Source of the DNA: Asanoa hainanensis
Lineage (GTDB): Bacteria > Actinomycetota > Actinomycetes > Mycobacteriales > Micromonosporaceae
Length of the DNA stretch: 64,000 bases
Assembly: GCF_900188485.1 (NCBI RefSeq)
Contig: NZ_FZPH01000006.1
Span: 216,618 to 280,617, forward strand
Direction: 5' to 3'
Positions 1 to 64,000 of this stretch are shown in pieces; within the stretch, counting starts at the first letter, position 1, and every line of letters begins with the position of its first letter. The position numbers and the translations under genes are program-made. Under the pieces are notes generated by a model. It searched no databases, was not told the DNA's origin, and worked only from the letters and a program-made list of their open reading frames with translations.

Positions 1-1440
1 GAGCACGTGCTTGCCGATCAGGTTGCCGGCCGGCAGCGGGATGGGGTATTCCCCGTCGAAACACGCGCGGCACAAGCGCGTCTTCGGCTGCTCGGTCGCG
101 GCCACCAGACCGCCGAGTGATACGTATCCCAACGAGTCGGCACCGATGGAACGCCGGATGCCTTCGTTGTCGAGGCCGTTGGCCAGCAGCTCCGCGCGGG
201 TGGCGAAGTCGATGCCGTAGAAACACGGCCAGTTGACCGGCGGCGACGAGATGCGCACGTGCACCTCGAGCGCTCCGGCCTCACGGAGCATGCGGATGAT
301 CGCCCGCTGGGTGTTGCCGCGCACGATCGAGTCGTCGACGACGACGATCCGCTTGCCGCGGATGTTCTCCCGCAGCGGGTTGAGCTTGAGCCGGATGCCG
401 AGCTGCCGCAGGGTCTGCGACGGCTGGATGAAGGTGCGCCCGACGTACGCGTTCTTCACCAGACCTGAGCCGTAGGTGATGCCGGACTCGGCCGCGTAGC
501 CGATCGCGGCCGGCGTGCCCGACTCGGGCACCGGGATCACCATGTCGGCCTCGACCGGGTGCTCCTTGGCCAACTGGCGGCCGATCTGCACCCGGGCGGC
601 GTGCACGTTGCGCCCGGCGATCGTGGTGTCGGGGCGCGCGATGTAGACGTATTCGAAGAGGCAGCCCTTGGGCTCCGGCACGGCGAACCGGAAGGAGCGC
701 AGGCCGTCTTCGTCGATCGCGATCAGCTCGCCGGGCTCGATCTCACGGACGACGCTGGCGCCGACGATGTCGAGGGCCGCGGTCTCGCTGGCCACCACCC
801 AGCCGCGCTCCATCCGGCCGAGCACCAGCGGGCGCACCCCGTAGGCGTCGCGGGCGGCGTAGAGGGTGGTCTCGTCCATGAACACGAAGCTGAACGCGCC
901 CTGCAGGGTCGGCAGCACCTCGAGCGCGGCGGCCTCGACGGACATGTCGGGCCGGCCGGCGAGCAGCGCCGTGACCAGGGCGGTGTCGGAGGTGGTGGCC
1001 GGGTCGGTTGACAGCCCCCGCTCGGAGACCTCACGAGCCAGGTCGGCCGTGTTGACCAGGTTGCCGTTGTGCGCCAGGGCGATGGTCGTGCCGGCGCTGG
1101 TGGCGCGGATCGTCGGCTGCGCGTTTTCCCAGGTGGAACCACCGGTGGTGGAGTAACGCGTGTGGCCGATGGCGAGATGGCCGCGCAGGCTGGCCAGGGT
1201 GGGCTCGTCGAAGACCTGGGCCACGAGGCCGAGATCCTTGTAGACCACCACGCCGGAGCCGTCGCTGACCGCGATGCCGGCCGCTTCCTGGCCACGGTGC
1301 TGCAGGGCGTAGAGCCCGAAGTAGGTCAGCTTCGCGACCTCTTCACCCGGCCCCCAGACACCGAAGACACCGCAAGCATCTTGCGGGCCGGGCCGTTGGG
1401 GGTCGAGGTCCTGGCTCAATCGGCCGTCGCCTCGGGGCAC
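1..1440 (-). CDS. purF: amidophosphoribosyltransferase (PurF), C-terminus outside window
   Basis: First committed step of purine synthesis: PRPP plus glutamine gives phosphoribosylamine. The GTG start at 1440 directly follows an in-frame TAG and is preceded by GAGGAG. Residues 1-22 look like a propeptide; Cys23 in ACGVFGV is the expected N-terminal nucleophile after processing. The glutaminase domain continues with GIAVSDG and HTRYSTTG, and the phosphoribosyltransferase domain carries the PRPP-loop sequence VVVDDSIVRGNT. 480 codons are present and the frame is open at the left edge. Family members are about 500-530 residues, so little is missing. A small SCP-like gene lies 107 bases upstream on the same strand. 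Confidence 0.96.
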   Translation of the reverse strand, partial: MPRGDGRLSQDLDPQRPGPQDACGVFGVWGPGEEVAKLTYFGLYALQHRGQEAAGIAVSDGSGVVVYKDLGLVAQVFDEPTLASLRGHLAIGHTRYSTTGGSTWENAQPTIRATSAGTTIALAHNGNLVNTADLAREVSERGLSTDPATTSDTALVTALLAGRPDMSVEAAALEVLPTLQGAFSFVFMDETTLYAARDAYGVRPLVLGRMERGWVVASETAALDIVGASVVREIEPGELIAIDEDGLRSFRFAVPEPKGCLFEYVYIARPDTTIAGRNVHAARVQIGRQLAKEHPVEADMVIPVPESGTPAAIGYAAESGITYGSGLVKNAYVGRTFIQPSQTLRQLGIRLKLNPLRENIRGKRIVVVDDSIVRGNTQRAIIRMLREAGALEVHVRISSPPVNWPCFYGIDFATRAELLANGLDNEGIRRSIGADSLGYVSLGGLVAATEQPKTRLCRACFDGEYPIPLPAGNLIGKHVL

Positions 1441-1547
1441 CTACCGCTCCTCGCTGCTGAACTGCTCAACTTCCTGGCACGTCTTGCTCGGGCCAGTGTA
1501 CGCGAGTTCGCGCCGGTCACCGTCGGCCACCTTGGCGGTGCTGACCG

Positions 1548-1934
1548 TCAGCCGACCCGTTCGGGCGACCCGGATTCTGGCGGCTCGGGGAGATATGGGG
1601 AGAGATCGGCCCGGCTTCCGGAGGCCTTGATCTTTCCCGCCGCGACGGCCTCCGCCCACGGGAGTCGGCCAGTGGCGACCAACACCCAGGTCACCCCGTC
1701 CATTTCGACCACATTAGAGGGGGTACCACGGGTATGTCGTGGTCCGGGAACGCATTGCACGGCGCCGTATGGTGGGACCCGCACCTCGACCGAGCGGCCG
1801 GGAACCCGCTTGGCGAGGTCGGTCAGCAGCGCACGCACGGCATCACGGAGAGTGACCAACTCGGGGCTTCCCCCGGCGTCGAGGGCAGCGAGGACGGCCG
1901 CCACCGCGGGTGACTTAATGTGCGCAGGGGACAT
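1548..1934 (-). CDS. sterol carrier (SCP_3-like) family protein
   Basis: A 128-residue protein starting at ATG 1934 with MSPAHIKSP. It has the conserved core SVEVRVPPYGAVQC followed by GPRHTRGTPPN-like residues and an ATGRLPWAEAVAAGKIKASG segment. That layout is typical of the small SCP2-like (SCP_3) proteins found beside purF in actinomycetes. Function is unknown; a lipid-binding fold is inferred from the family. No signal peptide or membrane segment is seen. GAAGAGG lies about 12 bases before the start, which is rather far, and an in-frame GTG slightly upstream is an alternative. It is the probable first gene of a unit with purF. Confidence 0.8.
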   Translation of the reverse strand: MSPAHIKSPAVAAVLAALDAGGSPELVTLRDAVRALLTDLAKRVPGRSVEVRVPPYGAVQCVPGPRHTRGTPSNVVEMDGVTWVLVATGRLPWAEAVAAGKIKASGSRADLSPYLPEPPESGSPERVG

Positions 1935-2052
1935 GACGGGACGATACGACCTCTTCACGTTCCAGTTCCTTCGGCCCCTGGGTCGCGCTGATCCCGTCGG
2001 ACAGGGCATAGTGACCGACGGTGTACTCGTTCGGGGGTGAGACCGGAAGGCG

Positions 2053-4041
2053 GTGGACGTGACAACACCACGACGAGCCTGGCGTTTGCGGGCCGGTGTG
2101 GTCGTGGCGCTGATTGCTGGCGCACTGGTCACAATATTTCCCAACCCCGCGCAGGCGGCACCGGAGAATGTGTCGGTCAGCGTTGGCAACGCGACGCTAT
2201 CGCCCGGACAGACCGCGACCGTACGCGTTCGTTTCCGTAACGCGAGCACCGACACGGTCACGGCCTCCGTCAAGGTCACCAGCAGTTTCAGCGAGCTGAG
2301 CTGCGACCGCTGTGACGGCGACGTCGAAGACATCGCGCCGGGCGCTTTCGGACAGTTCGAAGCGCAGGTCCGCGCGGGTAACGTTCCTGACGGCCAGACC
2401 CGGTCCGGCCAGGTCAACGCGGAAATCACGATCAACGGTGAGAAGGCCACCGGCTCTCGCCCGATGTCGGTCCGTGGAAACCAGGCGCAGCAGCCGCCGG
2501 CGGTGGAGACGGTCAAGTCCATCAGCGGCAAGGTCACCAACCAGGCCGACGGCAAGCCCGTCAACAACGCGTACGTCGCGCTGAGCGACGGTGCCGGCAA
2601 GCTCCACGAGGACTTCGCCGACGACAAGGGCAACTACCGGTTCGAGGGCACCGAGCAGAAGCCGATCGCCCCGGGCCGGATCACCATCGGTGCTTCCAAG
2701 GACGACAAGCGGAACACCAAGGTCATCAACGTGAACGCCGGTGGCACCGCGTCGGGCGTGACGATCACGCTGCAGCTCGCGGTCGAGGCCACCGCCAACC
2801 CGAGCTCGATCCCGACCGAGCAGCCGCTCGACGACGAGGTCACCGAGGATCCCGAGTCGACCGACACCGCTGGCGCCGTCGACAACGCCAGCAACTCCGA
2901 AGATGGTGGCGGTTTCGGCAACTGGCTGGTCGTGCTCGGTGGCGGTCTGCTGGTGGCGTTCGGCGTCGGCGGCATCGTCTGGGTGATGCTGCGCCGCAAG
3001 GAAGGCGGGGACGACCCCGACGACCAGACCTCGACCACCGGCGTACGCCCGGCGGTGCCGGCGGCCGCGGGCGGCTACCGGGGCGGCAACGACGCGACCC
3101 GGATCGGCGGACCAGGCGGCGGAGCCCTCGCCGACGCACCGACGATGCTGCACACCCGCGCACCGGTCGACGAGTTCCCGGACCCCTACGGCGCGCCCAT
3201 GCCGCCGCAGGGGCCGAGCTACGGCGGCCAGCAACAGCCCGGCTGGGGCGGCGGCAACAACGGCTACGGCGGCCACGCCACGCAGGCCGGCGGCTATGAC
3301 CAGGCCACGCAGATGTACGGCGCCGCACAGCCCACGCAGTTCGGCAACGCGCCGGGCTCGGGCGGCGGCTACGGTGCCGGCGGCTACGGCGACGCGCCGG
3401 GCTCGGGCGCCGGCTACGGCGGCGCGCCGTCCTCGGGCGGCGGCTACGGCGCGGCACCGGGCGGCGGTTACCCGCAGGCCGGTGGCGCGGGCGGTGGCTA
3501 CGGCGAGCGCTTCGACGAGCCGACCGGCCGCTACCAGCCGACCTCCGGTGGCGACGACTACGGCCAGCAGGGCGGCGGTGGCTACGGCCAGCAGCCGGCC
3601 GGCGGTGGCTACGGCGGCGCGAACGGCGGTTACGGCGACGAGCGCGGCTACGGTGCCGAGCCCAACGGCTACGACCAGGGCGGCAACGGCTATGGCGGTG
3701 GCGGCCAGCGCGGCGGCTACGACCAGGGCCGGGGCGGCGGCTACGAGGCCGGTGGCGGCTACGGCGGCGCGCCTTCGGGCGGCTACGACGAGACCCGCAA
3801 CTACCCGGCCGGCGGCAACAACGGCTACGACCGCGGCGGCTACGAAGCCGGTCCTCCCCCGGGCTACGACCGGGTGCCGGAGCAGCGCGGCGGCGGCAAC
3901 TACGGTGGCCCCAACGGTGGCTACGGCGACCAGGGCGACTACTACGAGGGCAACGACGGTCGCGGTGCCCGCCACGGCGGTCGCGGCGGCGAAGGTGGCC
4001 GCGGCGGCGACCGGCGCGAACTGGGCTGGCTCGACGACTAA
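2053..4041 (+). CDS. secreted/membrane protein with carboxypeptidase-regulatory-like domain and Gly/Tyr-rich tail
   Basis: 662 residues. An N-terminal signal sequence ends near AQAAPEN. A beta-rich domain follows (about 35-140) with a CDRC pair. Residues about 155-245 resemble a carboxypeptidase-regulatory-like (prealbumin-type) domain, beginning SGKVTNQADGKPV. One membrane helix lies at about 292-314, followed by RRKEG. The last ~330 residues are low complexity, dominated by GGYG, QQ and Asp/Arg patches, and are predicted cytoplasmic. The GTG at 2059 is an alternative start, because GGAAGG at 2045-2050 fits it better. Function is unknown; an envelope anchor or sensor is possible. A strong terminator follows. 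Confidence 0.85.
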   Translation: MDVTTPRRAWRLRAGVVVALIAGALVTIFPNPAQAAPENVSVSVGNATLSPGQTATVRVRFRNASTDTVTASVKVTSSFSELSCDRCDGDVEDIAPGAFGQFEAQVRAGNVPDGQTRSGQVNAEITINGEKATGSRPMSVRGNQAQQPPAVETVKSISGKVTNQADGKPVNNAYVALSDGAGKLHEDFADDKGNYRFEGTEQKPIAPGRITIGASKDDKRNTKVINVNAGGTASGVTITLQLAVEATANPSSIPTEQPLDDEVTEDPESTDTAGAVDNASNSEDGGGFGNWLVVLGGGLLVAFGVGGIVWVMLRRKEGGDDPDDQTSTTGVRPAVPAAAGGYRGGNDATRIGGPGGGALADAPTMLHTRAPVDEFPDPYGAPMPPQGPSYGGQQQPGWGGGNNGYGGHATQAGGYDQATQMYGAAQPTQFGNAPGSGGGYGAGGYGDAPGSGAGYGGAPSSGGGYGAAPGGGYPQAGGAGGGYGERFDEPTGRYQPTSGGDDYGQQGGGGYGQQPAGGGYGGANGGYGDERGYGAEPNGYDQGGNGYGGGGQRGGYDQGRGGGYEAGGGYGGAPSGGYDETRNYPAGGNNGYDRGGYEAGPPPGYDRVPEQRGGGNYGGPNGGYGDQGDYYEGNDGRGARHGGRGGEGGRGGDRRELGWLDD

Positions 4042-4051
4042 GAACCGACAT

Positions 4052-4085
4052 AAAAGAGGGGGCCGCTTTCGCGGCCCCCTCTTTT
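4052..4085. terminator. bidirectional intrinsic terminator
   Basis: Perfect 15-bp stem (4052-4066 with 4071-4085) and a four-base loop TTTC. The stem starts AAAAGAGGGGG and ends CTCTTTT, so both strands give a GC stem followed by a T run. It lies between convergent genes, the Gly/Tyr-rich protein and purL. Confidence 0.93.
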
Positions 4086-4095
4086 GCTTGCTGTA

Positions 4096-6467
<2,372 letters not shown>

Positions 6468-6471
<4 letters not shown>

Positions 6472-7151
6472 GCCGAGGCCCCCGCCAGGTGCTTGAGAAT
6501 CGAGGTGAAGAAGCCCAACCCGTCGAGCGACGGACCGGTCAGTGCCTCGATCGCGTGCTCGGGGTGGGGCATGAGACCGACGACGTTGCCGGCCTCGTTG
6601 GTCACTCCGGCGATGTCGCGCTCGGAGCCGTTCGGGTTGCCGCGCTGGTACGTCGCCACGATCCGGCCGTTGGCGGCGAGCTCGTCGAGGGTCGCCTGGT
6701 CGGCGACGTAGCGCCCCTCACCGCTCTTGAGCGGGACGAGCACGTCCTGGTCGGACTCGAACGAGTTGGTCCACGCGGTGTTCGTCGCGGTGATCCGCAG
6801 CCACTGGTCGCGGTTGCGGAAGTGGAGGTGGCTGTTGCGGGTGAGGGCACCGGGCAACAGGTGCGCCTCGCAGAGGATCTGGAAGCCGTTGCAGATGCCG
6901 AGCACCGGGAGCCCGCCGCGGGCACCATCGATGATCGACTCCATCACCGGCGCGAACCGGGCGATCGCGCCGGTGCGCAGGTAGTCGCCGTAGGAGAAGC
7001 CGCCGGGCAGCACCACCGCGTCGACTCCGTGCAGGTCGCTGTCGCCGTGCCAGAGGCGGACCGCCTCGCCACCGGCGACCCGGACCGCGCGGGCGGCGTC
7101 ACCGTCGTCGAGCGAACCGGGGAACGTCACCACCCCGACGCGGGCACTCAT
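6468..7151 (-). CDS. purQ: phosphoribosylformylglycinamidine synthase subunit PurQ
   Basis: Glutaminase subunit of FGAM synthase (227 residues), a class I glutamine amidotransferase. The nucleophile is Cys87 in [11 protein letters not shown]; the His/Glu of the triad lie in GLMPHPEHA near residue 200. The oxyanion-side motif [12 protein letters not shown] is present. It overlaps purS upstream and purL downstream by four bases each (ATGA), which favours stoichiometric production of the complex. Confidence 0.97.
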
Positions 7152-7429
7152 GCCGGGTCACCCGCGGGGACGGCCTCGGCCTCGGCCGCCGGCTCGGCGA
7201 CCTCCTGGATCGTGAAGTCTTCGATCACGGGGTTGGCGAGCAGCTTGTCAGCGATCTCGCGGACGCGCTCCGGGTCGGCCGCACCGGCGAACTCGATTTC
7301 GATGCGCCGGCCGATGCGCACAGAGCTGACGTCGCTGATGCCGAGCCGTGGCAGCGCGTTCGCGACCGCTTGGCCCTGAGGATCGAGGATCTCCGGCTTG
7401 AGCATGACGTCGACGACGACGCGAGCCAC
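7148..7429 (-). CDS. purS: phosphoribosylformylglycinamidine synthase subunit PurS
   Basis: Small bridging subunit that joins PurL and PurQ and helps ammonia transfer. The GTG at 7429 is chosen because AGGAGT sits five bases upstream and the product then starts [22 protein letters not shown], the usual PurS N-terminus. 93 residues, slightly long because of an Ala/Glu-rich tail. The open frame runs further upstream, but that part is not PurS-like. First gene of the purSQL operon. Confidence 0.93.
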
Positions 7430-7746
7430 TTGGCACTCCTGACTTTTGTACACGGTAAGCGCGCCAAGAGTACCCGGTAGATAGACGCTGACCGGCACCC
7501 GCCCAGCCCTCGGACAGGCGTCGTGGACAGGCATTACACGTGAGTACGAGCACTCACGTGGCACTCATGTCCTCATTGCGACCACCATCAACGCGAGCCA
7601 CCTGCCGTTGAGGAGACGGATGGGATTTCGGCCACACGGGCAGGCCCGCAACGCCGGTCGTATGACCTGGATTTGATGATTGTGAATGTATCGATGCTTA
7701 ACTAGCGTCTCGGTAGTCCGATCCACCCCCTCGGATAGGAGCCCAG
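7430..7746. other. intergenic region between purS and the protease gene
   Basis: 317 bases between divergent genes. It holds the perfect inverted repeat at 7537-7560, and from about 7665 to 7705 a stretch that is AT-rich for this genome, a plausible promoter region for the protease. TTGATG at 7673-7678 is a weak -35 candidate. The RBS AGGAG for the protease lies at 7737-7741. No gene was found. Confidence 0.5.
7537..7560. promoter_or_regulatory. perfect 9-bp inverted repeat upstream of purS
   Basis: CACGTGAGT at 7537-7545 and ACTCACGTG at 7552-7560, separated by six bases. It lies about 110 bases upstream of the purS start and has no T run, so an operator is more likely than a terminator. 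Each end is itself the palindrome CACGTG. The binding protein is unknown; a purine regulator is only a guess from position. Confidence 0.5.
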
Positions 7747-8439
7747 ATGCGCACACGCCTGACCCTGGCCGCGCTCGCCATCGGCCTGACCGGCGTCTTC
7801 CTCGCACCCAGTGCGGCCGGCGCCGTACCCGTCGGCCCGACCGACCCGGCACAGATCATCGGTGGCAGCACGGTCGCCTCGGCGCCGTGGGCAGCCGCCG
7901 TGTTCAGCGGTGGCTCGTTCACCTGCTCCGGCACGATCATCGCGCCGACCTGGGTGCTCACCGCCCGGCACTGCATCAGCGGCTCGATGTCGGTCCGCGT
8001 CGGCAGCGTCAATCGCGGCTCAGGCGGCGTCACCCGCACCGTCAGCGCCACCTACACCCGCAGCGACCTGGCCCTGATGCGGCTCAGCAGCTCGGTGAGC
8101 ACCAGCTACGTGACCCTGTCGAGCGCCTACCCGCCGGTCAACTCGACCAACACGATCTACGGGTGGGGCATGACCTGCTACAGCGGCTGCAGCGCCTCCA
8201 CCGTGCTCAAGACCGCTTCCGTGCGGGTGACCAGCACCAACGTGACCGACGCGTACGGCGGCCGGGCGATCCGCAGCACCCGGATCAACGGCAACGCGTG
8301 GCGCGGCGACTCCGGCGGCCCGCAGTTCTACAACGGCGCGCAGGTCGGCGTCGCGTCGACGGCCGACGGCGTCAACATCCAGAACTACGGCAGCGTCGCC
8401 TACAACCGGGCGTGGATCACCTCCACCGCTGGCGTCTGA
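7747..8439 (+). CDS. secreted trypsin-like serine protease (S1 family)
   Basis: 230 residues with a Sec signal peptide ending near AGA at residue 26. The mature part opens at IIGGSTVASAPWAA. The catalytic triad is visible: His75 in TARHC, Asp107 in SDLALMRL and Ser189 in RGDSGGP. Cys60/Cys76 form the usual His-loop disulphide, and Cys144/Cys148 are nearby. AGGAG precedes the ATG. It acts extracellularly; the substrate cannot be predicted, but small trypsin-like proteases of this type are common in actinomycetes. A hairpin terminator follows. Confidence 0.93.
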   Translation: MRTRLTLAALAIGLTGVFLAPSAAGAVPVGPTDPAQIIGGSTVASAPWAAAVFSGGSFTCSGTIIAPTWVLTARHCISGSMSVRVGSVNRGSGGVTRTVSATYTRSDLALMRLSSSVSTSYVTLSSAYPPVNSTNTIYGWGMTCYSGCSASTVLKTASVRVTSTNVTDAYGGRAIRSTRINGNAWRGDSGGPQFYNGAQVGVASTADGVNIQNYGSVAYNRAWITSTAGV

Positions 8440-8458
8440 GCAACGCTCTCCCACAAGG

Positions 8459-8491
8459 CGTGGCGCCTCCCCTGCCCCGGGAGGCGCCACG
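8459..8491. terminator. hairpin terminator between protease gene and purB
   Basis: Perfect 13-bp stem, 8459-8471 (CGTGGCGCCTCCC) with 8479-8491, and a seven-base loop. It is followed by TCTTTCTC on the plus strand. It sits between convergent genes and can serve both. Confidence 0.85.
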
Positions 8492-8502
8492 TCTTTCTCG
8501 TC

Positions 8503-9927
8503 CTAGAGGATCGGGCGAGGCGAGTAGGCCGCGGCGGCCGGGTGTGCGCGCACGACCTCGGCGATCTTGTCGGCCACGGCCGCCACCTGGGCGCCGGCGG
8601 CGCCGACGAAGGCCGCCCGGTCGGCGACCAGCGCGTCGATCTCGCCCCGGCTCAGCCCCAGCCGGCCGTCGGCGGCCAGCCGGTCGAACAGGTCGTTGTC
8701 GCCAGCGCCCTTCTCGCGCATCTCCAGCGCCACGGCGACCGCGTTCTCCTTGATCACCTCGTGTGCCGTCTCGCGGCCCACGCCCCGGCGTACCGCTGCG
8801 ACCAGGATCTTGGTCGTGGCCAGGAACGGCAGGAAGCGGTCGAGCTCGCGGGCCACCACCGCGGGATAGGCGCCGAACTCGTCGAGCACGGTCAGGAACG
8901 TCTGGAAGAGGCCGTCGGTGGCGAAGAAGGCGTCGGGCAGGGCGACCCGGCGGACCACCGAGTCGGACACGTCACCCTCGTTCCACTGGTCGCCGGCCAG
9001 CTCGCCGATCATCGACACGTAGCCGCGCACCACCACCGCGAGCCCGTTGACCCGCTCGCTGGAACGCGTGTTCATCTTGTGCGGCATCGCGCTGGAGCCG
9101 ACCTGGCCGGGCTTGAAGCCCTCGGTGGCCAGCTCCTGGCCGACCATCAGCCGGATCGTGGTGGCCAGGCTGCTCGGCGCGGCGACCACCTGGGCCAGCG
9201 CGGTGACCACGTCGAGGTCCAGCGAGCGCGGGTAGACCTGCCCGACGCTGTTCAGCACCGACGAGAAGCCCAGGTGGGCGGCGACCCGGCGCTCGAGCTC
9301 GGCGACCTTGGTCGCGTCGCCGTCGAAGAGGTCGAGCTGGTCGGCGGCCGTGCCGACCGGGCCCTTGATGCCGCGCAGCGGGTAGCGGGTGATCAGGTCG
9401 TCGAGCCGCTGGTAGGCGATCAGCAGCTCCTCGCCGGCCGACGCGAACCGCTTGCCCAGCGTGGTCGCCTGCGCCGCGACGTTGTGCGAACGGCCCGCCA
9501 TCACCAGGTTCTCGTGCTCGACGGCGAGGCGGGCCAGCCGGGCCAACGTCGCGACGACCCGGTCGCGGATCAGCTCCAGCGAAGACCGGATCTGGAGCTG
9601 CTCCACGTTTTCGGTCAGGTCCCGCGAGGTCATCCCCTTGTGGATCTGCTCGTGCCCGGCCAGGGCGGCGAACTCCTCGATCCGGGCCTTCACGTCGTGC
9701 CGGGTGACCCGCTCGCGCTCGGCGATCGAGTGTAGGTCGACGTCGTCGAGCACGGCCCGGTAGGCCTCGACCGCGCCGTCCGGCACGTCGATGCCGAGGT
9801 CACGCTGTGCCTCCAGCACCGCGATCCACAGCCGTCGCTCCAGCTTCACCTTCTCGGTCGGCGACCAGAGCGCGACGAGCTCGGGAGAGGCGTATCGGGC
9901 AGCGAGAACGTTCGGTACCTGGGTCAC
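8503..9927 (-). CDS. purB: adenylosuccinate lyase
   Basis: Cleaves SAICAR to AICAR and adenylosuccinate to AMP, two fumarate-releasing steps of purine synthesis. 474 residues, all helical, in the fumarase/aspartase superfamily. The signature GSSAMPHKMNTRSSE is intact, and HDVKARIEEF and TSRDLTENVEQLQ form other active-site segments. The GTG start at 9927 is the first codon of MTQVPNVLAARYASPEL. The MFS gene upstream on the same strand ends 18 bases before it, so the two may share a transcript. Confidence 0.96.
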   Translation of the reverse strand: MTQVPNVLAARYASPELVALWSPTEKVKLERRLWIAVLEAQRDLGIDVPDGAVEAYRAVLDDVDLHSIAERERVTRHDVKARIEEFAALAGHEQIHKGMTSRDLTENVEQLQIRSSLELIRDRVVATLARLARLAVEHENLVMAGRSHNVAAQATTLGKRFASAGEELLIAYQRLDDLITRYPLRGIKGPVGTAADQLDLFDGDATKVAELERRVAAHLGFSSVLNSVGQVYPRSLDLDVVTALAQVVAAPSSLATTIRLMVGQELATEGFKPGQVGSSAMPHKMNTRSSERVNGLAVVVRGYVSMIGELAGDQWNEGDVSDSVVRRVALPDAFFATDGLFQTFLTVLDEFGAYPAVVARELDRFLPFLATTKILVAAVRRGVGRETAHEVIKENAVAVALEMREKGAGDNDLFDRLAADGRLGLSRGEIDALVADRAAFVGAAGAQVAAVADKIAEVVRAHPAAAAYSPRPIL

Positions 9928-9945
9928 CCGGCCATTCTCTCAGGC

Positions 9946-11202
9946 CTAGATCGCGTGGCGTAGGTGACGGACGTCGCGGCTGAGCAGCATGGCCAGGGTG
10001 GCCAGGCCGATCAGGGCGGCGGCGCCGTGCAGGGTGTTTCGCACCCCGAAGTGCTCGGCGATCGGACCCGCCAGGACCTGGCCGATCGGCACCGCGAGGA
10101 TCGAACCGAGCATGTCGTACGAGTAGACCCGGGCCAGCAGGTCGCTGGGCACGTGTTCCTGCATGGTGGTGTCCCACGCGACCGTGAACTGCTCGAGCGC
10201 GAAACCGACCGCGAACCCGGCCAGCAGCAGGACGAGCACCGTCGACGTGAGGCCCAGCGCCAGCACCAGCAGCACGTCGCCGAGGCACCAGAGCACGCCG
10301 TAGAAGAGCAGTCGGCCGGTCCGGACCCGCATCGCGACGAGGGCGCCGACGATCATGCCGGCGGTCTCCACGGCCAGGATCAGACCCCAGGTGGCCCGCC
10401 CGAAGCTGTCGTCGGCGACGACGGGGCCGAGCACGCTGATCGAGCCGGTCAGCGCGGCGTTGATCACGCAGAAGCCGGCGACCACCGTCCACAGCCAGGT
10501 GCGGCTCTTGAAGGCCGTCCAGCCGAGGCGCATGTCGGCGAAGATGCCGGTCCGGCTCGCCGCCTTTTCGACCTTGGCCACGCGGACCAGCGCGAACAGC
10601 AGGCCCGCGACCAGGAACGTGCCGGCGTCGACGGCGAGGCCCCAGCCCGGCCCGGCGAACGCGACCAGCAGGCCACCCAGCGAAGCGCCGGCGATCATCG
10701 CGCTGTTCCAGGCCAGCCGGTTGATGGCGTTGGCCTGCTGGAGCACGGCCGCCGGCACGGTCTGCGGCAGGATCGCCGAGATGGCCGGGAACGCGATCGC
10801 GGCGGCGACGCCGTTGACCGCCGAAAGGGCCAGCAGCAGCGGGATCGACGCCGTGCCGGTGAGCACGGTGACGGCGACGGCCGCCTGGGTCGCGCCGGCC
10901 AGCACGGACGCACCGACCATCACCAGGTGGCGGGGCAGCCGGTCGGCGATCACGCCGCCGAACAGCACGAAGATGACGTTGAACAGCGATCGGACACCGA
11001 CCACCAGGCCCAGGTCACGGGCCGAGCCGGTGAGGTCGAGCACGGCGAAGGCGAGCGCGATCGGCGCCACCGCGTTGCCCAGCATGGTGGTGGTGCGGCC
11101 GGCGATCAGGTAGCGGAAAGCGCTGTGCCGCAACGGCGCCAGCATGCCGGGGCGGGGCGGTTCTTCGGTCGCGGGCGCAGCGGCGGGGGTGACCGTGCTC
11201 AT
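9946..11202 (-). CDS. MFS transporter
   Basis: 418 residues with about 12 hydrophobic segments. The loop after segment 2 reads GGVIADRLPRHLVM, the classic MFS motif. It resembles drug/metabolite exporters of the MFS_3 group. The start ATG lies inside the end of the upstream ArsR-type gene (ATGA overlap), so regulator and transporter are coupled and the regulator probably controls export of its own ligand. The substrate cannot be seen. Confidence 0.9.
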   Translation of the reverse strand: MSTVTPAAAPATEEPPRPGMLAPLRHSAFRYLIAGRTTTMLGNAVAPIALAFAVLDLTGSARDLGLVVGVRSLFNVIFVLFGGVIADRLPRHLVMVGASVLAGATQAAVAVTVLTGTASIPLLLALSAVNGVAAAIAFPAISAILPQTVPAAVLQQANAINRLAWNSAMIAGASLGGLLVAFAGPGWGLAVDAGTFLVAGLLFALVRVAKVEKAASRTGIFADMRLGWTAFKSRTWLWTVVAGFCVINAALTGSISVLGPVVADDSFGRATWGLILAVETAGMIVGALVAMRVRTGRLLFYGVLWCLGDVLLVLALGLTSTVLVLLLAGFAVGFALEQFTVAWDTTMQEHVPSDLLARVYSYDMLGSILAVPIGQVLAGPIAEHFGVRNTLHGAAALIGLATLAMLLSRDVRHLRHAI

Positions 11203-11750
11203 TTCGCGTCAGGCTCCATTCTGAACAGTGCGATCGTGGCGTTGACCCGGATCGCGCCGGGGGTACGGGGTGCGACGGCGGCGAGGTGCAGGGCGCGGCT
11301 GGCGTTGGTGATCTGCTCCTCGACCTCGGCCCAGACGGCAGGGTCGACCCAGAGCTCGGCATCGGTGAGGTGGTTGCCCTGCGCCCGCATCAGCGAGCGG
11401 GACCGGCGGCGGAGCTCGGAGGCGAGGGCCTCGTAGATGAGCAGGTGGTCGGCCGTCCGCTCGGCGCCCTCGGGAATCTTCGGCTTCGGCGACTCGAAGC
11501 CGGCCTCAGGCAGGTGCCGGTAGCGCTTGGCCACGCCGCCGCGGATCTTCTCCTCGCCGGCGACCTCGATCTGGCCGGCGGCCAACAGATGCCGCAGATG
11601 ATAGCTGGCGTTGGCGTGGGTCAGGTCCAGCTCCCGCGCCACGTCGGCCGCGGTCATCGCCGAACCGGTCAGCAGCGAGAGGATGCGCAGCCGCAGTGGG
11701 TGGGCCAGCGCCCGCAGCTTGACGGTCGGATCCTCATCTCCCAAAGACAT
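11199..11750 (-). CDS. ArsR-type winged-helix regulator
   Basis: 183 residues. The N-terminal winged helix covers about 8-70: LRALAHPLRLRILSLL, then the recognition helix region in TAADVARELDLTHANASYHLRHL. The C-terminal half is helical, perhaps for ligand binding or dimerisation. Translation starts at ATG 11750 with no Shine-Dalgarno, because the bases just upstream form an arm of a large palindrome (11738-11802). A leaderless or specially structured leader is likely. Coupled to the MFS gene by a four-base overlap; autoregulation through the palindrome is inferred. Confidence 0.88.
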   Translation of the reverse strand: MSLGDEDPTVKLRALAHPLRLRILSLLTGSAMTAADVARELDLTHANASYHLRHLLAAGQIEVAGEEKIRGGVAKRYRHLPEAGFESPKPKIPEGAERTADHLLIYEALASELRRRSRSLMRAQGNHLTDAELWVDPAVWAEVEEQITNASRALHLAAVAPRTPGAIRVNATIALFRMEPDAK

Positions 11751-11802
11751 GTTTGACAGTCTGGGCGATGCCCGCCCAGACTGTCAAACGTTCATTTGGG
11801 AG
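11738..11802. promoter_or_regulatory. 65-bp interrupted palindrome over the arsR-type start codon
   Basis: The centre is a perfect 17-bp inverted repeat (11751-11767 with 11773-11789) around a five-base spacer. Beyond a symmetric five-base interruption lies a further 8-bp pair, CTCCCAAA 11738-11745 with TTTGGGAG 11795-11802. One outer arm lies inside codons 2-5 of the regulator gene; the other begins one base after the thiolase stop. It could be an operator, a terminator for the thiolase gene, or an RNA hairpin controlling initiation. Confidence 0.8.
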
Positions 11803-13092
11803 TTAGCGTTCCAGGATGGCCACCACGCCCTGGCCACCGGCGGCGCAGATGGAGATCAGGCCGCGCCCGCCGCCCTTCTCGGCCAGCAGCTTGGCCAGCG
11901 TCGCGACGATCCGCCCGCCCGTCGCCGCGAACGGGTGGCCGGCCGCGAGCGAGGAGCCGTTGACGTTGAGCTTGGCCCGATCGATCGCGCCGAGCGGGGT
12001 GTCCAGACCCAGCCGCTCCTTGCAGAACTCGGGCGACTCCCAGGCGGCGAGGGTGGCCAGCACCTGCGACGCGAACGCCTCGTGGATCTCGTAGAAGTCG
12101 AAGTCCTGCAGGCTCAGGCCGTTGCGGGCGAGCAGCCGGGGCACGGCGTACGCCGGTGCCATCAGCAGGCCTTCGTCGCCGTGCACGAAGTCGACCGCGG
12201 CCGTCTCGGCGTCGACGAAGTGCGCCAGCACCGGCAGCCGGCGCTGCTCCGCCCACTCGTCGGACGCGAGCAGCACGGTGGACGCACCGTCGGTCAACGG
12301 CGAGGAGTTGCCGGCGGTCATCGTCGCGTGCTCGGCGTCGGGACCGCGGGTGCCGAAGACCGGCCGCAGCTTGGCCAGCTTCTCCAGCGAGGTGTCGCCG
12401 CGCAGGTTCTGGTCGCGGGTCAGCCCTAGATAAGGAGTCACCAGATCGTCGAAGAAGCCCCGCTCGTACGCGGCCGCCAGCCGCTGGTGCGAGGCCAGCG
12501 CCAGCGCGTCCTGCGCCTGCCGGTCGACGTTCCAGCGCAGCGCGGTGATCGCCGCGTGGTCACCCATCGACAGCCCGGTGCGGGGCTCGGCGTTGCGCGG
12601 CGCCTCCGGCATGAACGCCTGGTGCGGCCGCAGCCGGGCGGCGGCGCGCAGCCGGGCGCCGGTCGTGCGGGCGGCGTTCATTTGCAACAGCGTGCGCCGC
12701 AGGTCCTCGTTGAGCGCGAGCGGTGCGTCGGACGTGGTGTCGACCCCGCCCGCGATGCCGGCGTCGATCTGGCCGAGCGCGATCTTGTTGGCAACCAGGA
12801 TGGCCGCCTCGAGGCCGGTGCCGCAGGCCTGCTGGATGTCGTACGCCGGGGTGGTCGGGTCGAGCCGCGAGCCGAGCACCGCCTCGCGGGTCAGGTTGAA
12901 GTCACGCGAGTGCTTGAGCACCGCGCCCGCGACGAGCTCGCCGACCCGCGCGCCGGACAGCCCGAACCGGGCGATCAGCCCGTCGAGCGCCGCGGTGAGC
13001 ATGTCCAGGTTGCTCGCCGCCGCATAGCGGCTGTTGGAGCGGGCGAACGGGATTCGGTTGCCGCCGACGATCGCGACTCGTCTGGTCTCCAT
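11803..13092 (-). CDS. acetyl-CoA C-acyltransferase (thiolase, FadA2-like)
   Basis: 429 residues from ATG 13092, preceded by GGAGG. Thiolase features: reactive Cys in QQACGTGLEA, then HEAFASQVLATL, GSSLAAGHPFAATGGR and the second Cys in ICAAGGQG. It would perform thiolytic cleavage in beta-oxidation or the reverse condensation. It is divergent from a FabG4-like reductase followed by a MaoC hydratase, the same trio as fadA2, fabG4 and htdX in mycobacteria, which supports a shared fatty-acid role. Its stop abuts the 65-bp palindrome. Confidence 0.92.
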   Translation of the reverse strand: METRRVAIVGGNRIPFARSNSRYAAASNLDMLTAALDGLIARFGLSGARVGELVAGAVLKHSRDFNLTREAVLGSRLDPTTPAYDIQQACGTGLEAAILVANKIALGQIDAGIAGGVDTTSDAPLALNEDLRRTLLQMNAARTTGARLRAAARLRPHQAFMPEAPRNAEPRTGLSMGDHAAITALRWNVDRQAQDALALASHQRLAAAYERGFFDDLVTPYLGLTRDQNLRGDTSLEKLAKLRPVFGTRGPDAEHATMTAGNSSPLTDGASTVLLASDEWAEQRRLPVLAHFVDAETAAVDFVHGDEGLLMAPAYAVPRLLARNGLSLQDFDFYEIHEAFASQVLATLAAWESPEFCKERLGLDTPLGAIDRAKLNVNGSSLAAGHPFAATGGRIVATLAKLLAEKGGGRGLISICAAGGQGVVAILER

Positions 13093-13122
13093 CAGTCGCC
13101 TCCCTCCGGGGTTACCCGCAAG

Positions 13123-13128
13123 TAGGCT
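13123..13128 (+). promoter_or_regulatory. probable -10 element of a leaderless fabG4 transcript
   Basis: TAGGCT fits TANNNT and lies six bases before the ATG at 13135. No Shine-Dalgarno is possible in between. This spacing is what leaderless actinobacterial mRNAs show. Confidence 0.45.
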
Positions 13129-13134
13129 ATCGCT

Positions 13135-14454
13135 ATGAGCGACCGTTACGCGAGCTTCGCGAACTCCGGTCCCGGCCGCGCGCTGGTCAAGCGGTTGGGC
13201 CTCCCGACACCGCCGGTGCTGCGCCGCTACCACCCCGGAGATCCGCTGGTCACCGGCCCGGTCATGCTCGCCGGGGCGCCCGGCGGGCGGCTCGACGGCC
13301 CGGTGCGCAAGATGCTCACCATCGCCGGCGTCGCCCTCGACGGCGGGCCGCGCTGGTCGGCACTGGTGTTCGACGCGACCGGCATCGTCGACGCCGCGGG
13401 CCTGCACCCGCTCTACGAGTTCTTCCACGCCAACGCCCGGTCGCTGACCGCGGGCGGCCGCGTGATCGTGCTCGGCACCCCGCCGGCGGCCTGCTCCTCC
13501 CCGCGGGAGGCGACCGCACAGCGCGCGCTGGAGGGCCTGACCCGCAGCATCGGCAAGGAGTTCGGCCGGGGCATGACCGCCCAGCTGGTCTACGTCGAGC
13601 CGGGCGCCGAGGAGTTCACGGACTCGACGATGCGCTTCCTGCTCTCCGGGCGCTCGGCGTACGTGTCGGGTCAGGTCATCCGGATCGGCCAGGTGAGCTC
13701 GTCGCCGCTGACCGACTGGGACCACCCGCTGGAGGGCAAGGTCGCCCTGGTGACCGGCGCGGCCCAGGGCATCGGCGCCGCGATCGCCCGGGTGCTGGCC
13801 CGCGACTGTGCCCGGGTGGTCGTGCTCGACGTGCCGGCCGCCGGCGAAGCCCTGGCCCGCGTGGCCAACGAGATCGGCGGCCACGCGCTGCAGCTCGACC
13901 TGACCCGGCCGGACGCACCGTCCACGCTGGCCGCGCAGCTGCTGTCCCGGCACGGCAAGGTCGACATCGTGGTGCACAACGCCGGCATCACCCGCGACAA
14001 GACCATCGCCAAGATGTCGGCCGAGCAGTGGGACGCGGTGATCGACGTCAACCTGGCCAGCCAGGAGCGGATCAACGACGCGCTGATCCCGCTGCTGCCC
14101 GAGGGCGGCCGGATCATCTCGGTGTCGTCGACCAGCGGCATCGCCGGCAACCGCGGCCAGACGAACTACGCGACCTCCAAGGCCGGCGTGATCGGCCTGG
14201 TGCAGTCGATGGCCCCGATCCTCGCGCCGCAGGGTGTGACGATCAACGCGGTGGCGCCGGGCTTCATCGAGACCAGGATGACCGCCCGGATGCCGCTGGC
14301 CGCGCGCGAGGTCGGGCGCCGGATGAACAGCATGTCGCAGGGCGGCCTGCCGGTCGACGTGGCCGAGACGATCGCCTGGCTCGCCGCGCCGGGTTCGGCC
14401 GGTGTGACCGGCAACGTGGTGCGCGTCTGCGGCCAGATGTGGTTGGGTGCCTGA
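13135..14454 (+). CDS. fabG4: high-molecular-weight 3-oxoacyl reductase (FabG4-like SDR)
   Basis: 439 residues. The N-terminal ~205 residues form the extra flavodoxin-like domain of HMW FabG. The C-terminal SDR domain begins LEGKVALVTGAAQGIGAAIA, with NAG in VVHNAGITRD and the catalytic Ser, Tyr and Lys in VSSTSGIAGNRGQTNYATSK. Expected reaction: NAD(P)H-dependent reduction of 3-oxoacyl-CoA/ACP. It is one base short of the MaoC gene (TGATG), so the two are coupled; the thiolase gene is divergent 42 bases away. Confidence 0.92.
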   Translation: MSDRYASFANSGPGRALVKRLGLPTPPVLRRYHPGDPLVTGPVMLAGAPGGRLDGPVRKMLTIAGVALDGGPRWSALVFDATGIVDAAGLHPLYEFFHANARSLTAGGRVIVLGTPPAACSSPREATAQRALEGLTRSIGKEFGRGMTAQLVYVEPGAEEFTDSTMRFLLSGRSAYVSGQVIRIGQVSSSPLTDWDHPLEGKVALVTGAAQGIGAAIARVLARDCARVVVLDVPAAGEALARVANEIGGHALQLDLTRPDAPSTLAAQLLSRHGKVDIVVHNAGITRDKTIAKMSAEQWDAVIDVNLASQERINDALIPLLPEGGRIISVSSTSGIAGNRGQTNYATSKAGVIGLVQSMAPILAPQGVTINAVAPGFIETRMTARMPLAAREVGRRMNSMSQGGLPVDVAETIAWLAAPGSAGVTGNVVRVCGQMWLGA

Positions 14455-15314
14455 TGTCCATCGTCGAGCTCGACGGCCCGCCGGAGCTGGGTCCGATCTA
14501 CCGGCGGGCGGCGATCCGGGCGCTGCCGCGGATCGGCCTGATGCCCGGCACCGACAAGCGGCCGCCGATCGAGGTGCTGCCCGACGTCGAGCTCGTCGTG
14601 CGCGGGGTGACGGTCGATCGGAGCCACCTGGCCGACTACGACCGGGTGTGCGGGTTCCGGGTCGGTGACCAGTTGCCGGTGACGTATCCGCACGTGCTGG
14701 CAACGCCGCTGGCGATGCGGCTGATGACCAGCGCCGACTTCCCGTACCCGGTGGTCGGGTTGGTGCACGTCGCCAACAAGATCAGCGTGACCCGGCCGCT
14801 GGACGCCGCGGAGCGGTTCGACCTGTCCGTGCGGGCCGTCGACCTGCGGTCGCACGAGCGGGGCCGGCAGTTCGACCTGGTCTCGGTGGCCAGCGTCGAC
14901 GGCGTCGAGGTGTGGCGGGACGTCTCGACCTATCTGCGGCGGGGCCGGTCTGCCCCTGGCTCTTCTGCGGCGGCGCGCGATGTGCCGCCACCGGCTTCCG
15001 CGACCTGGCGGGTTCCGGCCCGGGTGGGGGTCGACTACGCCCGGGTCTCCGGCGATCGCAACCCGATCCACACCTCGCGGCTGGGCGCCCGGCTGTTCGG
15101 CTTCCCGCGTCCGATCGCGCACGGCATGTGGAGCAAGGCCCGCTGCCTGGCCGCGCTCGAGGGCCGGCTGCCCGACGCGTACACGGTCGAGGTCGCCTTC
15201 AAGCGGCCGATCCTGCTGCCCGGCACCGTCGCCTTCTCGGCCACGCCCGGCGAGACCTTCGCGCTGCACGATCCGCAGACCGGCGCACCACACCTCATCG
15301 GCACCATGAGCTAA
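14454..15314 (+). CDS. MaoC-family (R)-enoyl-CoA hydratase/3-hydroxyacyl dehydratase
   Basis: 286 residues starting at the ATG that overlaps the fabG4 stop by one base. Double hot-dog protein. The C-terminal half has the hydratase-2 signature YARVSGDRNPIH followed by RPIAHGMW; the N-terminal half is a degenerate hot-dog. Position and length match mycobacterial HtdX. It would interconvert 3-hydroxyacyl and enoyl thioesters, completing a three-step cycle with the reductase and the divergent thiolase. Confidence 0.88.
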   Translation: MSIVELDGPPELGPIYRRAAIRALPRIGLMPGTDKRPPIEVLPDVELVVRGVTVDRSHLADYDRVCGFRVGDQLPVTYPHVLATPLAMRLMTSADFPYPVVGLVHVANKISVTRPLDAAERFDLSVRAVDLRSHERGRQFDLVSVASVDGVEVWRDVSTYLRRGRSAPGSSAAARDVPPPASATWRVPARVGVDYARVSGDRNPIHTSRLGARLFGFPRPIAHGMWSKARCLAALEGRLPDAYTVEVAFKRPILLPGTVAFSATPGETFALHDPQTGAPHLIGTMS

Positions 15315-15356
15315 CTGACACAACAGCCACGCCCTTGTCCGGCCCCACGGCCCGGG

Positions 15357-15380
15357 GTTATTCTCATCCTGAGTTATTCT
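15357..15380. promoter_or_regulatory. tandem 8-bp repeats upstream of the NrtR-type operon
   Basis: GTTATTCT occurs at 15357-15364 and again at 15373-15380, 37 bases before the start of the Nudix regulator. The period is 16 bases. CTCA and TGAG between them add partial dyad symmetry. NrtR-family regulators usually bind in their own promoter region, so this is the best operator candidate for the four-gene operon. Confidence 0.5.
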
Positions 15381-15416
15381 TAGGCAGAGAAGTTCTCCGA
15401 GCGAGAAGGACAGACC

Positions 15417-16172
15417 GTGGTCAACGAGCAGGAGTTCCTGGCGGGGTACGACCCGCGGGCTTACCCCGCGGTGGCAGTCACGGTCGACGTGGTCGCGCTG
15501 ACCATCCGCGACGGTGAGCTGCAGGTCCTGCTGATCCAGCGCGCCGCCCCGCCGTTCGCGGGCTTCTGGGCCCTGCCCGGCGGCTTCGTGCGGCCCGAGG
15601 AGGACATCGCCGTCGCCGCCCGCCGCGAGTTCGCCGAGGAGACCGGGCTGGGCGGCGAGCCGCTGCGCCGGGTCCACTTCGAGCAGCTCGCCTCGTACGG
15701 CACGCCCGACCGCGACCCACGCATGCGGATCTTCTCGATCGCCTACCTCGCCTTCGCACCCGACCTGCCCGAGCCCTCGGCCGGTTCCGACGCCGGCGAC
15801 GCCGAGTGGCTGGCCGTGACCGCGCTGCCCACCCGGGAGCTGGCCTTCGACCACCGCAAGATCGTCGACGACGGGCTGGAGCGGGCCCGCTCCAAGCTCG
15901 AATACACGCCGCTCGCGACCCGGTTCGTCGGCGAGGAGTTCACCATCGCCGACCTGCGCGAGGTCTACGAGACGGTCTGGGGCCACCCGCTGCACGCCGG
16001 CAACTTCCACCGCAAGGTGCTCTCCGTGCCGGGGCTCGTCGAGGGCACCGGCGCGACCACCGAGCACGGCGGGCCGCGCGGCGGACCCCGCGCCCGCCTC
16101 TACCGGGCCGGCGACGCCAACCTGCTGCACCCCGCCCTGCTGCGCCCGGCCCGAGAGGAGACGGTCCGGTGA
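15417..16172 (+). CDS. NrtR-type transcriptional regulator with Nudix domain
   Basis: 251 residues; GTG start with GAGAAGGA upstream. The N-terminal Nudix domain (about 18-140) carries a complete Nudix box from GGFVRPEEDIAVAARRE to FAEETGL. The C-terminal winged helix follows (about 150-215; EEFTIADLREVYETVWG then GNFHRKVL). In the NrtR family the Nudix domain senses ADP-ribose-type NAD metabolites and the winged helix represses NAD-related genes. An intact box means hydrolysis is possible too. It heads a coupled operon (GTGA overlap with the next gene). Confidence 0.87.
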   Translation: MVNEQEFLAGYDPRAYPAVAVTVDVVALTIRDGELQVLLIQRAAPPFAGFWALPGGFVRPEEDIAVAARREFAEETGLGGEPLRRVHFEQLASYGTPDRDPRMRIFSIAYLAFAPDLPEPSAGSDAGDAEWLAVTALPTRELAFDHRKIVDDGLERARSKLEYTPLATRFVGEEFTIADLREVYETVWGHPLHAGNFHRKVLSVPGLVEGTGATTEHGGPRGGPRARLYRAGDANLLHPALLRPAREETVR

Positions 16173-17134
16173 CTACGTTGGAAGACGCGATCCGGCTGGT
16201 CAACGAGGCCGGGACCGACGAGGAACTGTTCGGTTCGGCGGACCCGCACCGTGGTTACCTGCGGCTGGCCGCGCTGCTGCACCCCGACCGGGCCGAGCCC
16301 GACGCCAAGGCGGCGGCGACCGACGCGTTCGTGATGCTCACCAACCGGTGGCGGGCCCGGGGCACGGTGGCCTTCGGCCGCTACCGGGTCGGTGCGGTGG
16401 CACACACCGGTGACCTGGCCAACCTCCACACCGTCGGCCGTGGGCTCTTCCTCAAGCAGCCCCGGCGGCCGGCCAACAACGACCTGATGGAGCGCGAGGC
16501 GACCGCGCTGCGCCGCATCGCGGAGGTGGGCGACCCGCGCTACCTGCCCTACGTGCCGCGGCTGGTGGACACGTTCCGGCACCGGGACCCGCGCAACGGG
16601 CAGGAACGCCGGGTCAACGTGCTGGGCTCCGTACCCCACCTGTTGAGCGTGGCCGAGGTGATCCGGATCCGACCGGACGGCCTGGACCCGCGCGACGCCG
16701 CCTGGATCTGGCGCCGCCTGCTGGTCGCGCTCGGGTTGGCGCACCGCGCCGGCGTGGTGCACGGTGCCGTGCTGCCCGAGCACATCCTGATCGAGACGAC
16801 CGACCACGGCGTGGTGCTGGTCGACTGGTGCTACTCGGTGGTCGACGGGCTCGACCACGTGCCGGCGACGGTGCCGGCCTACGCCGACTGGTACCCACCG
16901 GAGATCCACAACCGACAGCCACCCGGGCCGGGCACCGACATCGCGATGGCCGCCCGCTCGATGATCGCGCTGATGGGTGGGTACGCCCCGGCGGCCCTGG
17001 TCGCCTTCGCCGACGGTTGCTCGCTGCCGTCGGTGCGGTCCCGGCCGGACGACGCCTGGGCGCTGCTCGCCGAACTCGACGACCTGCTCGAACGACTCTA
17101 CGGCGCGCGGAAGTTCCGCCCGCTCAACCTTTAA
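16169..17134 (+). CDS. J-domain-like and protein-kinase-like fusion protein
   Basis: 321 residues from the GTG overlapping the previous stop. Residues about 25-60 look like a short DnaJ domain, with HPD at 38-40 in LAALLHPDRAEPDAKAA. A kinase-like fold follows: candidate ATP-binding Lys96 in GLFLKQPRR, helix-C Glu in LMEREATALRR, and a catalytic loop reading VVHGAVLPEHILIE where HRD is HGA. Asp219 in VLVDW could be the metal-binding Asp. The missing catalytic Asp suggests a pseudokinase or atypical kinase. The function of this combination is unknown to me. Confidence 0.72.
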   Translation: MTTLEDAIRLVNEAGTDEELFGSADPHRGYLRLAALLHPDRAEPDAKAAATDAFVMLTNRWRARGTVAFGRYRVGAVAHTGDLANLHTVGRGLFLKQPRRPANNDLMEREATALRRIAEVGDPRYLPYVPRLVDTFRHRDPRNGQERRVNVLGSVPHLLSVAEVIRIRPDGLDPRDAAWIWRRLLVALGLAHRAGVVHGAVLPEHILIETTDHGVVLVDWCYSVVDGLDHVPATVPAYADWYPPEIHNRQPPGPGTDIAMAARSMIALMGGYAPAALVAFADGCSLPSVRSRPDDAWALLAELDDLLERLYGARKFRPLNL

Positions 17135-17146
17135 GGAGGGCCCGAC

Positions 17147-18109
17147 ATGGGCAGCGGAGTCTGGTCAACCGACGTCTACGATGCCGCGGACCGCTACCGG
17201 CGGTCGAACGGCCACAGCGCCTTCGCCTACAGCGACAGCGGTGCGCGCACCGTCCACCACAAGCTCGACCCGCGCGGCACCGTCCGGGAGAGCCGGGACT
17301 CCCAGGAGCACCCGGACTCGCTGGCGATCGCGGTGGTCTTCGACGTCACCGGCTCCATGGGCGACATTCCCCGGGTGCTCCAGACCAAGCTGCCCAAGCT
17401 GCTCGGCCTGCTGCTGCGCAAGAACTACGCCCGCGACCCGCAGATCCTCTTCGGTGCGGTCGGCGACGCCACCTGCGACCGCGTGCCCCTGCAGATCGGT
17501 CAGTTCGAGTCCGACAACCGGATGGACGACGACCTCAGCCGGATCGTGCTCGAAGGTGGCGGCGGCGGCCAGATGACCGAGTCGTACGAGCTGGCCCTCT
17601 ACTACCTGGCCCGGCACACCGAGCTGGACTGCTTCACCAAGCGCGGGCGGCGCGGCTACCTGTTCGTGATCGGCGACGAGCTCGCGTACGACCGGGTCAA
17701 GGCCCGCGAGGTGCGCAACGTGTGCGGCGACGACCTGAGCGAGGACATCCCGGTGCGCCGCATCGTCTCGGAGGTGCGCCGCAAGTTCGACACCTATTAC
17801 CTGCTGCCGCGGGGCAGCAACTACGCCGGCAACACCAAGGTGCTCGACTTCTGGCGAGGGCTGCTCGGCCAGAACGCGGTCGAGCTCGACGACCCGGACG
17901 CGGTCTGCGAGACGATCGCCCTGCTGGTCGGGCTCGGCGAGGCCGCCATCGACCTGGAGGGCGGGTTGGCCGACCTGGCAGAGGTGGGTCTGCGCGCCGA
18001 GTCCGTCTCCACGGCGTTGGAGCCGGTTGACCAGGGACGCGGTCGGGTGCTGGCCACCTGGGGCCTGCCGACCACGCTCCAGGGCGACGACCGGATCAGC
18101 CGGCTATGA
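17147..18109 (+). CDS. von Willebrand factor A domain protein
   Basis: 320 residues; AAGGAGG lies upstream of the ATG. The vWA domain has a MIDAS start FDVTGSMGD (Asp66, Thr68, Ser70), a later Thr in GGQMTESYELALYY and an Asp in FVIGDELAYD. No signal peptide or membrane helix, so it is cytoplasmic. Such vWA proteins usually bind partners in a metal-dependent way. It is 12 bases after the J/kinase-like gene and overlaps the PurA-like gene by four bases (ATGA), suggesting a complex or ordered pathway. Confidence 0.85.
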   Translation: MGSGVWSTDVYDAADRYRRSNGHSAFAYSDSGARTVHHKLDPRGTVRESRDSQEHPDSLAIAVVFDVTGSMGDIPRVLQTKLPKLLGLLLRKNYARDPQILFGAVGDATCDRVPLQIGQFESDNRMDDDLSRIVLEGGGGGQMTESYELALYYLARHTELDCFTKRGRRGYLFVIGDELAYDRVKAREVRNVCGDDLSEDIPVRRIVSEVRRKFDTYYLLPRGSNYAGNTKVLDFWRGLLGQNAVELDDPDAVCETIALLVGLGEAAIDLEGGLADLAEVGLRAESVSTALEPVDQGRGRVLATWGLPTTLQGDDRISRL

Positions 18110-19395
18110 ACCACGTGCTGGTAGCCGACCTGGGATACGGCGACGCGGGCAAGGGGACCGTCGTCGACTGGTTGTGCGCGAAGGGAATTGACGGCCGTCC
18201 GGTTGCCGCAGTGGTGCGGTACAACGGGGGCGGGCAGGCCGGCCACAGTGTCGTCCTGCCTGACGGACGGCGTCATGTCTTCGCTCAGTTCGGCTCCGGC
18301 ACGTTGCGTGGCGTGCACACGCACCTGTCGCGGTTCATGGTGGTCGACCCCTTGGCGCTCGTCGTCGAGGCCGACCACCTGGCCGACATCGGGGTGCCGG
18401 ACGCGTTCGACCGCCTCACGGTCGAGGGCGACGCGCTGCTCGCCACGCCTTACCACCGGGCCGCCAACCGCGCCCGGGAGATAGCCCGTGGGGCCCACCG
18501 GCATGGGTCCTGCGGCAAGGGGGTGGGCGAGGCTATGGGGTACGCGCTCGCCCACCCCGCCGACGCGCCCCGGGTAGCCGACACACTGGCGCCCGGGGTG
18601 CTCGGCGCGAAGCTGGCGGTGCTGCGGGACCGGCTGCTCGACGAGCTCGGCCCGCTCGAGGTGCCACCGGTCGACGCGACGGTCCGGGCGTTCAGCGCGT
18701 TCGCCGCGCGGGTGCCCATCGTCACGCGGGGCTTCCTCGGCAACCTGCTGGCCGTCGGCCCGGTGGTTTTCGAGGGAGCCCAGGGTGTGCTGCTCGACGA
18801 GTGGCACGGCTTCCACCCGTACACGACGTGGAGCACGACGACGTTCGACAACGCGGAGACGCTGCTGGGCGAGGCGGGTCACGGCGGCAGCGCGACGCGG
18901 CTGGGCGTGCTGCGGATCGTGACCACCCGCCACGGAAACGGCCCGCTGGTGACCGAGGACCCGGCGCTGCCGTTGACAGACCCGAACAACCCGACCAACC
19001 GGTGGCAGGGTCGCTTCCGGTTCGGGCACTTCGACGCGGTGGCGCACCGGTACGCGGTGGACGTGACCGGCGGTGTCGACGGGATCGCGCTGACGCATCT
19101 CGACATCGCCTCGCCGGCGCTGAAGTTCTGCGCCGCCTACGACTGGACCGACCGGTTGCTGCCCGGGCAGGTCGGCAACCTGAGCCGGCAGGAGGCACTG
19201 ACCCGGCGGCTGTTCAGCACGCGGCCGCGTTACTCCTCCGCGCCGGTCGACTGGCCGGGCGCGGTGTCCGCGGCGCTCGACGTGCCGGTGGTGGTGACCT
19301 CGCACGGCCCGACGGCCGACGCCAAGCAGGTGCTCAGGCCGAACTGGGCTGCCAGAGCTCACCCCGCAACAGCTGGCGTGCGCCAAGCCAGCTGA
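18106..19395 (+). CDS. divergent adenylosuccinate synthetase homologue (PurA-like)
   Basis: 429 residues with the PurA fold: P-loop-like GYGDAGKGTVVDW keeps the equivalents of Asp13 and Lys16; RYNGGGQAGHSV keeps the catalytic His (47); EGAQGVLLDEWHG and THLD are also present. Changes: QWGDEGKGK has become GYGDAGKGT, the TTGRGIGP loop reads GSCGKGVGE, and the aspartate-binding TTGRRRRTGWLD loop reads NRWQGRFRFGHFD. It is therefore probably not the housekeeping PurA but a ligase using another nucleotide or amino donor. Last gene of the NrtR-type operon; its 3' end overlaps the convergent TetR gene by 62 bases. Confidence 0.8.
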   Translation: MNHVLVADLGYGDAGKGTVVDWLCAKGIDGRPVAAVVRYNGGGQAGHSVVLPDGRRHVFAQFGSGTLRGVHTHLSRFMVVDPLALVVEADHLADIGVPDAFDRLTVEGDALLATPYHRAANRAREIARGAHRHGSCGKGVGEAMGYALAHPADAPRVADTLAPGVLGAKLAVLRDRLLDELGPLEVPPVDATVRAFSAFAARVPIVTRGFLGNLLAVGPVVFEGAQGVLLDEWHGFHPYTTWSTTTFDNAETLLGEAGHGGSATRLGVLRIVTTRHGNGPLVTEDPALPLTDPNNPTNRWQGRFRFGHFDAVAHRYAVDVTGGVDGIALTHLDIASPALKFCAAYDWTDRLLPGQVGNLSRQEALTRRLFSTRPRYSSAPVDWPGAVSAALDVPVVVTSHGPTADAKQVLRPNWAARAHPATAGVRQAS

Positions 19396-19978
19396 AGTTC
19401 ATCAGTCGCGCGGCCGAGTGGTCGGGGTCGGCCTCGGGGTGGTCGGCCAGCCAGTCGGCGATCGACTCGGCCGCGCCGACCAGGGCGTACGCGCTGGCGG
19501 TCAGGTCCTCGTCGCGGGCTGTTCTGCCCTGGCTCTCCACTGCCCTCTTGAGCATGCCGGCGACGACCTCGACGATGCGGGTGCGCAGGGCCGCGAGGTC
19601 GTACGACGGCCCGCTCCTGGCCTGGCGGTAGAGCACGGCCCAGCCGTCGCGGTGGGCGCCGACGAAGCCGAAGAAGCCGCGCAGGCCGCGCCAGAGCTGC
19701 TCGTCGGCGGGCAGGTCGTCGGCCACGACCGCCACGATCGACTCCAGCAGGCGGGTGCCCTCGCGGTGGACGCAGGCGCGGAACAGGTCGTCCTTGCTGC
19801 CGAGGTACGCGTACACCATGGGCTTGGAGATCCCGGCCTCTTCGGCGATCTCGTCCATGCTCGCGTCGTGGAAGCCGCGACGCGAGAAGACCCGCACGGC
19901 CGCGTCGAGCATCTGCTGCTCTCGCACCGCACGGGGAAGGCGCTTGAAGGTCGGCCCGCCTGGCACGCTTGCCAGCAT
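19334..19978 (-). CDS. TetR-family transcriptional regulator
   Basis: 214 residues. The N-terminal HTH (about 18-65) reads REQQMLDAAVRVFSRRGF, then MDEIAEEAGISKPMVYAYLGSKDDLF. The C-terminal ligand domain is helical. Divergent from the SCP2/acyl-CoA dehydrogenase/acyl-CoA synthetase operon with 61 bases between starts, so it probably represses that operon and itself in response to an acyl-CoA or lipid. Confidence 0.9.
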   Translation of the reverse strand: MLASVPGGPTFKRLPRAVREQQMLDAAVRVFSRRGFHDASMDEIAEEAGISKPMVYAYLGSKDDLFRACVHREGTRLLESIVAVVADDLPADEQLWRGLRGFFGFVGAHRDGWAVLYRQARSGPSYDLAALRTRIVEVVAGMLKRAVESQGRTARDEDLTASAYALVGAAESIADWLADHPEADPDHSAARLMNFSWLGARQLLRGELWQPSSA

Positions 19979-19990
19979 ATCTACCCCTGC

Positions 19991-20033
19991 GTAAGGTTAC
20001 TCCGCAGTAGGTTACTTACTTTGAAGGGGTTAC
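19991..20033. promoter_or_regulatory. GGTTAC repeats in the TetR/SCP2 divergent promoter
   Basis: GGTTAC occurs at 19995-20000, 20010-20015 and 20028-20033, spaced 15 and 18 bases. Between the first two lies the small dyad TACT-CCGC-AGTA. The whole stretch fills the 61-base gap between the divergent starts, so it must overlap the promoters. Likely TetR operator. Confidence 0.5.
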
Positions 20034-20039
20034 GCCGCG

Positions 20040-20492
20040 ATGTCTGACTTTGATCCGGCCCAGTTCGCCTCGGTCGGCCCCAAGGAGTTCGCGCAGCTGG
20101 TCAAGTCCACCCCCGACGCGAAGATCGCCGAGATCATGTCGAGCGACGCCCGGGGCAAGGTGCTCGACCAGGTCTTCGAGCGGTTCCCGGCGCTGTTCCG
20201 CGCCGACCGCGCCGGCTCGACCAACGCGGTGATCCACTGGACGATCACGGGCCGTCCCGACGGTGGCGACGACACCTACGAGGTCGTCATCGAAGACGGC
20301 GCCTGCACCGTGTCCTCCTCGGCGGAGCGCGACCCCCGCCTGGCGCTGACCATGGGTCCGGTCGACTTTCTGAAGATCGTTTCTGGCAGCGGCAACCCGG
20401 TGATGATGTTCATGACCGGCAAGCTCAAGGCCAAGGGTGACCTGGGCCTGGCCGCCAACATCGCCAACCTTTTTGACATCCCCAAGGCCTGA
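20040..20492 (+). CDS. SCP2 sterol-binding domain protein
   Basis: 150 residues. The SCP2 fold is seen from about 35 to the end: TNAVIHWTITG, DGACTVSSS, RLALTMGPVDFLKIVSGSGNPVMMFMTGKLKAKGD (conserved core). It binds hydrophobic acyl or sterol-like ligands, often as a carrier for enzymes. AAGGGG is upstream. Nine bases separate it from the acyl-CoA dehydrogenase gene, consistent with a lipid-degradation operon. Confidence 0.9.
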   Translation: MSDFDPAQFASVGPKEFAQLVKSTPDAKIAEIMSSDARGKVLDQVFERFPALFRADRAGSTNAVIHWTITGRPDGGDDTYEVVIEDGACTVSSSAERDPRLALTMGPVDFLKIVSGSGNPVMMFMTGKLKAKGDLGLAANIANLFDIPKA

Positions 20493-20500
20493 GGCCTTTC

Positions 20501-21715
20501 GTGGCTGAGTTCTCGCTTGATCTGAACGAGGAACAGCGCGATCTACGCGACTGGGTGCACGGCTTCGCCGCCGACGTCGTGCGCCCGGCCGCCGCCGAAT
20601 GGGACGCCCGCGAAGAGGCTCCCTGGCCGGTGATCCAGGAGGCGGCCAAGGTCGGCCTCTACGGTTTCGAGTTTCTGGCCAACACCTGGGCCGACCCGAC
20701 GGGGCTGTCGCTGCCTATCGCTAGCGAAGAGCTCTTCTGGGGCGACGCCGGGATCGGGCTGGCCATCATGGGCACGTCGTTGGCTGTCGCGGCGATATAT
20801 GGTTCGGGTACGCCGGACCAGCTCGTCGAGTGGGTGCCGCAGTGTTTCGGGTCGGTCTCCTCGCCGGCGGTGGCGGCGTTCTGTTCTACGGAGCCGGATG
20901 CTGGCTCTGATGTCGGGGCTATGCGTACGCGGGCTGTTTTTGATGCCGCCTCGGACGAGTGGGTCCTTTCTGGACAGAAGGCCTATGCCACCAATGGCGG
21001 GATCGCTGGTGTGCATGTCGTGACCGCCTCGGTGGATCCCGCTCTGGGGTCCCGTGGGCAGGCGGCGTTCGTGGTGCCGCCGGGGACGCCTGGGCTGGCT
21101 TCGTCGCGGAAGCTTTCCAAGTTGGGGCTGCGGGCTTCGCACACGGCTGACGTGTTTCTTGATGATGTGCGGGTGCCGGGGTCGTGTCTGCTCGGCGGGC
21201 GTGATGCGTTGGAGGCCCGGCTGTCTCGGGCCCGGTCGGGGCAACGGTCTTCTTCTTCGGCGGCCATGCGAACGTTCGAGACCACTCGGCCGACGGTGGG
21301 CGCGCAGGCGCTGGGTGTGGCTCGGGCCGCCTACGAGTACGCGCTTTCGTACGCCAAGGAGCGGGTGCAGTTCGGTCGGCCGATCATCGAGAACCAGGCG
21401 GTGGCGTTCGCGCTGGCCGACATGCGCACCGACATCGACGCCGCGCGGCTGCTGGTCTGGCGGGCCGCGTGGATGGGGCGCAACAACCGGCCGTTCACGG
21501 CGGGCGAGGGTTCGATGTCCAAGCTGCGGGCCGGTGAGGTCGCGGTGTCCGTGACCGAGCGGGCCGTCCAGATCCTCGGCGGCGCCGGCTATCTGCGGGA
21601 CCACCCGGTCGAGCGCTGGTACCGGGACGCCAAGATCTACACCATCTTCGAGGGCACCTCCGAGATCCAGCGGTTGGTGGTCTCCCGAGCGATCTCGGGC
21701 CACCAGATCCGGTGA
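20501..21715 (+). CDS. acyl-CoA dehydrogenase
   Basis: 404 residues, FAD-dependent. Motifs: FCSTEPDAGSDVGAMRT in the beta domain, ETTRPTVGAQALGVARAAYEYALSYAKERVQFG (split over helix bundle), and FEGTSEIQRL with the usual region of the catalytic Glu. The internal sequence ALEARLSRARSGQRSSSSAA is a linker seen in one subfamily. GTG start; its stop overlaps the acyl-CoA synthetase start (GTGA). Codons between about 20780 and 21300 use more T-ending and lower-GC triplets than neighbouring genes. Confidence 0.93.
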   Translation: MAEFSLDLNEEQRDLRDWVHGFAADVVRPAAAEWDAREEAPWPVIQEAAKVGLYGFEFLANTWADPTGLSLPIASEELFWGDAGIGLAIMGTSLAVAAIYGSGTPDQLVEWVPQCFGSVSSPAVAAFCSTEPDAGSDVGAMRTRAVFDAASDEWVLSGQKAYATNGGIAGVHVVTASVDPALGSRGQAAFVVPPGTPGLASSRKLSKLGLRASHTADVFLDDVRVPGSCLLGGRDALEARLSRARSGQRSSSSAAMRTFETTRPTVGAQALGVARAAYEYALSYAKERVQFGRPIIENQAVAFALADMRTDIDAARLLVWRAAWMGRNNRPFTAGEGSMSKLRAGEVAVSVTERAVQILGGAGYLRDHPVERWYRDAKIYTIFEGTSEIQRLVVSRAISGHQIR

Positions 21716-23211
21716 CCGCGGCCCACGCCGTCCTTACCCTCGCGCGGCGTGGGCTCCTCAACCCGGGCTCGCCCCTTCGGGTCGCTCGCCAGATCTCTGT
21801 GTTGCGCCACTGGGGGTACGGCCTCGGCGGCTCGCTGCTGTCGGCGGCCGCGCGGTCGCCTTCGCGGGTCGCGCTGATCGATTCCTCGGGGTCTCTCAGT
21901 TACGCGGCGTTGAGCTCTTCGGCTTTGGCGATGGCTGGTGCGCTGCGGTCGTCGCAGGGCATGGGGCCGGGCGACCGGGTCGGGGTGTTGTTCGACAACG
22001 GCCGCGACTTCGTGGTGTCGGTGGCGGCGCTGTCGTTGCTCGGCGCGGACGCGGTGCTGATCAATACTGGGTTCTCGCCGACGCAGGTGGCCGCCGTGGT
22101 TCGGGATCACGGGCTGCGACTCGTACTGGATGCGCCGTCTTTGCCGCTGCTGCCTTTGCCTTTGTCTTTGCCCTTGTTGCCGCCTGGGCGGCCCGGGCGG
22201 ACGGTGGTGTTGACGTCCGGCACGACCGGGACGCCGAAGGGTGCGCGGCGGCCGCATCCTGGTGGACCTGGTCCGCTGGCGGCCATCCTCGACCGGATCC
22301 CGGTGCGGGCCGGCTCGCGGATGTTCATCGCGGCGCCGCTGTTCCACACCTGGGGCTATGCGTCCCTGCAGCTCGCGATCGGGCTGCGGGCGACGGTCGT
22401 GCTGTCGCCGCGGTTCTCGCCGGCCTCCGCCGCGTCGCTCGTGCGTTCGCATGGTTGTTCGTCGGTTTTCGCGGTGCCGGTGATGCTCTCGCGCCTACTC
22501 GAGGCCGGGTGTGCGCTGCCCGGGGTCCGGGTGGTGGCGGTGAGCGGGTCGGCGTTGCCGGGAGACCTGGCGACGCGGTTCATGTCGGTCCACGGCAAGG
22601 TGCTCTACAACTTGTACGGGTCGACCGAGGTGTCATGGGCATCGGTGGCCACGCCGGCCGAACTTCTTCGATCGCCCGGCACGGCGGGCCGCCCACCGCG
22701 CGGGACGCGCCTGATGGTGCTGTCCCCGTCGGGCTCCCCGGTGCCGCCGGGCATCGTCGGCCGAATCTTCGTAGGCAACTCGATGCTGTTCGAGGGCTAT
22801 ACCGGGGGCGACCTCCCTGCGCCGGCAGCGGTCGACGGGCTGCTAGCCACCGGTGATCTCGGGAGGTTGGACGACTCGGGGCTGCTGACGGTCGTGGGGC
22901 GAGCGGACGACATGGTCATCTCCGGCGGCGAGAACGTGTTCCCGTCAGCGGTCGAAGACCTGTTGGCGAGGCTGGACGGGGTGCGCGAGGCCGCGGTGGT
23001 CGGCGTCCCGGACCCCGAGTTCGGCGAGCGACTGGCAGCGTTCGTGGTGCGCTCACCTGGTGCGACGCTGTCGGCCAACGACGTACGCGATCATGTGCGG
23101 CGCCTGGGTGCGAGATTCGCAGTGCCACGCGACGTCCATTTCGTGCCGTCCCTGCCCCGAACGACCACAGGAAAGATCATCAAGCGGTCGCTGGGCGAAC
23201 TCGACCGGTAG
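21712..23211 (+). CDS. acyl-CoA synthetase (AMP-dependent ligase, FadD-like)
   Basis: 499 residues. ANL-superfamily motifs are complete: VLTSGTTGTPKGARR (P-loop), LYGSTEVSW, LATGDLGRLDDSG, DDMVISGGENVFP and the C-terminal catalytic Lys in TTTGKIIKR. It activates a carboxylic acid to acyl-CoA for the dehydrogenase encoded upstream. Just before the P-loop lies a Leu/Pro-only run coded by short CTTTGC-type repeats (about 22138-22190). The start overlaps the preceding stop. Confidence 0.93.
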   Translation: MTAAHAVLTLARRGLLNPGSPLRVARQISVLRHWGYGLGGSLLSAAARSPSRVALIDSSGSLSYAALSSSALAMAGALRSSQGMGPGDRVGVLFDNGRDFVVSVAALSLLGADAVLINTGFSPTQVAAVVRDHGLRLVLDAPSLPLLPLPLSLPLLPPGRPGRTVVLTSGTTGTPKGARRPHPGGPGPLAAILDRIPVRAGSRMFIAAPLFHTWGYASLQLAIGLRATVVLSPRFSPASAASLVRSHGCSSVFAVPVMLSRLLEAGCALPGVRVVAVSGSALPGDLATRFMSVHGKVLYNLYGSTEVSWASVATPAELLRSPGTAGRPPRGTRLMVLSPSGSPVPPGIVGRIFVGNSMLFEGYTGGDLPAPAAVDGLLATGDLGRLDDSGLLTVVGRADDMVISGGENVFPSAVEDLLARLDGVREAAVVGVPDPEFGERLAAFVVRSPGATLSANDVRDHVRRLGARFAVPRDVHFVPSLPRTTTGKIIKRSLGELDR

Positions 23212-23342
23212 CGCTGTCTGCTTACGTTGAACTACTCTGGGTAGTCATCCCGGCGCCTCCGTGCCTCCTGGTGACGCGACAAGTGCCACAGTCCGCGCAT
23301 AACGGGTGGACGATCGTCGCCGAGAGTAGTCACTATCGGTGC

Positions 23343-24457
23343 ATGCTCGATGGCCGAATGCCCAGCGGCGGAGCCGGCGACCACACCGGCCCCTTGGGCC
23401 GCATCCTGCACTTCGACGACATGGACGTGCCGTCCGACGTCGTCGACGCCTTGGCGCTGTCCAGCTTCGTCTCCGGCGACCAGCCCTGGGCGCGGACCAA
23501 GCGCCTCGACCGCGTACGCGCCGAGGCGACGCTGCTCCCCGCCAACGCGCAGCTGGCCCGGGTAGCGGTCGACGAGGGCCGCGACGCCCGGCTGGCGACC
23601 GGCGACGGCTGGACGGTCCGGGCGGTCCGCTGGCGCACCGGTGGCGCGTCCATCACGGTCACCGCGGTCTCCGAGGAACTGGCGGAGTCGATCCTCGCCG
23701 AGTGCACCGCGGGCGCGACCGAACCCCCGATGGTCGACACCCGCGAGGTCGAGATCGGCTTCTGGCACCAGTCACAGATGGGCCCGACCCGTACCGCCCG
23801 CAACGTGGCCTGCGACGAATGGCCCTCGATCCGCGAGAACTACGAGACGACCGCCGGCGAGGCGATCGACCGCCTGGCCGAGGTCACCCCCGAGACCGTC
23901 AACGGCCGGCTGCTGATCATGCACGGCAGCCCCGGCACCGGCAAGACCACTGCCCTGCGCGCACTGGCCCGCGCCTGGCGCGACTGGTGCCAGGTTGACG
24001 TCGTGATCGACCCGCAGCAGCTGTTCACCGACCCCGGCTACCTGGCGAAGGTGGCAGCCGGCGGCCCAACCGACAGCCGCCGCTGGCGGCTGCTGCTGCT
24101 GGAGGACAGCGACGACCTGATCCGCGCCGACGGCCTCACCGCCAACACCCAACAGCTGTCGCGCCTGCTGAACCTCACCGACGGCCTACTCGGCCAGGGC
24201 GGCAACGTGATCGTCGCGGTGACCACCAACGAGAAGATCGGCCGCCTCCACCCCGCGGTGCTGCGCCCGGGCCGCTGCGCTGCATGGCCCAGATCGAGGT
24301 CGGCCCCCTGCCGTACGAACAGGCCACCGCCTGGCTGGGCTCCTCGGTAGGCGTCGGCGCCTACGGCGCGACCCTGGCCGAACTGCTGGCCCTACGCGAC
24401 GGCCGCCCCTCAGTCGCAACGCCACCATCGTCGGTCACGAGCGGCTTCTACCTCTAA
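23343..24457 (+). pseudogene. DUF5925/AAA ATPase-like gene with 5-bp duplication frameshift
   Basis: The N-terminal part (HTGPLGRILHFDDMDVPSDV) and ATPase part match the actinobacterial DUF5925-AAA proteins. Walker A is MHGSPGTGKTT, Walker B LLLLEDSDDL, sensor VTTNEKIG. After LRPGRC the frame is lost: CGCTG is repeated at 24273-24277 and 24278-24282, adding five bases. Removing one copy restores MAQIEVGPLPYEQATAW and an open frame to TAA at 24455-24457. In the present sequence the product stops at 24350 with an unrelated tail. ATG 23343 is preferred; GTG 23271 is also open. It could be a real pseudogene, a reversible slip, or a sequencing error. Confidence 0.72.
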
Positions 24458-25138
24458 CAGACCCGTCACCACCGGCGCCCGCACCAGAGCCGAACAGCGA
24501 ACCGCTCAGCCGCTGCGTCAGCCCAGGCAGGCCCGAACAACGTCCATGCCACCCAACGCTGCACCACGATTGGCAGTCAAGACCGCCGCGTCAGCAACTG
24601 GCAGGCTCGACTGACGTCAATGCCCACCCCGCACCGTCTCCATCGGCGTCCGCACAACCCCGGAGCAGCGAACCGCTGAGCAGCTGCCGCGTCAGCCCAC
24701 GCGGGCGCGAACAACGTCCATGCCACCCAACGCCGCACGACGATCGGCATTCGAGGCCGCCGCGTCAGCAACTGGCGAGCTCGACTGACGCCGATCCCCC
24801 CGGCACCGCACGACGATCGACACGTCAGACCACTGCATCAGCCACAGGCAGACCCAGCCGACGCCGAAACCCACCCTGCACCGCACCACGATCGACAGCT
24901 CGGCCGTCGTGATCCGGGCCGCGAGGACGGTGTCGTCGCCGACAAACCGCGCCGCTCGCCACCGTCAACGCCAGCGCGGCCGCCAGACCACCGCGTCAAG
25001 CACAGGCGGACCCGAACAACCCATCCCGCCCAACCCCGCACGACGACCGACGCTAAGACCACCGTCTCAGCCTGAGACTGCCACCGACTGCGCCCCGATC
25101 CCCGTACGTCGGGACAAGCCGGCGGCGATGCCGTCGGG
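24458..25138. repeat. C-rich degenerate tandem repeats, no gene
   Basis: 681 bases without a credible gene. A unit beginning GAACAACGTCCATGCCACCC starts at 24535 and 24709 (174 bases apart) with strong similarity over the whole unit, including CCGCGTCAGCAACTGGC. More decayed copies start near 24851 and at 25014. The plus strand is rich in C and A; for example 24541-24600 has 24 C and 14 G. It follows the frameshifted ATPase gene and precedes the convergent Nudix gene. Confidence 0.7.
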
Positions 25139-25696
25139 TCAGTCCGTCAGACCTAGCTTGCGCAGGAACCGACCGAAATGCGGATCGAATCGGTTGGGGT
25201 CGGCGTCGCGTAGCTCTTGCGCGGACCACCACCGCGTCCCGGTGAACTCTCGATCGTCCGCGACGAGTCGGTGCTTCTTGTCGACGTCGACCGGATACCA
25301 CAGGCTCACGTCGGTATGCCCCCGATCGATCCCGACCGTCGTGGTGACGGTGATGAAGAGCGGTTCGCCCACCACCACCTCGAGCCCGAGCTCCTCGAAC
25401 CCCTCCCGGCGCGCTGTCTCGGCCGGGTCTTCGCCGGGTTCGACGTGCCCGCCCGGCGGCAGCCATAGCCCGGCGTTGACGTGGTCGACCAGGAGCACGC
25501 TGCCGTCGCTCCGATCGACCGGCACGACATACGAAACCAGATGCCGCGGCGGCGTATCCGGCTTGATGCGCCGATAGACATCGCTGGTGCCGGCCAGCCA
25601 CGCGAGCGTGTCGGCCCGGTGCTCGGCCTCGACCGCGTCAGCCGTGGTCATTCCCTCAACAAGATCTAAAACGCGAAGCGCACTCATCGTCGCCAT
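25139..25696 (-). CDS. Nudix hydrolase
   Basis: 185 residues. The Nudix box runs from GGHVEPGEDPAETARRE to EELGL; the residue after RE is Gly rather than a bulky hydrophobic one, otherwise the box is complete. An N-terminal helical extension of about 50 residues precedes it. It hydrolyses a nucleoside diphosphate linked to some moiety; the substrate is not predictable. ATG 25687 is an alternative start. Only 15 bases separate its start from the divergent YrdB-like gene. Confidence 0.88.
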   Translation of the reverse strand: MATMSALRVLDLVEGMTTADAVEAEHRADTLAWLAGTSDVYRRIKPDTPPRHLVSYVVPVDRSDGSVLLVDHVNAGLWLPPGGHVEPGEDPAETARREGFEELGLEVVVGEPLFITVTTTVGIDRGHTDVSLWYPVDVDKKHRLVADDREFTGTRWWSAQELRDADPNRFDPHFGRFLRKLGLTD

Positions 25697-25711
25697 TATC
25701 GTGGAGCGACC

Positions 25712-26074
25712 ATGAAGGCCACCGCCCTGCTCCTCCGTTTCCTGCTCGAACTGGCCGCCCTGGCCGCGATCGGCTACGGCGGCTGGAGCATCGCGGACCC
25801 GATCTGGGCCCGTGCACTACTGGCCGCCGCACTCGTGGCAACGGCCGTCGCAGTCTGGTCGCGCTGGGTGGCTCCACGCGCCGCCCACAAGCTTCCCGAT
25901 CCCCAACGCCTCCTTCCTAAATGGCTCGTCTTCGGCGGCGCCAGCGCCGCGCTGGTGGCGACAGGTCACTGGCTGCTCGGCGTCATCCTCGCGGTGCTCG
26001 CCGCCGCCGACCGGCTGGCGTTGTGGCGCCTCGGCGCGGACACCGGCGGCGAATCCCTGACTCCGCGGGCTTAG
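25712..26074 (+). CDS. YrdB-family (DUF2568) membrane protein
   Basis: 120 residues with about four hydrophobic helices (LLRFLLELAALAAIGYGGW; ARALLAAALVATAVAVW; WLVFGGASAALVATGHW; LLGVILAVLAAADRLALW). The pattern RFLLELAALAA plus VAP and the closing VFGGA segment fit the DUF2568 family of unknown function. GGAG lies seven bases before the ATG. Its 3' end is six bases from the convergent SRPBCC gene. Confidence 0.8.
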   Translation: MKATALLLRFLLELAALAAIGYGGWSIADPIWARALLAAALVATAVAVWSRWVAPRAAHKLPDPQRLLPKWLVFGGASAALVATGHWLLGVILAVLAAADRLALWRLGADTGGESLTPRA

Positions 26075-26080
26075 CGCCCC

Positions 26081-26614
26081 TCACCGTTCTTCGACATCGA
26101 GCTTGGTGGCGTAGGCGTCACGAAGGCTCTCCCAGCCGTACGCCCGCGCCGCGTCGCCACGGATGGGGCCGATCGGGTTCTCCCCCATCAGGTGGTCGGC
26201 GACATCCAGGCAGATGTGCCAACCGGCGGCCACCTGGGCGATCCACGACGGGTCTGCCAGGGTGTGGTGAAGCGTGAGCCGGGAGCCGTCGCCGGTCGGC
26301 GCCAAATCCCATCGCAGGACATCGGCACCCCAGGTGTAGGTCAGCGACCGTTCCGGATCGACCTCGGTCACCTCGACGGCGATGTCGCTGCGCTCGTCGC
26401 CGTCGATCATCGTCAGCGTGGCCGGGCCAAGCGTGGCCAGGTCACGGTCGGCCGTGTACGGCGCCCACTCGCCGAGGTCCGCGGGTGCCGTCAGGGCGCG
26501 CCACACCCGTGCGGGCGGGTGGGGGAAGGCGCGCACGAAGACGAGCGTCCAGCGACCGTCGATCGCCTGCTCGGCGCGCACGTCTGCCAGCGGGCCGGGT
26601 TCGTACGTTTCCAT
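26081..26614 (-). CDS. SRPBCC (START/AHSA1-like) domain protein
   Basis: 177 residues from the ATG that shares one base with the upstream ArsR stop (TGATG). Core motif RAFPHPPARVWRALTAPADLGEWAPY, then VDPERSLTYTW and LTLHHTLADP, typical of AHSA1/polyketide-cyclase-like folds that bind hydrophobic ligands. ArsR-SRPBCC pairs are common; the SRPBCC protein may bind or modify the ligand sensed by the pathway. Function not defined. Confidence 0.88.
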   Translation of the reverse strand: METYEPGPLADVRAEQAIDGRWTLVFVRAFPHPPARVWRALTAPADLGEWAPYTADRDLATLGPATLTMIDGDERSDIAVEVTEVDPERSLTYTWGADVLRWDLAPTGDGSRLTLHHTLADPSWIAQVAAGWHICLDVADHLMGENPIGPIRGDAARAYGWESLRDAYATKLDVEER

Positions 26615-26925
26615 CACCGCTCCATCGTGTCGAGGTGTCGTGCCAGCTTGTCGAAGTGCTTCGTCCACAGCAGACGGTAAGGCGCGAGCCACTCGTCCAA
26701 GACCGCGAACTGCGCCGGCTCGACGTGGTAAATACGTTGCTGCGCCGCGACCCGAGACGAGACGAACCCGGCCTCGCGGAGCACCTTGAGATGCTTGGAC
26801 ACCGTCGGTTGGCTGATCGTCAGGGCGGCGACGAGCTCGCCGACGCTGCGATCGGCGTCGCGTAGCTCATCGAGGATGCGTCGGCGAGCAGGCTCGGCCA
26901 GAACGGCAAAGGCGTCAACGGGCAC
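26614..26925 (-). CDS. ArsR-family transcriptional regulator
   Basis: 103 residues, GTG start with AGGCGG nearby. Winged-helix pattern: FAVLAEPARRRILDELRD, then SVGELVAALTISQPTVSKHLKVLREAGFV and RIYHVEP in the wing. No Cys metal-site motif, so a non-metal ligand is likely. Coupled to the SRPBCC gene. CATATT repeats just upstream on the minus strand (around 26930-26955) may include its promoter. Confidence 0.9.
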   Translation of the reverse strand: MPVDAFAVLAEPARRRILDELRDADRSVGELVAALTISQPTVSKHLKVLREAGFVSSRVAAQQRIYHVEPAQFAVLDEWLAPYRLLWTKHFDKLARHLDTMER

Positions 26926-27239
26926 GCCGCCTAATATGGCCCCTTAGGAATATGTCTGTCAAGGCATACGCACAGCTCAAGAGTCACTACTGCAGTGCGC
27001 ACCGAGTCACCGCGTCCCCGCAGGGACAGGCATCTTCGTCGCCTGCCGACTGCGGGTTGGGCGAGCGCTGACGCTCGCCGGACAGTTGGCAGATACCGAG
27101 GCCGCGTGTGGTCATTCATGGATGGATGGTCGCGCGGGGGTGTGACAGAAATGGCGCCGATGCGTCGCCGCGACGAAGTTTTCCACAGGCTCGTTTTTGA
27201 CAACGACACCCGTCGTTCCGCGTGGTTAGAGTCATCGCC
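26926..27239. other. intergenic region between ArsR and SDR genes
   Basis: 314 bases between divergent genes. It contains a 7-bp hairpin, GCGAGCG 27061-27067 with CGCTCGC 27072-27078, a weaker 5-bp hairpin near 27014, a near-DnaA box TTTTCCACA at 27179-27187, and a -10-like TAGAGT at 27227-27232 seven bases before the SDR ATG. An open frame from 26995 shows no protein-like features. Confidence 0.45.
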
Positions 27240-27986
27240 ATGTCACGGGTGGTGGTAGTCAGCGGTGGGGGCACGGGCATCGGCCGAGCGGTCACGGTGT
27301 CCTGTGCGAAAGACGGCGACACGGTCGTCATCATCGGCCGACGGGCCGAAGTGCTTGCGGCGACGGCGACCGAGACCGGGGCGCATGCGATCGTCGCCGA
27401 CGTCGGCGAGATAGCCGACGCGGAGCGAGCGGCCGCCGAAATCGGCGAGCGCTTCGGCCAGATCGACGTGCTGGTCAACAACGCGGGCGGCAACGCGGTG
27501 CTGGCGTTGCCCGATCCTGGTCCCACGGTCGGCCCGGTCGCACGGGCATCAGCGGCATGGACGGCCAACCTACGCTCCAATGTGTTGACCGCCGTGCACT
27601 TGACCGAAGCCCTACGCGATCTATTGGCCGATGACGCACGGGTCGTGCTGCTCAGTTCGATCGCCGCCTTCCGCGGCTCGGGCTCCGGCTCATACGGCGG
27701 CAGCAAAGCGGCCCTGCACCCATACGCGATCGACCTGGCCGCGGCCCTCGGGCCGCGCGGCATCACGGTCAACGTGGTCGCGCCGGGCTACACGACCGAA
27801 ACGGAGTTCTTCGCCGACACGATGACCGCGCAACGCCACGAGACCCTGGTCGGCCAGGCCCTCAACAAGCGCGCCGGCCACGCCGACGACGTCGCCGCGA
27901 CGATCCGCTGGCTGACCTCGCCCGACGCCGGCCACGTCACCGCCCAGATCATCCAAGTCAACGGAGGCGCCCTACCGGGCCGCTGA
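27240..27986 (+). CDS. short-chain dehydrogenase/reductase
   Basis: 248 residues. Classical SDR: SGGGTGIGRAV cofactor loop, NNAGGN, catalytic Ser in VVLLSSIAAF and Tyr/Lys in SYGGSKAAL, and the C-terminal QIIQVNGGALPG. ATG 27240 gives the normal N-terminus MSRVVVVSGGG. No Shine-Dalgarno; TAGAGT seven bases upstream suggests a leaderless transcript. Substrate unknown. A C-rich repeat tract follows the gene. Confidence 0.9.
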   Translation: MSRVVVVSGGGTGIGRAVTVSCAKDGDTVVIIGRRAEVLAATATETGAHAIVADVGEIADAERAAAEIGERFGQIDVLVNNAGGNAVLALPDPGPTVGPVARASAAWTANLRSNVLTAVHLTEALRDLLADDARVVLLSSIAAFRGSGSGSYGGSKAALHPYAIDLAAALGPRGITVNVVAPGYTTETEFFADTMTAQRHETLVGQALNKRAGHADDVAATIRWLTSPDAGHVTAQIIQVNGGALPGR

Positions 27987-28060
27987 ACCGCGCCGCGAGT
28001 GGGACACCGCGGGAGCCGCAGCAGGCGCTACGCGGCGAATGACGGCCCGGCAACGCCGGG

Positions 28061-28258
28061 CCACCAGCCGACGAGCGGCAGCCGCCGTCGTCCAGTTCGC
28101 GCCCGTCACTGATCGCCCGGCCGCCAACCCACGAGCGGCAGGCCCGTCTTCTAGCTCGGCCCGGTCGGAGATCACCCGGCACCAACCCACGAGCGGCAAA
28201 CCCGCCGTCCAGCCCAGCCCCGTCGCCCATCGCCCGCCACATCGCTGCGTTGATCGAC
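28061..28258. repeat. three ~60-bp degenerate C-rich repeats
   Basis: ACGAGCGGCA occurs at 28071, 28131 and 28189, giving units of 60 and 58 bases that each continue into a C-rich ATCGCCCG/ATCACCCG-type end. They fill the gap between the SDR stop at 27986 and the convergent SDR-like gene. The plus strand is C-rich and poor in G, as after other plus-strand genes in this window. Confidence 0.65.
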
Positions 28259-28268
28259 CGGGCAGGCG

Positions 28269-29051
28269 CTAGTCGACGACTGCGCCGCCGGAGGCGTTCA
28301 GGACCGTGCCAGTCAGGGCTCGGGCGCGGTCGGAGGCGACAAACGCGGCCAGTTCGGCGACCCGGTTGACGGTCAAGGGCTCGCCGAGCGGGCTTCCGGC
28401 GCCGGCTGCCTCGACCACCTGCTCGAACGACATGCCGAGGCGGGCCGCGGCATCGCGCCACATGCGTTCGGTCAGGGAACCGAGGCGGGTCGCTGTTTCG
28501 GGGATGCCGGTCAGCCGGAGGCAGACCACCCGGGTGCCGCGCGGGCCGAGTTCGGCGGCGAGTTGGCGGGTCATCGTCTCCACTGCCGCCGACGCGCTGC
28601 CGAATGGGCCCGTCGTCGCGACCGGCACGCGGGCCATGGGGGTCGAAAGCATGATGATCACACCGTCGGTCATGTGTACGGCGGCGGCTTTGGCGATGTT
28701 GAATGCCGCTCGCACCGCATCGGCGATGGGTTGGACGACCGTGTCCGCACTCATTTCGATCAAGGGCATTCCTTGTGCTCCGCCTTCGAGAGCGACCGCG
28801 TTGACGCAGATGTCCAGGTTGCCGACCTGAGCGGCGTACGCGTTCACCGCCGCCTCGTCGAGCACATCCAGCACCTTTGTCTCGGCCGGCTCGCGGCCGA
28901 GCGTGCCGATGTCGGCGGCCACCGCCTCGAGCGCGGGGCCAGTTCGGCCTACGAGATGGACCAGAGCACCTTGACCTGCGAAGACGCGAGCGATCTCGCC
29001 GCCGATCGCGCCGCCACCGCCGTACACGATCGCCTTTTTGTGAACGAGCAT
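28269..29051 (-). CDS. atypical SDR lacking the Tyr-Lys pair
   Basis: 260 residues from ATG 29051 with GGAGG upstream. The Rossmann start AIVYGGGGAIGGEIARVF and the C-terminal LTGTVLNASGGAVVD are SDR-like. In the catalytic region, where YxxxK is expected, the sequence reads TGPFGSASAAVETM: Tyr is Phe and Lys is Ala. It is therefore probably not a standard oxidoreductase; binding or a changed mechanism is possible. Divergent from galE. Confidence 0.82.
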   Translation of the reverse strand: MLVHKKAIVYGGGGAIGGEIARVFAGQGALVHLVGRTGPALEAVAADIGTLGREPAETKVLDVLDEAAVNAYAAQVGNLDICVNAVALEGGAQGMPLIEMSADTVVQPIADAVRAAFNIAKAAAVHMTDGVIIMLSTPMARVPVATTGPFGSASAAVETMTRQLAAELGPRGTRVVCLRLTGIPETATRLGSLTERMWRDAAARLGMSFEQVVEAAGAGSPLGEPLTVNRVAELAAFVASDRARALTGTVLNASGGAVVD

Positions 29052-29150
29052 CAGCGTTCCTCCGAGCAGTATTCGTAGATCATCTCCCGCGTTACGGCGA
29101 CATTTCCGGCGATTGCTCATCGCGGATGCCGCAGGGGGCTCTCGTGGCCC

Positions 29151-29156
29151 TAGGGT
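29151..29156 (+). promoter_or_regulatory. probable -10 of a leaderless galE transcript
   Basis: TAGGGT lies seven bases before the galE ATG, with no Shine-Dalgarno between. Same spacing as at the SDR gene (27227) and the ABC exporter gene (34960). Confidence 0.45.
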
Positions 29157-29163
29157 CAGACCC

Positions 29164-30153
29164 ATGAAGTTGCTCGTGACCGGCGGAGCCGGCTATATCG
29201 GGTCTGTTGTCGTGCATCAACTGCTCGACGCCGGCCACACGGTCGAGGTCATCGACGACCTGTCGACCGGGCACGTCGGTTCGCTGCCGGGGGAGGTCAT
29301 GCTGCACAAACGCGACCTCCATGAGGTCGGCGAGGTGCTGACACCCAACGCGGGATTCGACGGCGTGCTGCACTTCGCGGCCAAGATCGCCGCTGGCGAG
29401 TCGGTGGAGCGACCCGAGCTCTACTGGCACACCAACGTCGCCGGCTCGCTTGCCCTGCTCGACGCGATCCGCGTGGCCGGCGTACAACGTCTGGTGTTCA
29501 GCTCGACCGCCGCTGTCTACGGCAACCCGAGCACGCTTCCGATCACGGAGCAGGCGACGGTCGCGCCGACCAACCCGTACGGCTGGACCAAGCTCGCCGT
29601 CGACATGGCCATCGCGCACGCGGTCAAGGCGCACCAGCTCGGCGCGACCAGCCTGCGCTACTTCAACGTGGCCGGCGCCGCGCTCGACGGCCCGATCCCG
29701 CTCGGCGAATGCCACGAGCCGGAGACCCACCTGATCCCGGCCGCGCTCGAGGTGGCCGCCGGCCTGCGACCGAGCCTGCGGATCTTCGGTGGCGACTACC
29801 CGACCCGCGACGGTACGTGTGTGCGCGACTACATCCACATCGAGGACCTCGCCGCCGCGCACCTGCTCGCCCTGGAGGCAATTGACCCAGGTCGACACAA
29901 GATCTACAACTTGGGCAACGGAAAGGGCTTCTCCAACCTGCAGATCGTCGAAATGGTCCGCGCTGTGACGGGCGAGGAGGTGAAGGTCTCACCCGCTCCA
30001 CGGCGCGCCGGAGACCCGGCTACGCTCATCGCGTCGTCGGTCCGGGCACGCGCTGAGCTGGGCTGGGTCGCCGCGAAGCCCGACCTGGCATCGATCGTGG
30101 GGGACGCATGGACCTTCTTCCAGACGCGCCGCATCGCCGGCTCAACCGGCTGA
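29164..30153 (+). CDS. galE: UDP-glucose 4-epimerase
   Basis: 329 residues. Extended SDR with [10 protein letters not shown] at the N-terminus, STAAVYG, and the YGWTK catalytic pair ([11 protein letters not shown]). The sugar-binding end has RYFNVAGA and [12 protein letters not shown]. Interconverts UDP-glucose and UDP-galactose in the Leloir pathway. The galT gene begins inside its last 46 bases in another frame, which strongly couples them. Confidence 0.94.
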
Positions 30154-31121
30154 CCGGCGAATGGGTTCTGGTCTCACCGCACCGCACGGCTCGCCCATGG
30201 CAGGGCCAGGTCGAGGAGACGACACAGGAGAAGCGCCCCGAGTACGACCCGTCCTGCTACCTGTGCCCCGGTAACACCCGCGCCGGCGGGGTCAAGACGC
30301 CGGTGTACGACTCGACGTACGTGTTCGACAACGACTTCGCCGCCCTGCTGCCCGAAGCGGCGGGCGGCGGGGTCGACGACGGCCTGTTGGTCGCGCGGCC
30401 GGAGCGCGGGCTCTGCCGGGTCGTGTGTTTCTCGCCCCGGCACGACCTGACGCTCGGCGGGATGTCGCAACCGGCGCTTCGCACGGTGGTCGACACCTGG
30501 GCAGACCAGTACGCGGAGCTCGGCGCCCTCGACTGGGTCGGGCACGTGCAGATCTTCGAGAACCGCGGCGCGATGATGGGTGCCAGCAACCCCCATCCGC
30601 ACGGCCAGATCTGGGCGACCGAGAGCCTGCCCAACGAGCCGGCGAAGGAGCTCGCGCAGCAGGCGGAGTACACCGGCGACTGCCTGCTCTGCGACTATCT
30701 CGCCGCCGAGCTGGGCGACGGCTCGCGGATCGTCGACAGCAACGAGCATTTCGTCTCGCTGGTGCCGTTCTGGGCGGTGTGGCCGTTCGAGACGCTGGTG
30801 CTGCCCCGAGTTCATCACGGATCGTTGACCGATCTCGACGGTACGGACCGCGACGGGCTGGCCGACATCCTCGGCCGGGTAACCCGGCGCTACGACCGGC
30901 TGTTCGGCATCACGTTCCCGTACTCGATGGGCTTCCACCAGCGTCCGACCGACGGCGGCGACCACCCGAAGGCCCACCTGCACGCCCACTTCTACCCGCC
31001 GCTGCTGCGGTCGGCGACCGTCCGCAAGTTCATGGTCGGCTTCGAGCTGCTCGCCCAGCCGCAGCGGGACATCACGCCGGAGAGCGCGGCCCAGCGGCTG
31101 CGCGACCTCGACAGCGATTGA
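30108..31121 (+). CDS. galT: galactose-1-phosphate uridylyltransferase
   Basis: 337 residues. HIT-superfamily enzyme with the active-site motif [10 protein letters not shown]; the Cys pair CYLCPG and later CLLCDY suggest the structural metal site. The final part [11 protein letters not shown] is also conserved. It transfers UMP between glucose-1-P and galactose-1-P. The ATG 30108 overlaps galE by 46 bases. No galK is seen downstream. Confidence 0.95.
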
Positions 31122-31151
31122 CTTTCCCCGCGGTCGGGTAATTGACCGACC

Positions 31152-32072
31152 ATGGGGCTCTCGGCTGACGAGCGCGCGCAACTCCGGTCCAATGTGGAGC
31201 AACGTCCGACCGCACCGATGCGGTGGATCCTGCTCGCGATGTTGGTCGGGTTCGGCGCGCTGGCGGCCATCTTCGCGGCGCGAGGTGGCACGAGCGAGCT
31301 ATCCCGACCGTGGAACATCGTCCTGCCGCTGCTCCCGTTCGCGGTCCTCGTCGCGTTGTCCGCGCCGCTGCTCATCCGCGGCCATCGCCGGTCGGGCACG
31401 CCGCTGGTCGAAGGCGCCGATGCCAGGACGCGGCGGGCCGTGACCCGGGCGATCCGTGCGGGCTATGGGCCCGACTCGCGCATCGATGACCTTGTGGTCG
31501 ACCTGCGTGAGCAGGGAACGGCCCGGCAGCTTGGCCTGGCCGCGACCGTCCAGGTGGTAGGGGCGCTCGGGATCGGCGCCGCGGCCGTCGTCGCCGACGA
31601 GCCGATCGCGCGTGTGCTGCTCGCGCTGGCCACCCTAGCCCTGCTGGCGTCGGCCGGTCTGCTGTTCCAGCGTCAGCGCCAACTGCTCGCCTACCGACCC
31701 ACCACGGGTCCCGCGACAGACCGCAGCAACGTGCCACTTCCCACGACCGGCCACACCAACCTGCCGCGGTTGAGGCGTCCGGCGTCCACCCACGAGGACG
31801 TGCTGCCTCCGTCCACCGGCCACGACAGCGTGCCCCTGGTCACGGACTCCGCAACCGGACGCGGCAACGGACCGCCAACCGGGACCGACCACGGTGACAC
31901 CCAACCGGTCGCGCGTCCCGCGACCGCCCACGAGAACGTGGCGCCTCCGGCCACGGGCCATAGCAGCGGAACGTCCGCCACTAGTTCGGCAACCGCCCTC
32001 AGCGCCGCGCCGCCAGCCGCGACCGACCAAAGCAACACAACCGTTGACGCGGACCGCGACCGCGGGCGATAA
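31152..32072 (+). CDS. membrane protein with low-complexity Thr/Pro/His tail
   Basis: 306 residues. Four hydrophobic helices at about 20-41, 54-76, 133-155 and 158-178, and a soluble loop around 90-125 (RAVTRAIRAGYGPDSRIDDL). From residue ~180 the chain is built of decayed repeats such as TTGHTN, STGHDSVP, TATAHENV. The same DNA repeat continues past the stop in another reading frame, so the tail is set by repeat DNA rather than by a protein fold. A 6-bp hairpin (31132-31137 with 31146-31151) touches the ATG and no Shine-Dalgarno is visible. Function unknown. Confidence 0.7.
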   Translation: MGLSADERAQLRSNVEQRPTAPMRWILLAMLVGFGALAAIFAARGGTSELSRPWNIVLPLLPFAVLVALSAPLLIRGHRRSGTPLVEGADARTRRAVTRAIRAGYGPDSRIDDLVVDLREQGTARQLGLAATVQVVGALGIGAAAVVADEPIARVLLALATLALLASAGLLFQRQRQLLAYRPTTGPATDRSNVPLPTTGHTNLPRLRRPASTHEDVLPPSTGHDSVPLVTDSATGRGNGPPTGTDHGDTQPVARPATAHENVAPPATGHSSGTSATSSATALSAAPPAATDQSNTTVDADRDRGR

Positions 32073-32340
32073 CGCGGCGGCTCCCGCCGCAGACCACAGC
32101 GACGCGACAAAGCTCATAGGCTCGGCGAGGGCCCCGGTTACGCGCCGCCAGCCGCGACCGACCGCGGCAACGCCCCCACTGGCCATCCTGACCGGGATCG
32201 ACCACGACAACGTGCCGCCTCCCGCCACCGACGACGGCAACCGGACGCCAGCCTCGGGTTCCGCGACCGGTCTCAGCAACAGAACGCCGACCGCGACCGA
32301 CCACGGCGACGGACCGCCGGCCGCTGTGAAGGGCGATTGA
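31690..32340. repeat. degenerate repeat tract across a gene end
   Basis: Short repeats of the type GCGACCGACCACGGCAACG recur through the last ~380 coding bases of the membrane-protein gene and through 32073-32340. A 22-base piece, GCGCCGCCAGCCGCGACCGA and two more bases, is exact at 32007-32028 and 32142-32163 (135 apart). Read in the second frame, the downstream part resembles the coded tail, consistent with a frameshift inside the array or with repeats not under protein selection. Confidence 0.65.
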
Positions 32341-32365
32341 CAGCGGCCGGGCGGAGCTCCGGTCG

Positions 32366-34762
32366 TCAGCTGGCATATACCTCCAGCTCGGATAGCTGGC
32401 CTGCCGGCCAACCTGTGTTCGCGGTGATGTTGACCCGCACGTACCGGGTCGAGGACGCGGTGAAGGTGACGGTCACCGCGTTGCCGTTCGCCGGGTTGAA
32501 CACCCGTCCGGCGGAACCGGAAAGGGTGCTCCAGGAGGACCCGTTGGTGCTGCCCTGGATCGACAGGGTCTGGGTGCGGGTCTGCCAGGCGGTCTGGGGC
32601 GGCAGTTTGAGCACGACCCGGCCCACCGAGGTCGCCGCGCCGAGGTCAACCTGCACCCATTGCGGGAACACGTTGTTGGGGCTCTCCCAGTAGCTGTTCG
32701 CGTTGCCGTCGACGACGTTGCCCGAGCCGTAGCTCTGTACGTGGCCGCTCTCCGCGGTCGCCTTGCCCTGGGCGAGGTTGGTGTTCGCCGGCGGCGCGTT
32801 GGTCGTCGTGGTGACCACATTGGAGGCGCCGGAGACGTTGCCGGCGTTGTCGCGGGCGACCACCGAGAAGCTGTAGCTCGTGTTCGGCGTCAGGCCAGTG
32901 ACCGTGTGCGACGTGCCACTCGGCGAACCGACCACACTGCTGCCCTGCCGCACGTCATAGCCGACCACCGTGCCGTCGTCGGTCGACGCCGTCCACGACA
33001 GCGAGACACTGGTCGTGGTCTTGCCGGTCACGGTCAGGTTGCTCGGCGCGGTGGGCGGGCTGCCGGGGTTGCCGGTGCCGCCGTAGACCTCGAACTGCGC
33101 CACCTGGGCGGCCGGCCAGCCGGTGTTCCCGCTGATCGTCAGGCGGACATAGCGAGCCAGCGAGGCCAGCACCGTCAGCGTCGCGGTGTTGCCGGAAGCC
33201 GGGTTGAACGTCACCCCGGCGCTCGGCGCGAGGGTCCCCCACTGCGAGCCGTTGGTGCTGCCCTGGACCAGGATCGTCTGGGTGCGAGTCTCCCAGCCGG
33301 GCGGCAACTTGAGCACGACCTGGTTGACCTGGACGGAGCTGCCGAGATCGACCTGGAGCCACTGCGGGAACGCGTTGTTGGCGCTCTCCCAGTAGCTGCC
33401 GACGTTGGCGTCGACGACGTTGCCAGCGACGAAGCCGCCGTTCTGGGAGCTGGCCGAGGTCGGCTTGTTGAGTGCCAGGTTGCCGGTCGGCGGGGCCGGT
33501 GGGCCGGTGCCGTTGTCGGGCTGCGTGGGCCGGGTGGCGGTCAGGGCGAGCTGGCCCTTGAGCATCCGGCCGCCGTCGGCGGTGATCCGCAGGTAGTAGT
33601 CCGACGTGCAGAACGTGCCGTCCTCGTCCAAAGCCCGGATGCCAGCCCCGGCCGGCGTGGTCGCCTGCGTCTCGGAGGTCTTGGCGATCTGGTTGCCTTC
33701 GTTGTACTCGTCGAACATCGACACGTAGAGGCCAGCCGCGCCCAGCCGGATCATGTTGTAGAGATGCCGCCAGTAGAAGTCACCGTGCCGGCGATGCCCC
33801 GACGACAGGTCTCCCGGCATCACGCACGGCTGGTAGTCGATCCCGTTGGCGTTGCAGTCGGCCTGGTCCGGGACATTGACGTTCGTGTAGAACGAGTCCA
33901 GGCCCGCCAGGTCGCCGGTGCGGCCGACCATCCACGGCGAGATCATGTTGAACGCGTGGTAGACCTCGGAGAAGCCGGGACGCGAGTCGTTGATCCCCTG
34001 CCGCCAGTAGGTCGGGACCCCGCCGATCACGTAACAGCCCTGCGCCTTGAACCAGTTGACGACATCGAGGCAGGCGGCGGGTGCGAACGGGCGCCCGTCG
34101 TCGTTGAAGCCGAAGCCCCAGATGCAGACGACCGGTTTGCCGTTCTGCCGGGCGTACGCGGCCGACGCGGTATGTGCCGACATCTTGGTGGACCAGTCGG
34201 TCTTGATCTGCGACTGCATGCTGGTCCAGCTCGTGACGTCGTACATGATGTAGAACTTGCGCCCGTACTTCTCGGCCGCGGCGCGTACCTTCTGCGCCAT
34301 CGTGTCGCGGGTCGGGCCCTCGTCGCCGAACGGGTTGAAGCGCTGCAGCGCGGCGGTGTCGCAGTTGTACTGCTGCATCCACTTGAAATGCGTGTCGACC
34401 GTCTGGTCGTCGTACGACGAGAACAACTGCGCCGGCTGCCCATTGCCCAGATTCGGGTACGCGGTCGAATAACCACTCGTGTACTCGCGCATGTCCGGCC
34501 ACGACACGATCGTCGTGTTCGACGGCGACGGCGGCTGGAACCGGTCCCGCGACCAATGCCACCACCCACCGATCGGCGCACCGTCACCCGGACAGGCGAA
34601 CCACCCCTGATAGCCGACAGAGACCTTGCCAACCACGTCACCCGGCGGGCTCGCCGCGCTGGCCGGACTGGCCAGGACGGCAGCCAGTTCGGTGGTGGAG
34701 ACGGCGGCCAGGGCGGACCCGGCGGCCACTGAGGTCACGAATCTTCGGCGCGAGACCGCCAT
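32366..34762 (-). CDS. secreted GH71/99-like hydrolase with two discoidin domains and Fn3
   Basis: 798 residues from ATG 34762, preceded by AAGGAG. The N-terminus MAVSRRRFVTSVAAGS is a Tat signal. The catalytic-type domain (about 45-420) opens with VGYQGWFACPGDG and GGWWHWSRD, as in GH71/99-like proteins; it includes FNDDGRPFAP and SMFDEYNEGNQ. A discoidin (F5/8 type C) domain follows at about 434-560, an Fn3 at ~570-650 and a second discoidin to the end. It probably binds and acts on an extracellular polysaccharide; the exact substrate is unknown. The open frame extends far upstream, but the Tat signal fixes this start. Confidence 0.87.
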   Translation of the reverse strand: MAVSRRRFVTSVAAGSALAAVSTTELAAVLASPASAASPPGDVVGKVSVGYQGWFACPGDGAPIGGWWHWSRDRFQPPSPSNTTIVSWPDMREYTSGYSTAYPNLGNGQPAQLFSSYDDQTVDTHFKWMQQYNCDTAALQRFNPFGDEGPTRDTMAQKVRAAAEKYGRKFYIMYDVTSWTSMQSQIKTDWSTKMSAHTASAAYARQNGKPVVCIWGFGFNDDGRPFAPAACLDVVNWFKAQGCYVIGGVPTYWRQGINDSRPGFSEVYHAFNMISPWMVGRTGDLAGLDSFYTNVNVPDQADCNANGIDYQPCVMPGDLSSGHRRHGDFYWRHLYNMIRLGAAGLYVSMFDEYNEGNQIAKTSETQATTPAGAGIRALDEDGTFCTSDYYLRITADGGRMLKGQLALTATRPTQPDNGTGPPAPPTGNLALNKPTSASSQNGGFVAGNVVDANVGSYWESANNAFPQWLQVDLGSSVQVNQVVLKLPPGWETRTQTILVQGSTNGSQWGTLAPSAGVTFNPASGNTATLTVLASLARYVRLTISGNTGWPAAQVAQFEVYGGTGNPGSPPTAPSNLTVTGKTTTSVSLSWTASTDDGTVVGYDVRQGSSVVGSPSGTSHTVTGLTPNTSYSFSVVARDNAGNVSGASNVVTTTTNAPPANTNLAQGKATAESGHVQSYGSGNVVDGNANSYWESPNNVFPQWVQVDLGAATSVGRVVLKLPPQTAWQTRTQTLSIQGSTNGSSWSTLSGSAGRVFNPANGNAVTVTFTASSTRYVRVNITANTGWPAGQLSELEVYAS

Positions 34763-34843
34763 GTCTACCGCTCCTTGGGGGGTCGGGACGGATCGACGGT
34801 CATCGTCGCAGGACACGACGCGATCACGCAATACTCGTACGCT

Positions 34844-34965
34844 TTCTTGCAATGTCTTGACAGCCGGCGCGCAAGAATCGACAGCTAGCCATCGGACCGC
34901 ATGGCGATCGAATATTTTCGGGCCGGTGTTAAGTTCTTGCTCCACTCTGCCCGGTTTTCTACGAT
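34844..34965. promoter_or_regulatory. TTCTTGC repeats and ABC-exporter promoter
   Basis: TTCTTGC at 34844-34850 pairs with GCAAGAA at 34871-34877, enclosing TTGACA (34857-34862). A third TTCTTGC lies at 34934-34940. For the plus-strand exporter, TTGCTC 34937-34942, a 17-base gap and TACGAT 34960-34965 form a promoter seven bases from the ATG (leaderless). The repeats may be operators shared by the divergent hydrolase and exporter genes. Confidence 0.5.
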
Positions 34966-34972
34966 CATCGCC

Positions 34973-35926
34973 ATGCCCGATGTCCTCGTAGAGGCGGCCG
35001 GCCTCGTCAAGCGCTACCCGCCGCGCGACCGTCACGGCACGGCGTTCACCGCGGTCGACGGCATCGACTTCGTCCTGCGGCGCGGCGAGTCGTTCGGCTT
35101 CCTGGGCCCGAACGGTGCCGGCAAGTCGTCGACGATGCGGATGATCGCGTGCGTGTCGCCGCCGACGTCGGGCACGCTGCGGGTGCTCGGCATGGACCCG
35201 CTCACCCAGGGCCGCGAGATTCGGGCCCGGCTCGGTGTCGTGCCGCAGGACGACGCGCTCGACCGGGACCTCACTGTCCTGGAGAACCTGCTGATCTACG
35301 GTCGCTATTTCGGGCTGCCCAAGGCGACCATCGCCACCCGCAGCGCGCGGCTGCTGGAGTTCGCCCAACTCGCGGAACGGGGCGGCGAACGGGTCGACGC
35401 GCTCTCCGGCGGCATGCGGCGGCGACTCACCATCGCCCGCTCGCTGATCAACGAGCCGGAGATCCTGCTCCTGGACGAGCCCACGACGGGGCTCGACCCG
35501 CAGGCCCGTCACGTGCTGTGGGATCGGCTGTTCCGGCTCAAACAGCAGGGCGTCAGCCTGATCCTGACCACGCACTACATGGACGAAGCCGAGCAGCTCT
35601 GCGACCGACTGGTGGTGATGGACAAGGGCCACATCGTCGCCCAGGGCTCGCCGGCCGAGCTGATCGCGGCGCACTCGACGAAAGAGGTGCTCGAGTTGCG
35701 CTTCGAGATCGGCGAGCAGGACAAAGCCGTGGCGAAACTTCGTGACGCCACGATCCGCGACCGGTTGGAGGAGCTGCCCGACCGGGTGCTCTGGTACACC
35801 GCCGAAGGCGAGGCGGCGCTGGCGGTCGTCCATCAGATCGGCCTGCGACCGGCCACGGCGATGGTGCGGCGGGCCAGTCTCGAAGACGTGTTCCTCGCGC
35901 TCACCGGCCGGACGTTGGTGGACTGA
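34973..35926 (+). CDS. ABC transporter ATP-binding protein
   Basis: 317 residues. Walker A GPNGAGKSS, signature LSGGMRRRLTIARSL, Walker B ILLLDEPTTGLDPQ and switch His in TTHYMDE. The Gln loop reads VVPQDDALD. The C-terminal ~80 residues are the extension seen in drug/polysaccharide export (DrrA/NodI-like) ATPases. It ends exactly where the first permease begins (TGATGG), so the exporter is one operon. Substrate unknown. Confidence 0.93.
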   Translation: MPDVLVEAAGLVKRYPPRDRHGTAFTAVDGIDFVLRRGESFGFLGPNGAGKSSTMRMIACVSPPTSGTLRVLGMDPLTQGREIRARLGVVPQDDALDRDLTVLENLLIYGRYFGLPKATIATRSARLLEFAQLAERGGERVDALSGGMRRRLTIARSLINEPEILLLDEPTTGLDPQARHVLWDRLFRLKQQGVSLILTTHYMDEAEQLCDRLVVMDKGHIVAQGSPAELIAAHSTKEVLELRFEIGEQDKAVAKLRDATIRDRLEELPDRVLWYTAEGEAALAVVHQIGLRPATAMVRRASLEDVFLALTGRTLVD

Positions 35927-36705
35927 TGGCGACCGCTGACGCGATGGCGCTGCGGGCCTTCCAGTACTGGATCCTCCGGTACCGCCGCACGTGGCGCGGC
36001 ACCGTGGTGATCAGCATCGCGAACCCGTTGCTGTTCCTCGTAGCGATCGGCGTCGGTCTGGGCCGGCTGGTCGGCCCCGACGCGGCGGCCCTCGGCGGCG
36101 TCGACTACCTGGCGTTCTTCGCACCCGGGATCCTCGCCGCGGCCGCCATGCAGAACGGCATCATCGAGGCCGCCTTCCCGGTAGCGGTCAACCGCGGACC
36201 CGGCGGCGCCTACCCGGTGGCAGCCGGCACCCCGCTCGAACCCGAAGACATCCTGCACGGTCATCTCCTCTTCATGGCCTCGCGCGTGGTGCTGAGCGCG
36301 GCGGTGTTCGTGGCGGTGATGGTCGCGTTCGGTGCGGCGCGCTCCCCGCTGGTGCTGCTGACGTTGCCGGCCGCGGCCCTCACCGCGATGGCGTTCGCGC
36401 TGCCGTCGGCGGCGTGGGCGGTGACGCTCACCGACATCCGGCCGGTGAACGGCATCTTCAAATGGGTGGTGATGCCGCTCTACCTGTTCTCCGGCACGTT
36501 CTTCGCGGTGGAGCAACTGCCAGCGGTGGTACGGCCGATCGTCTACGCGACTCCGCTGTGGCACGGCGTCGACCTGTGCCGCTCACTGAGCCTCGGCACC
36601 GTGTCGTGGCCGCTCGCGCTCGTCCACATCGGATATCTGACGTGCCTGTGCGGGCTCGGTTACCTGATGGCCCGCCGCCTGTACCGGCGTCATCTCCACG
36701 CGTGA
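35926..36705 (+). CDS. ABC-2 type exporter permease 1
   Basis: 259 residues with about six membrane helices. ABC-2 (NodJ/DrrB-like) pattern: LRYRRTWRGTVVISIANPLLFLVAIGVGLG near the N-terminus, then YLAFFAPGILAAAAMQNG, and the C-terminal FSGTFFAVEQLP. It shares one base with the ATPase stop. Forms a heterodimeric channel with the next gene product. Confidence 0.9.
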   Translation: MATADAMALRAFQYWILRYRRTWRGTVVISIANPLLFLVAIGVGLGRLVGPDAAALGGVDYLAFFAPGILAAAAMQNGIIEAAFPVAVNRGPGGAYPVAAGTPLEPEDILHGHLLFMASRVVLSAAVFVAVMVAFGAARSPLVLLTLPAAALTAMAFALPSAAWAVTLTDIRPVNGIFKWVVMPLYLFSGTFFAVEQLPAVVRPIVYATPLWHGVDLCRSLSLGTVSWPLALVHIGYLTCLCGLGYLMARRLYRRHLHA

Positions 36706-36719
36706 AGGGAAGCCGAACC

Positions 36720-37475
36720 GTGTCGTCCGCCCACCTGATCGTCGTGCGCCATCTCTGGGTCCTGCGCCACGGCCGGCCGTGGAACCTCGTCGTGAACGGC
36801 ATCTTCGAGCCCTTCCTCTATCTCCTGTCGATCGGTGTCGGCATCGGCCAGCTCGTCAGCGGCGAGTCCGGTGCGACGGCCTACGCCGCTTTCGTGGCGC
36901 CCGCCCTGCTCGCCACGTCGGCGATGAACAGCGCGGTCAACGAGACGACGAACAACGTGTGGTGGCGGGTCCGGTTCGACAAGATCTACGACGCGATCGT
37001 CACCACGCCCATGCGGATCGGTGACATCGCGTTAGGTGAGATCGCCGCGTCGGTGCTGCGCAGCACGCTCTCGTCGACCTGCTTCTTCGTCGTCATCCTC
37101 GCGCTCGGCATGGTGCACTCGGCGTGGGCGGTGCTCGCAGTTCCGGCCGCCGTGCTGATCGCGTACGCCTTCTCCGCCGCGGGCCTGGCCGCCGCCACGT
37201 ATATCCGCGAGCCGCACCACCACCAGTACCTGCAGCTCGTCATGCTCCCGATGTTCCTTTTCGCGACCACCTTCTATCCGTTGTCGATCTATCCACCGGT
37301 GCTCCAGGCACTGGTCGCGGCGCTGCCGCTCTACCAGAGCATCGAGCTCATGCGGGGTCTGACCACGGGCGACATCGGCATGGGCATGCTCGCCGCCGTT
37401 GCCTATCTGCTGGTCATGGGCACTGGCGCCACCTGGCTCGCGCGTCGCCGGCTTGCCGGTCTCCTGTTGACCTGA
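36720..37475 (+). CDS. ABC-2 type exporter permease 2
   Basis: 251 residues from GTG 36720, with AAGGGA upstream; GTG 36702, overlapping the previous stop, is an in-frame alternative. About six helices; NLVVNGIFEPFLYLLSIGVGIGQLV and the closing MFLFATTFYPLSIYPP match the NodJ-like family and mirror permease 1. With the ATPase it completes a three-gene exporter. Confidence 0.9.
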   Translation: MSSAHLIVVRHLWVLRHGRPWNLVVNGIFEPFLYLLSIGVGIGQLVSGESGATAYAAFVAPALLATSAMNSAVNETTNNVWWRVRFDKIYDAIVTTPMRIGDIALGEIAASVLRSTLSSTCFFVVILALGMVHSAWAVLAVPAAVLIAYAFSAAGLAAATYIREPHHHQYLQLVMLPMFLFATTFYPLSIYPPVLQALVAALPLYQSIELMRGLTTGDIGMGMLAAVAYLLVMGTGATWLARRRLAGLLLT

Positions 37476-37545
37476 CCCTCGGCCGACTCGTTGCACACCG
37501 TGACGGCACGTTGCCGGGCTGCGAATCCGGGCTCCGCCCGCCCTG

Positions 37546-37574
37546 TTGCCGATCGAGGACTGTGGCGGTAGGAC
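37546..37574 (+). promoter_or_regulatory. promoter of the gamma-glutamyltransferase gene
   Basis: TTGCCG at 37546-37551, a 17-base spacer and TAGGAC at 37569-37574, 30 bases before the ATG. GGGAGGGG serves as ribosome-binding site at about 37593-37600. Confidence 0.5.
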
Positions 37575-37604
37575 ATAGAGACGCATGCTGATCCGGGAGG
37601 GGCA

Positions 37605-39410
37605 ATGAAGCTCGGAAAGATCGCAGTCGTCGCTGTCGTGGCCGCGGCAGGGCTGGTGGTGCCGGGCTCCGCCCCGGCGTTCGCGCACGGCACTGAGCCG
37701 CCCAGGGACCCCACCGCGGTGGGATATGGCGGAGCGGTCTCGACCGTCGACCCCACCGCCACCGCGGTCGGCCTCGACGTGCTCCGCAGGGGAGGCAACG
37801 CGGTGGACGCCGCGGTCGCCGCCGCCGCGACCCTTGGCGTCACCGAACCGTTCTCCGCCGGCATCGGCGGCGGGGGCTTCTTCGTCTACTACGACGCCAA
37901 GACCCGTCGGGTGCACACGATCGACGGCCGCGAGGCGGCGCCCCGCGCGATGGGCGAGAACGCGTTCCTCAAGCCCGACGGCACGCCGATGGCGTTCCAG
38001 GAGGCTCGGGTCAGCGGCATCTCCGCCGGCGTGCCCGGATCGCTGCTCACCTGGAAGGAAGCCCTGCGCAAGTGGGGAAGCCGATCGCTGCCCGCGGCGC
38101 TGGCCCCGGCGGCCGACGTCGCCCAGCGCGGGTTCACCGTCGACTCGACGTTCCGTCAGCAGATCGCCGACAACGCCGCCCAGTTCGCGCAGTTCAGCTC
38201 GACACGCGAGCTCTATCTGCCTGGCGGGCAACCGCCGGTGGTCGGCTCGCGGTTCCGCAACCCGGACCTGGCCGACACCTATCGGGAGATCTCCCGACAC
38301 GGCACCGACGTCTTCTACGAGGGCCGGATCGCCCGCGACATCGTGTCGACGGTGCAGCACCCGCCGGTCGCCGCGGATCCCGCGGTGCCGTGGCAGTTCG
38401 AGATCCGGCCGGGTGGCATGACGCTCGCCGACCTCGACCGCTACGAGGTCCGCTTCCCGGCGCCGACCAAATCCGACTACCGCGGCTACACGGTCTACGG
38501 TATGTCGACGCCGTCGAGCGGCGGCATCGCGGTGGGCGAGGCGCTCAACATTCTGGAGCAGTTCGACCTGTCCGGCATGAGCGCGGTCGAGGCACTGAAC
38601 CTGTATCTCGAAGCGAGCGCGCTGTCCTTCGCCGACCGCAACCGCTATGTCGGCGACGACACCTCGCAGCGGCTGCTCGACGAGTTGCTCCGTGACCGAT
38701 TCGCGGCCGAACGGGCATGTCTGATCGACCCGGCGAAGGCGCTCACCAAGCCGGTGGCGCCCGGTAACCCGGACGGCCGCTACGGCGACTGCGCGACCTC
38801 GGCTTCCGTGGCGGACGGCAACCCCGGGCAGAGCACGACCAACCTGACCGTTGCCGACAAGTGGGGCAACATCGTCGAGTACACCCTGACGATCGAGCAG
38901 ACCGGCGGTAACGCCATGGTCGTGCCGGGCCGAGGATTCCTGCTCAACAACGAGATGACCGACTTCAACTTCGTCCAGACGCCGGGCGCTCCGCCCGACC
39001 CGAACCTGCCCGCCCCGGGCAAGCGGCCGCGCTCGTCGATGTCGCCGACGATCGTGTTCGACGACGGCAAGCCGTTCCTCGCCCTCGGCACCCCGGGCGG
39101 CGCGACGATCATCACCACCGTGCTGCAGATGCTGGTCAACCGCATCGACCTCGGCATGACGCTGCCCGAAGCGATGGCGGCACCGCGTGCTTCGCAACGC
39201 AACAGCGCCGCTCCGCAGGCGGAAGCCGCATTCATCTCCGCGTACGGCGCTGAGCTGGCCTCTCTCGGTCAGCCCGCGTTCGTGAGCACGCCCGAGCTCG
39301 GTGCCGCGACGGCGATCGAGTTCACCAGGCACGGCATGATCGCCACAGCCGAGCCGGTGCGCCGTGGTGGCGGTGCGGCGGGCGTCGTGCGCCCCGATAA
39401 GTCCCACTGA
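37605..39410 (+). CDS. ggt: gamma-glutamyltransferase, secreted
   Basis: 601 residues with a signal peptide (VAAAGLVVPGSAPAFAHG). Ntn-hydrolase precursor: the catalytic Thr that becomes the new N-terminus after self-cleavage is in QSTTNLTVADKWG near residue 410. The small-subunit motifs NEMTDF and KRPRSSMSPTIV, and GGNAVDAAVAAA in the large subunit, are present. It hydrolyses or transfers the gamma-glutamyl group of glutathione or similar peptides outside the cell. Single-gene unit with its own promoter and terminator. Confidence 0.95.
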   Translation: MKLGKIAVVAVVAAAGLVVPGSAPAFAHGTEPPRDPTAVGYGGAVSTVDPTATAVGLDVLRRGGNAVDAAVAAAATLGVTEPFSAGIGGGGFFVYYDAKTRRVHTIDGREAAPRAMGENAFLKPDGTPMAFQEARVSGISAGVPGSLLTWKEALRKWGSRSLPAALAPAADVAQRGFTVDSTFRQQIADNAAQFAQFSSTRELYLPGGQPPVVGSRFRNPDLADTYREISRHGTDVFYEGRIARDIVSTVQHPPVAADPAVPWQFEIRPGGMTLADLDRYEVRFPAPTKSDYRGYTVYGMSTPSSGGIAVGEALNILEQFDLSGMSAVEALNLYLEASALSFADRNRYVGDDTSQRLLDELLRDRFAAERACLIDPAKALTKPVAPGNPDGRYGDCATSASVADGNPGQSTTNLTVADKWGNIVEYTLTIEQTGGNAMVVPGRGFLLNNEMTDFNFVQTPGAPPDPNLPAPGKRPRSSMSPTIVFDDGKPFLALGTPGGATIITTVLQMLVNRIDLGMTLPEAMAAPRASQRNSAAPQAEAAFISAYGAELASLGQPAFVSTPELGAATAIEFTRHGMIATAEPVRRGGGAAGVVRPDKSH

Positions 39411-39421
39411 ACCCTCCCGTC

Positions 39422-39457
39422 GACGCGGCGGTGACGAGCTTTCGTCACCGCCGCGTC
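39422..39457. terminator. hairpin terminator after ggt
   Basis: Perfect 15-bp stem, GACGCGGCGGTGACG 39422-39436 with 39443-39457, and loop AGCTTT. It begins 11 bases after the ggt stop. There is no long T run, as is common in actinomycete terminators. Confidence 0.85.
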
Positions 39458-39521
39458 CGTTGTGGTCGGTGGCCCCGACGTGACCGATTTAGTGTCGGCC
39501 TCCCGCGAGCGCCGAATTGGG

Positions 39522-39548
39522 TTATCCACAGGCAGGAAGTTATCCACA
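39522..39548 (+). promoter_or_regulatory. two perfect DnaA boxes upstream of the T7SS locus
   Basis: TTATCCACA occurs at 39522-39530 and 39540-39548 in the same orientation, 18 bases apart. A -10-like TACACT lies at 39588-39593, 73 bases before the first mycosin ATG. The pair could let DnaA control this promoter or titrate DnaA. No other clustered boxes or AT-rich unwinding region were seen, so an origin is unlikely. Confidence 0.7.
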
Positions 39549-39665
39549 GCCCACTTGCGCGGTCCCTCGCCGCCTGCCACAGCCATCTACACTGGGCGCA
39601 CGGACAGTCACAACCACCGATGTGCTGGTTGAGCTGCCGGTTCCACAGCGACACGGGCGGGTGAG

Positions 39666-41414
39666 ATGAAGCAGTCCAGGCACCGACTGACACGCGCGCG
39701 ATGGCTCGCGGCGACAACGGCCGTGCTGACGGTGGCGACGTTGCCACTGGTCGCCACGCCCGCCCACGCCGACACCGTGCGTTCGCTGTCGTGGCAGCTC
39801 GACTCGCTCCGCATCTCGCGTGCCCACCAGATCACCAAGGGCGCGGGCGTGACGGTGGCGGTCGTCGACACGGGTGTGCAGGCCACGAATCAAGACCTCG
39901 TCGGCCAGGTCGTCCCCGGCAAAGCGTTTGGCAATGACGTGGCCCCGGACGGCCGCACTGACCCCGACCAGAACGTCAGCCACGGCACGGGCATGGCGAG
40001 CCTCATCGCCGGGCGGGGCGGCGGCCAGCAGCGGCTGCTCGGCATCGCGCCGGAGGCCAAGATCATGCCGGCTGCGGTCGGCATGGCCCGCGAAACGATG
40101 GCACCAGCCGTGAAGTGGGCGGCTGACCAGGGCGTCGGCGTGATCAACATTTCGATGGAACCGAGCTCGACGTTCTTCTCGACCGAGATCAACGACGCCA
40201 TCGCGTACGCGCAGCAACGCGACGTCGTCGTGGTGGTCAGCGCGGGCAACCAGGGCGGTGAGGTCAGCTCGTTCGCCCGGCTGCCTGGTGTGGTGTCCGT
40301 TTCGGCGATCGACCGCAAGGGCGTGCTGTGGGAGGGCTCCAACAGGGGGCAACAGCTCGCGGTGAGCGCGCCCGGCGTCGACGTGATCATGTCCGTCAAC
40401 CAGGGCAACGGCTACGGCGTCGGCGATGGCACCAGCCCGGCCGCGGCGATCACCTCCGGTGTCGTCGCCCTGATCCGCTCGAAGTTTCCCGATCTCGACG
40501 CCGCCAACGTCGTCAACAGACTGATCAAGACCGCCACGGACAAGGGCGACAAGGGTCGCGACAGCCAGTTCGGCTTCGGCATCATCGATCCGGTACGCGC
40601 GTTGACCGCGGATATCCCGACCGTCACCGCCAACCCACTCGGTGTCGCCGCTGCCACGCCCGATGACAAGGCTAGCGGTTCCGGGACCGACGAAAGCGGC
40701 GACGACGGCTCTGGCCTCGGCATCAAGGTGCGCGCCGACTGGGGTGGCCTGCTGGTCTACGGCCTCGGCTGCCTCGTGGTGGTGGCCGCGATCGTGATCC
40801 TGATCGTCTGGTCGAGCCGTCGGCGCCGCCGGCGGTCGCCCGGTCAGCGACAACCTGGCGGGCCCTATCCGGGGCCACCGGGGCAGTGGGGCGGTCCGCC
40901 ACCGCCGGGCAACGGACAGATCCCGCCGGGGTACGGGTCGCAGCCGGGATACGGCCTGCCGCCCCAACAGCCGCACTACCCGCCACCACCGGCGCAGCCG
41001 ACGTACGGTCAGCCGCCGCAGCCGCCGGCGTTCGGGCCGCCGCCGACGCAACCGGGCTACGGACCGCCACCACCACAACAGCCCGGCTACGCGCCGCCAC
41101 CGGCGCACCCCGGCTACGGACCGCCGTCAGGCCAGGCCGGATCCGGACCACCACCGGCGCAGCCCGGCTACGGACCGCCATCGGGTCAGCCTGGCTCCCA
41201 GCCGCCACCGGCGCAGCCAAGCTACGGACCGCCTTCAGGCCAGGTCGGCTACGGACCGCCGTCGGGTCAGTCTGGCTCCGGGCTGCCCGGCCAACCGGGC
41301 CAGGGCGCAGGTTTCGGCGCGTCCGCTCCAGGCGGCGGGACAGCGGCGCCGCCGCCGGGTATTGGCCAGCCGCCGAGCGATCAGCGGCAACCACCGTCGT
41401 CGGGTGACCGGTAA
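39666..41414 (+). CDS. mycP: mycosin-type subtilase with Pro/Gly/Tyr-rich cytoplasmic tail
   Basis: 582 residues. Signal peptide to about 35, then an S8 protease domain: Asp68 in VAVVDTGVQ, His106 in VSHGTGMAS, and Ser near 256 in GDGTSPAAA. One membrane helix (about 360-382, ending WSSRRRRRR). The C-terminal ~200 residues are repeated GYGPP, QPGYG and PPSGQ units, unusual because mycosins normally end soon after the helix. Mycosins are T7SS proteases facing the outside. First gene of the locus; a second mycosin lies at 43878. Confidence 0.88.
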   Translation: MKQSRHRLTRARWLAATTAVLTVATLPLVATPAHADTVRSLSWQLDSLRISRAHQITKGAGVTVAVVDTGVQATNQDLVGQVVPGKAFGNDVAPDGRTDPDQNVSHGTGMASLIAGRGGGQQRLLGIAPEAKIMPAAVGMARETMAPAVKWAADQGVGVINISMEPSSTFFSTEINDAIAYAQQRDVVVVVSAGNQGGEVSSFARLPGVVSVSAIDRKGVLWEGSNRGQQLAVSAPGVDVIMSVNQGNGYGVGDGTSPAAAITSGVVALIRSKFPDLDAANVVNRLIKTATDKGDKGRDSQFGFGIIDPVRALTADIPTVTANPLGVAAATPDDKASGSGTDESGDDGSGLGIKVRADWGGLLVYGLGCLVVVAAIVILIVWSSRRRRRRSPGQRQPGGPYPGPPGQWGGPPPPGNGQIPPGYGSQPGYGLPPQQPHYPPPPAQPTYGQPPQPPAFGPPPTQPGYGPPPPQQPGYAPPPAHPGYGPPSGQAGSGPPPAQPGYGPPSGQPGSQPPPAQPSYGPPSGQVGYGPPSGQSGSGLPGQPGQGAGFGASAPGGGTAAPPPGIGQPPSDQRQPPSSGDR

Positions 41415-41467
41415 GGTACACATTGACGTCCGGCACCATTTAGGCAGCCGAGACCTGGGGAGAACTA

Positions 41468-42085
41468 ATGGGGGACAAGTTCGAGTCCGGGAACAGCGAA
41501 CTCGATGCGCAGGTCGAAAGCTACAAGCGGATCGACCAGAACACTGTGGAGGTTCGCCTCAAGGACGGGTCGATCCTCACGGTTGACAACAACGGTGACC
41601 GGATCACCACCGATGTGGACCGGCCGTTCGCCTTCGACATGAAGTTGGACCAGGCCAACGTCGGCACGTCTCGGCCGGACGTAGCTCCTGCCGGACTGAC
41701 CGAGGGGGCGCCTGGCGGCAAAACCGGCGTTGATCTCGAGTCCTTGGAGACGACACAGAGGTGGCTCCGCGAACGAGCCGAATATCTGGGCCGGCTCTAC
41801 TACGCGATGCCCGGCATCCTGGAGAAGATCGACGGCCCGGCGAGCGGCGGGACGCCCACGCTGGGCGGCCATCGGGGCGCGACGATGGTGCACACCAAGC
41901 ACACCGCGCTCTACACGTCGTTCCGTGAGGGGCTCAAGCAGACCATCGAGCAACTGCACGACACCGCGGACGCTCTTGGAAAGATCAAAGAGAACTACGC
42001 TGCGGCTGAGGAACGCAATGCGCTCACCGCTCAGCAGTGGGAGTCGATCTTCGGTAAGGCCGCCGCGAAAGAGCATCAGATCTAG
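41468..42085 (+). CDS. T7SS-associated protein with C-terminal YxxxE motif
   Basis: 205 residues; GGGGAG-like RBS. The N-terminal ~60 residues are beta-type (NTVEVRLKDGSILTVDNNG). The C-terminal ~70 residues are helical and resemble EspC-like ESX proteins: FREGLKQTIEQLHDTADAL then IKENYAAAEERN. NYAAAE matches the YxxxD/E secretion signal of T7SS substrates. It precedes a long WXG-containing protein, repeating the layout at 55176-56871, so the two are probably a co-secreted pair. Confidence 0.72.
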   Translation: MGDKFESGNSELDAQVESYKRIDQNTVEVRLKDGSILTVDNNGDRITTDVDRPFAFDMKLDQANVGTSRPDVAPAGLTEGAPGGKTGVDLESLETTQRWLRERAEYLGRLYYAMPGILEKIDGPASGGTPTLGGHRGATMVHTKHTALYTSFREGLKQTIEQLHDTADALGKIKENYAAAEERNALTAQQWESIFGKAAAKEHQI

Positions 42086-42111
42086 CGATCTGCCAGGGGA
42101 GGGAAGAGCAG

Positions 42112-43479
42112 ATGGCTCTCGACTGGACGACCATGGTCAACCACGTCGTCATCGCCGGGCGTCCCGCTGATGTCGAGGACGCCGCTCTTGGTTGGCAGGA
42201 GCTGATCGGCAACGTACGCGACGTCTGCACGTCGCTGGACCAGGACATCAAGGGCATCGACGCGTTCTGGACGGGCAAGGCCGCAGACGCGTTCGCCAAA
42301 CGGGTCACGACCATGAGCGAGGGGCTCAAGAAGGTCTCGGACAGTGCCGCCCCCGAGGGCGGCACGGGCATCGTCGAGACGCTGCGCACTGCGGCGCAGG
42401 ATCTTCAGGCAGCCCAGGCAGCGATGCCGGTGCCGGGGAGCATGCTCGGCGAGCTCATGGCCGCACGCGACGCCCGGATCACGCTCGCCCCCGGGATCCT
42501 CGAGATCGAGCTCGAGTCCGGCTTCTTCAACAACGCGCCGATGAGCTTCGCCGGCTGGGTGGGCGACCAGTTCCGCAAGCTGCTCACGGATGTCGAGGAA
42601 GACGCGCGCCGGGCGTACGACACGGTCAGCTCGCAGCATGAAGCAACGGCCGACCGCGCGCCGACCGCGACTACGGTCGGCAACGTCAGCATCCCGACCG
42701 TCGAAACCCCGGATCTCGGTGGCGGAGGCCCAGGCGTCGGCGGCGGTGGCATGCCGAGCATCGGCAGCGCCGGCGGTGGCGTGGGCGGCTACGACCCACC
42801 CAAGCCGGGCAGCAGCGGCGTCGGCAACATGCCCGGCCTGCTCGACGGCTCACCGATCGACAAGCCCACCAGCCCGGACCTGGGCGGTTACCAGCCCGGC
42901 TCCGGCCTCGCCGGGGCCGGCGGAGGCCTCACGACCGGCACCCCGGGCCTGGGCGGCGGGCTGGGCGGCGGCGGCCTAGGCTCCGGCGGTCTGGCTGGTG
43001 GCGGTCTCGGCGGCGCCGGTTTGGGGAGCGGTGGCGGGGGCATCGGTCCCGGCGGCCTCGGAAAGCTTTCCGGCGGCGGCTCCCTCGGCAAACCGGTCAC
43101 GCCCTCCATCGCACCGATGGCCGGTGGCGGCGCCGCCGGCCGAGGTGGGGGCGGGACTCGCGCCGCCGGAGGTCGGCTGGGTGCCGGTGGCGGCATGGCC
43201 GGCATCGGCGGTGTCGGTGGCGGCGCAGCCGGCGGCGGCCGGGGCGGCGGAGCGGCCCGCGGTGGCGCGGGCATGGCCGGGATCGGCGGCGCCGGCGCTG
43301 GCGCGGGCAAGGGCGGCGCCGGAAAGGGTGCCGCTGGGCGCGGTGCCGGCTTCGCCGGTGGCCCAGGCGCGTCGGGCGCACACGGCGACGAGGACGAGTA
43401 CGACAGCTGGCTCTACGAGGACGAGAACGTGTGGAACGAGGGAACCGACGTTCCTCCGCCTCCGGTCCTCGGGAACTGA
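42112..43479 (+). CDS. long T7SS substrate with WTG motif and Gly-rich tail
   Basis: 455 residues; AGGGGAGGGAAG RBS region. The N-terminal ~190 residues are helical with a WXG-type turn, DAFWTGKAADAFAKR. From ~200 to 420 the chain is almost all Gly/Ala/Ser with GGLGGGGLG-type repeats. The end is acidic and aromatic: SWLYEDENVW, then PPPPVLGN. The same ending is found in the 55531 protein. Layout is like PPE/PE_PGRS logic (helical head, Gly tail), but the sequence is not mycobacterial PPE. Confidence 0.78.
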   Translation: MALDWTTMVNHVVIAGRPADVEDAALGWQELIGNVRDVCTSLDQDIKGIDAFWTGKAADAFAKRVTTMSEGLKKVSDSAAPEGGTGIVETLRTAAQDLQAAQAAMPVPGSMLGELMAARDARITLAPGILEIELESGFFNNAPMSFAGWVGDQFRKLLTDVEEDARRAYDTVSSQHEATADRAPTATTVGNVSIPTVETPDLGGGGPGVGGGGMPSIGSAGGGVGGYDPPKPGSSGVGNMPGLLDGSPIDKPTSPDLGGYQPGSGLAGAGGGLTTGTPGLGGGLGGGGLGSGGLAGGGLGGAGLGSGGGGIGPGGLGKLSGGGSLGKPVTPSIAPMAGGGAAGRGGGGTRAAGGRLGAGGGMAGIGGVGGGAAGGGRGGGAARGGAGMAGIGGAGAGAGKGGAGKGAAGRGAGFAGGPGASGAHGDEDEYDSWLYEDENVWNEGTDVPPPPVLGN

Positions 43480-43877
43480 CCAACCAGGCACAACCCGTGT
43501 TCCGAGACCGAGCGATCGAACCCATGCCCGCCGCGACAGCGCCCGAGCCGATGCCGCCTGCCCGCAGGCCGCTAGGCGCCCACGGTGCCGCGCCGGCCGG
43601 GACGCCGCTAGGCACAACACGGCCGCGAACCACCAGCCAAGATCGACCGCGCCAAACGCCGCACGCCGACCCAGCCGGATCGGCCAAGACGCCACCACCG
43701 ACGACGCGGCCCACAACCACGAACAGCGGAGCACCGCATCAAACGCGGCATACCGAGCCGGCCAGACCAGTACACACGCGACCGTCGACCACCCAGCCCC
43801 CGACGACCACCGACCGACGACCGCGGCAACCGCCGCACGCTGGCGCAGGCCGGGCGGGCTGGACGCGACCACTGACG
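43480..43877. repeat. C/A-rich degenerate tract between T7SS genes
   Basis: 398 bases between the Gly-rich substrate stop and the chosen start of the second mycosin. It is made of decayed words such as CGCCGCACGC, ACCACCGAC and CGACGACC. An open frame joined to the mycosin crosses it but codes only Thr/Pro/Arg-rich sequence without a fold. It is C- and A-rich on the plus strand, like the tracts after other plus genes here. Confidence 0.55.
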
Positions 43878-45437
43878 ATGCGAGCCTCGACTGCCAGCGA
43901 CGGGCTGCGGCACCAGCTGGATTTCGGCAGCCGCGTTCGACGTCGGGCGCTTCGCGGTGGTCGCGGGCGTCGTGTCACCCGGGCGTTGGCGGCCGTCGCG
44001 GCCGCGGCGGTGGTGGCATCGGCGGCCGCGATCGGGTTGAGTTCTCCAGCCTCCGCGTCCCCCGGGCTCTCGTATGTGAAGGCCCCGGAATGTGGGCCGC
44101 CCGAAAAGGGCAAGCCGATGACGCAGACCCCCTGGCCGCTGCAGCGGATGCGTCCTGACCTGGCCTGGCCGATCAGCGAAGGCGCCGGGATCACGGTCGC
44201 GGTGATTGACTCCGGAGTGTCGCCCAATCCCCCGGCGCTGGCCGGCAAGGTGCTCGAAGGGCGTGACTTCGTCGAGCCTTCGAAGCTGGGTCAGTGTGAC
44301 GAGGTGGCGCACGGCACGGTGGTCGCCGGGGTCATCGCCGGGCGTACGCCGGGGGGCTCCGTGTTCACGGGGATCGCGCCCAAGGCCATGATCCTGCCGA
44401 TCCGGGTGTTGCCCGACCTCGAGAAGGACTTCGACCCGGGCAGACCCAACGTCATCGCCGAGGCGATCGACTACGCCGCTTCGCACGGTGCCGACGTGAT
44501 CAATCTGTCGCTGACCACCGATCCGACTCCGGTGTTGGAGCAGGCGATCAACGACGCTCTCGCCCAGAACATTGTGCTCGTCGCGGCGGCCGGCAACGAC
44601 GGTGGTGGCGACGGGCAGAACCAGAAGGCGTATCCCGCCGCCTACGACGGGGTGATCGCCGTCGCCGGCATTGATCGGGAAGGGCATCACGTCGCCACCT
44701 CGACCTCGGGCGCCTATGTCGACGTCGCCGCGCCAGGCGCGGAGGTCGACGGGCCGATGCCGCGGGGTGACGGGTACGCACAGTTCACGAAGGGTGGGAC
44801 GAGCTTCGCGAGCGCGTACGTCTCGGGGCTCGCGGCACTGATCCGGTCGGCAGATCCGAACTTGAAGCCGGCCGAGGTCGCGGAACGGATCGCCACGACC
44901 GCCGACCATCCGCCGGAGGGGCGCAACGACCTGGTGGGTTATGGCGTCATCAACCCGTACCGGGCCATGACGGCGATCACCGGCGCTCCCAAGGCATCAC
45001 CGCCGGCGGTGGCCCTCGACCCGGTAGCGCTGCCCGCCGACCCGATGGGCAACACGCGGACGCTGGCGACCTGGACCGCGGCGACCTTGGCCGTCCTGGC
45101 CCTGGTCATCGCGCTGTGCGCCGCGGTCGTGCGCGGCACCCGGCGGCGCAGGCTCGGCGACAGTCCGGCCGTGGCATCGGTGCCCCGCCGGCCGCGCGCG
45201 GAGCGCACTGGCCCGGGGGACGCGAAGGTCACCGCGCCGAAGGTACGCAACCGGGGCGCGACCAAACGACCTGCCGGTGCCCCATCGCCGACCGCCACGC
45301 GACCAGCGACCGCCGCCGGCGAGCGTCATCAACCGCTGAGCTGGCAACCTGGCGCCCAACGAACGTCACCGACCCAGCAGGCAGGAAGCCAGGCGACGCC
45401 GAACTACAGCGGCCGAGCCCAGGTGCCTCCCTACTAA
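43878..45437 (+). CDS. mycP: mycosin (T7SS subtilase)
   Basis: 519 residues from ATG 43878. A basic region and signal helix (VTRALAAVAAAAVVASAAAIG) precede PLQRMRPDLAWPISEGAG, a mycosin hallmark. Triad: Asp near 111 in VAVIDSGVS, His near 145 in VAHGTVVAG, Ser near 309 in GTSFASAYVSG. A C-terminal membrane helix (TLAVLALVIALCAAVV) is followed by a basic cytoplasmic tail of about 90 residues. The start is uncertain because no Shine-Dalgarno is seen and the frame is open further upstream. This looks the more canonical MycP of the two. Confidence 0.88.
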   Translation: MRASTASDGLRHQLDFGSRVRRRALRGGRGRRVTRALAAVAAAAVVASAAAIGLSSPASASPGLSYVKAPECGPPEKGKPMTQTPWPLQRMRPDLAWPISEGAGITVAVIDSGVSPNPPALAGKVLEGRDFVEPSKLGQCDEVAHGTVVAGVIAGRTPGGSVFTGIAPKAMILPIRVLPDLEKDFDPGRPNVIAEAIDYAASHGADVINLSLTTDPTPVLEQAINDALAQNIVLVAAAGNDGGGDGQNQKAYPAAYDGVIAVAGIDREGHHVATSTSGAYVDVAAPGAEVDGPMPRGDGYAQFTKGGTSFASAYVSGLAALIRSADPNLKPAEVAERIATTADHPPEGRNDLVGYGVINPYRAMTAITGAPKASPPAVALDPVALPADPMGNTRTLATWTAATLAVLALVIALCAAVVRGTRRRRLGDSPAVASVPRRPRAERTGPGDAKVTAPKVRNRGATKRPAGAPSPTATRPATAAGERHQPLSWQPGAQRTSPTQQAGSQATPNYSGRAQVPPY

Positions 45438-45539
45438 CCAGCCGTAGACAAGCGACGGACGCCCAACGCTGAACGCAAGTAGGCGGGTCGGCGCGGCAGT
45501 TCGTTCTGGCGGTCTGCCGGGAGCTCAGGTCTGACGCGC

Positions 45540-45572
45540 AGCGCGGCCCTAGGCTGACGCCTGGGCCGCGCT
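45540..45572. terminator. hairpin terminator between mycosin and WXG100 genes
   Basis: AGCGCGGCCCTAGGC (45540-45554) pairs with GCCTGGGCCGCGCT (45559-45572) with one bulged base and loop TGAC. It lies between convergent transcription units. Confidence 0.75.
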
Positions 45573-45595
45573 TGGCGGATCGTGCGGTTGGGTGG

Positions 45596-45880
45596 TCAGC
45601 CCCAGACCTTCGCGTTGTTGGCTTCCGTGGTGATGTAGTTCTGGTTGGCTACGCCGACGGCGGCGCCGATCTCGTGCAGGATCGCGTTGATGTCGGCGAC
45701 GGCGGAGTCCCATTGGGCCTGGTAGCCCTGGTAGGCCTCGCGGTCGGAACCGTTCCACTGCATCTGCTGCAGCTGGGAGCGGAGGCTGTCGAGGCGGCCG
45801 TCGATCGTCTTGGAGATCGACTGCATCTGCGACTGCGCGTTTTCGAGCGCGGCGTAGTTGACTTGGATCGGCTGCGACAT
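45596..45880 (-). CDS. WXG100 protein with YxxxE signal (EsxB-like)
   Basis: 94 residues, the standard WXG100 length. Helix-turn-helix with the WNG turn in LQQMQWNGSDREAY. The C-terminus reads NQNYITTEANNAKVWG, and YITTE is the YxxxD/E T7SS export signal, as in CFP-10. Follows a second WXG100 gene by 26 bases; the two should form the secreted heterodimer. Confidence 0.92.
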   Translation of the reverse strand: MSQPIQVNYAALENAQSQMQSISKTIDGRLDSLRSQLQQMQWNGSDREAYQGYQAQWDSAVADINAILHEIGAAVGVANQNYITTEANNAKVWG

Positions 45881-45906
45881 GGTCTCGATGTCCTTCGCTC
45901 AGGTCA

Positions 45907-46221
45907 CTACGGGTTCAGGGCCGAGTTGAACTTGTTAATCATCTCGTTCTGCTGCTCGTCGTTGACCTGGTGCGTCGTGCCACCCTGGTCGAGCAGGTCC
46001 GCGATGTTGTCCAACGCGGTCAGCAGCTTCGTGACATCGCCATTCCAGCGATTCATCAGGTTTTGGAACCCCGCGGAAGCCTGGCCCTGCCATGCGACAG
46101 CCAGATCGTCCAACACGCCCCAAAGCCGCTTGAGATCACCGTCGACATCAGACCTTGTCGACCGCACATCCCCCGCAGCCTTGTGGAGCGTCGCGGCATC
46201 AACCAAGAACGGCTGACCCAT
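45907..46221 (-). CDS. WXG100 protein (EsxA-like)
   Basis: 104 residues from ATG 46221 with GGGGTGAG upstream; GTG 46230 is in frame but closer to the RBS. The WXG turn is WQG in DLAVAWQGQASAGFQNL. No YxxxE signal, so the export signal of the pair is probably supplied by the neighbour. Lies 82 bases after the eccC stop on the same strand and is likely cotranscribed. Confidence 0.9.
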   Translation of the reverse strand: MGQPFLVDAATLHKAAGDVRSTRSDVDGDLKRLWGVLDDLAVAWQGQASAGFQNLMNRWNGDVTKLLTALDNIADLLDQGGTTHQVNDEQQNEMINKFNSALNP

Positions 46222-46303
46222 AACACTCACCCCTCGCTTGACTCGTGCGACACGTCCAGACTTACCGTAACGGACGCGGGCATCATGGCGCAGCCCCGGA
46301 TCG

Positions 46304-49300
46304 TCATGGCTCTATCCAGGCCGTCTGCACCAACTGCTGTCCGTCCTGCCGACGAACCAACGTGCCGCGGCCCGGCGGTTGCGGGCTCGGCTTCAAAGAG
46401 CCGACCAGCGCGCCCTCTTCCGGCTTGCCGGACATCAGGAAAACGGGCGAGTCGATCTCGCGCATTCGCTGGATGACCTGCTCGTAAAGGGCGCGCGACG
46501 CACCACCGACGCGCCGGGTCAGGATCAGGTGCAGGCCGATGTCGCTGGCCTGCGGCAACAGTTCCACGAGTGGCGACAGTGGATTCTGGCCGACGCTGGC
46601 GACCAGGTCGTAGTCGTCGACGATCACGAACAGCTCGGGGCCGTGCCACCAACTGCGGTTGCGTAGCTGGTCAGGCGTGATGTCCGGCCCCGGCAGCCGC
46701 TGCTTCATCGACGACTGCAGGAAACCGACCATCTCGTTCAGGACAGTCGCCGACGGCGCATAGCCGAGCAGGTGCTCGCCGGAGATCGCATCCAACAAAC
46801 CGCGCCGGTAGTCGACGATCACCAACCGCGCTTCCTGTGGCGTATATCTCTCCACGATGGACCGCGCGATAAGCCGCATCAGGTTGGTCTTCCCGGACTC
46901 GACGTCGCCGAAGACCAGCAGGTGCGGGTCCACCGAGAAGTCGATGCGGACGGGCGCCAGGTGCGACTCGTTGAGGCCGACCGCGATCCCCGGCCCCTCG
47001 GTGCCGGCCAGCTTGGTCAGCTCGTCGACCGGCAGACGACGCGGCAGCAGACGGACCTTCGGCGCCGGCGGGTGCACCCACGACTCGGCCACCGCGGCGA
47101 CCATCGCGGCCGTGCCGTCGACCAACGTCTCCGGGTCACCGAGACCGTCAGCCCGGGGCAATGCGCTCAGATAGTGCAACTTGTCACGAGTCAGACCGCG
47201 ACCGGGTACGCCGGTCGGCACGTTGAGCGCCGCCCGCCGGTCGATCTCGGATTCGGTCGGGTCACCCAACCGCAATTCCAACCGGGTGCCGAGCAGGTCG
47301 CGTACGTTCATCCGCAGCTCAGCCCACCGGTTGACCGTGATCAGCACGTGGATGCCGTAGCCCAGTCCGCGCGCCGCGAGCTTGGTGATCCGCGCTTCGA
47401 GCTCCTCGAAGTCCTCGCGCAGCGTGCCCCAACCGTCGACGACCAGGAACAGGTCGCCGAACGGGTCCTCGGGGAACCGGCCGGTGGCCCGCATCCGCCG
47501 GTACGCGCCGATCGACTCGATGCCCCGCTCGGCGAACCGCTGCTCGCGCTCGTCGAGCAGCGCCGTCGCCTCGCCCACCGACCGCCGCACCGCCTCGATG
47601 TCGCGCCGACCGGCCACACCGGACATGTGCGGCAACCCCGCGAGGCTACGCAGCGTGCCGCCGCCGAAGTCGAGGCACATGAACGCCACCTCGCGCGGCG
47701 TGTGGGTCAGGGCCAGCGACGAGATCAACGTACGCAGCAACGTGCTCTTGCCGGACCGCGGACCACCCGCGATCACGGTGTTTCCGGCCGCGCCCGACAG
47801 GTCGACCACCAGCGGATCGCGCCGCTGGTCGTAGGGCCGGTCGACGACACCCACCGGCACCGCGAGCCGCCCGAGGCCAGGCCAGCCAAGGGCCTGCAAT
47901 CCCCGGTCCGGGTCGCGCTGCAGTTGCGGCAACAGCGCGTCCAGCGACGCCGGCAGGTCCAGCGGCGGCAACCACACCTGGTGCGCCGGCGGACCCTGAC
48001 CACGCAACCGGCCGGTGACCACGTCGAGCATCGTGACCTGCCGCGCGGGCCCAGGACCGGCGGCGGCAGCGGTCTCGACAGGCTCAGGAGGCGCCACCGG
48101 CAGCTTCGGCATCGGAACATGCGCCATCCGGTACGGCACGACCGCACCCTGCACCCGCGCCTTGGCCGCCTGCGTCGCCGCGCTCGCCTGCCGATACGGA
48201 CCGGACACATAGGCACCACGGAACCGCAGCATCGTCGACGTGTCGATCTTCAAGTAACCATGGCCAGGCGCGTTGGGCAGCTCGTACGCGTCCGGCACGC
48301 CCAACACGATCCGGCTCTCGACCGCCGAGAAGGTCCGCAGACCGATCCGGTACGACAGGTGCGTGTCGAGGCCACGCAACCGGCCCTCTTCGAGCCGCTG
48401 CGAAGCCAGCAACAGGTGGATGCCCAGCGACCGCCCCAACCGGCCGATCTGCAGGAACAACTCGATGAAGTCCGGCTTGGCGGCCAACAACTCGCTGAAC
48501 TCGTCACAGATGATCAGCAGGCTGGGCAACGGCTGGAGGTTCTCACCGCCAGCACGCGCCCGCTCGTACTCGTGCCGCGAGACGTAGTTGCCGGAAGACC
48601 GCAACAACTCCTGCCGCCGCTGCAGCTCGCCCGCGATGGCGTCGTGCATCCGGTCGACCAGCGGCAGCTCGTCGGACAGGTTGGTGATCACGGCGCTGGT
48701 GTGCGGCAACGCGTCCAGCGACGCGAACGTCGCACCACCCTTGAAGTCGACGAGCACGAAGTTGAGCTCTTCGGACGAGTGGGTGATCGCCAGCGCGGAC
48801 ACGATCGTGCGCAGCAGCTCGCTTTTGCCGGAACCGGTCGCGCCGATGATCAGGCCGTGCGGGCCCATGCCCTCAAGCGCCGACTCCTTCAGGTCGAGCT
48901 CGACAACGCCGCCGTCGGGGCCGAGGCCGAGCGGGATGCGCAACGTCTCCCGCACCGGACGCGGGCGCCAGTTGCGCCGCGGGTCGACTGCCGCCGCGTC
49001 GCCGACACCGACCAGCTCGGGCAGCTCGGGGCTGCGGGACAGCGGCTCCTCGCTGGTGGTCTGGTGGGACAGCCGGTACGGCGCGAGCTGGCGGGCGACC
49101 GCCTCCGCGGCGGGCACCGCCAACGTGTCCGCCTTGCCGAGCGGCGTACTCCGGTTGCCCTGGTTGACCTCGATCCGGTCGCCGTTGACCGTCAAGGCCA
49201 GCAGCCAGCGGCCGGCATCACGCGGCACGGCACCAGACAGGTCGAAGACCGTGGTGCCGAGCAGGCCCGGGCCGGTGAGCTGGGCGGCGGCCGGCGCCTC

Positions 49301-50269
49301 GCCACCGTCGAGGATCACGACCAGGTGCGCCTGCGTGGTCAACGCCTTCGCCGACGGGTTGAACCGGCCGCGGCTGCTCAGCTCGTCGTCGAGCGCGTCC
49401 TCGAGCTCGGTCATCGAGTCGAACACCAGCCGGACGGGACCGGCGCCGTCGACCTTGCGGTCGACCTGCACGTGCGGCAGCCACTTGAGCCAGTCCCAGT
49501 CGCCGACCCGTTCCGGCGCCGCGACCAGCGCGATGCGCACGTCCTCCGGCGAGTGGAAGGTGGCCAGCTGGGCAATCGCGGCCCGAGTCACCGCCAGCAC
49601 CCGGTCGCGCTCGCCGCGCAGCGACACCCGGCCGAACGCGCGCATCGACAGCGCGATCGGCAGGTCCGGCACGGCGCGGAAGGTGCTCATGAACCGGCGC
49701 AGCGCGATGGCCGACATCGGCTCGAGGTCTTCGACCGGCTTGGTCTCCGGCGGCGTGACGTCGACCGCGAGCTGCTGCGGACCGACAGCGACCCGGATCT
49801 GCCCGAAGTCCTCATCGGTCGACCGGCGTTCCCACATCCGGCGCGAGGCGGCCAGCGACCACAGCGCGTCCGGCGCCGGGTGCACCCACATCGCGGCCGA
49901 CCGCTGCTGGTCGGACGCGCGGCGTACCCGTTTGCGGATCTGGGCCAGATAGCGCATGTAGTCACGGCGCTCGGCGTCGAGCTCGGCCTTCTTGTTGCCG
50001 TCGCCGCCGCCCATCGAGCCGATCGCCATGCCGAGCATGGAGACGCCGAACAGGCCGCCGGCGATCCAGGTGACGGCACCGCCGCCGCGACCCGCGTACA
50101 GGAAGGCCATGGCACCCACGCCACAGACCATGGGCAACACCATCAGCAACTGGCCGATGCCGCGTGGGAGCTGCTCGGGCAGCTCCGGGGGCGACTCGAC
50201 CAGCAACTCACCGCGCGGCATGGCAGGGCCAGGCCGACGAGGTGGCCGTCGGAACAGGACGGTGCTCAA
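46304..50269 (-). CDS. eccC: T7SS ATPase EccC
   Basis: 1321 residues. The TTG at 50269 is chosen because GGAGGA lies seven bases upstream and the product begins [21 protein letters not shown], the usual EccC N-terminus. Two membrane helices at about 38-75. Three FtsK/SpoIIIE-type ATPase domains: Walker [10 protein letters not shown] (~475), GGPRSGKST (~836) and GDVESGKTN (~1120). Walker B of domain 1, [12 protein letters not shown], is complete; domain 2 has VVDGWG and lacks the Glu. It recognises the Esx signal and powers secretion. The frame is open further upstream, but without EccC-like sequence. Confidence 0.95.
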
Positions 50270-50312
50270 CGCCAAATCCTCCCCAGGGGCGGGTGGACAC
50301 CGGACCGTGGCC

Positions 50313-50326
50313 ATCGTATGTACTCT
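50313..50326. promoter_or_regulatory. divergent -10 elements between eccC and eccD
   Basis: TACTCT at 50321-50326 on the plus strand and TACGAT (complement of 50313-50318) on the minus strand both fit TANNNT. They lie in the 118-base gap between the divergent genes. The sequence ATCGTA recurs in the eccE/eccB gap. Confidence 0.4.
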
Positions 50327-50387
50327 GCCGGAAGCGGTGGCGCCCGCGATACGCCCGGGTGCGACCGATCGACGAGGAGGGGACATC

Positions 50388-51785
50388 GTGGCGGGCGCGA
50401 TGACGGCCGGATCGAGCCGCGTGACCATCGTGGCGCCCAAGACGCGGGTCGATTTGGCCCTACCGTCCGACGTGCCCCTCGCCGACGTGCTGCCGACCGT
50501 GCTGCGGTTCGCGGGCGACCGGCTCGCCGACGAGCCCGACGGCCGTTACGGCTGGTCGCTGGCGCGGTTGGCCGGCCCGGCGCTGGACATCGCCCAGTCG
50601 CCGGCGCAGTTGGAGATCCGCGACGGCGAGTTGCTCTACCTGCGCCCGCGCGGCGGTGAGCAGCCGGAGCCGGTGTTCGACGACGTGGTCGACGCGATCG
50701 CCACGGCGACCCGGATGCGGCCCGGTCGTTGGTCGACCGCCACCACCAAGGTCTTCGGGCTCGGTCTGGGCGCGGCCGCGCTGGTCGGTGGTGCCGTCGC
50801 GCTCGCGCTGACCGGTCCGCCGCGCGGTGTCGCGCCGGCCGTCGCCCTGGTCCTTGCGCTGCTGCTGCTCGCGACCTCGGCCGTCGCCGCGCGCGGCTAC
50901 GGCGACCACCGCAACGGGCTGCTGTTGGCGATCGTGTCCATGGTGTACGCGGCCGTGGGCGGGCTGACCCTGTTCGCCGGCAACCGCGGCCTGGGCGATC
51001 TGGGGGCACCGGATCTGCTGGTGTGCGCCGCCGCCGTGGTGTTCGTCGCGGCGGTCGCCGGTAGCGCCGCCGTCGCCGCGTACAGCCAAGTGTTCCTCGC
51101 CGCCGTCGCCGGTGCCGTGGGCCTGGGTGTGGCCGCCGCGATCTGCATGGTCTTCGGTTCCACCCCGGCCGGCGCGTCCGCGATCGTGCTCGCGCTCGCG
51201 CTGGTCTTCGTGCCGGCGATGCCGATGATGTCCTACCGGCTGGCCGGGCTGCCGGTGCCGACCGTGCCGTCCGGCACCGAGGACCTGCGCACCGACACCG
51301 AGTCGGTCGACGGCGCCCGCGTGCTGCGCCTCGCCGAGCGCGCCGACGACCTGCTCGCCGGCATGCTCGGTGCGGTCGGCCTGATCGCGGCCGGTTCGGC
51401 GCTCGCGCTGGTCACCACCGGAGGCACCGCCGGGTACGCGCTGTGTGCCGCGCTCGGGCTGCTGCTGTTCATGCGGGCGCGCTGGTTCATCTCGACCGCG
51501 CAACGATTGCCGCTGCTGGGTGCGGGTGTGGTGGCTCTTGGCGCGATCGCGGTCGGCGGCTTCGTGACCTCGAGCATGCTGGGCCGGCTCACCCTGGTGG
51601 TTGCCGGGTTGCTGGTCGTGGCCGCGATCAGCGTCGGCGCGGCCCTGGGCGCGGGTCGGCGCCGCTCACCGCTTCTCGGCCGCACCGTCGACATCCTGGA
51701 GATCCTGCTGATCCTCGGCATCCTGCCGCTGGTGGTATGGGTCAGCGGCCTGTACGGCTGGATCCGCGCGATCCGGGAGAGCTAG
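50388..51785 (+). CDS. eccD: T7SS membrane channel protein EccD
   Basis: 465 residues from GTG 50388 with GAGGAGG seven bases upstream. The N-terminal ~95 residues are the ubiquitin-like YukD domain ([21 protein letters not shown]). About 11 membrane helices follow, consistent with the EccD core of the secretion pore. A cytoplasmic loop after helix 6 carries [20 protein letters not shown]. Its stop shares CTAG with the stop of the convergent 221-residue gene. Confidence 0.93.
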
Positions 51786-52447
51786 AGCCGGCCGGGCGGG
51801 CCGAACATCTGCTGTTCGATGTCGGTTGCCGAGATCCAGGCGACCCGGACCTGGCCGTCGCTGAGCAGGGCCACGGTGTCGTCCGGCAGGTTCTCCACTT
51901 CGGACGATGCCTCCGGGTCGATGCCCAGCCGGGCCGCGACGTAGACCGCCTGCTGGGCCCACATCCGCTGCACCAGGGCGGCGTCGGCGACCGCGAGCGC
52001 GTCGGCGGCGGTGTCGGTGAGCTGCGCCGAGATGGTCAGCGTGGTCTGCCAGGCCTCGCCGGGGCGCAGGTCCATCGGTCGCTGGCCTTCGACGTCGTGC
52101 ACGTGCAGCACCGGTTCTCCGACGCGGCCAGCGACGGGTGGCCGGCCGCCGGTGACGACGCGTACCCGATCGGGGTTGCCGACCCCCACCTCGCCCAGGC
52201 CCTCCCATCGGCGATCGTCGGAGGTGCGGACGAAGACCTGCGCACCCAGGGCCAGCGCGCGAAAGACGGTGACGCGGGCCAGCCACAGACCGCCGATCAG
52301 CGCGACCCGGGTCGGCTGGGGCCGGAACAGCCGCAGCAGCACGGCGTCGCTGTCGGCACCCCGGCCGAGCAGCAGACCGGTGTGCTCGGCGTGCATGCCG
52401 ACCTGCCCCGCGGACGCGGGCGACATCGGTTGACCAGCGCGGGTCAT
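51782..52447 (-). CDS. conserved T7SS-locus protein of unknown function
   Basis: 221 residues; its ATG overlaps the eccE stop (ATGA), so it is translated with EccE. No signal peptide or clear membrane helix; LIGGLWLARVTVFRALALGAQVFV is amphipathic and looks like a Rossmann-type or FtsK-like strand-helix. It contains LLRLFRPQPTRVAL and ends with DGQVRVAWISATDIEQQMFG. I do not recognise a named family. Coupling to eccE suggests a cytosolic component or regulator of the secretion complex. Confidence 0.72.
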   Translation of the reverse strand: MTRAGQPMSPASAGQVGMHAEHTGLLLGRGADSDAVLLRLFRPQPTRVALIGGLWLARVTVFRALALGAQVFVRTSDDRRWEGLGEVGVGNPDRVRVVTGGRPPVAGRVGEPVLHVHDVEGQRPMDLRPGEAWQTTLTISAQLTDTAADALAVADAALVQRMWAQQAVYVAARLGIDPEASSEVENLPDDTVALLSDGQVRVAWISATDIEQQMFGPPGRL

Positions 52448-53526
52448 GAAGGACCACCACCCGTCGGTGCGGACGCGTACGCGGCAGGGCCCTGCCACCC
52501 GTCGAGCCGGCGCAGCTTGAGACCGAGCTGGTCGGCCCGGCCGGACAGCGTGCGGGCGGCGTCGGGCAGGTTGGGCGCGGGTGCGGCCATCCGCACCACC
52601 GTGCGGGCGAGGACCGAGCCGTTGCCCTCGCGCGGGCGCAGCTCGACTGAGAGCACGACCTGGGCGGCGGGGGTACGCAGCAGCGTCGACAGTGGTGCCT
52701 CGCGCGGCGGGAGCCCGTGCACCTCGAAGGCCAGGTGGTGCAGGCCGGCGGCGGAGAAGGTGGTCCAGTCCTCGGCGACCACGTCGTCGTCGAGGACTCC
52801 GGCGCACAGCCGCACGGCCGAGCCGAGCTGTTGCGGGCCGAGGATCTCGGTCACGATGCCGGCGCTGGCCAGGGCCTTGCTGACCCGGCCGACGGCGGCC
52901 GCGACGGCGCGGTGCACGCCCTCGACACCACCGCCGCGGCGGTGTGCGGCGACGGCCGCGTCGTTGACGTCGAGCCGCACGGCGACCCAGTCGCGCTGGT
53001 CGATCGGCGCCGGGCCGGAGGGCAGCAAGTCGGCGGCGAGCTGGTGGTACGAGGCGACGCTGGGCACCTGGGCGGGCAGCAGGTGGTGTGGCGCCGGCGC
53101 GGCCCAGGAGACCACCTGCAGGCCGCTGAGCGGCACGGTGGCGTCGTCGAGCAGCTCGGCGAGGCGGGCCACCGGGACCGGGACGCCCCGGGTGCCGGAG
53201 ACGCCCAGCGGGGGCGCGATGGCCACGGCGGCGAACCAGCCGCCCTCGTCGCAGCCGACGCCGACGCTGGTGCCGCGGTCGTCGTACCCGTTGATGGCAT
53301 GGGGTTGCAGCACCGAGCCTGCTCCCCTGCGACGTCGCCAACGCCGGCGGGCCTGCAGTTTCTCTGTCCACCATCGACCGTCGCGGCGCGCGTAGACGAC
53401 CGCGGCGACGACGAGCGCGACCACGGCCGCGACGCCGAGCCCGATCGGCGACCCGCTGAACGCGGCCAGGGCGACGACGACGATGGCAACCTCGGCGACG
53501 ACAAGCCGCCACACAGCCGTTCGCAT
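52444..53526 (-). CDS. eccE: T7SS protein EccE
   Basis: 360 residues from ATG 53526, with GAGGAGG upstream. Two N-terminal helices (VVAEVAIVVVALAAFSG; LGVAAVVALVVAAVVYA) are followed by RRDGRWWTEKLQARRR and the EccE periphery domain, which includes VGVGCDEGGWFAAVAI. EccE sits at the edge of the membrane complex. Divergent from eccB with a 108-base gap; coupled to the 221-residue protein downstream. Confidence 0.88.
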   Translation of the reverse strand: MRTAVWRLVVAEVAIVVVALAAFSGSPIGLGVAAVVALVVAAVVYARRDGRWWTEKLQARRRWRRRRGAGSVLQPHAINGYDDRGTSVGVGCDEGGWFAAVAIAPPLGVSGTRGVPVPVARLAELLDDATVPLSGLQVVSWAAPAPHHLLPAQVPSVASYHQLAADLLPSGPAPIDQRDWVAVRLDVNDAAVAAHRRGGGVEGVHRAVAAAVGRVSKALASAGIVTEILGPQQLGSAVRLCAGVLDDDVVAEDWTTFSAAGLHHLAFEVHGLPPREAPLSTLLRTPAAQVVLSVELRPREGNGSVLARTVVRMAAPAPNLPDAARTLSGRADQLGLKLRRLDGWQGPAAYASAPTGGGPS

Positions 53527-53575
53527 GCGCGTCCTCCTCCCCAGGGGCACGGCGGGGACAGCGTACGACGAGTCA

Positions 53576-53586
53576 CCTATCGTAGG
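53576..53586. promoter_or_regulatory. symmetric -10 between eccE and eccB
   Basis: CCTATCGTAGG is a near-perfect palindrome. It gives TATCGT (53578-53583) on the plus strand and TACGAT (complement of 53579-53584) on the minus strand. It could start transcription in both directions, to eccB and eccE. Confidence 0.45.
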
Positions 53587-53634
53587 GTGGCCGCGTCGCG
53601 GGCAGCGGAGCGCGATGCCGTTTGGAGGGTCGTC

Positions 53635-55041
53635 ATGCGCAGCCGGCAGGAACAGGTGCAGGCGCACCGGTTCATCACGCGGCGCATCGTGTCGGGCCTG
53701 CTCAGCGGCGAGCCGGAGACCACGGACCTGCCGATGCGCCGATTCGGTCTGGCGTTGTTCGGCAGCGTCATGGTCGCCGCGATCGTGTTCGCGATCGTCG
53801 GTGTGATCGGTCTGGTCAACCCCGGTGGCGGCAAGCCGGCGAGCGGCGAGCTGATCATCATGCGGGAGACCGGCGCGCGGTACGTGCTGGCCGACAACAC
53901 GTTGTACCCGGTGCTCAACTGGACCTCGGCGCTGCTGTTCGCCGGCACCGAGAAGCCCGCGATGCGACAGATGTCGCGCGACTCGCTTTCCGCGTACGCG
54001 GTGGGCGAGCCGATCGGTATCGTCGGTGCTCCCGACCCGCCGCCGGACCGCGGCTCGTTGTTGCGGTTGCCGTGGAGCGTGTGCAGCACGCCGCCGCAGG
54101 GTGCCGGCGCGCCGACGACGACGGTGTTCGTCGGGCGCGAACCGGCTGGTGGCACGTCCCTGGGCACCGACGCGGCGCTGTTGCTGAGCACGCCGGCCGA
54201 CGACAGCGGGCCGGTCGCGACCTACCTGGTGCTGGGCGACCGGCGTTACAAGGTGGTCGACGAGACGACGTTGACGGCGTTGGAGCTGGCCGCGGTCACG
54301 CCTGTGGTCGTCGGCAAGGCGCTGCTGAACGGGATCTCCGCCGGCCCTGACCTGCGGCGGCCGCAGATCGAGGACGCCGGGCAGACGAGCCCGCGCGAGG
54401 TCGCCGGCGACAGCGGTGAGATCGGTCAGGTCTATCGGAACGGATCGCAGCGGTACGTGTTGACCCGCGACGGGCTCGTGACCATCGGGTCGGTGTCGGC
54501 GAAGCTGTTGCTCGCCGACGACCCGCGGGAGATCGAGATCTCGGCTGCCGAGGCCGCTTCGGCGCTGGTCCGGGGTGCGACGGTGGAGCCGAAGGACTTC
54601 CCGGCCACGTTGCCGGCGATCCCTTCTGGGCAGGGCGTGGATCCGATGCTGTGCGCGGTGCACAACGGCACGTCGGCGGGTGGGGTCACGGCGCAGGTGC
54701 GGCGGTATTCGGTCGCGCCCGCGGTGGTTGGCGCTTCGGCTGCCGGAGCCGGCCGGGACGGTGTGGGCACGGCCGACCGGGTGGTCGTGGCGAGCGGCAA
54801 GGGCGCGCTGGTCCGGGCCGAGCCGGCGCCGGGTGTCAACGCGGACACGACGGCGTACCTGGTCACGGACCAGGGCTACAAGTATCCGTTGCGGACCGAC
54901 GGCGAGGTCAACGCGGCGGTCGCGCTCGGATACAGCGGCGTGGATCCCCTGCCGGTGCCGATGACGCTGCTGTCTCTGCTGCCCAACGGGCCCATGTTGG
55001 ACCCGGGCGCGGCGAAGAACTTCGTCCGACCGGCGGGATGA
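53635..55041 (+). CDS. eccB: T7SS core protein EccB
   Basis: 468 residues from ATG 53635 with GGAGGG upstream. The N-terminus MRSRQEQVQAHRFITRRIVSGLL is diagnostic of EccB, followed by one membrane helix (LALFGSVMVAAIVFAIVGVIGLV). The large extracytoplasmic part contains the repeated fold with ETGARYVLADNTLYPVLN and DQGYKYPL, and a Cys pair in SVCSTP and MLCAVHN. EccB caps the pore on the outside. Confidence 0.95.
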   Translation: MRSRQEQVQAHRFITRRIVSGLLSGEPETTDLPMRRFGLALFGSVMVAAIVFAIVGVIGLVNPGGGKPASGELIIMRETGARYVLADNTLYPVLNWTSALLFAGTEKPAMRQMSRDSLSAYAVGEPIGIVGAPDPPPDRGSLLRLPWSVCSTPPQGAGAPTTTVFVGREPAGGTSLGTDAALLLSTPADDSGPVATYLVLGDRRYKVVDETTLTALELAAVTPVVVGKALLNGISAGPDLRRPQIEDAGQTSPREVAGDSGEIGQVYRNGSQRYVLTRDGLVTIGSVSAKLLLADDPREIEISAAEAASALVRGATVEPKDFPATLPAIPSGQGVDPMLCAVHNGTSAGGVTAQVRRYSVAPAVVGASAAGAGRDGVGTADRVVVASGKGALVRAEPAPGVNADTTAYLVTDQGYKYPLRTDGEVNAAVALGYSGVDPLPVPMTLLSLLPNGPMLDPGAAKNFVRPAG

Positions 55042-55175
55042 TCAGCGCGTACGGCGTGGTGACGGGTCGAAAAGTGTCGCTGCCTCGCGCTAGTCTCGAC
55101 TGTGGACGTGAAGTGAGCAGGCAGCCGGCGATCCCGATTTTCGGGGTCACCCAGACAAGACTGGACATCTGATCG

Positions 55176-55538
55176 ATGGGGAACGAACAGACCAAGGTCG
55201 ACATTCTCTCGCTGGAAGACTTCCGTCGAGCCCTCAACGCCCGCCTGACCGAGGCAGAGACGCTGCTCAAGACGGTGACCGGCTCCGCAGCCGCGCGACC
55301 GCCGCTTGGCGCGTTCGTCGACGCCAAGCGGATCACCGACGCCCATGACACCCGACAGGACGAGCAGGCCACCCGGGTACGGCGACTGATCGAGGCGATC
55401 CGCGCGGCGCAGTCGGCGACCGACACGATCATCAGCAACTACCGCACGACCGAGGCGCGCAACACCGCCAACTCGGCCGACATCGCCAACGTCCTCGGCG
55501 GCGTGCAGAAGGCACTGGGGGGTTCCAGCAATGGGTGA
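55176..55538 (+). CDS. small helical T7SS-associated protein with YxxxE motif
   Basis: 120 residues, nearly all helix: LEDFRRALNARLTEAETLLKT, then RRLIEAIRAAQSATDTI. Near the end ISNYRTTEARN contains YRTTE, the T7SS export signal, and resembles IKENYAAAEERN in the 41468 protein. It overlaps the next gene by eight bases. No clear Shine-Dalgarno before ATG 55176. Probable partner and signal donor for the following long substrate. Confidence 0.72.
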   Translation: MGNEQTKVDILSLEDFRRALNARLTEAETLLKTVTGSAAARPPLGAFVDAKRITDAHDTRQDEQATRVRRLIEAIRAAQSATDTIISNYRTTEARNTANSADIANVLGGVQKALGGSSNG

Positions 55539-56871
55539 CGCGGGCCGCTACTCGGGGATGAGCCACCGCGAGCTCTACGACCAGCTGTTCGCCGGCAACC
55601 CGTGCGTCATCGAGAACACCGTCGCCGCGTGGAAGTCCGCCGAACGCCAGGCCGACACGCTGGCGGGCGCGGTCGACCGCGACCTCGACCGGGTCATCGC
55701 CGGTTGGGAAGGCGCCGCCGGCGCGGAGTTCCACGAGCGGATCGGCAAGATCTCTACCTATTCGCGCGAGCTCTCCGGCAACTTCCTGGCCACGCACTCG
55801 GGCCTGAGTCAGATGAGTGCCGCGCTCGCCGACGCGCAGGCCAAGGCCGAGACGCCCGAAGAGCACGACGACAACGACAAGATGGTCAGCGGCGCCCTCG
55901 ACGGCGCGGCCAAGGGCGCGCTCCTCGGCCCGGCCGGCGCGGTCGGTGGCCTGCTGGTCGGTGGCATCTTCGGCCACAACCAGGACGAGGAAGAGAAGGA
56001 ACGCGCCCGCGAGCGGATGGCGGTCCTGGTCGCCGGCGTCGCCACCCAATATGAGGTGGCCGACCAGGGTGACTGGCGGCCGTTCACGCCGCCGCCGACC
56101 GGCCTGCCCGAGGGCGACCCCAACACGAGCCACACACCGTCCGGCGGGCCGCGGGTCGGTTCGCCGTCGATGGACCCGGGCACCGGGCCTGGTGGCTACG
56201 CCCGCACCGACACGGTCAACACCCCGGGGCATGTCGCCGCTGACCCCGGTTGGGCCGGCGGCCCGCCGACCACCGGCACCGGCACGGTCGGCGACGGCAC
56301 GCAGACGGGCGGCTCGCAGCTATCCAGCGGCGGCGACGGCGCGCTCGCGGCCGGCGTGGTCGGCATCGGCGCCGTCGGCGCGGTGGGTGGCCTGGGCGGC
56401 ACCCCGGGCGGGCCTGGCACGGTGGGCACCGGGCTGACCTCCGGCGGGCTGCCGCCGGGCGGCGTCCTGGGCTCGCCGGGCAGCGGCACCGTGACCAGCG
56501 GCTCGCCCACGTCGGCGGCGTCCGCCAACACCAAGGGCGGCAACACGGTCAAGCCCACGACCGGTTCCGGGCAGGCGGCGACGGGCCAGCGCGGCGGCGC
56601 GCCTCGCTCCGGCGGGGTCAGCGGCAGCCAGGCAGCGTCCGGGCGTCCGGGTGGCGGCGGCAACAGCGCGGCCGGGCCCCGCAACGGGTCGACGGCGCCG
56701 GGCGCCGACGGCCGCACCGCGGCGGCGAACCGCTCGCAGGCGGCAGGAGCGGGCCGCACCAACCAGACCGACGAGGAAGAGTCGAACGAGCACAGCACCT
56801 GGCTAACAGAAGACGACCTGGTCTGGCGCGACGCGAACGACCCACCCCCGCCGGTCCTAGGCGGCCAGTAG
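55531..56871 (+). CDS. long T7SS substrate with WEG motif and low-complexity tail
   Basis: 446 residues. The helical head contains GWEGAAGAEFHERIGK, a WXG-type turn, and a Gly/Ala hydrophobic segment (GALDGAAKGALLGPAGAVGGLLVGGIFG). From about 190 to 410 it is Gly/Thr/Pro/Ser-rich. The ending STWLTEDDLVW then PPPPVLGGQ matches the 42112 protein. With the preceding small gene it forms the second substrate pair of the locus. Confidence 0.78.
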   Translation: MGDAGRYSGMSHRELYDQLFAGNPCVIENTVAAWKSAERQADTLAGAVDRDLDRVIAGWEGAAGAEFHERIGKISTYSRELSGNFLATHSGLSQMSAALADAQAKAETPEEHDDNDKMVSGALDGAAKGALLGPAGAVGGLLVGGIFGHNQDEEEKERARERMAVLVAGVATQYEVADQGDWRPFTPPPTGLPEGDPNTSHTPSGGPRVGSPSMDPGTGPGGYARTDTVNTPGHVAADPGWAGGPPTTGTGTVGDGTQTGGSQLSSGGDGALAAGVVGIGAVGAVGGLGGTPGGPGTVGTGLTSGGLPPGGVLGSPGSGTVTSGSPTSAASANTKGGNTVKPTTGSGQAATGQRGGAPRSGGVSGSQAASGRPGGGGNSAAGPRNGSTAPGADGRTAAANRSQAAGAGRTNQTDEEESNEHSTWLTEDDLVWRDANDPPPPVLGGQ

Positions 56872-57184
56872 CCGGCAACGCTTGGCCCCGCCCCGCGCTT
56901 CGTGCCCGGCAGGCGGGGGCGCGGCGCCCGTGCGCGGCTTGCCGCAGATGCCGGGCGCGGCGCTTCGCCCGCGAGCGCACGCGGACGGGCGGGGCGGTTC
57001 GTGCCGGCCTCGCGCGGACGCCAAACGCGCGCGTCGAGCCCGCCTTGCGCGCACGCCCGACGCGGCGCTTCGCACGCGCACGCGGACCGGCAGGCTGGCG
57101 CGCACCCGCCTTGCGCCGACGCCGGATGCAGCGGCGGGCGCCGAGCGCCGTGGGCGCTGGCGCCCGCGCTGGGCAGCTCTCGCG
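56872..57184. repeat. extremely GC-rich degenerate repeats, no gene
   Basis: 313 bases between convergent genes. GCGGCGCTTCGC-type words followed by ACGCGGAC recur about 104 bases apart (near 56957 and 57061), with many GCGCGC runs. Open frames here code only Arg/Ala/Pro-rich sequence and are not credible. Probably non-coding spacer with strong secondary structure. Confidence 0.5.
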
Positions 57185-58225
57185 TCAGCTCGTTGACGCG
57201 CTCTTCATGCGGATTGCCTGCTCGACGGCCTTCTCCACGCGGGCGTCCTCACGGGCCTTGCGCTGGGCGCGGCCGCGGCGGGTGAGCACCACGATCGCGA
57301 TCACGACCGCGATGAGCACCACCACGAACAACAACAGCGTCCACGGTACGGCCCAGCCGTGGGTGGTCGCCGCGATCGTGTCCAGCGGCGTAGTAGACCC
57401 CGACGCGTCCGTGATCAGCGGCGTCAGAGTCGCGGTGGCGGACAGCCGGAGGGCGGGCGCGACCCCGTGCACCGGCACGGTCACCGTCCAGCTTTCACCC
57501 GGCATCAGTTCCGGCGCCGCCGGCACCTCGCCCGAAGTCGCCCGCAGCCAGCCGAACGGCCCCGACAGCGACACGGCCTGCTTCGCCGACTCGAGAGCGT
57601 TGCCCGTGTTGTGGATCGTGTACGTCACCGTCGCGTCGCCCTTGGCGAAAGGGTTCCCGGAGCCCGCGTACGACACCTTCAGGTTCTCGATCGCGAGTTG
57701 CGGGGTGAGGTCGCCGCCGACGCGCAGCTTGACCCGGATGCCCAGGCGCCGCTCGACGTTGATGCCTTGCTCCTGGTCGGGCTGCGTCAGTGAGGTGACG
57801 ACGCCGCCGACGTAGTCGCCCGGCGTCGCGTTGGCCGGCACCGCGACCGTGAACGGCACGTCGACGGACTTTCCAGGTTGGATGGTCACCCGCTCGCTGC
57901 CGGCTCGCAGCCAGACGCCGATGGCCTTCGACTTCTTGTCCGTCGTGAGCAGGTCGAGCTGGCCGGTCTTGGTGGTGTAGCCGTCGGCCGCGTACACGGC
58001 CAGGTCCAGTGCGGTCTTGCCGTGGTTGGCCACGACCATCGTGTCATCGACCTTGCCGCCGGGATTGACGGCATAACTAAAGCTGGATCGGTCGGCACCG
58101 AAGCTGTTCGACGCGGTCCGGACCGTCCATGCCACATCGCCGTCGGCTGCTCGGGCGGGGCTTGCGACCAGGCCGGTGGTGGTCAGGACGGCGGCCAGCG
58201 CCAGGAGAGTACGAAACGCGCGCAT
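57185..58225 (-). CDS. secreted, membrane-anchored DUF916/WxL-like protein
   Basis: 346 residues. Signal peptide to ARAA (about 27). Two immunoglobulin-like domains: SYAVNPGGKVDDTMVVANHGKTALDL and later TYTIHNTGNALESAKQAV, as in the peptidoglycan-binding DUF916 family. A C-terminal helix (WTLLLFVVVLIAVVIAIVVLT) and RRGRAQRK anchor it in the membrane. It likely sits on the cell surface. The phosphatase gene upstream on the same strand is separated by a hairpin. Confidence 0.83.
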   Translation of the reverse strand: MRAFRTLLALAAVLTTTGLVASPARAADGDVAWTVRTASNSFGADRSSFSYAVNPGGKVDDTMVVANHGKTALDLAVYAADGYTTKTGQLDLLTTDKKSKAIGVWLRAGSERVTIQPGKSVDVPFTVAVPANATPGDYVGGVVTSLTQPDQEQGINVERRLGIRVKLRVGGDLTPQLAIENLKVSYAGSGNPFAKGDATVTYTIHNTGNALESAKQAVSLSGPFGWLRATSGEVPAAPELMPGESWTVTVPVHGVAPALRLSATATLTPLITDASGSTTPLDTIAATTHGWAVPWTLLLFVVVLIAVVIAIVVLTRRGRAQRKAREDARVEKAVEQAIRMKSASTS

Positions 58226-58249
58226 GTGAGGTCCTCGAAGAAGAAGTGG

Positions 58250-58284
58250 GGGGCAGGCGCCCGAAAACGACGAGCGCCTGCCCC
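58250..58284 (-). terminator. hairpin after the phosphatase gene
   Basis: GGGGCAGGCGC (58250-58260) pairs perfectly with GCGCCTGCCCC (58274-58284), with a 13-base loop. It starts 19 bases after the phosphatase stop and ends 24 bases before the DUF916-like start, so it is a terminator or attenuator between them. Confidence 0.75.
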
Positions 58285-58303
58285 GCCAGTCAAACGTCGA
58301 CGG

Positions 58304-60256
58304 TCAGCTGCTCAGAGCGGTGATCGTCAGGGTGGCGCGGTAGCCGCCCTTCTCGACGGTGCCCGGGATCTTCAGATCCAGGTCGGCGCCGAGCTTGGCG
58401 GTGCCACGCGGGTGGCCCTGCTCGCCCCAGCCGAGGCCGCGCGAGACGGACAGGCCCTGGCCGTGGTCGTCGTACGCGGACGGCACGGACCCGCTGGCCT
58501 GCGCACCGGCGCCGGCGTCGAGCACGTAGGGCGTCCAACCGAGGTAGCTACCCGAGAACGACTTGTCGGCGTCCCGGAAGTCACCGACGCTGGCCGAGAT
58601 CGACCACGGCGCCAGCGAGCGGCGGCTGTCCGACACCAGGATCGGGTTGATCTTGCCAGCGGCCTCGAAGTAGTCACCGTTGTGCTCGACAGCGGTGCCG
58701 AGGTCGACCAGGCCGTTGTAGCCGTCGATCGTCCAGCCGAACTCACCCGGGGCGGCGTTGGGCACGTCGACCTGGATGTTCTGACCGTCACCGTTGTACG
58801 GGTGCACGGTCACCTTGTCGACAATGGAACCGACCGGCTGGTCCGTGGTGGTGTTGGTGCACCAGCTGCCGTGCTCGACGGCCGCGTTCGGAGCCAGGCA
58901 GGTGCCGCTGCGGATGTTCGCCACGACCAGCTTGTCGCTGCGCACCTCGACCTTGACGTAGCTGCGGACGTGCTCCTGGTTCTGCACCGAGTTGTACCAG
59001 TAGTTGTTCGGGTTCAGCGGGTCAGCACCGTTGCCGGCGCCGCTCGTACCACTGTTGTCGGGCTTGGTGATGTCGTAGTACTTCGAGCCCGACGCCGAGT
59101 TGCCCGTGACGTACAGGACGCCACCCGGACCCGCGTACACGTCGGCGGCACCCGGCTGCTCGTCCGGGTTGGCCTTCGCGCCGTTCTTGTTGAGGTAGCT
59201 ACGCGAATAGCTGTGGTCGTGGCCCTGGAGCACCAGGTCGACACCGAGCTTCGAGAAGGTCGTCGGGAAGTCGACCCGGCGAAGCTTGTTGTCGCCGTCC
59301 TTGGCGTGGTCGGCCGGCGAGTAGATCGCGTGGTGGTAGACGAGCACCTTCCACTTGGCCTCGGCGCCGTGCTGGTTGATCACGTCGGTGACGTAGTTGA
59401 TGTGCGCGGCGTCGCCGCCGCCACCCTGCGCGGTCGCGTAGCTGTTGCTGTTCAGGTCGATGTACAGAACATCCTTGTAGATGTACCAGTAGTCACCGCC
59501 CGAGGTGTTCGACGCCGGGTTGCCGTTGGCGTAGTACGGGCCCGAGCGGTCCGTGTTCGGCGTGAACAGGTGCTGCTCGTAGGCCTTGCCGCCGACGTCG
59601 TGGTTACCGATGGTGGCGGCCCACGGGTACTGGCGCAGCTTGTCGGGAGCCAGGAAGGCGTTCCACTGCGACTCGGTGTTGGCGGTCTCGACCTGGTCGC
59701 CACCGGACACCAGCAGTTCGGCGTTCGGGTTGGCGGCCGTTGCCACGTCGAGCGTGTCCTGCCAGCCGGCCTGGTCCTTGGCGACCTCACCGGAGGCGCC
59801 GATCTGCGGGTCGCCGAAGAACAGGAAGTCGAAGTCGCCCTCGAAGTCCTGGGTCTTGAACGCGTACGTCGCGGACCAACTGCCTTCGGCGCCGACCCGG
59901 TACGAGTAGGCGGTGTTCTCCTTCAGGCCGGTGATCGTCGCGTGGCGGTTGAAGCCGCCGCTGGTCGCGATGTTGGCCCCACCGATGGCGGCGAAGGTCG
60001 CCGCGGTCGACGGGAACTCACCGTTGGACAGCTCGGCGGTCGGCGCGAGCTGGATCTGCTGTGCGGTGTCGGTCGACGAGTACCAGGTCACGATGCGCTG
60101 GGACTCGTTGGCACCGACACCGAGGATGACGGCGGTGACGCTGGTGCCGTCGGCGGCGCTGGCCGGGCTGGCCAGGCCACTGCCCAGGGCGATGGCAAGC
60201 CCCAGGCACGTCGCGGTGGCTCCGGCAGCCAACCGCGGCGAGATACGAGATCTCAT
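58304..60256 (-). CDS. secreted purple acid phosphatase-like metallophosphoesterase
   Basis: 650 residues from ATG 60256, with AAGGAA upstream. Signal peptide to ASAADG. An Fn3-like N-terminal domain (VTWYSSTDTAQQIQLAP) precedes the calcineurin-like domain: GDPQIG (~146), SGGDQVE, IGNHDVGG (~220), VYHHAIYSP and LQGHDHSYSR (~345). The C-terminal ~200 residues look like another beta domain. It releases phosphate from extracellular esters. A PHO box 57-78 bases upstream predicts induction by phosphate starvation through PhoP. Confidence 0.93.
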   Translation of the reverse strand: MRSRISPRLAAGATATCLGLAIALGSGLASPASAADGTSVTAVILGVGANESQRIVTWYSSTDTAQQIQLAPTAELSNGEFPSTAATFAAIGGANIATSGGFNRHATITGLKENTAYSYRVGAEGSWSATYAFKTQDFEGDFDFLFFGDPQIGASGEVAKDQAGWQDTLDVATAANPNAELLVSGGDQVETANTESQWNAFLAPDKLRQYPWAATIGNHDVGGKAYEQHLFTPNTDRSGPYYANGNPASNTSGGDYWYIYKDVLYIDLNSNSYATAQGGGGDAAHINYVTDVINQHGAEAKWKVLVYHHAIYSPADHAKDGDNKLRRVDFPTTFSKLGVDLVLQGHDHSYSRSYLNKNGAKANPDEQPGAADVYAGPGGVLYVTGNSASGSKYYDITKPDNSGTSGAGNGADPLNPNNYWYNSVQNQEHVRSYVKVEVRSDKLVVANIRSGTCLAPNAAVEHGSWCTNTTTDQPVGSIVDKVTVHPYNGDGQNIQVDVPNAAPGEFGWTIDGYNGLVDLGTAVEHNGDYFEAAGKINPILVSDSRRSLAPWSISASVGDFRDADKSFSGSYLGWTPYVLDAGAGAQASGSVPSAYDDHGQGLSVSRGLGWGEQGHPRGTAKLGADLDLKIPGTVEKGGYRATLTITALSS

Positions 60257-60312
60257 GGATTCCTTACTTCCCAGGTAGTGGGGTACGGGGTACGGCAATC
60301 AAGCTGTTCTGG

Positions 60313-60334
60313 ACCCGTGAACCGACCATGAACC
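60313..60334 (-). promoter_or_regulatory. PHO box (PhoP site) of the phosphatase gene
   Basis: On the minus strand two consecutive 11-base units read GGTTCATGGTC and GGTTCACGGGT. They fit the actinobacterial PHO-box pattern of direct GTTCA repeats with an 11-base period. The site lies 57 bases before the start of a secreted phosphatase, the expected type of target. Confidence 0.75.
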
Positions 60335-60380
60335 TGGCTGATACAGGTAGTGGCCCTTACCCGAAGGCCTAAGCGGACTC

Positions 60381-61586
60381 TTAAGAGCCGGACACCCGCT
60401 CGACGAACCAGATCAGTCCCATCGCGGACACACCTGCGGAAACCACACCCGAGACCCACAGCCCCGCCCGGGGCGACCGGCGGCGCAACACCATCAGCAG
60501 CGGGAACACGGCGGCGATGAGGGCGAGTTGAACGACCTCGATGCCGACGTTGAAGACCAGCAGCGACCACAGCAGGGTCCAGGACCAGGCTTCGTCGATG
60601 CCCAACGCGCCGGCGAAGCCGAGGCCGTGCACGAGACCGAACCCGAACACGACCGCGAGCCGGCCCCAGCCCGAGCGGTCCAGCGCGAAGTGGCCGCCGT
60701 CGGGCGACGCGAGCTCCATGGCGTGGTCGCCGCGCCGCCAGAGCCGCCACAGGTACCAGCCGGCGACCACCGCGATCGACAGCGCGATGATCGGCTCGAC
60801 CACCCGCGGCGGCACGTCGACCACACCGAGGGCGGCCAGGATGAACGTCACCGAATGCGCGAGGGTGAAGCTGGTGGCGGCGAGCACGATCTCGCGCGGT
60901 CGCCGCGATCCGACGATCAGGGCCAGCAGGAACAGGATGTGGTCGATCCCGCCGAGCAGGTGTTCGGCGCCGAGCCGGAAGAACTCCCAGAAGCGCTGGT
61001 ACGCGGCCTGGCCGGTGGAGAACGACGGGTGCGCGGCGTCCAGCGCGGCGCTGCCGGAGCGGCCGTCGATCACGTACGTGACGATGGTCTTGGTGCCCTT
61101 GACGTAACCCTCGGAATCGGGGAAGAGCCCGCTGTGCAGTTCGCGGCCGGCGAGCCGGCTCGGACACGTCCAATCCAGGACCATGTCGGCGTACGGCACG
61201 CCCTCCTGCTCGCCGAGCGCGAAGTCCCCGGCCACGGCCGGCGTGCACCCCTCGATGGTGAAGCGGTCGGTGACGTACCCCATCACCGAGTCTTGGTGTC
61301 CGTTGATCGCCGCGAGCTCCGCGGCACTGTCGCCGGCATCGAACGCCGCGGTGCCGGCCCGGAAGAGCGGGTCGTCGTGGCGGAAGTCGGCCGTGGACAC
61401 GACGAGCAGGTCGTATTCGAGCTCGAGCTTCGTGCGCAGGTGAGCGTCGCCGTCCGAGGTGAGGGTGACGTAGACCGTTGACGAGAACCCGTGTGCGGCG
61501 GCCGGGCCGGCGACCAGGAGTCCAGCGGTCACGGCGACCAGACCGAGCAGGGTGGCGACGACGATCTGGCGGATACGCGCTGGCAT
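60381..61586 (-). CDS. HupE/UreJ-family membrane protein
   Basis: 401 residues from ATG 61586 with AAGGAG upstream. Signal sequence to AAAHG, an extracytoplasmic domain of ~170 residues, then about seven helices. Conserved HupE/UreJ_2 motifs: LLGGIDHILFLLAL, SFTLAHSVTFILA and FGFGLVHGLGFA, with His/Asp residues that could bind metal. The family is linked to nickel or other metal uptake, but many members are uncharacterised. Confidence 0.87.
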   Translation of the reverse strand: MPARIRQIVVATLLGLVAVTAGLLVAGPAAAHGFSSTVYVTLTSDGDAHLRTKLELEYDLLVVSTADFRHDDPLFRAGTAAFDAGDSAAELAAINGHQDSVMGYVTDRFTIEGCTPAVAGDFALGEQEGVPYADMVLDWTCPSRLAGRELHSGLFPDSEGYVKGTKTIVTYVIDGRSGSAALDAAHPSFSTGQAAYQRFWEFFRLGAEHLLGGIDHILFLLALIVGSRRPREIVLAATSFTLAHSVTFILAALGVVDVPPRVVEPIIALSIAVVAGWYLWRLWRRGDHAMELASPDGGHFALDRSGWGRLAVVFGFGLVHGLGFAGALGIDEAWSWTLLWSLLVFNVGIEVVQLALIAAVFPLLMVLRRRSPRAGLWVSGVVSAGVSAMGLIWFVERVSGS

Positions 61587-61715
61587 GTGGCTCCTTCTCC
61601 TGGCCAGTGCACGTTGCACGCGGCAGGTGAACGGGAGTCGGCGCACGGGCTAAAGACTGGAGACAACCTGGTCAGCAGGGGTACGGCCAGCGCGGGCTGC
61701 GGTAGGAATGAGCCC

Positions 61716-62396
61716 GTGCGCCCCTTGATCCGGGCCGTAGCCACGCTCGCCGCGACCGCCGCACTGGTCACCGGGTGCGGCTCCGGCGACGACTGGTCCC
61801 AACCCCGCCCGATGCCCGCCCCCGTGGGCACGCTCGGCCCGGGGTTCACCGACCCGACCGCGCCGCCGACCCCGGAGGGCACCGTCCGACCCCGGCCGGG
61901 CTCGTGGGACGGCGTGCACCCGCCGGAGGGTTTCCGGGTGGTGCTGCTCACCGCCGGGTCTGACGCTCCGACCCACGCGCTGGTGGCAGCGGTGCGGAGC
62001 TGGGCTGACGAGGAGAAGGTCGACCTGCGTACGGTCGATGCCGGCACCGCCCATGACCTGGTGCCCAGCATCACTCGCGCGCTGGATATGGGGCCGGACC
62101 TGATCGTGAGCGCCGGCAACAACCTGATCGACCCGCTGGCCCTGGTCACCGCGAGCCACCTCGCGCAGCAGTTCCTCGTCGTGGGCGCGGAGCTCGCCGA
62201 GCCCACCCACAACGTCACCGCGGTGGACTGGGCCGGTGCCTCGTTCCGAGGCGAAGGGCTGGGGATGTCGTCGACCTACGACGCGGCCTCGTTCACCGCC
62301 GACCGCTGTGCGGCCGCCGTCCGGGCCGGCGTGGCGGCGGTGTTGAGCGATCTGACCGGAATCGTGGTCTGGCTCGACGACGGAACGGCACCGTAA
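61716..62396 (+). CDS. BMP-like lipoprotein
   Basis: 226 residues from GTG 61716. The lipobox is LVTGC near residue 20, followed by a Pro/Thr-rich linker. The rest looks like one lobe of a periplasmic-binding (BMP/PBP1) fold: FRVVLLTAGSDAPTHALVAAV, DMGPDLIVSAGNNLIDPL and QFLVVGAELAEP. It is shorter than transport-type BMP proteins, so a sensor or binding role is possible. No transporter genes are adjacent. Confidence 0.8.
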   Translation: MRPLIRAVATLAATAALVTGCGSGDDWSQPRPMPAPVGTLGPGFTDPTAPPTPEGTVRPRPGSWDGVHPPEGFRVVLLTAGSDAPTHALVAAVRSWADEEKVDLRTVDAGTAHDLVPSITRALDMGPDLIVSAGNNLIDPLALVTASHLAQQFLVVGAELAEPTHNVTAVDWAGASFRGEGLGMSSTYDAASFTADRCAAAVRAGVAAVLSDLTGIVVWLDDGTAP

Positions 62397-62425
62397 CTGT
62401 CGGTGGGGCGCGACAGAATGGGTTC

Positions 62426-63550
62426 GTGCAGCTGCCTGTGATGCCACCCGTGCAGCCGATGCTGGCCAAGTCGGTGCTGGAGATCCCGGCCGACCGGTTC
62501 TACGAGCCCAAGTGGGACGGCTTCCGGTCGATCGTGTTCCGCGACGGTGACGAGGTCGAGGTCGGCAGCCGCAACGAGCGGCCGATGACGCGCTACTTCC
62601 CCGAGATCGTCGCGGCGGTCAAGGAGAGCCTGCCGCCGCGGTGCGTGGTCGACGGCGAGATCGTCATCGCCAGCACCGACACCCAGGGTCTCGACTTCGG
62701 TGCCCTCCAGCTGCGGCTGCACCCGGCGGCGAGCCGGGTCCGGCTGCTGGCCGAGCATACGCCGGCCAGCTTCATCGCGTTCGATCTGCTTGCTTTGGGC
62801 GACGAGGACTACACCGAGCGGCCGTTCTCGGAGCGGCGGGCGGCGCTCGAGCAGGCCCTGCGCTTTGCCCGGCCGCCGGTGCACCTCACCCCGATCACGA
62901 CCGACCCGGCTGTCGCGCGGCAGTGGTTCGAGCTGTTCGAGGGCGCTGGGCTCGACGGGTTGGTCGCCAAGAGCTTCGACGAGACCTACCAGCCCAACAA
63001 GCGGGTGATGGCGAAGATCAAGCATGTCCGCACCGCTGACTGCGTGGTCGCCGGCTACCGCGTGCACAAGACGGAGTCCGACGCGATCGGGTCGCTGCTG
63101 CTCGGCCTCTACGACGACCCGGCCAACCCTCGGCTTCCCGCGGCCTGGCGGGAACACAGCGGCGGCACCAACCTCAGCTCCGTCGGGGTGATCGGCGCGT
63201 TCCCGATGGCTCGCCGCAAGGAGCTGTTCGTCGAGCTGCAGCCCTTGGTCACCGACTTCGCTGACCACCCGTGGAACTGGGCCGCGGCGTTCGAGGGTGC
63301 CTCCGACAACCGGCGCGACGCCAGTCGGTGGAACCCTGAGAAGGACCTGTCGTTCGTGCCGCTGCGACCCGAGCGGGTGGTCGAGGTCCGCTACGACCAT
63401 CTGGAGGGGCACCGCTTCCGGCACACGGCGCAGTTCGTCCGGTGGCGGCCGGACCGCACGCCGGAGTCCTGCGGCTACGACCAGCTCGAAACGCCCGTAC
63501 GCTTCGATGTGGCCGATGTTCTTGCAGGCAGGATCGCGCCGGAGGCGTAG
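62426..63550 (+). CDS. ligC: ATP-dependent DNA ligase (LigC)
   Basis: 374 residues, GTG start. Adenylation motif I is EPKWDGFR with Lys29; then SRNERPMTRYFPE, DGEIVI, DGLVAKSFD and KIKHVRTADCVV (motif V). The OB domain follows to the end (RHTAQFVRWRPDR). Length and sequence match actinobacterial LigC, which acts in stationary-phase or base-excision repair. The lipoprotein gene ends 29 bases upstream. Confidence 0.94.
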   Translation: MQLPVMPPVQPMLAKSVLEIPADRFYEPKWDGFRSIVFRDGDEVEVGSRNERPMTRYFPEIVAAVKESLPPRCVVDGEIVIASTDTQGLDFGALQLRLHPAASRVRLLAEHTPASFIAFDLLALGDEDYTERPFSERRAALEQALRFARPPVHLTPITTDPAVARQWFELFEGAGLDGLVAKSFDETYQPNKRVMAKIKHVRTADCVVAGYRVHKTESDAIGSLLLGLYDDPANPRLPAAWREHSGGTNLSSVGVIGAFPMARRKELFVELQPLVTDFADHPWNWAAAFEGASDNRRDASRWNPEKDLSFVPLRPERVVEVRYDHLEGHRFRHTAQFVRWRPDRTPESCGYDQLETPVRFDVADVLAGRIAPEA

Positions 63551-63570
63551 CCACCCGGGTTGGCGGTGGG

Positions 63571-63667
63571 GTTTTCCCGACCCTGAGTGGTAGGCCCGTG
63601 CAATCCCCCCAGTTTTCGGGCAACAATCCGAGGGGTCCGCCAGGGCGCTTCCCGATGTCGGGAAAAC
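63571..63667. promoter_or_regulatory. paired TTCCCGA inverted repeats upstream of the DUF998 gene
   Basis: GTTTTCCCGA at 63571-63580 is the exact reverse complement of TCGGGAAAAC at 63658-63667. The second copy is also half of the palindrome TTCCCGA-TG-TCGGGAA at 63649-63664. The sites end 24 bases before the ATG and probably bind a dimeric regulator, perhaps with looping. Confidence 0.5.
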
Positions 63668-63690
63668 GCCCAGGCCGGAAGCCTTGAGGC

Positions 63691-64000
63691 ATGAACAAAG
63701 CCCGCGCTTACGGATCCGTGTCCATCGTCGGACTGCTGACCGCTGTCGTGGCGACGGTCGTCGGACACATCGGACTCGGCCCGGGATACGACCCCCTGAA
63801 ACTGACCATCAGCGACTACGCACTGTCCAACCGGGGCGTGACGATCGAGATCGCGATGGTCGCCCTCGCGATCGGCGCGCCCGCCCTGCTCGCGGGTCTC
63901 CGCGCGGTGGGGGTGGCCATCCGGGGGCTGCCGACGTTCCTGCTGTCGATCTGGTCCGTGGGCCTGTTGATCGCCGCGATCATCCCGACGGACCCGCCGT
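63691..64000 (+). CDS. DUF998 membrane protein, truncated by window end
   Basis: 103 codons are visible. Starts MNKARAYGSVSIVGLLTAVVATVVGHIG and has at least three hydrophobic helices, with DYALSNRGVTIEIAMVALAIG typical of the DUF998 family. Function unknown. Preceded by TTGAGG and the inverted-repeat cluster. Confidence 0.8.
   Translation, partial: MNKARAYGSVSIVGLLTAVVATVVGHIGLGPGYDPLKLTISDYALSNRGVTIEIAMVALAIGAPALLAGLRAVGVAIRGLPTFLLSIWSVGLLIAAIIPTDPP

Follow-up and report, generated by a model that had tools for sequence, protein, structure and literature searches.

The analysed window is a 64,000-nucleotide stretch of the genome of Asanoa hainanensis, a soil bacterium. Within it, four genes occupy positions 15417–19395 of the plus strand and each overlaps or abuts its neighbour (Table 1). 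Read directly from the sequence, the TGA stop of nrtR (16170–16172) forms a GTGA overlap with the GTG start of the J/kinase-like gene at 16169. This second gene stops with TAA, 12 bases before the ATG of the vWA gene, whose TGA stop (18107–18109) forms an ATGA overlap with the ATG of the PurA-like gene at 18106. The first-pass annotation had proposed an operon joined in just this way, by two overlaps and a 12-base gap, and the direct reading bears it out. No sigma-70 promoter was found in a scan upstream of the operon, a kind of scan that actinobacterial promoters may escape.

Table 1. Features of the four-gene locus, in coordinates of the window
Feature	Position	Strand	Description	Basis
Probable NrtR operator	15361..15406	+	Three tandem palindromes, directly before the nrtR start	Sequence
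NrtR-type repressor	15417..16172	+	Nudix and winged-helix DNA-binding domains, 251 aa, GTG start	Pfam
J-domain/pseudokinase protein (JK)	16169..17134	+	321 aa, GTG start, 4-base overlap with nrtR	Homologues, model
Gap before vWA gene	17135..17146	+	12 bases with GGAGG-type ribosome site, GGAGGGCCCGAC	Sequence
vWA protein	17147..18109	+	Complete MIDAS-type metal site, 320 aa	Model, PHROG 2971
PurA-like (AdSS-fold) ligase	18106..19395	+	429 aa, 4-base overlap with vWA gene	PF00709, residue table

The domain calls made earlier for the four proteins (NrtR-type, J/kinase-like, vWA and PurA-like) were right, according to Pfam, homologues and structure models. The NUDIX (80.8 bits) and NrtR_WHD (42 bits) domains of the first protein and the Adenylsucc_synt domain (PF00709, 188 bits) of the last score above the cut-offs. 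JK itself lies below them (Pkinase 18 bits, DnaJ 12.6 bits). Both domains exceed the cut-offs in its homologue L110 (DnaJ 2e-25, Pkinase 44 bits), as does DnaJ in L125, L126 and L092, and the JK model has a kinase fold (pLDDT 94.8) with PknB and Pim1 as structural matches. The J-domain HPD motif is present in 31 of 38 aligned JK rows. The catalytic Asp of HRD is gone from 37 of these rows and kept in one, and the DFG Asp is kept in 25; a jumbo-phage copy outside this alignment (L092) keeps HGD and DFG. The loss of the catalytic Asp from the kinase part had been overlooked. The vWA protein has no Pfam match in the window. Its model (pLDDT 89.3) finds integrin I/vWA domains as top Foldseek matches (E 1e-6), the MIDAS residues D66, T68, S70 and D177 are invariant in 45/45 vWA proteins, and it matches phrog_2971, labelled 'unknown function', with E 3.9e-73.

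When actinobacterial genomes were queried with the PurA-like protein alone, the order NrtR-JK-vWA-ligase, scored by six-frame search, was kept in 75 of 80 loci. Three of the others are truncated by contig ends and two have no JK gene. The order is therefore conserved elsewhere, the opposite of what had been named as grounds for doubting the set. The distances of JK, vWA protein and ligase correlate with one another (r 0.68–0.80 over 36 thinned loci), with none of 999 permutations as high. Together the conserved order and the correlated distances point to co-inheritance of the three proteins, and on these sequence comparisons the four genes are one conserved module, above chance. JK was also undetected in 31 of 80 viral loci (the best 80 of >400), so not every locus requires it. 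No gene fusions within the set were found in 160 loci. With a gene finder that overlooked some genes, nothing came out as shared across actinobacterial families except the four genes themselves and one family of acyl-CoA dehydrogenases. The vWA protein is present in 37 of 81 sampled Micromonosporaceae genomes. In Micromonospora and Asanoa, flanking genes are common to 42–46 loci, which suggests that the set has a stable site there and is not in a variable island. A literature search, which covered the NAD-utilising-pathway, Ter and NrtR-regulon literature incompletely, returned no description of the four-gene set.

Ahead of nrtR lie three imperfect palindromes of 14 bases (TTCTCA-N3-TGAGA type); they begin at 15361, 15377 and 15393, with a spacing of 16 bases. 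Of 74 related upstream regions, the window counted in, 70 carry the pattern TTCTCANNNTGAGA with no more than one mismatch; among 20 shuffles per upstream region, none had fewer than two mismatches. A regulator site had been thought likely at 15357–15380, and the conserved palindromes, probably the NrtR operator, do lie there and extend beyond. In the Asanoa genome TTNTTCTCANNNTGAG has one exact match, at the operon, and no further exact site that would indicate a wider NrtR regulon; matches with one mismatch number four (two of them overlapping), against one in a reversed-pattern control. As the operator is exact only once in the genome, this NrtR does not appear to control the NAD genes there. 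Its Nudix box is full, and the box is intact by a strict pattern in 70 of 79 NrtR proteins.

The residues of the ligase were tabulated over 159 homologues, which form 110 clusters at 90% identity. The phosphoryl-transfer residues D13, H41, K16 and Q224 are present in 159/159 and the guanine-binding D333 in 158/159; the P-loop-like GDxGKG is present and a C-terminal S-x-G-P is found in most. With the PurA fold, the phosphoryl-transfer residues and the GTP residues all kept, the enzyme is likely to use GTP, its predicted energy source, to phosphorylate a carbonyl oxygen.

The substrate-facing residues differ from those of PurA. In PurA the 5'-phosphate is contacted by N38, T129, T239 and R143, the last from the other subunit. 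In the ligases N38 is replaced by Gln (158/159), T129 by Cys or Val (157/159) and V273 by His (159/159); R131 is likewise replaced, and the column of PurA R143 is not conserved. Within the aspartate loop T300 has become Trp or Phe (147/159) and T301 Gln (156/159). The residue after the loop glycine, at the R303 position, is variable, and 158/159 retain an Arg further on, the placing of the gap being uncertain. The counterparts of N38 and V273 contact base and ribose, and that of R303 contacts ribose and aspartate (PMC8342488); that source gives PurZ numbering, and its transfer to PurA numbers is a mapping made in this analysis. The ligases form one clade apart from PurA (SH-aLRT 99). Since the nucleotide- and aspartate-facing residues differ from those of PurA in almost every one of the 159 homologues, the ligase would be neither PurA nor PurZ, and its substrate pocket is, judged from these columns, remodelled for both nucleotide and amine donor. 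The rebuilt pocket had gone unmentioned in the first-pass annotation.

The set is not confined to bacteria but occurs in many large phages as well. The vWA protein is matched by 207 phage records, among them 188 of Mycobacterium (including phage I3, a Bixzunavirus), 10 of Rhizobium and 6 of Vibrio, and viral contigs that match it number in the hundreds. Two viral samples were drawn, which share contigs; each is the best 80 of >400 and holds many near-copies and possible fragments. When loci were found by the ligase alone, the vWA gene was present in 76 of the best 80 of >400, and the four without it start less than 900 bases from a contig end. From these matches the gene set is largely a phage module. 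Its wide spread in phages had been overlooked previously. NrtR-like genes flank the set in alphaproteobacterial plasmids as well, in another placement. PADLOC was considered for an anti-phage system and gave only kinase-type matches and one Nudix-region match (PDC-S07), with none for the vWA protein or the ligase.

NAD is a central energy molecule, and regulated synthesis of a purine-like metabolite or an NAD-linked signal had been suggested for the operon. The link to NAD is strengthened by the neighbouring genes. Among 135 neighbouring viral proteins the top Pfam families were NUDIX (6), NAPRTase (5), NAMPT_N (5) and NrtR_WHD (3); RtcB (2) and HAD_SAK (2) occurred as well. One viral contig, L120, has nrtR, nadV, vWA, ligase, JK and an NMNAT-type gene in one run, and NrtR adjoins nadV in viral loci L120, L118 and L235. 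Where nadV is present it lies within 8 kb of the set in 9 of 16 records (1.26 expected, P 4e-7). Position controls run over all 100 viral records placed ThyX near the set in 3/21 (1.64 expected, P 0.22) while RtcB, present in 12 records, lay within 8 kb in 4 (1.07 expected, P 0.016). The clustering of nadV differs from that of ThyX (P 0.009), but from that of RtcB only at P 0.21. RtcB is mildly clustered with the set, so clustering is not unique to nadV, which takes slightly from the reading of the enzyme as an NAD ligase and adds slightly to that of a macromolecular substrate. The NAD link does not hold as a general phage rule: nadV is found in 4/50 records of the first set and 16/50 of the second, and the 80/100 without it may include fragments, so that the signal is in position and not in mere presence. 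In part of the phages, then, the set has a preference for neighbours from NAD salvage and ADP-ribose metabolism. No annotated NAD genes were seen near the set in phage I3. TROVE occurs anywhere in 18 of 50 viral records, adjoining the set in few; this sample is not neutral, as at least three of the 50 were included because TROVE had already been seen.

How might these parts work together? The module, the operator and the altered pocket rest on sequence evidence. Beyond them we tentatively favour, at a level short of probable, an NrtR-controlled, ADP-ribose-induced and GTP-driven ligase complex of three proteins that acts on an NAD-derived nucleotide, for which we infer ligand, substrate and product. 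NAD breakdown would yield ADP-ribose, or a kin molecule, which would bind NrtR and lift repression. The ligase would then phosphorylate a carbonyl oxygen with GTP, as PurA does on IMP, and an amine would replace the oxygen. The acceptor would probably not be IMP but a nucleotide derived from NAD or ADP-ribose, and an amine other than free aspartate would probably be the donor. The vWA protein, with a Mg-dependent binding surface, and the J-pseudokinase may have no catalytic part, serving as a scaffold to hold a client or to activate the ligase. In phages the core, in some cases accompanied by nadV and NMNAT, may serve to control NAD levels while the host is infected. A bolder reading is doubtful: a widespread complex of phages and hosts in which a PurA descendant, steered by the vWA protein and J-pseudokinase and switched on by NAD breakdown, joins a non-aspartate amine, possibly a protein's, to a purine in a molecule derived from NAD or ADP-ribose. 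This would be a new kind of nucleotide or protein modification.

Is the enzyme instead a familiar one? An ordinary spare adenylosuccinate synthetase, making AMP when PurA is blocked and accompanied by genes that are regulatory only, would explain the shared fold and the intact D13, H41, Q224 and D333. We consider this quite improbable, because the nucleotide and aspartate residues of PurA are replaced almost throughout the family, the ligase is paired near-constantly with the vWA gene, and elsewhere the genome already encodes a PurA of canonical type (604 bits at C38). The concern that the PurA-like enzyme might be the genome's only adenylosuccinate synthetase thus does not apply. A PurZ-like enzyme that serves 2-aminoadenine DNA, the identity implied by the label of the phage records, is barely credible. 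The ligase matches PHROG 1211 ('2-aminooxy adenylosuccinate synthetase', E 9e-73), a product name identical to that of phiVC8 p27, and PurZ and PurZ0 of Z-genome phages are likewise phage-borne PurA relatives of altered specificity (PMC8342488, PMC12884076). However, PurZ has Ser for Asp13 (PMC12884076) and, in phiVC8, Asn for D333 (PMC8342488, PMC12884076), and the ligase keeps both Asp; the Asp13 of all 159 homologues was the ground on which PurZ identity was rejected. With the NCBIfam PurZ model the ligase reaches a score of 29, where the cut-off is 300. In the tree phiVC8 PurZ lies apart from the ligase clade, though on a long branch, and the ligase, unlike PurZ, is accompanied by vWA and mostly JK partners.

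A stronger contender, though still unlikely, is a ligase acting on a macromolecule, either by ligating a protein or peptide through its amine, with the vWA and J proteins presenting it, or by modifying an RNA purine, for marking or repair. The NAD-gene neighbours would then reflect NAD consumption in RNA repair and ADP-ribosylation. Several observations fit: vWA and J domains are protein-binding, the pocket lacks conserved contacts to a small nucleotide and free aspartate, RNA-repair genes such as RtcB and HAD_SAK are neighbours, TROVE occurs somewhere in part of the viral records, and in another system vWA proteins accompanied by NrtR-type regulators are predicted to target ADP-ribosylated proteins (PMC9503650). 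Against it, only 12/100 records have RtcB, TROVE adjacency is rare in a sample that is not neutral, and the set has no RNA-binding domain. It is improbable that the set, in line with the earlier suggestion, produces an alarmone-like purine or another diffusible signal under stress or in conflict with phages, with phage copies making or removing it. The operon is probably inducible, its spread is patchy and there are copies on phages and plasmids; yet in actinobacteria the set has no conserved receptor or effector gene beside it, some genes being missed by the finder, and the site is stable in Micromonospora and Asanoa.

TerY-P type triads of vWA protein, kinase and phosphatase have a PP2C phosphatase as partner, and no Pfam match to PP2C was found among the four Asanoa genes. 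NrtR regulators of NAD genes likewise combine Nudix and winged-helix domains with a palindromic operator before their own gene (PMC6800001). The M. smegmatis NrtR has lost Nudix residues and controls nadABC (PMC6800001), whereas the Asanoa protein keeps the Nudix box and has its operator exact once in the genome. Related in theme are the predicted ARG-centred NrtR/vWA-chaperone systems of actinobacteria and proteobacteria, with a Nudix-type repressor, a vWA protein and a link to ADP-ribose (PMC9503650). Their core is an ADP-ribosylglycohydrolase, often with a phosphatase (PMC9503650), neither of which is found by Pfam among the four Asanoa genes; in the Asanoa set a PurA-like ligase and a J-pseudokinase make up the core, and the word 'adenylosuccinate' is absent from the main text of PMC9503650. 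Phage NAD salvage (NadV, NMNAT) and NARP (PMC9503650, PMC13232231) resemble the set in that it lies near nadV in a minority of phages, but the pathways as described have no place for the ligase.

Together with the nadV neighbours, the NrtR-type regulator would place the set in the contest between phages and bacteria over NAD. If the product of the ligase is not adenylosuccinate, a common annotation would be wrong and the reaction would be new to purine chemistry. Phage ligases bear PurA- or PurZ-derived names, which their residues contradict, and among the matches listed the phage vWA and kinase proteins go almost exclusively under the names 'hypothetical protein' and 'kinase'.

The operon of four genes proposed in the first-pass annotation was read directly in the window sequence, and its reading frames and joints were confirmed. 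The first protein is a Nudix and winged-helix repressor of the NrtR type by Pfam. The second, JK, has a J-like N-terminus carrying the HPD motif followed by a kinase fold. The window copy is under the Pfam cut-offs for both DnaJ and Pkinase, and homologues are above them (in locus L110, DnaJ 2e-25 and Pkinase 44 bits). Modelling of JK gave a kinase fold with high confidence (pLDDT 94.8), with PknB and Pim1 as top matches. Across 38 aligned rows the HRD Asp is present in 1 and the DFG Asp in 25, which makes JK a pseudokinase in almost every row; a jumbo-phage copy outside these rows (L092) retains HGD and DFG. No Pfam match was found for the window vWA protein. Its model (pLDDT 89.3) resembles integrin I/vWA domains, and the residues of the metal site, which is intact, are unchanged in 45 of 45 sequences. 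The nearest relative retrieved is Asanoa ishikariensis, with 97% ligase identity. The 3' ends of the ligase gene and a convergent TetR-like frame share 62 bases.

The set is conserved well beyond Asanoa. A query with the ligase alone found 229 relatives, and in the best 80 of these the order NrtR-JK-vWA-ligase is present on a single strand at 75 loci. At two actinobacterial loci (L006 and L045), natural tests of the need for JK, nrtR is followed by vWA with no JK in between. Two others (L005 and L074) have the ligase alone at contig edges and in one (L041) the contig begins within nrtR. The 80 loci are distributed over Micromonosporaceae, Streptosporangiaceae, Thermomonosporaceae and Streptomyces. 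Besides the core genes, the sole family common across these families is an acyl-CoA dehydrogenase, near 53 loci, in a comparison where the gene finder overlooked some genes, including core ones. The vWA gene is present in 37 of 81 sampled Micromonosporaceae genomes, that of the window included, and in 19 of 44 genera. It is in at least 2 of 396 sampled Actinomycetota, one being the window genome, a lower bound as at most five candidates were scored per genome among the matches listed. Three Micromonosporaceae genomes (G479, G501 and G520) have vWA matches with one in-frame TGA, perhaps decayed copies. On plasmids, the vWA protein was matched in 21 records. The order is JK-vWA-ligase-Nudix in Rhodococcus and Tsukamurella, a divergent NrtR-like gene is ahead of the set in Agrobacterium and Rhodovulum, and an NrtR-like frame is ahead of it in Acetobacter. 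No NrtR-like gene was found alongside the Variovorax copy, nor the ligase in the Rhodovulum stretch.

Three palindromes precede nrtR. Across 74 upstream regions TTCTCANNNTGAGA is found with no mismatch in 47, one in 23, two in 3 and four in 1, and in shuffled upstream controls never with fewer than two. The only exact match to TTNTTCTCANNNTGAG in the genome is the site upstream of nrtR, so the repressor seems to be local here. In Mycobacterium smegmatis, ADP-ribose frees NrtR from DNA and the Nudix residues of the protein have been lost, according to the available part of PMC6800001. The window NrtR, in contrast, has a complete Nudix box, which a strict pattern also finds in 70 of 79 NrtR proteins, and it may therefore also hydrolyse its own ligand.

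The same genes are carried by phages. The vWA protein was matched in 207 phage records, of which 188 are from Mycobacterium phages, 10 from Rhizobium phages, 6 from Vibrio phages and 3 from other phages. JK was matched in 191 records and the ligase in 226, part of which are probably other PurA relatives. Phage I3 has consecutive kinase, vWA, small gene and ligase. In the best 80 of 415 viral relatives found with a vWA alignment, the order is JK-vWA-ligase in 67, vWA-ligase in 5, NrtR-vWA-ligase-JK in 3 and vWA-ligase-JK in 2; JK-vWA only is seen on two short contigs (L159 and L160), and vWA is alone in L128 despite 8 kb of downstream sequence. In the reverse test, with a ligase alignment, vWA was present in 76 of the best 80 of 410 relatives, the other four starting less than 900 bases from a contig end, and JK was recognised in 49. 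Thus vWA and ligase are a near-constant pair, with JK a frequent third. Pairwise distances of the set proteins are correlated (r 0.68-0.80, 36 thinned loci). In a 71-row ligase tree, with weak support for 26 of its 68 inner branches and a very long PurZ branch, the 52 set ligases form a single clade (SH-aLRT 99). The actinobacterial ligases are nested within phage diversity, which hints at exchange with phages. Directly upstream of vWA, phages without a recognised JK encode a conserved protein, roughly 220-260 residues long, which may substitute for JK; no Pfam match was found in the two checked (L089 and L282). Additionally, an R2K-clade ATP-grasp gene is downstream of the ligase in 18 viral loci (e.g. 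L148, L151, L155), which look like one phage clade.

Coordinates of the window features and of genes in viral loci carrying the set
Feature	Locus	Position	Remark
Palindrome 1	window	start 15361	spacing 16 bases
Palindrome 2	window	start 15377	spacing 16 bases
Palindrome 3	window	start 15393	spacing 16 bases
nrtR	window	15417-16172	+
JK	window	16169-17134	+
vWA	window	17147-18109	+
PurA-like ligase	window	18106-19395	+
TetR-like frame	window	19334-19978	-
Ligase/TetR-like overlap	window	19334-19395	
220-260-residue protein	L089	6215-6919	near vWA
220-260-residue protein	L287	4336-5067	near vWA
220-260-residue protein	L282	3793-4449	near vWA
220-260-residue protein	L088	7777-8568	near vWA
RtcB	L237	2266-4977	
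RtcB	L265	7476-8657	
RtcB	L144	14889-16043	
RtcB	L174	12830-14155	
TROVE (Ro60-like)	L101	343-1980	
TROVE (Ro60-like)	L268	9070-10605	
TROVE (Ro60-like)	L089	11566-13071	
TROVE (Ro60-like)	L260	8188-9816	

What does the ligase do? Is it a spare PurA, does it act on a macromolecule, or does the set produce a signal? These are the main rivals to the mechanism that we propose, in which ADP-ribose would induce the operon, the ligase would swap a carbonyl oxygen for an amine on an NAD-derived nucleotide, driven by GTP, and vWA and JK would act as a scaffold. The window ligase is a divergent PF00709 member, scoring 188 bits vs 604 bits for the other copy in the genome. Among 159 homologues (110 clusters at 90% identity; E. 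coli PurA numbering), D13, K16, H41 and Q224 are unchanged in all and D333 in 158. Gln replaces N38 in 158, Cys or Val replaces T129 in 157, His replaces V273 in all 159, Trp or Phe replaces T300 in 147 and Gln replaces T301 in 156; R131 and R143 show no conservation. The loop is mostly [W/F]-Q-G-x-F-R. The residue after Gly is variable and the later Arg is present in 158, so the PurA counterpart of the loop Arg is not assignable from the alignment. According to the available part of PMC8342488, with its PurZ numbers mapped to E. coli PurA positions by us, the base pocket in PurZ and PurA is lined by the counterparts of G12, N38, A39, Q224 and V273, that of V273 is close to ribose C2', and that of R303 contacts ribose O2' and aspartate. 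This pattern fits retained phosphoryl transfer with new substrates. The sequences show a co-inherited module with a conserved operator, a ligase with retained catalytic residues and a changed pocket, a pseudokinase, and a vWA protein whose metal site is intact.

Evidence for the NAD side of the proposed mechanism comes from viral neighbours. On a 512-kb contig (L120) nrtR, nadV (a phage NAD-salvage gene), vWA, ligase, JK and an NMNAT-type (CTP_transf_like) domain protein form one run. The neighbour scan covered 135 of 225 non-core proteins, the 90 omitted being mostly short, with four of 542-1145 residues. Its top Pfam families were NUDIX (6), NAPRTase (5), NAMPT_N (5) and NrtR_WHD (3), with NadA and NADAR once each, in the 25 of 64 families listed. 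The nadV gene (PF04095) is present in 4 of 50 records in one viral set and 16 of 50 in another, and was not found in the other 80 of these 100 records carrying the set. For the position test two records were removed as near-copies and two more because their contigs were shorter than 60 kb; all four had nadV nearby, so the removal was conservative. Of the remaining 16 records, 9 have nadV no further than 8 kb from the set vs 1.26 expected (P 4e-7), with a limit chosen after the loci were viewed and related phages that may be non-independent. For two control genes in the same 100 records, the figures are 3 of 21 vs 1.64 for ThyX (P 0.22) and 4 of 12 vs 1.07 for RtcB (P 0.016). The nadV clustering gives a one-sided P of 0.018 against both jointly, 0.009 against ThyX alone and 0.21 against RtcB alone. 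By these figures nadV clusters with the set more than a neutral gene does; the gene for the RNA-repair ligase RtcB may also cluster with it. Two findings count against the NAD link: the 80 of 100 records showing no nadV, and a phage I3 neighbourhood in which no annotated NAD gene was found.

No description of the set was found in the open literature searched; an earlier mention is possible, as likely older papers lie outside the search. The nearest printed idea is an ARG-centred system in which Nudix regulators accompany vWA chaperones; it is without the PurA-like ligase in the available part of its source (PMC9503650). PurZ identity was ruled out, since PurZ has Ser at position 13 (PMC12884076, available part) and D13 is present in 159 of 159 set ligases. 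That part of the source counts 481 phage PF00709 homologues and characterises only the PurZ group among them. In the features tested, the set falls outside PurA, PurZ and the ARG system alike, and only its regulator, NrtR, belongs straightforwardly to a known family.

Some phage set ligases, e.g. NC_067270 gp273, are named "2-aminooxy adenylosuccinate synthetase", identically to phiVC8 PurZ, which is probably a mis-transfer. In a few viruses TROVE (Ro60-like) genes adjoin the set or are within a few kb, and in a non-neutral sample of 50 set-carrying viral records TROVE is found anywhere in 18. Four viral lineages have an RtcB gene no further than 8 kb from the set, and the copy in L237 contains Hint and LAGLIDADG domains and is intein-like.
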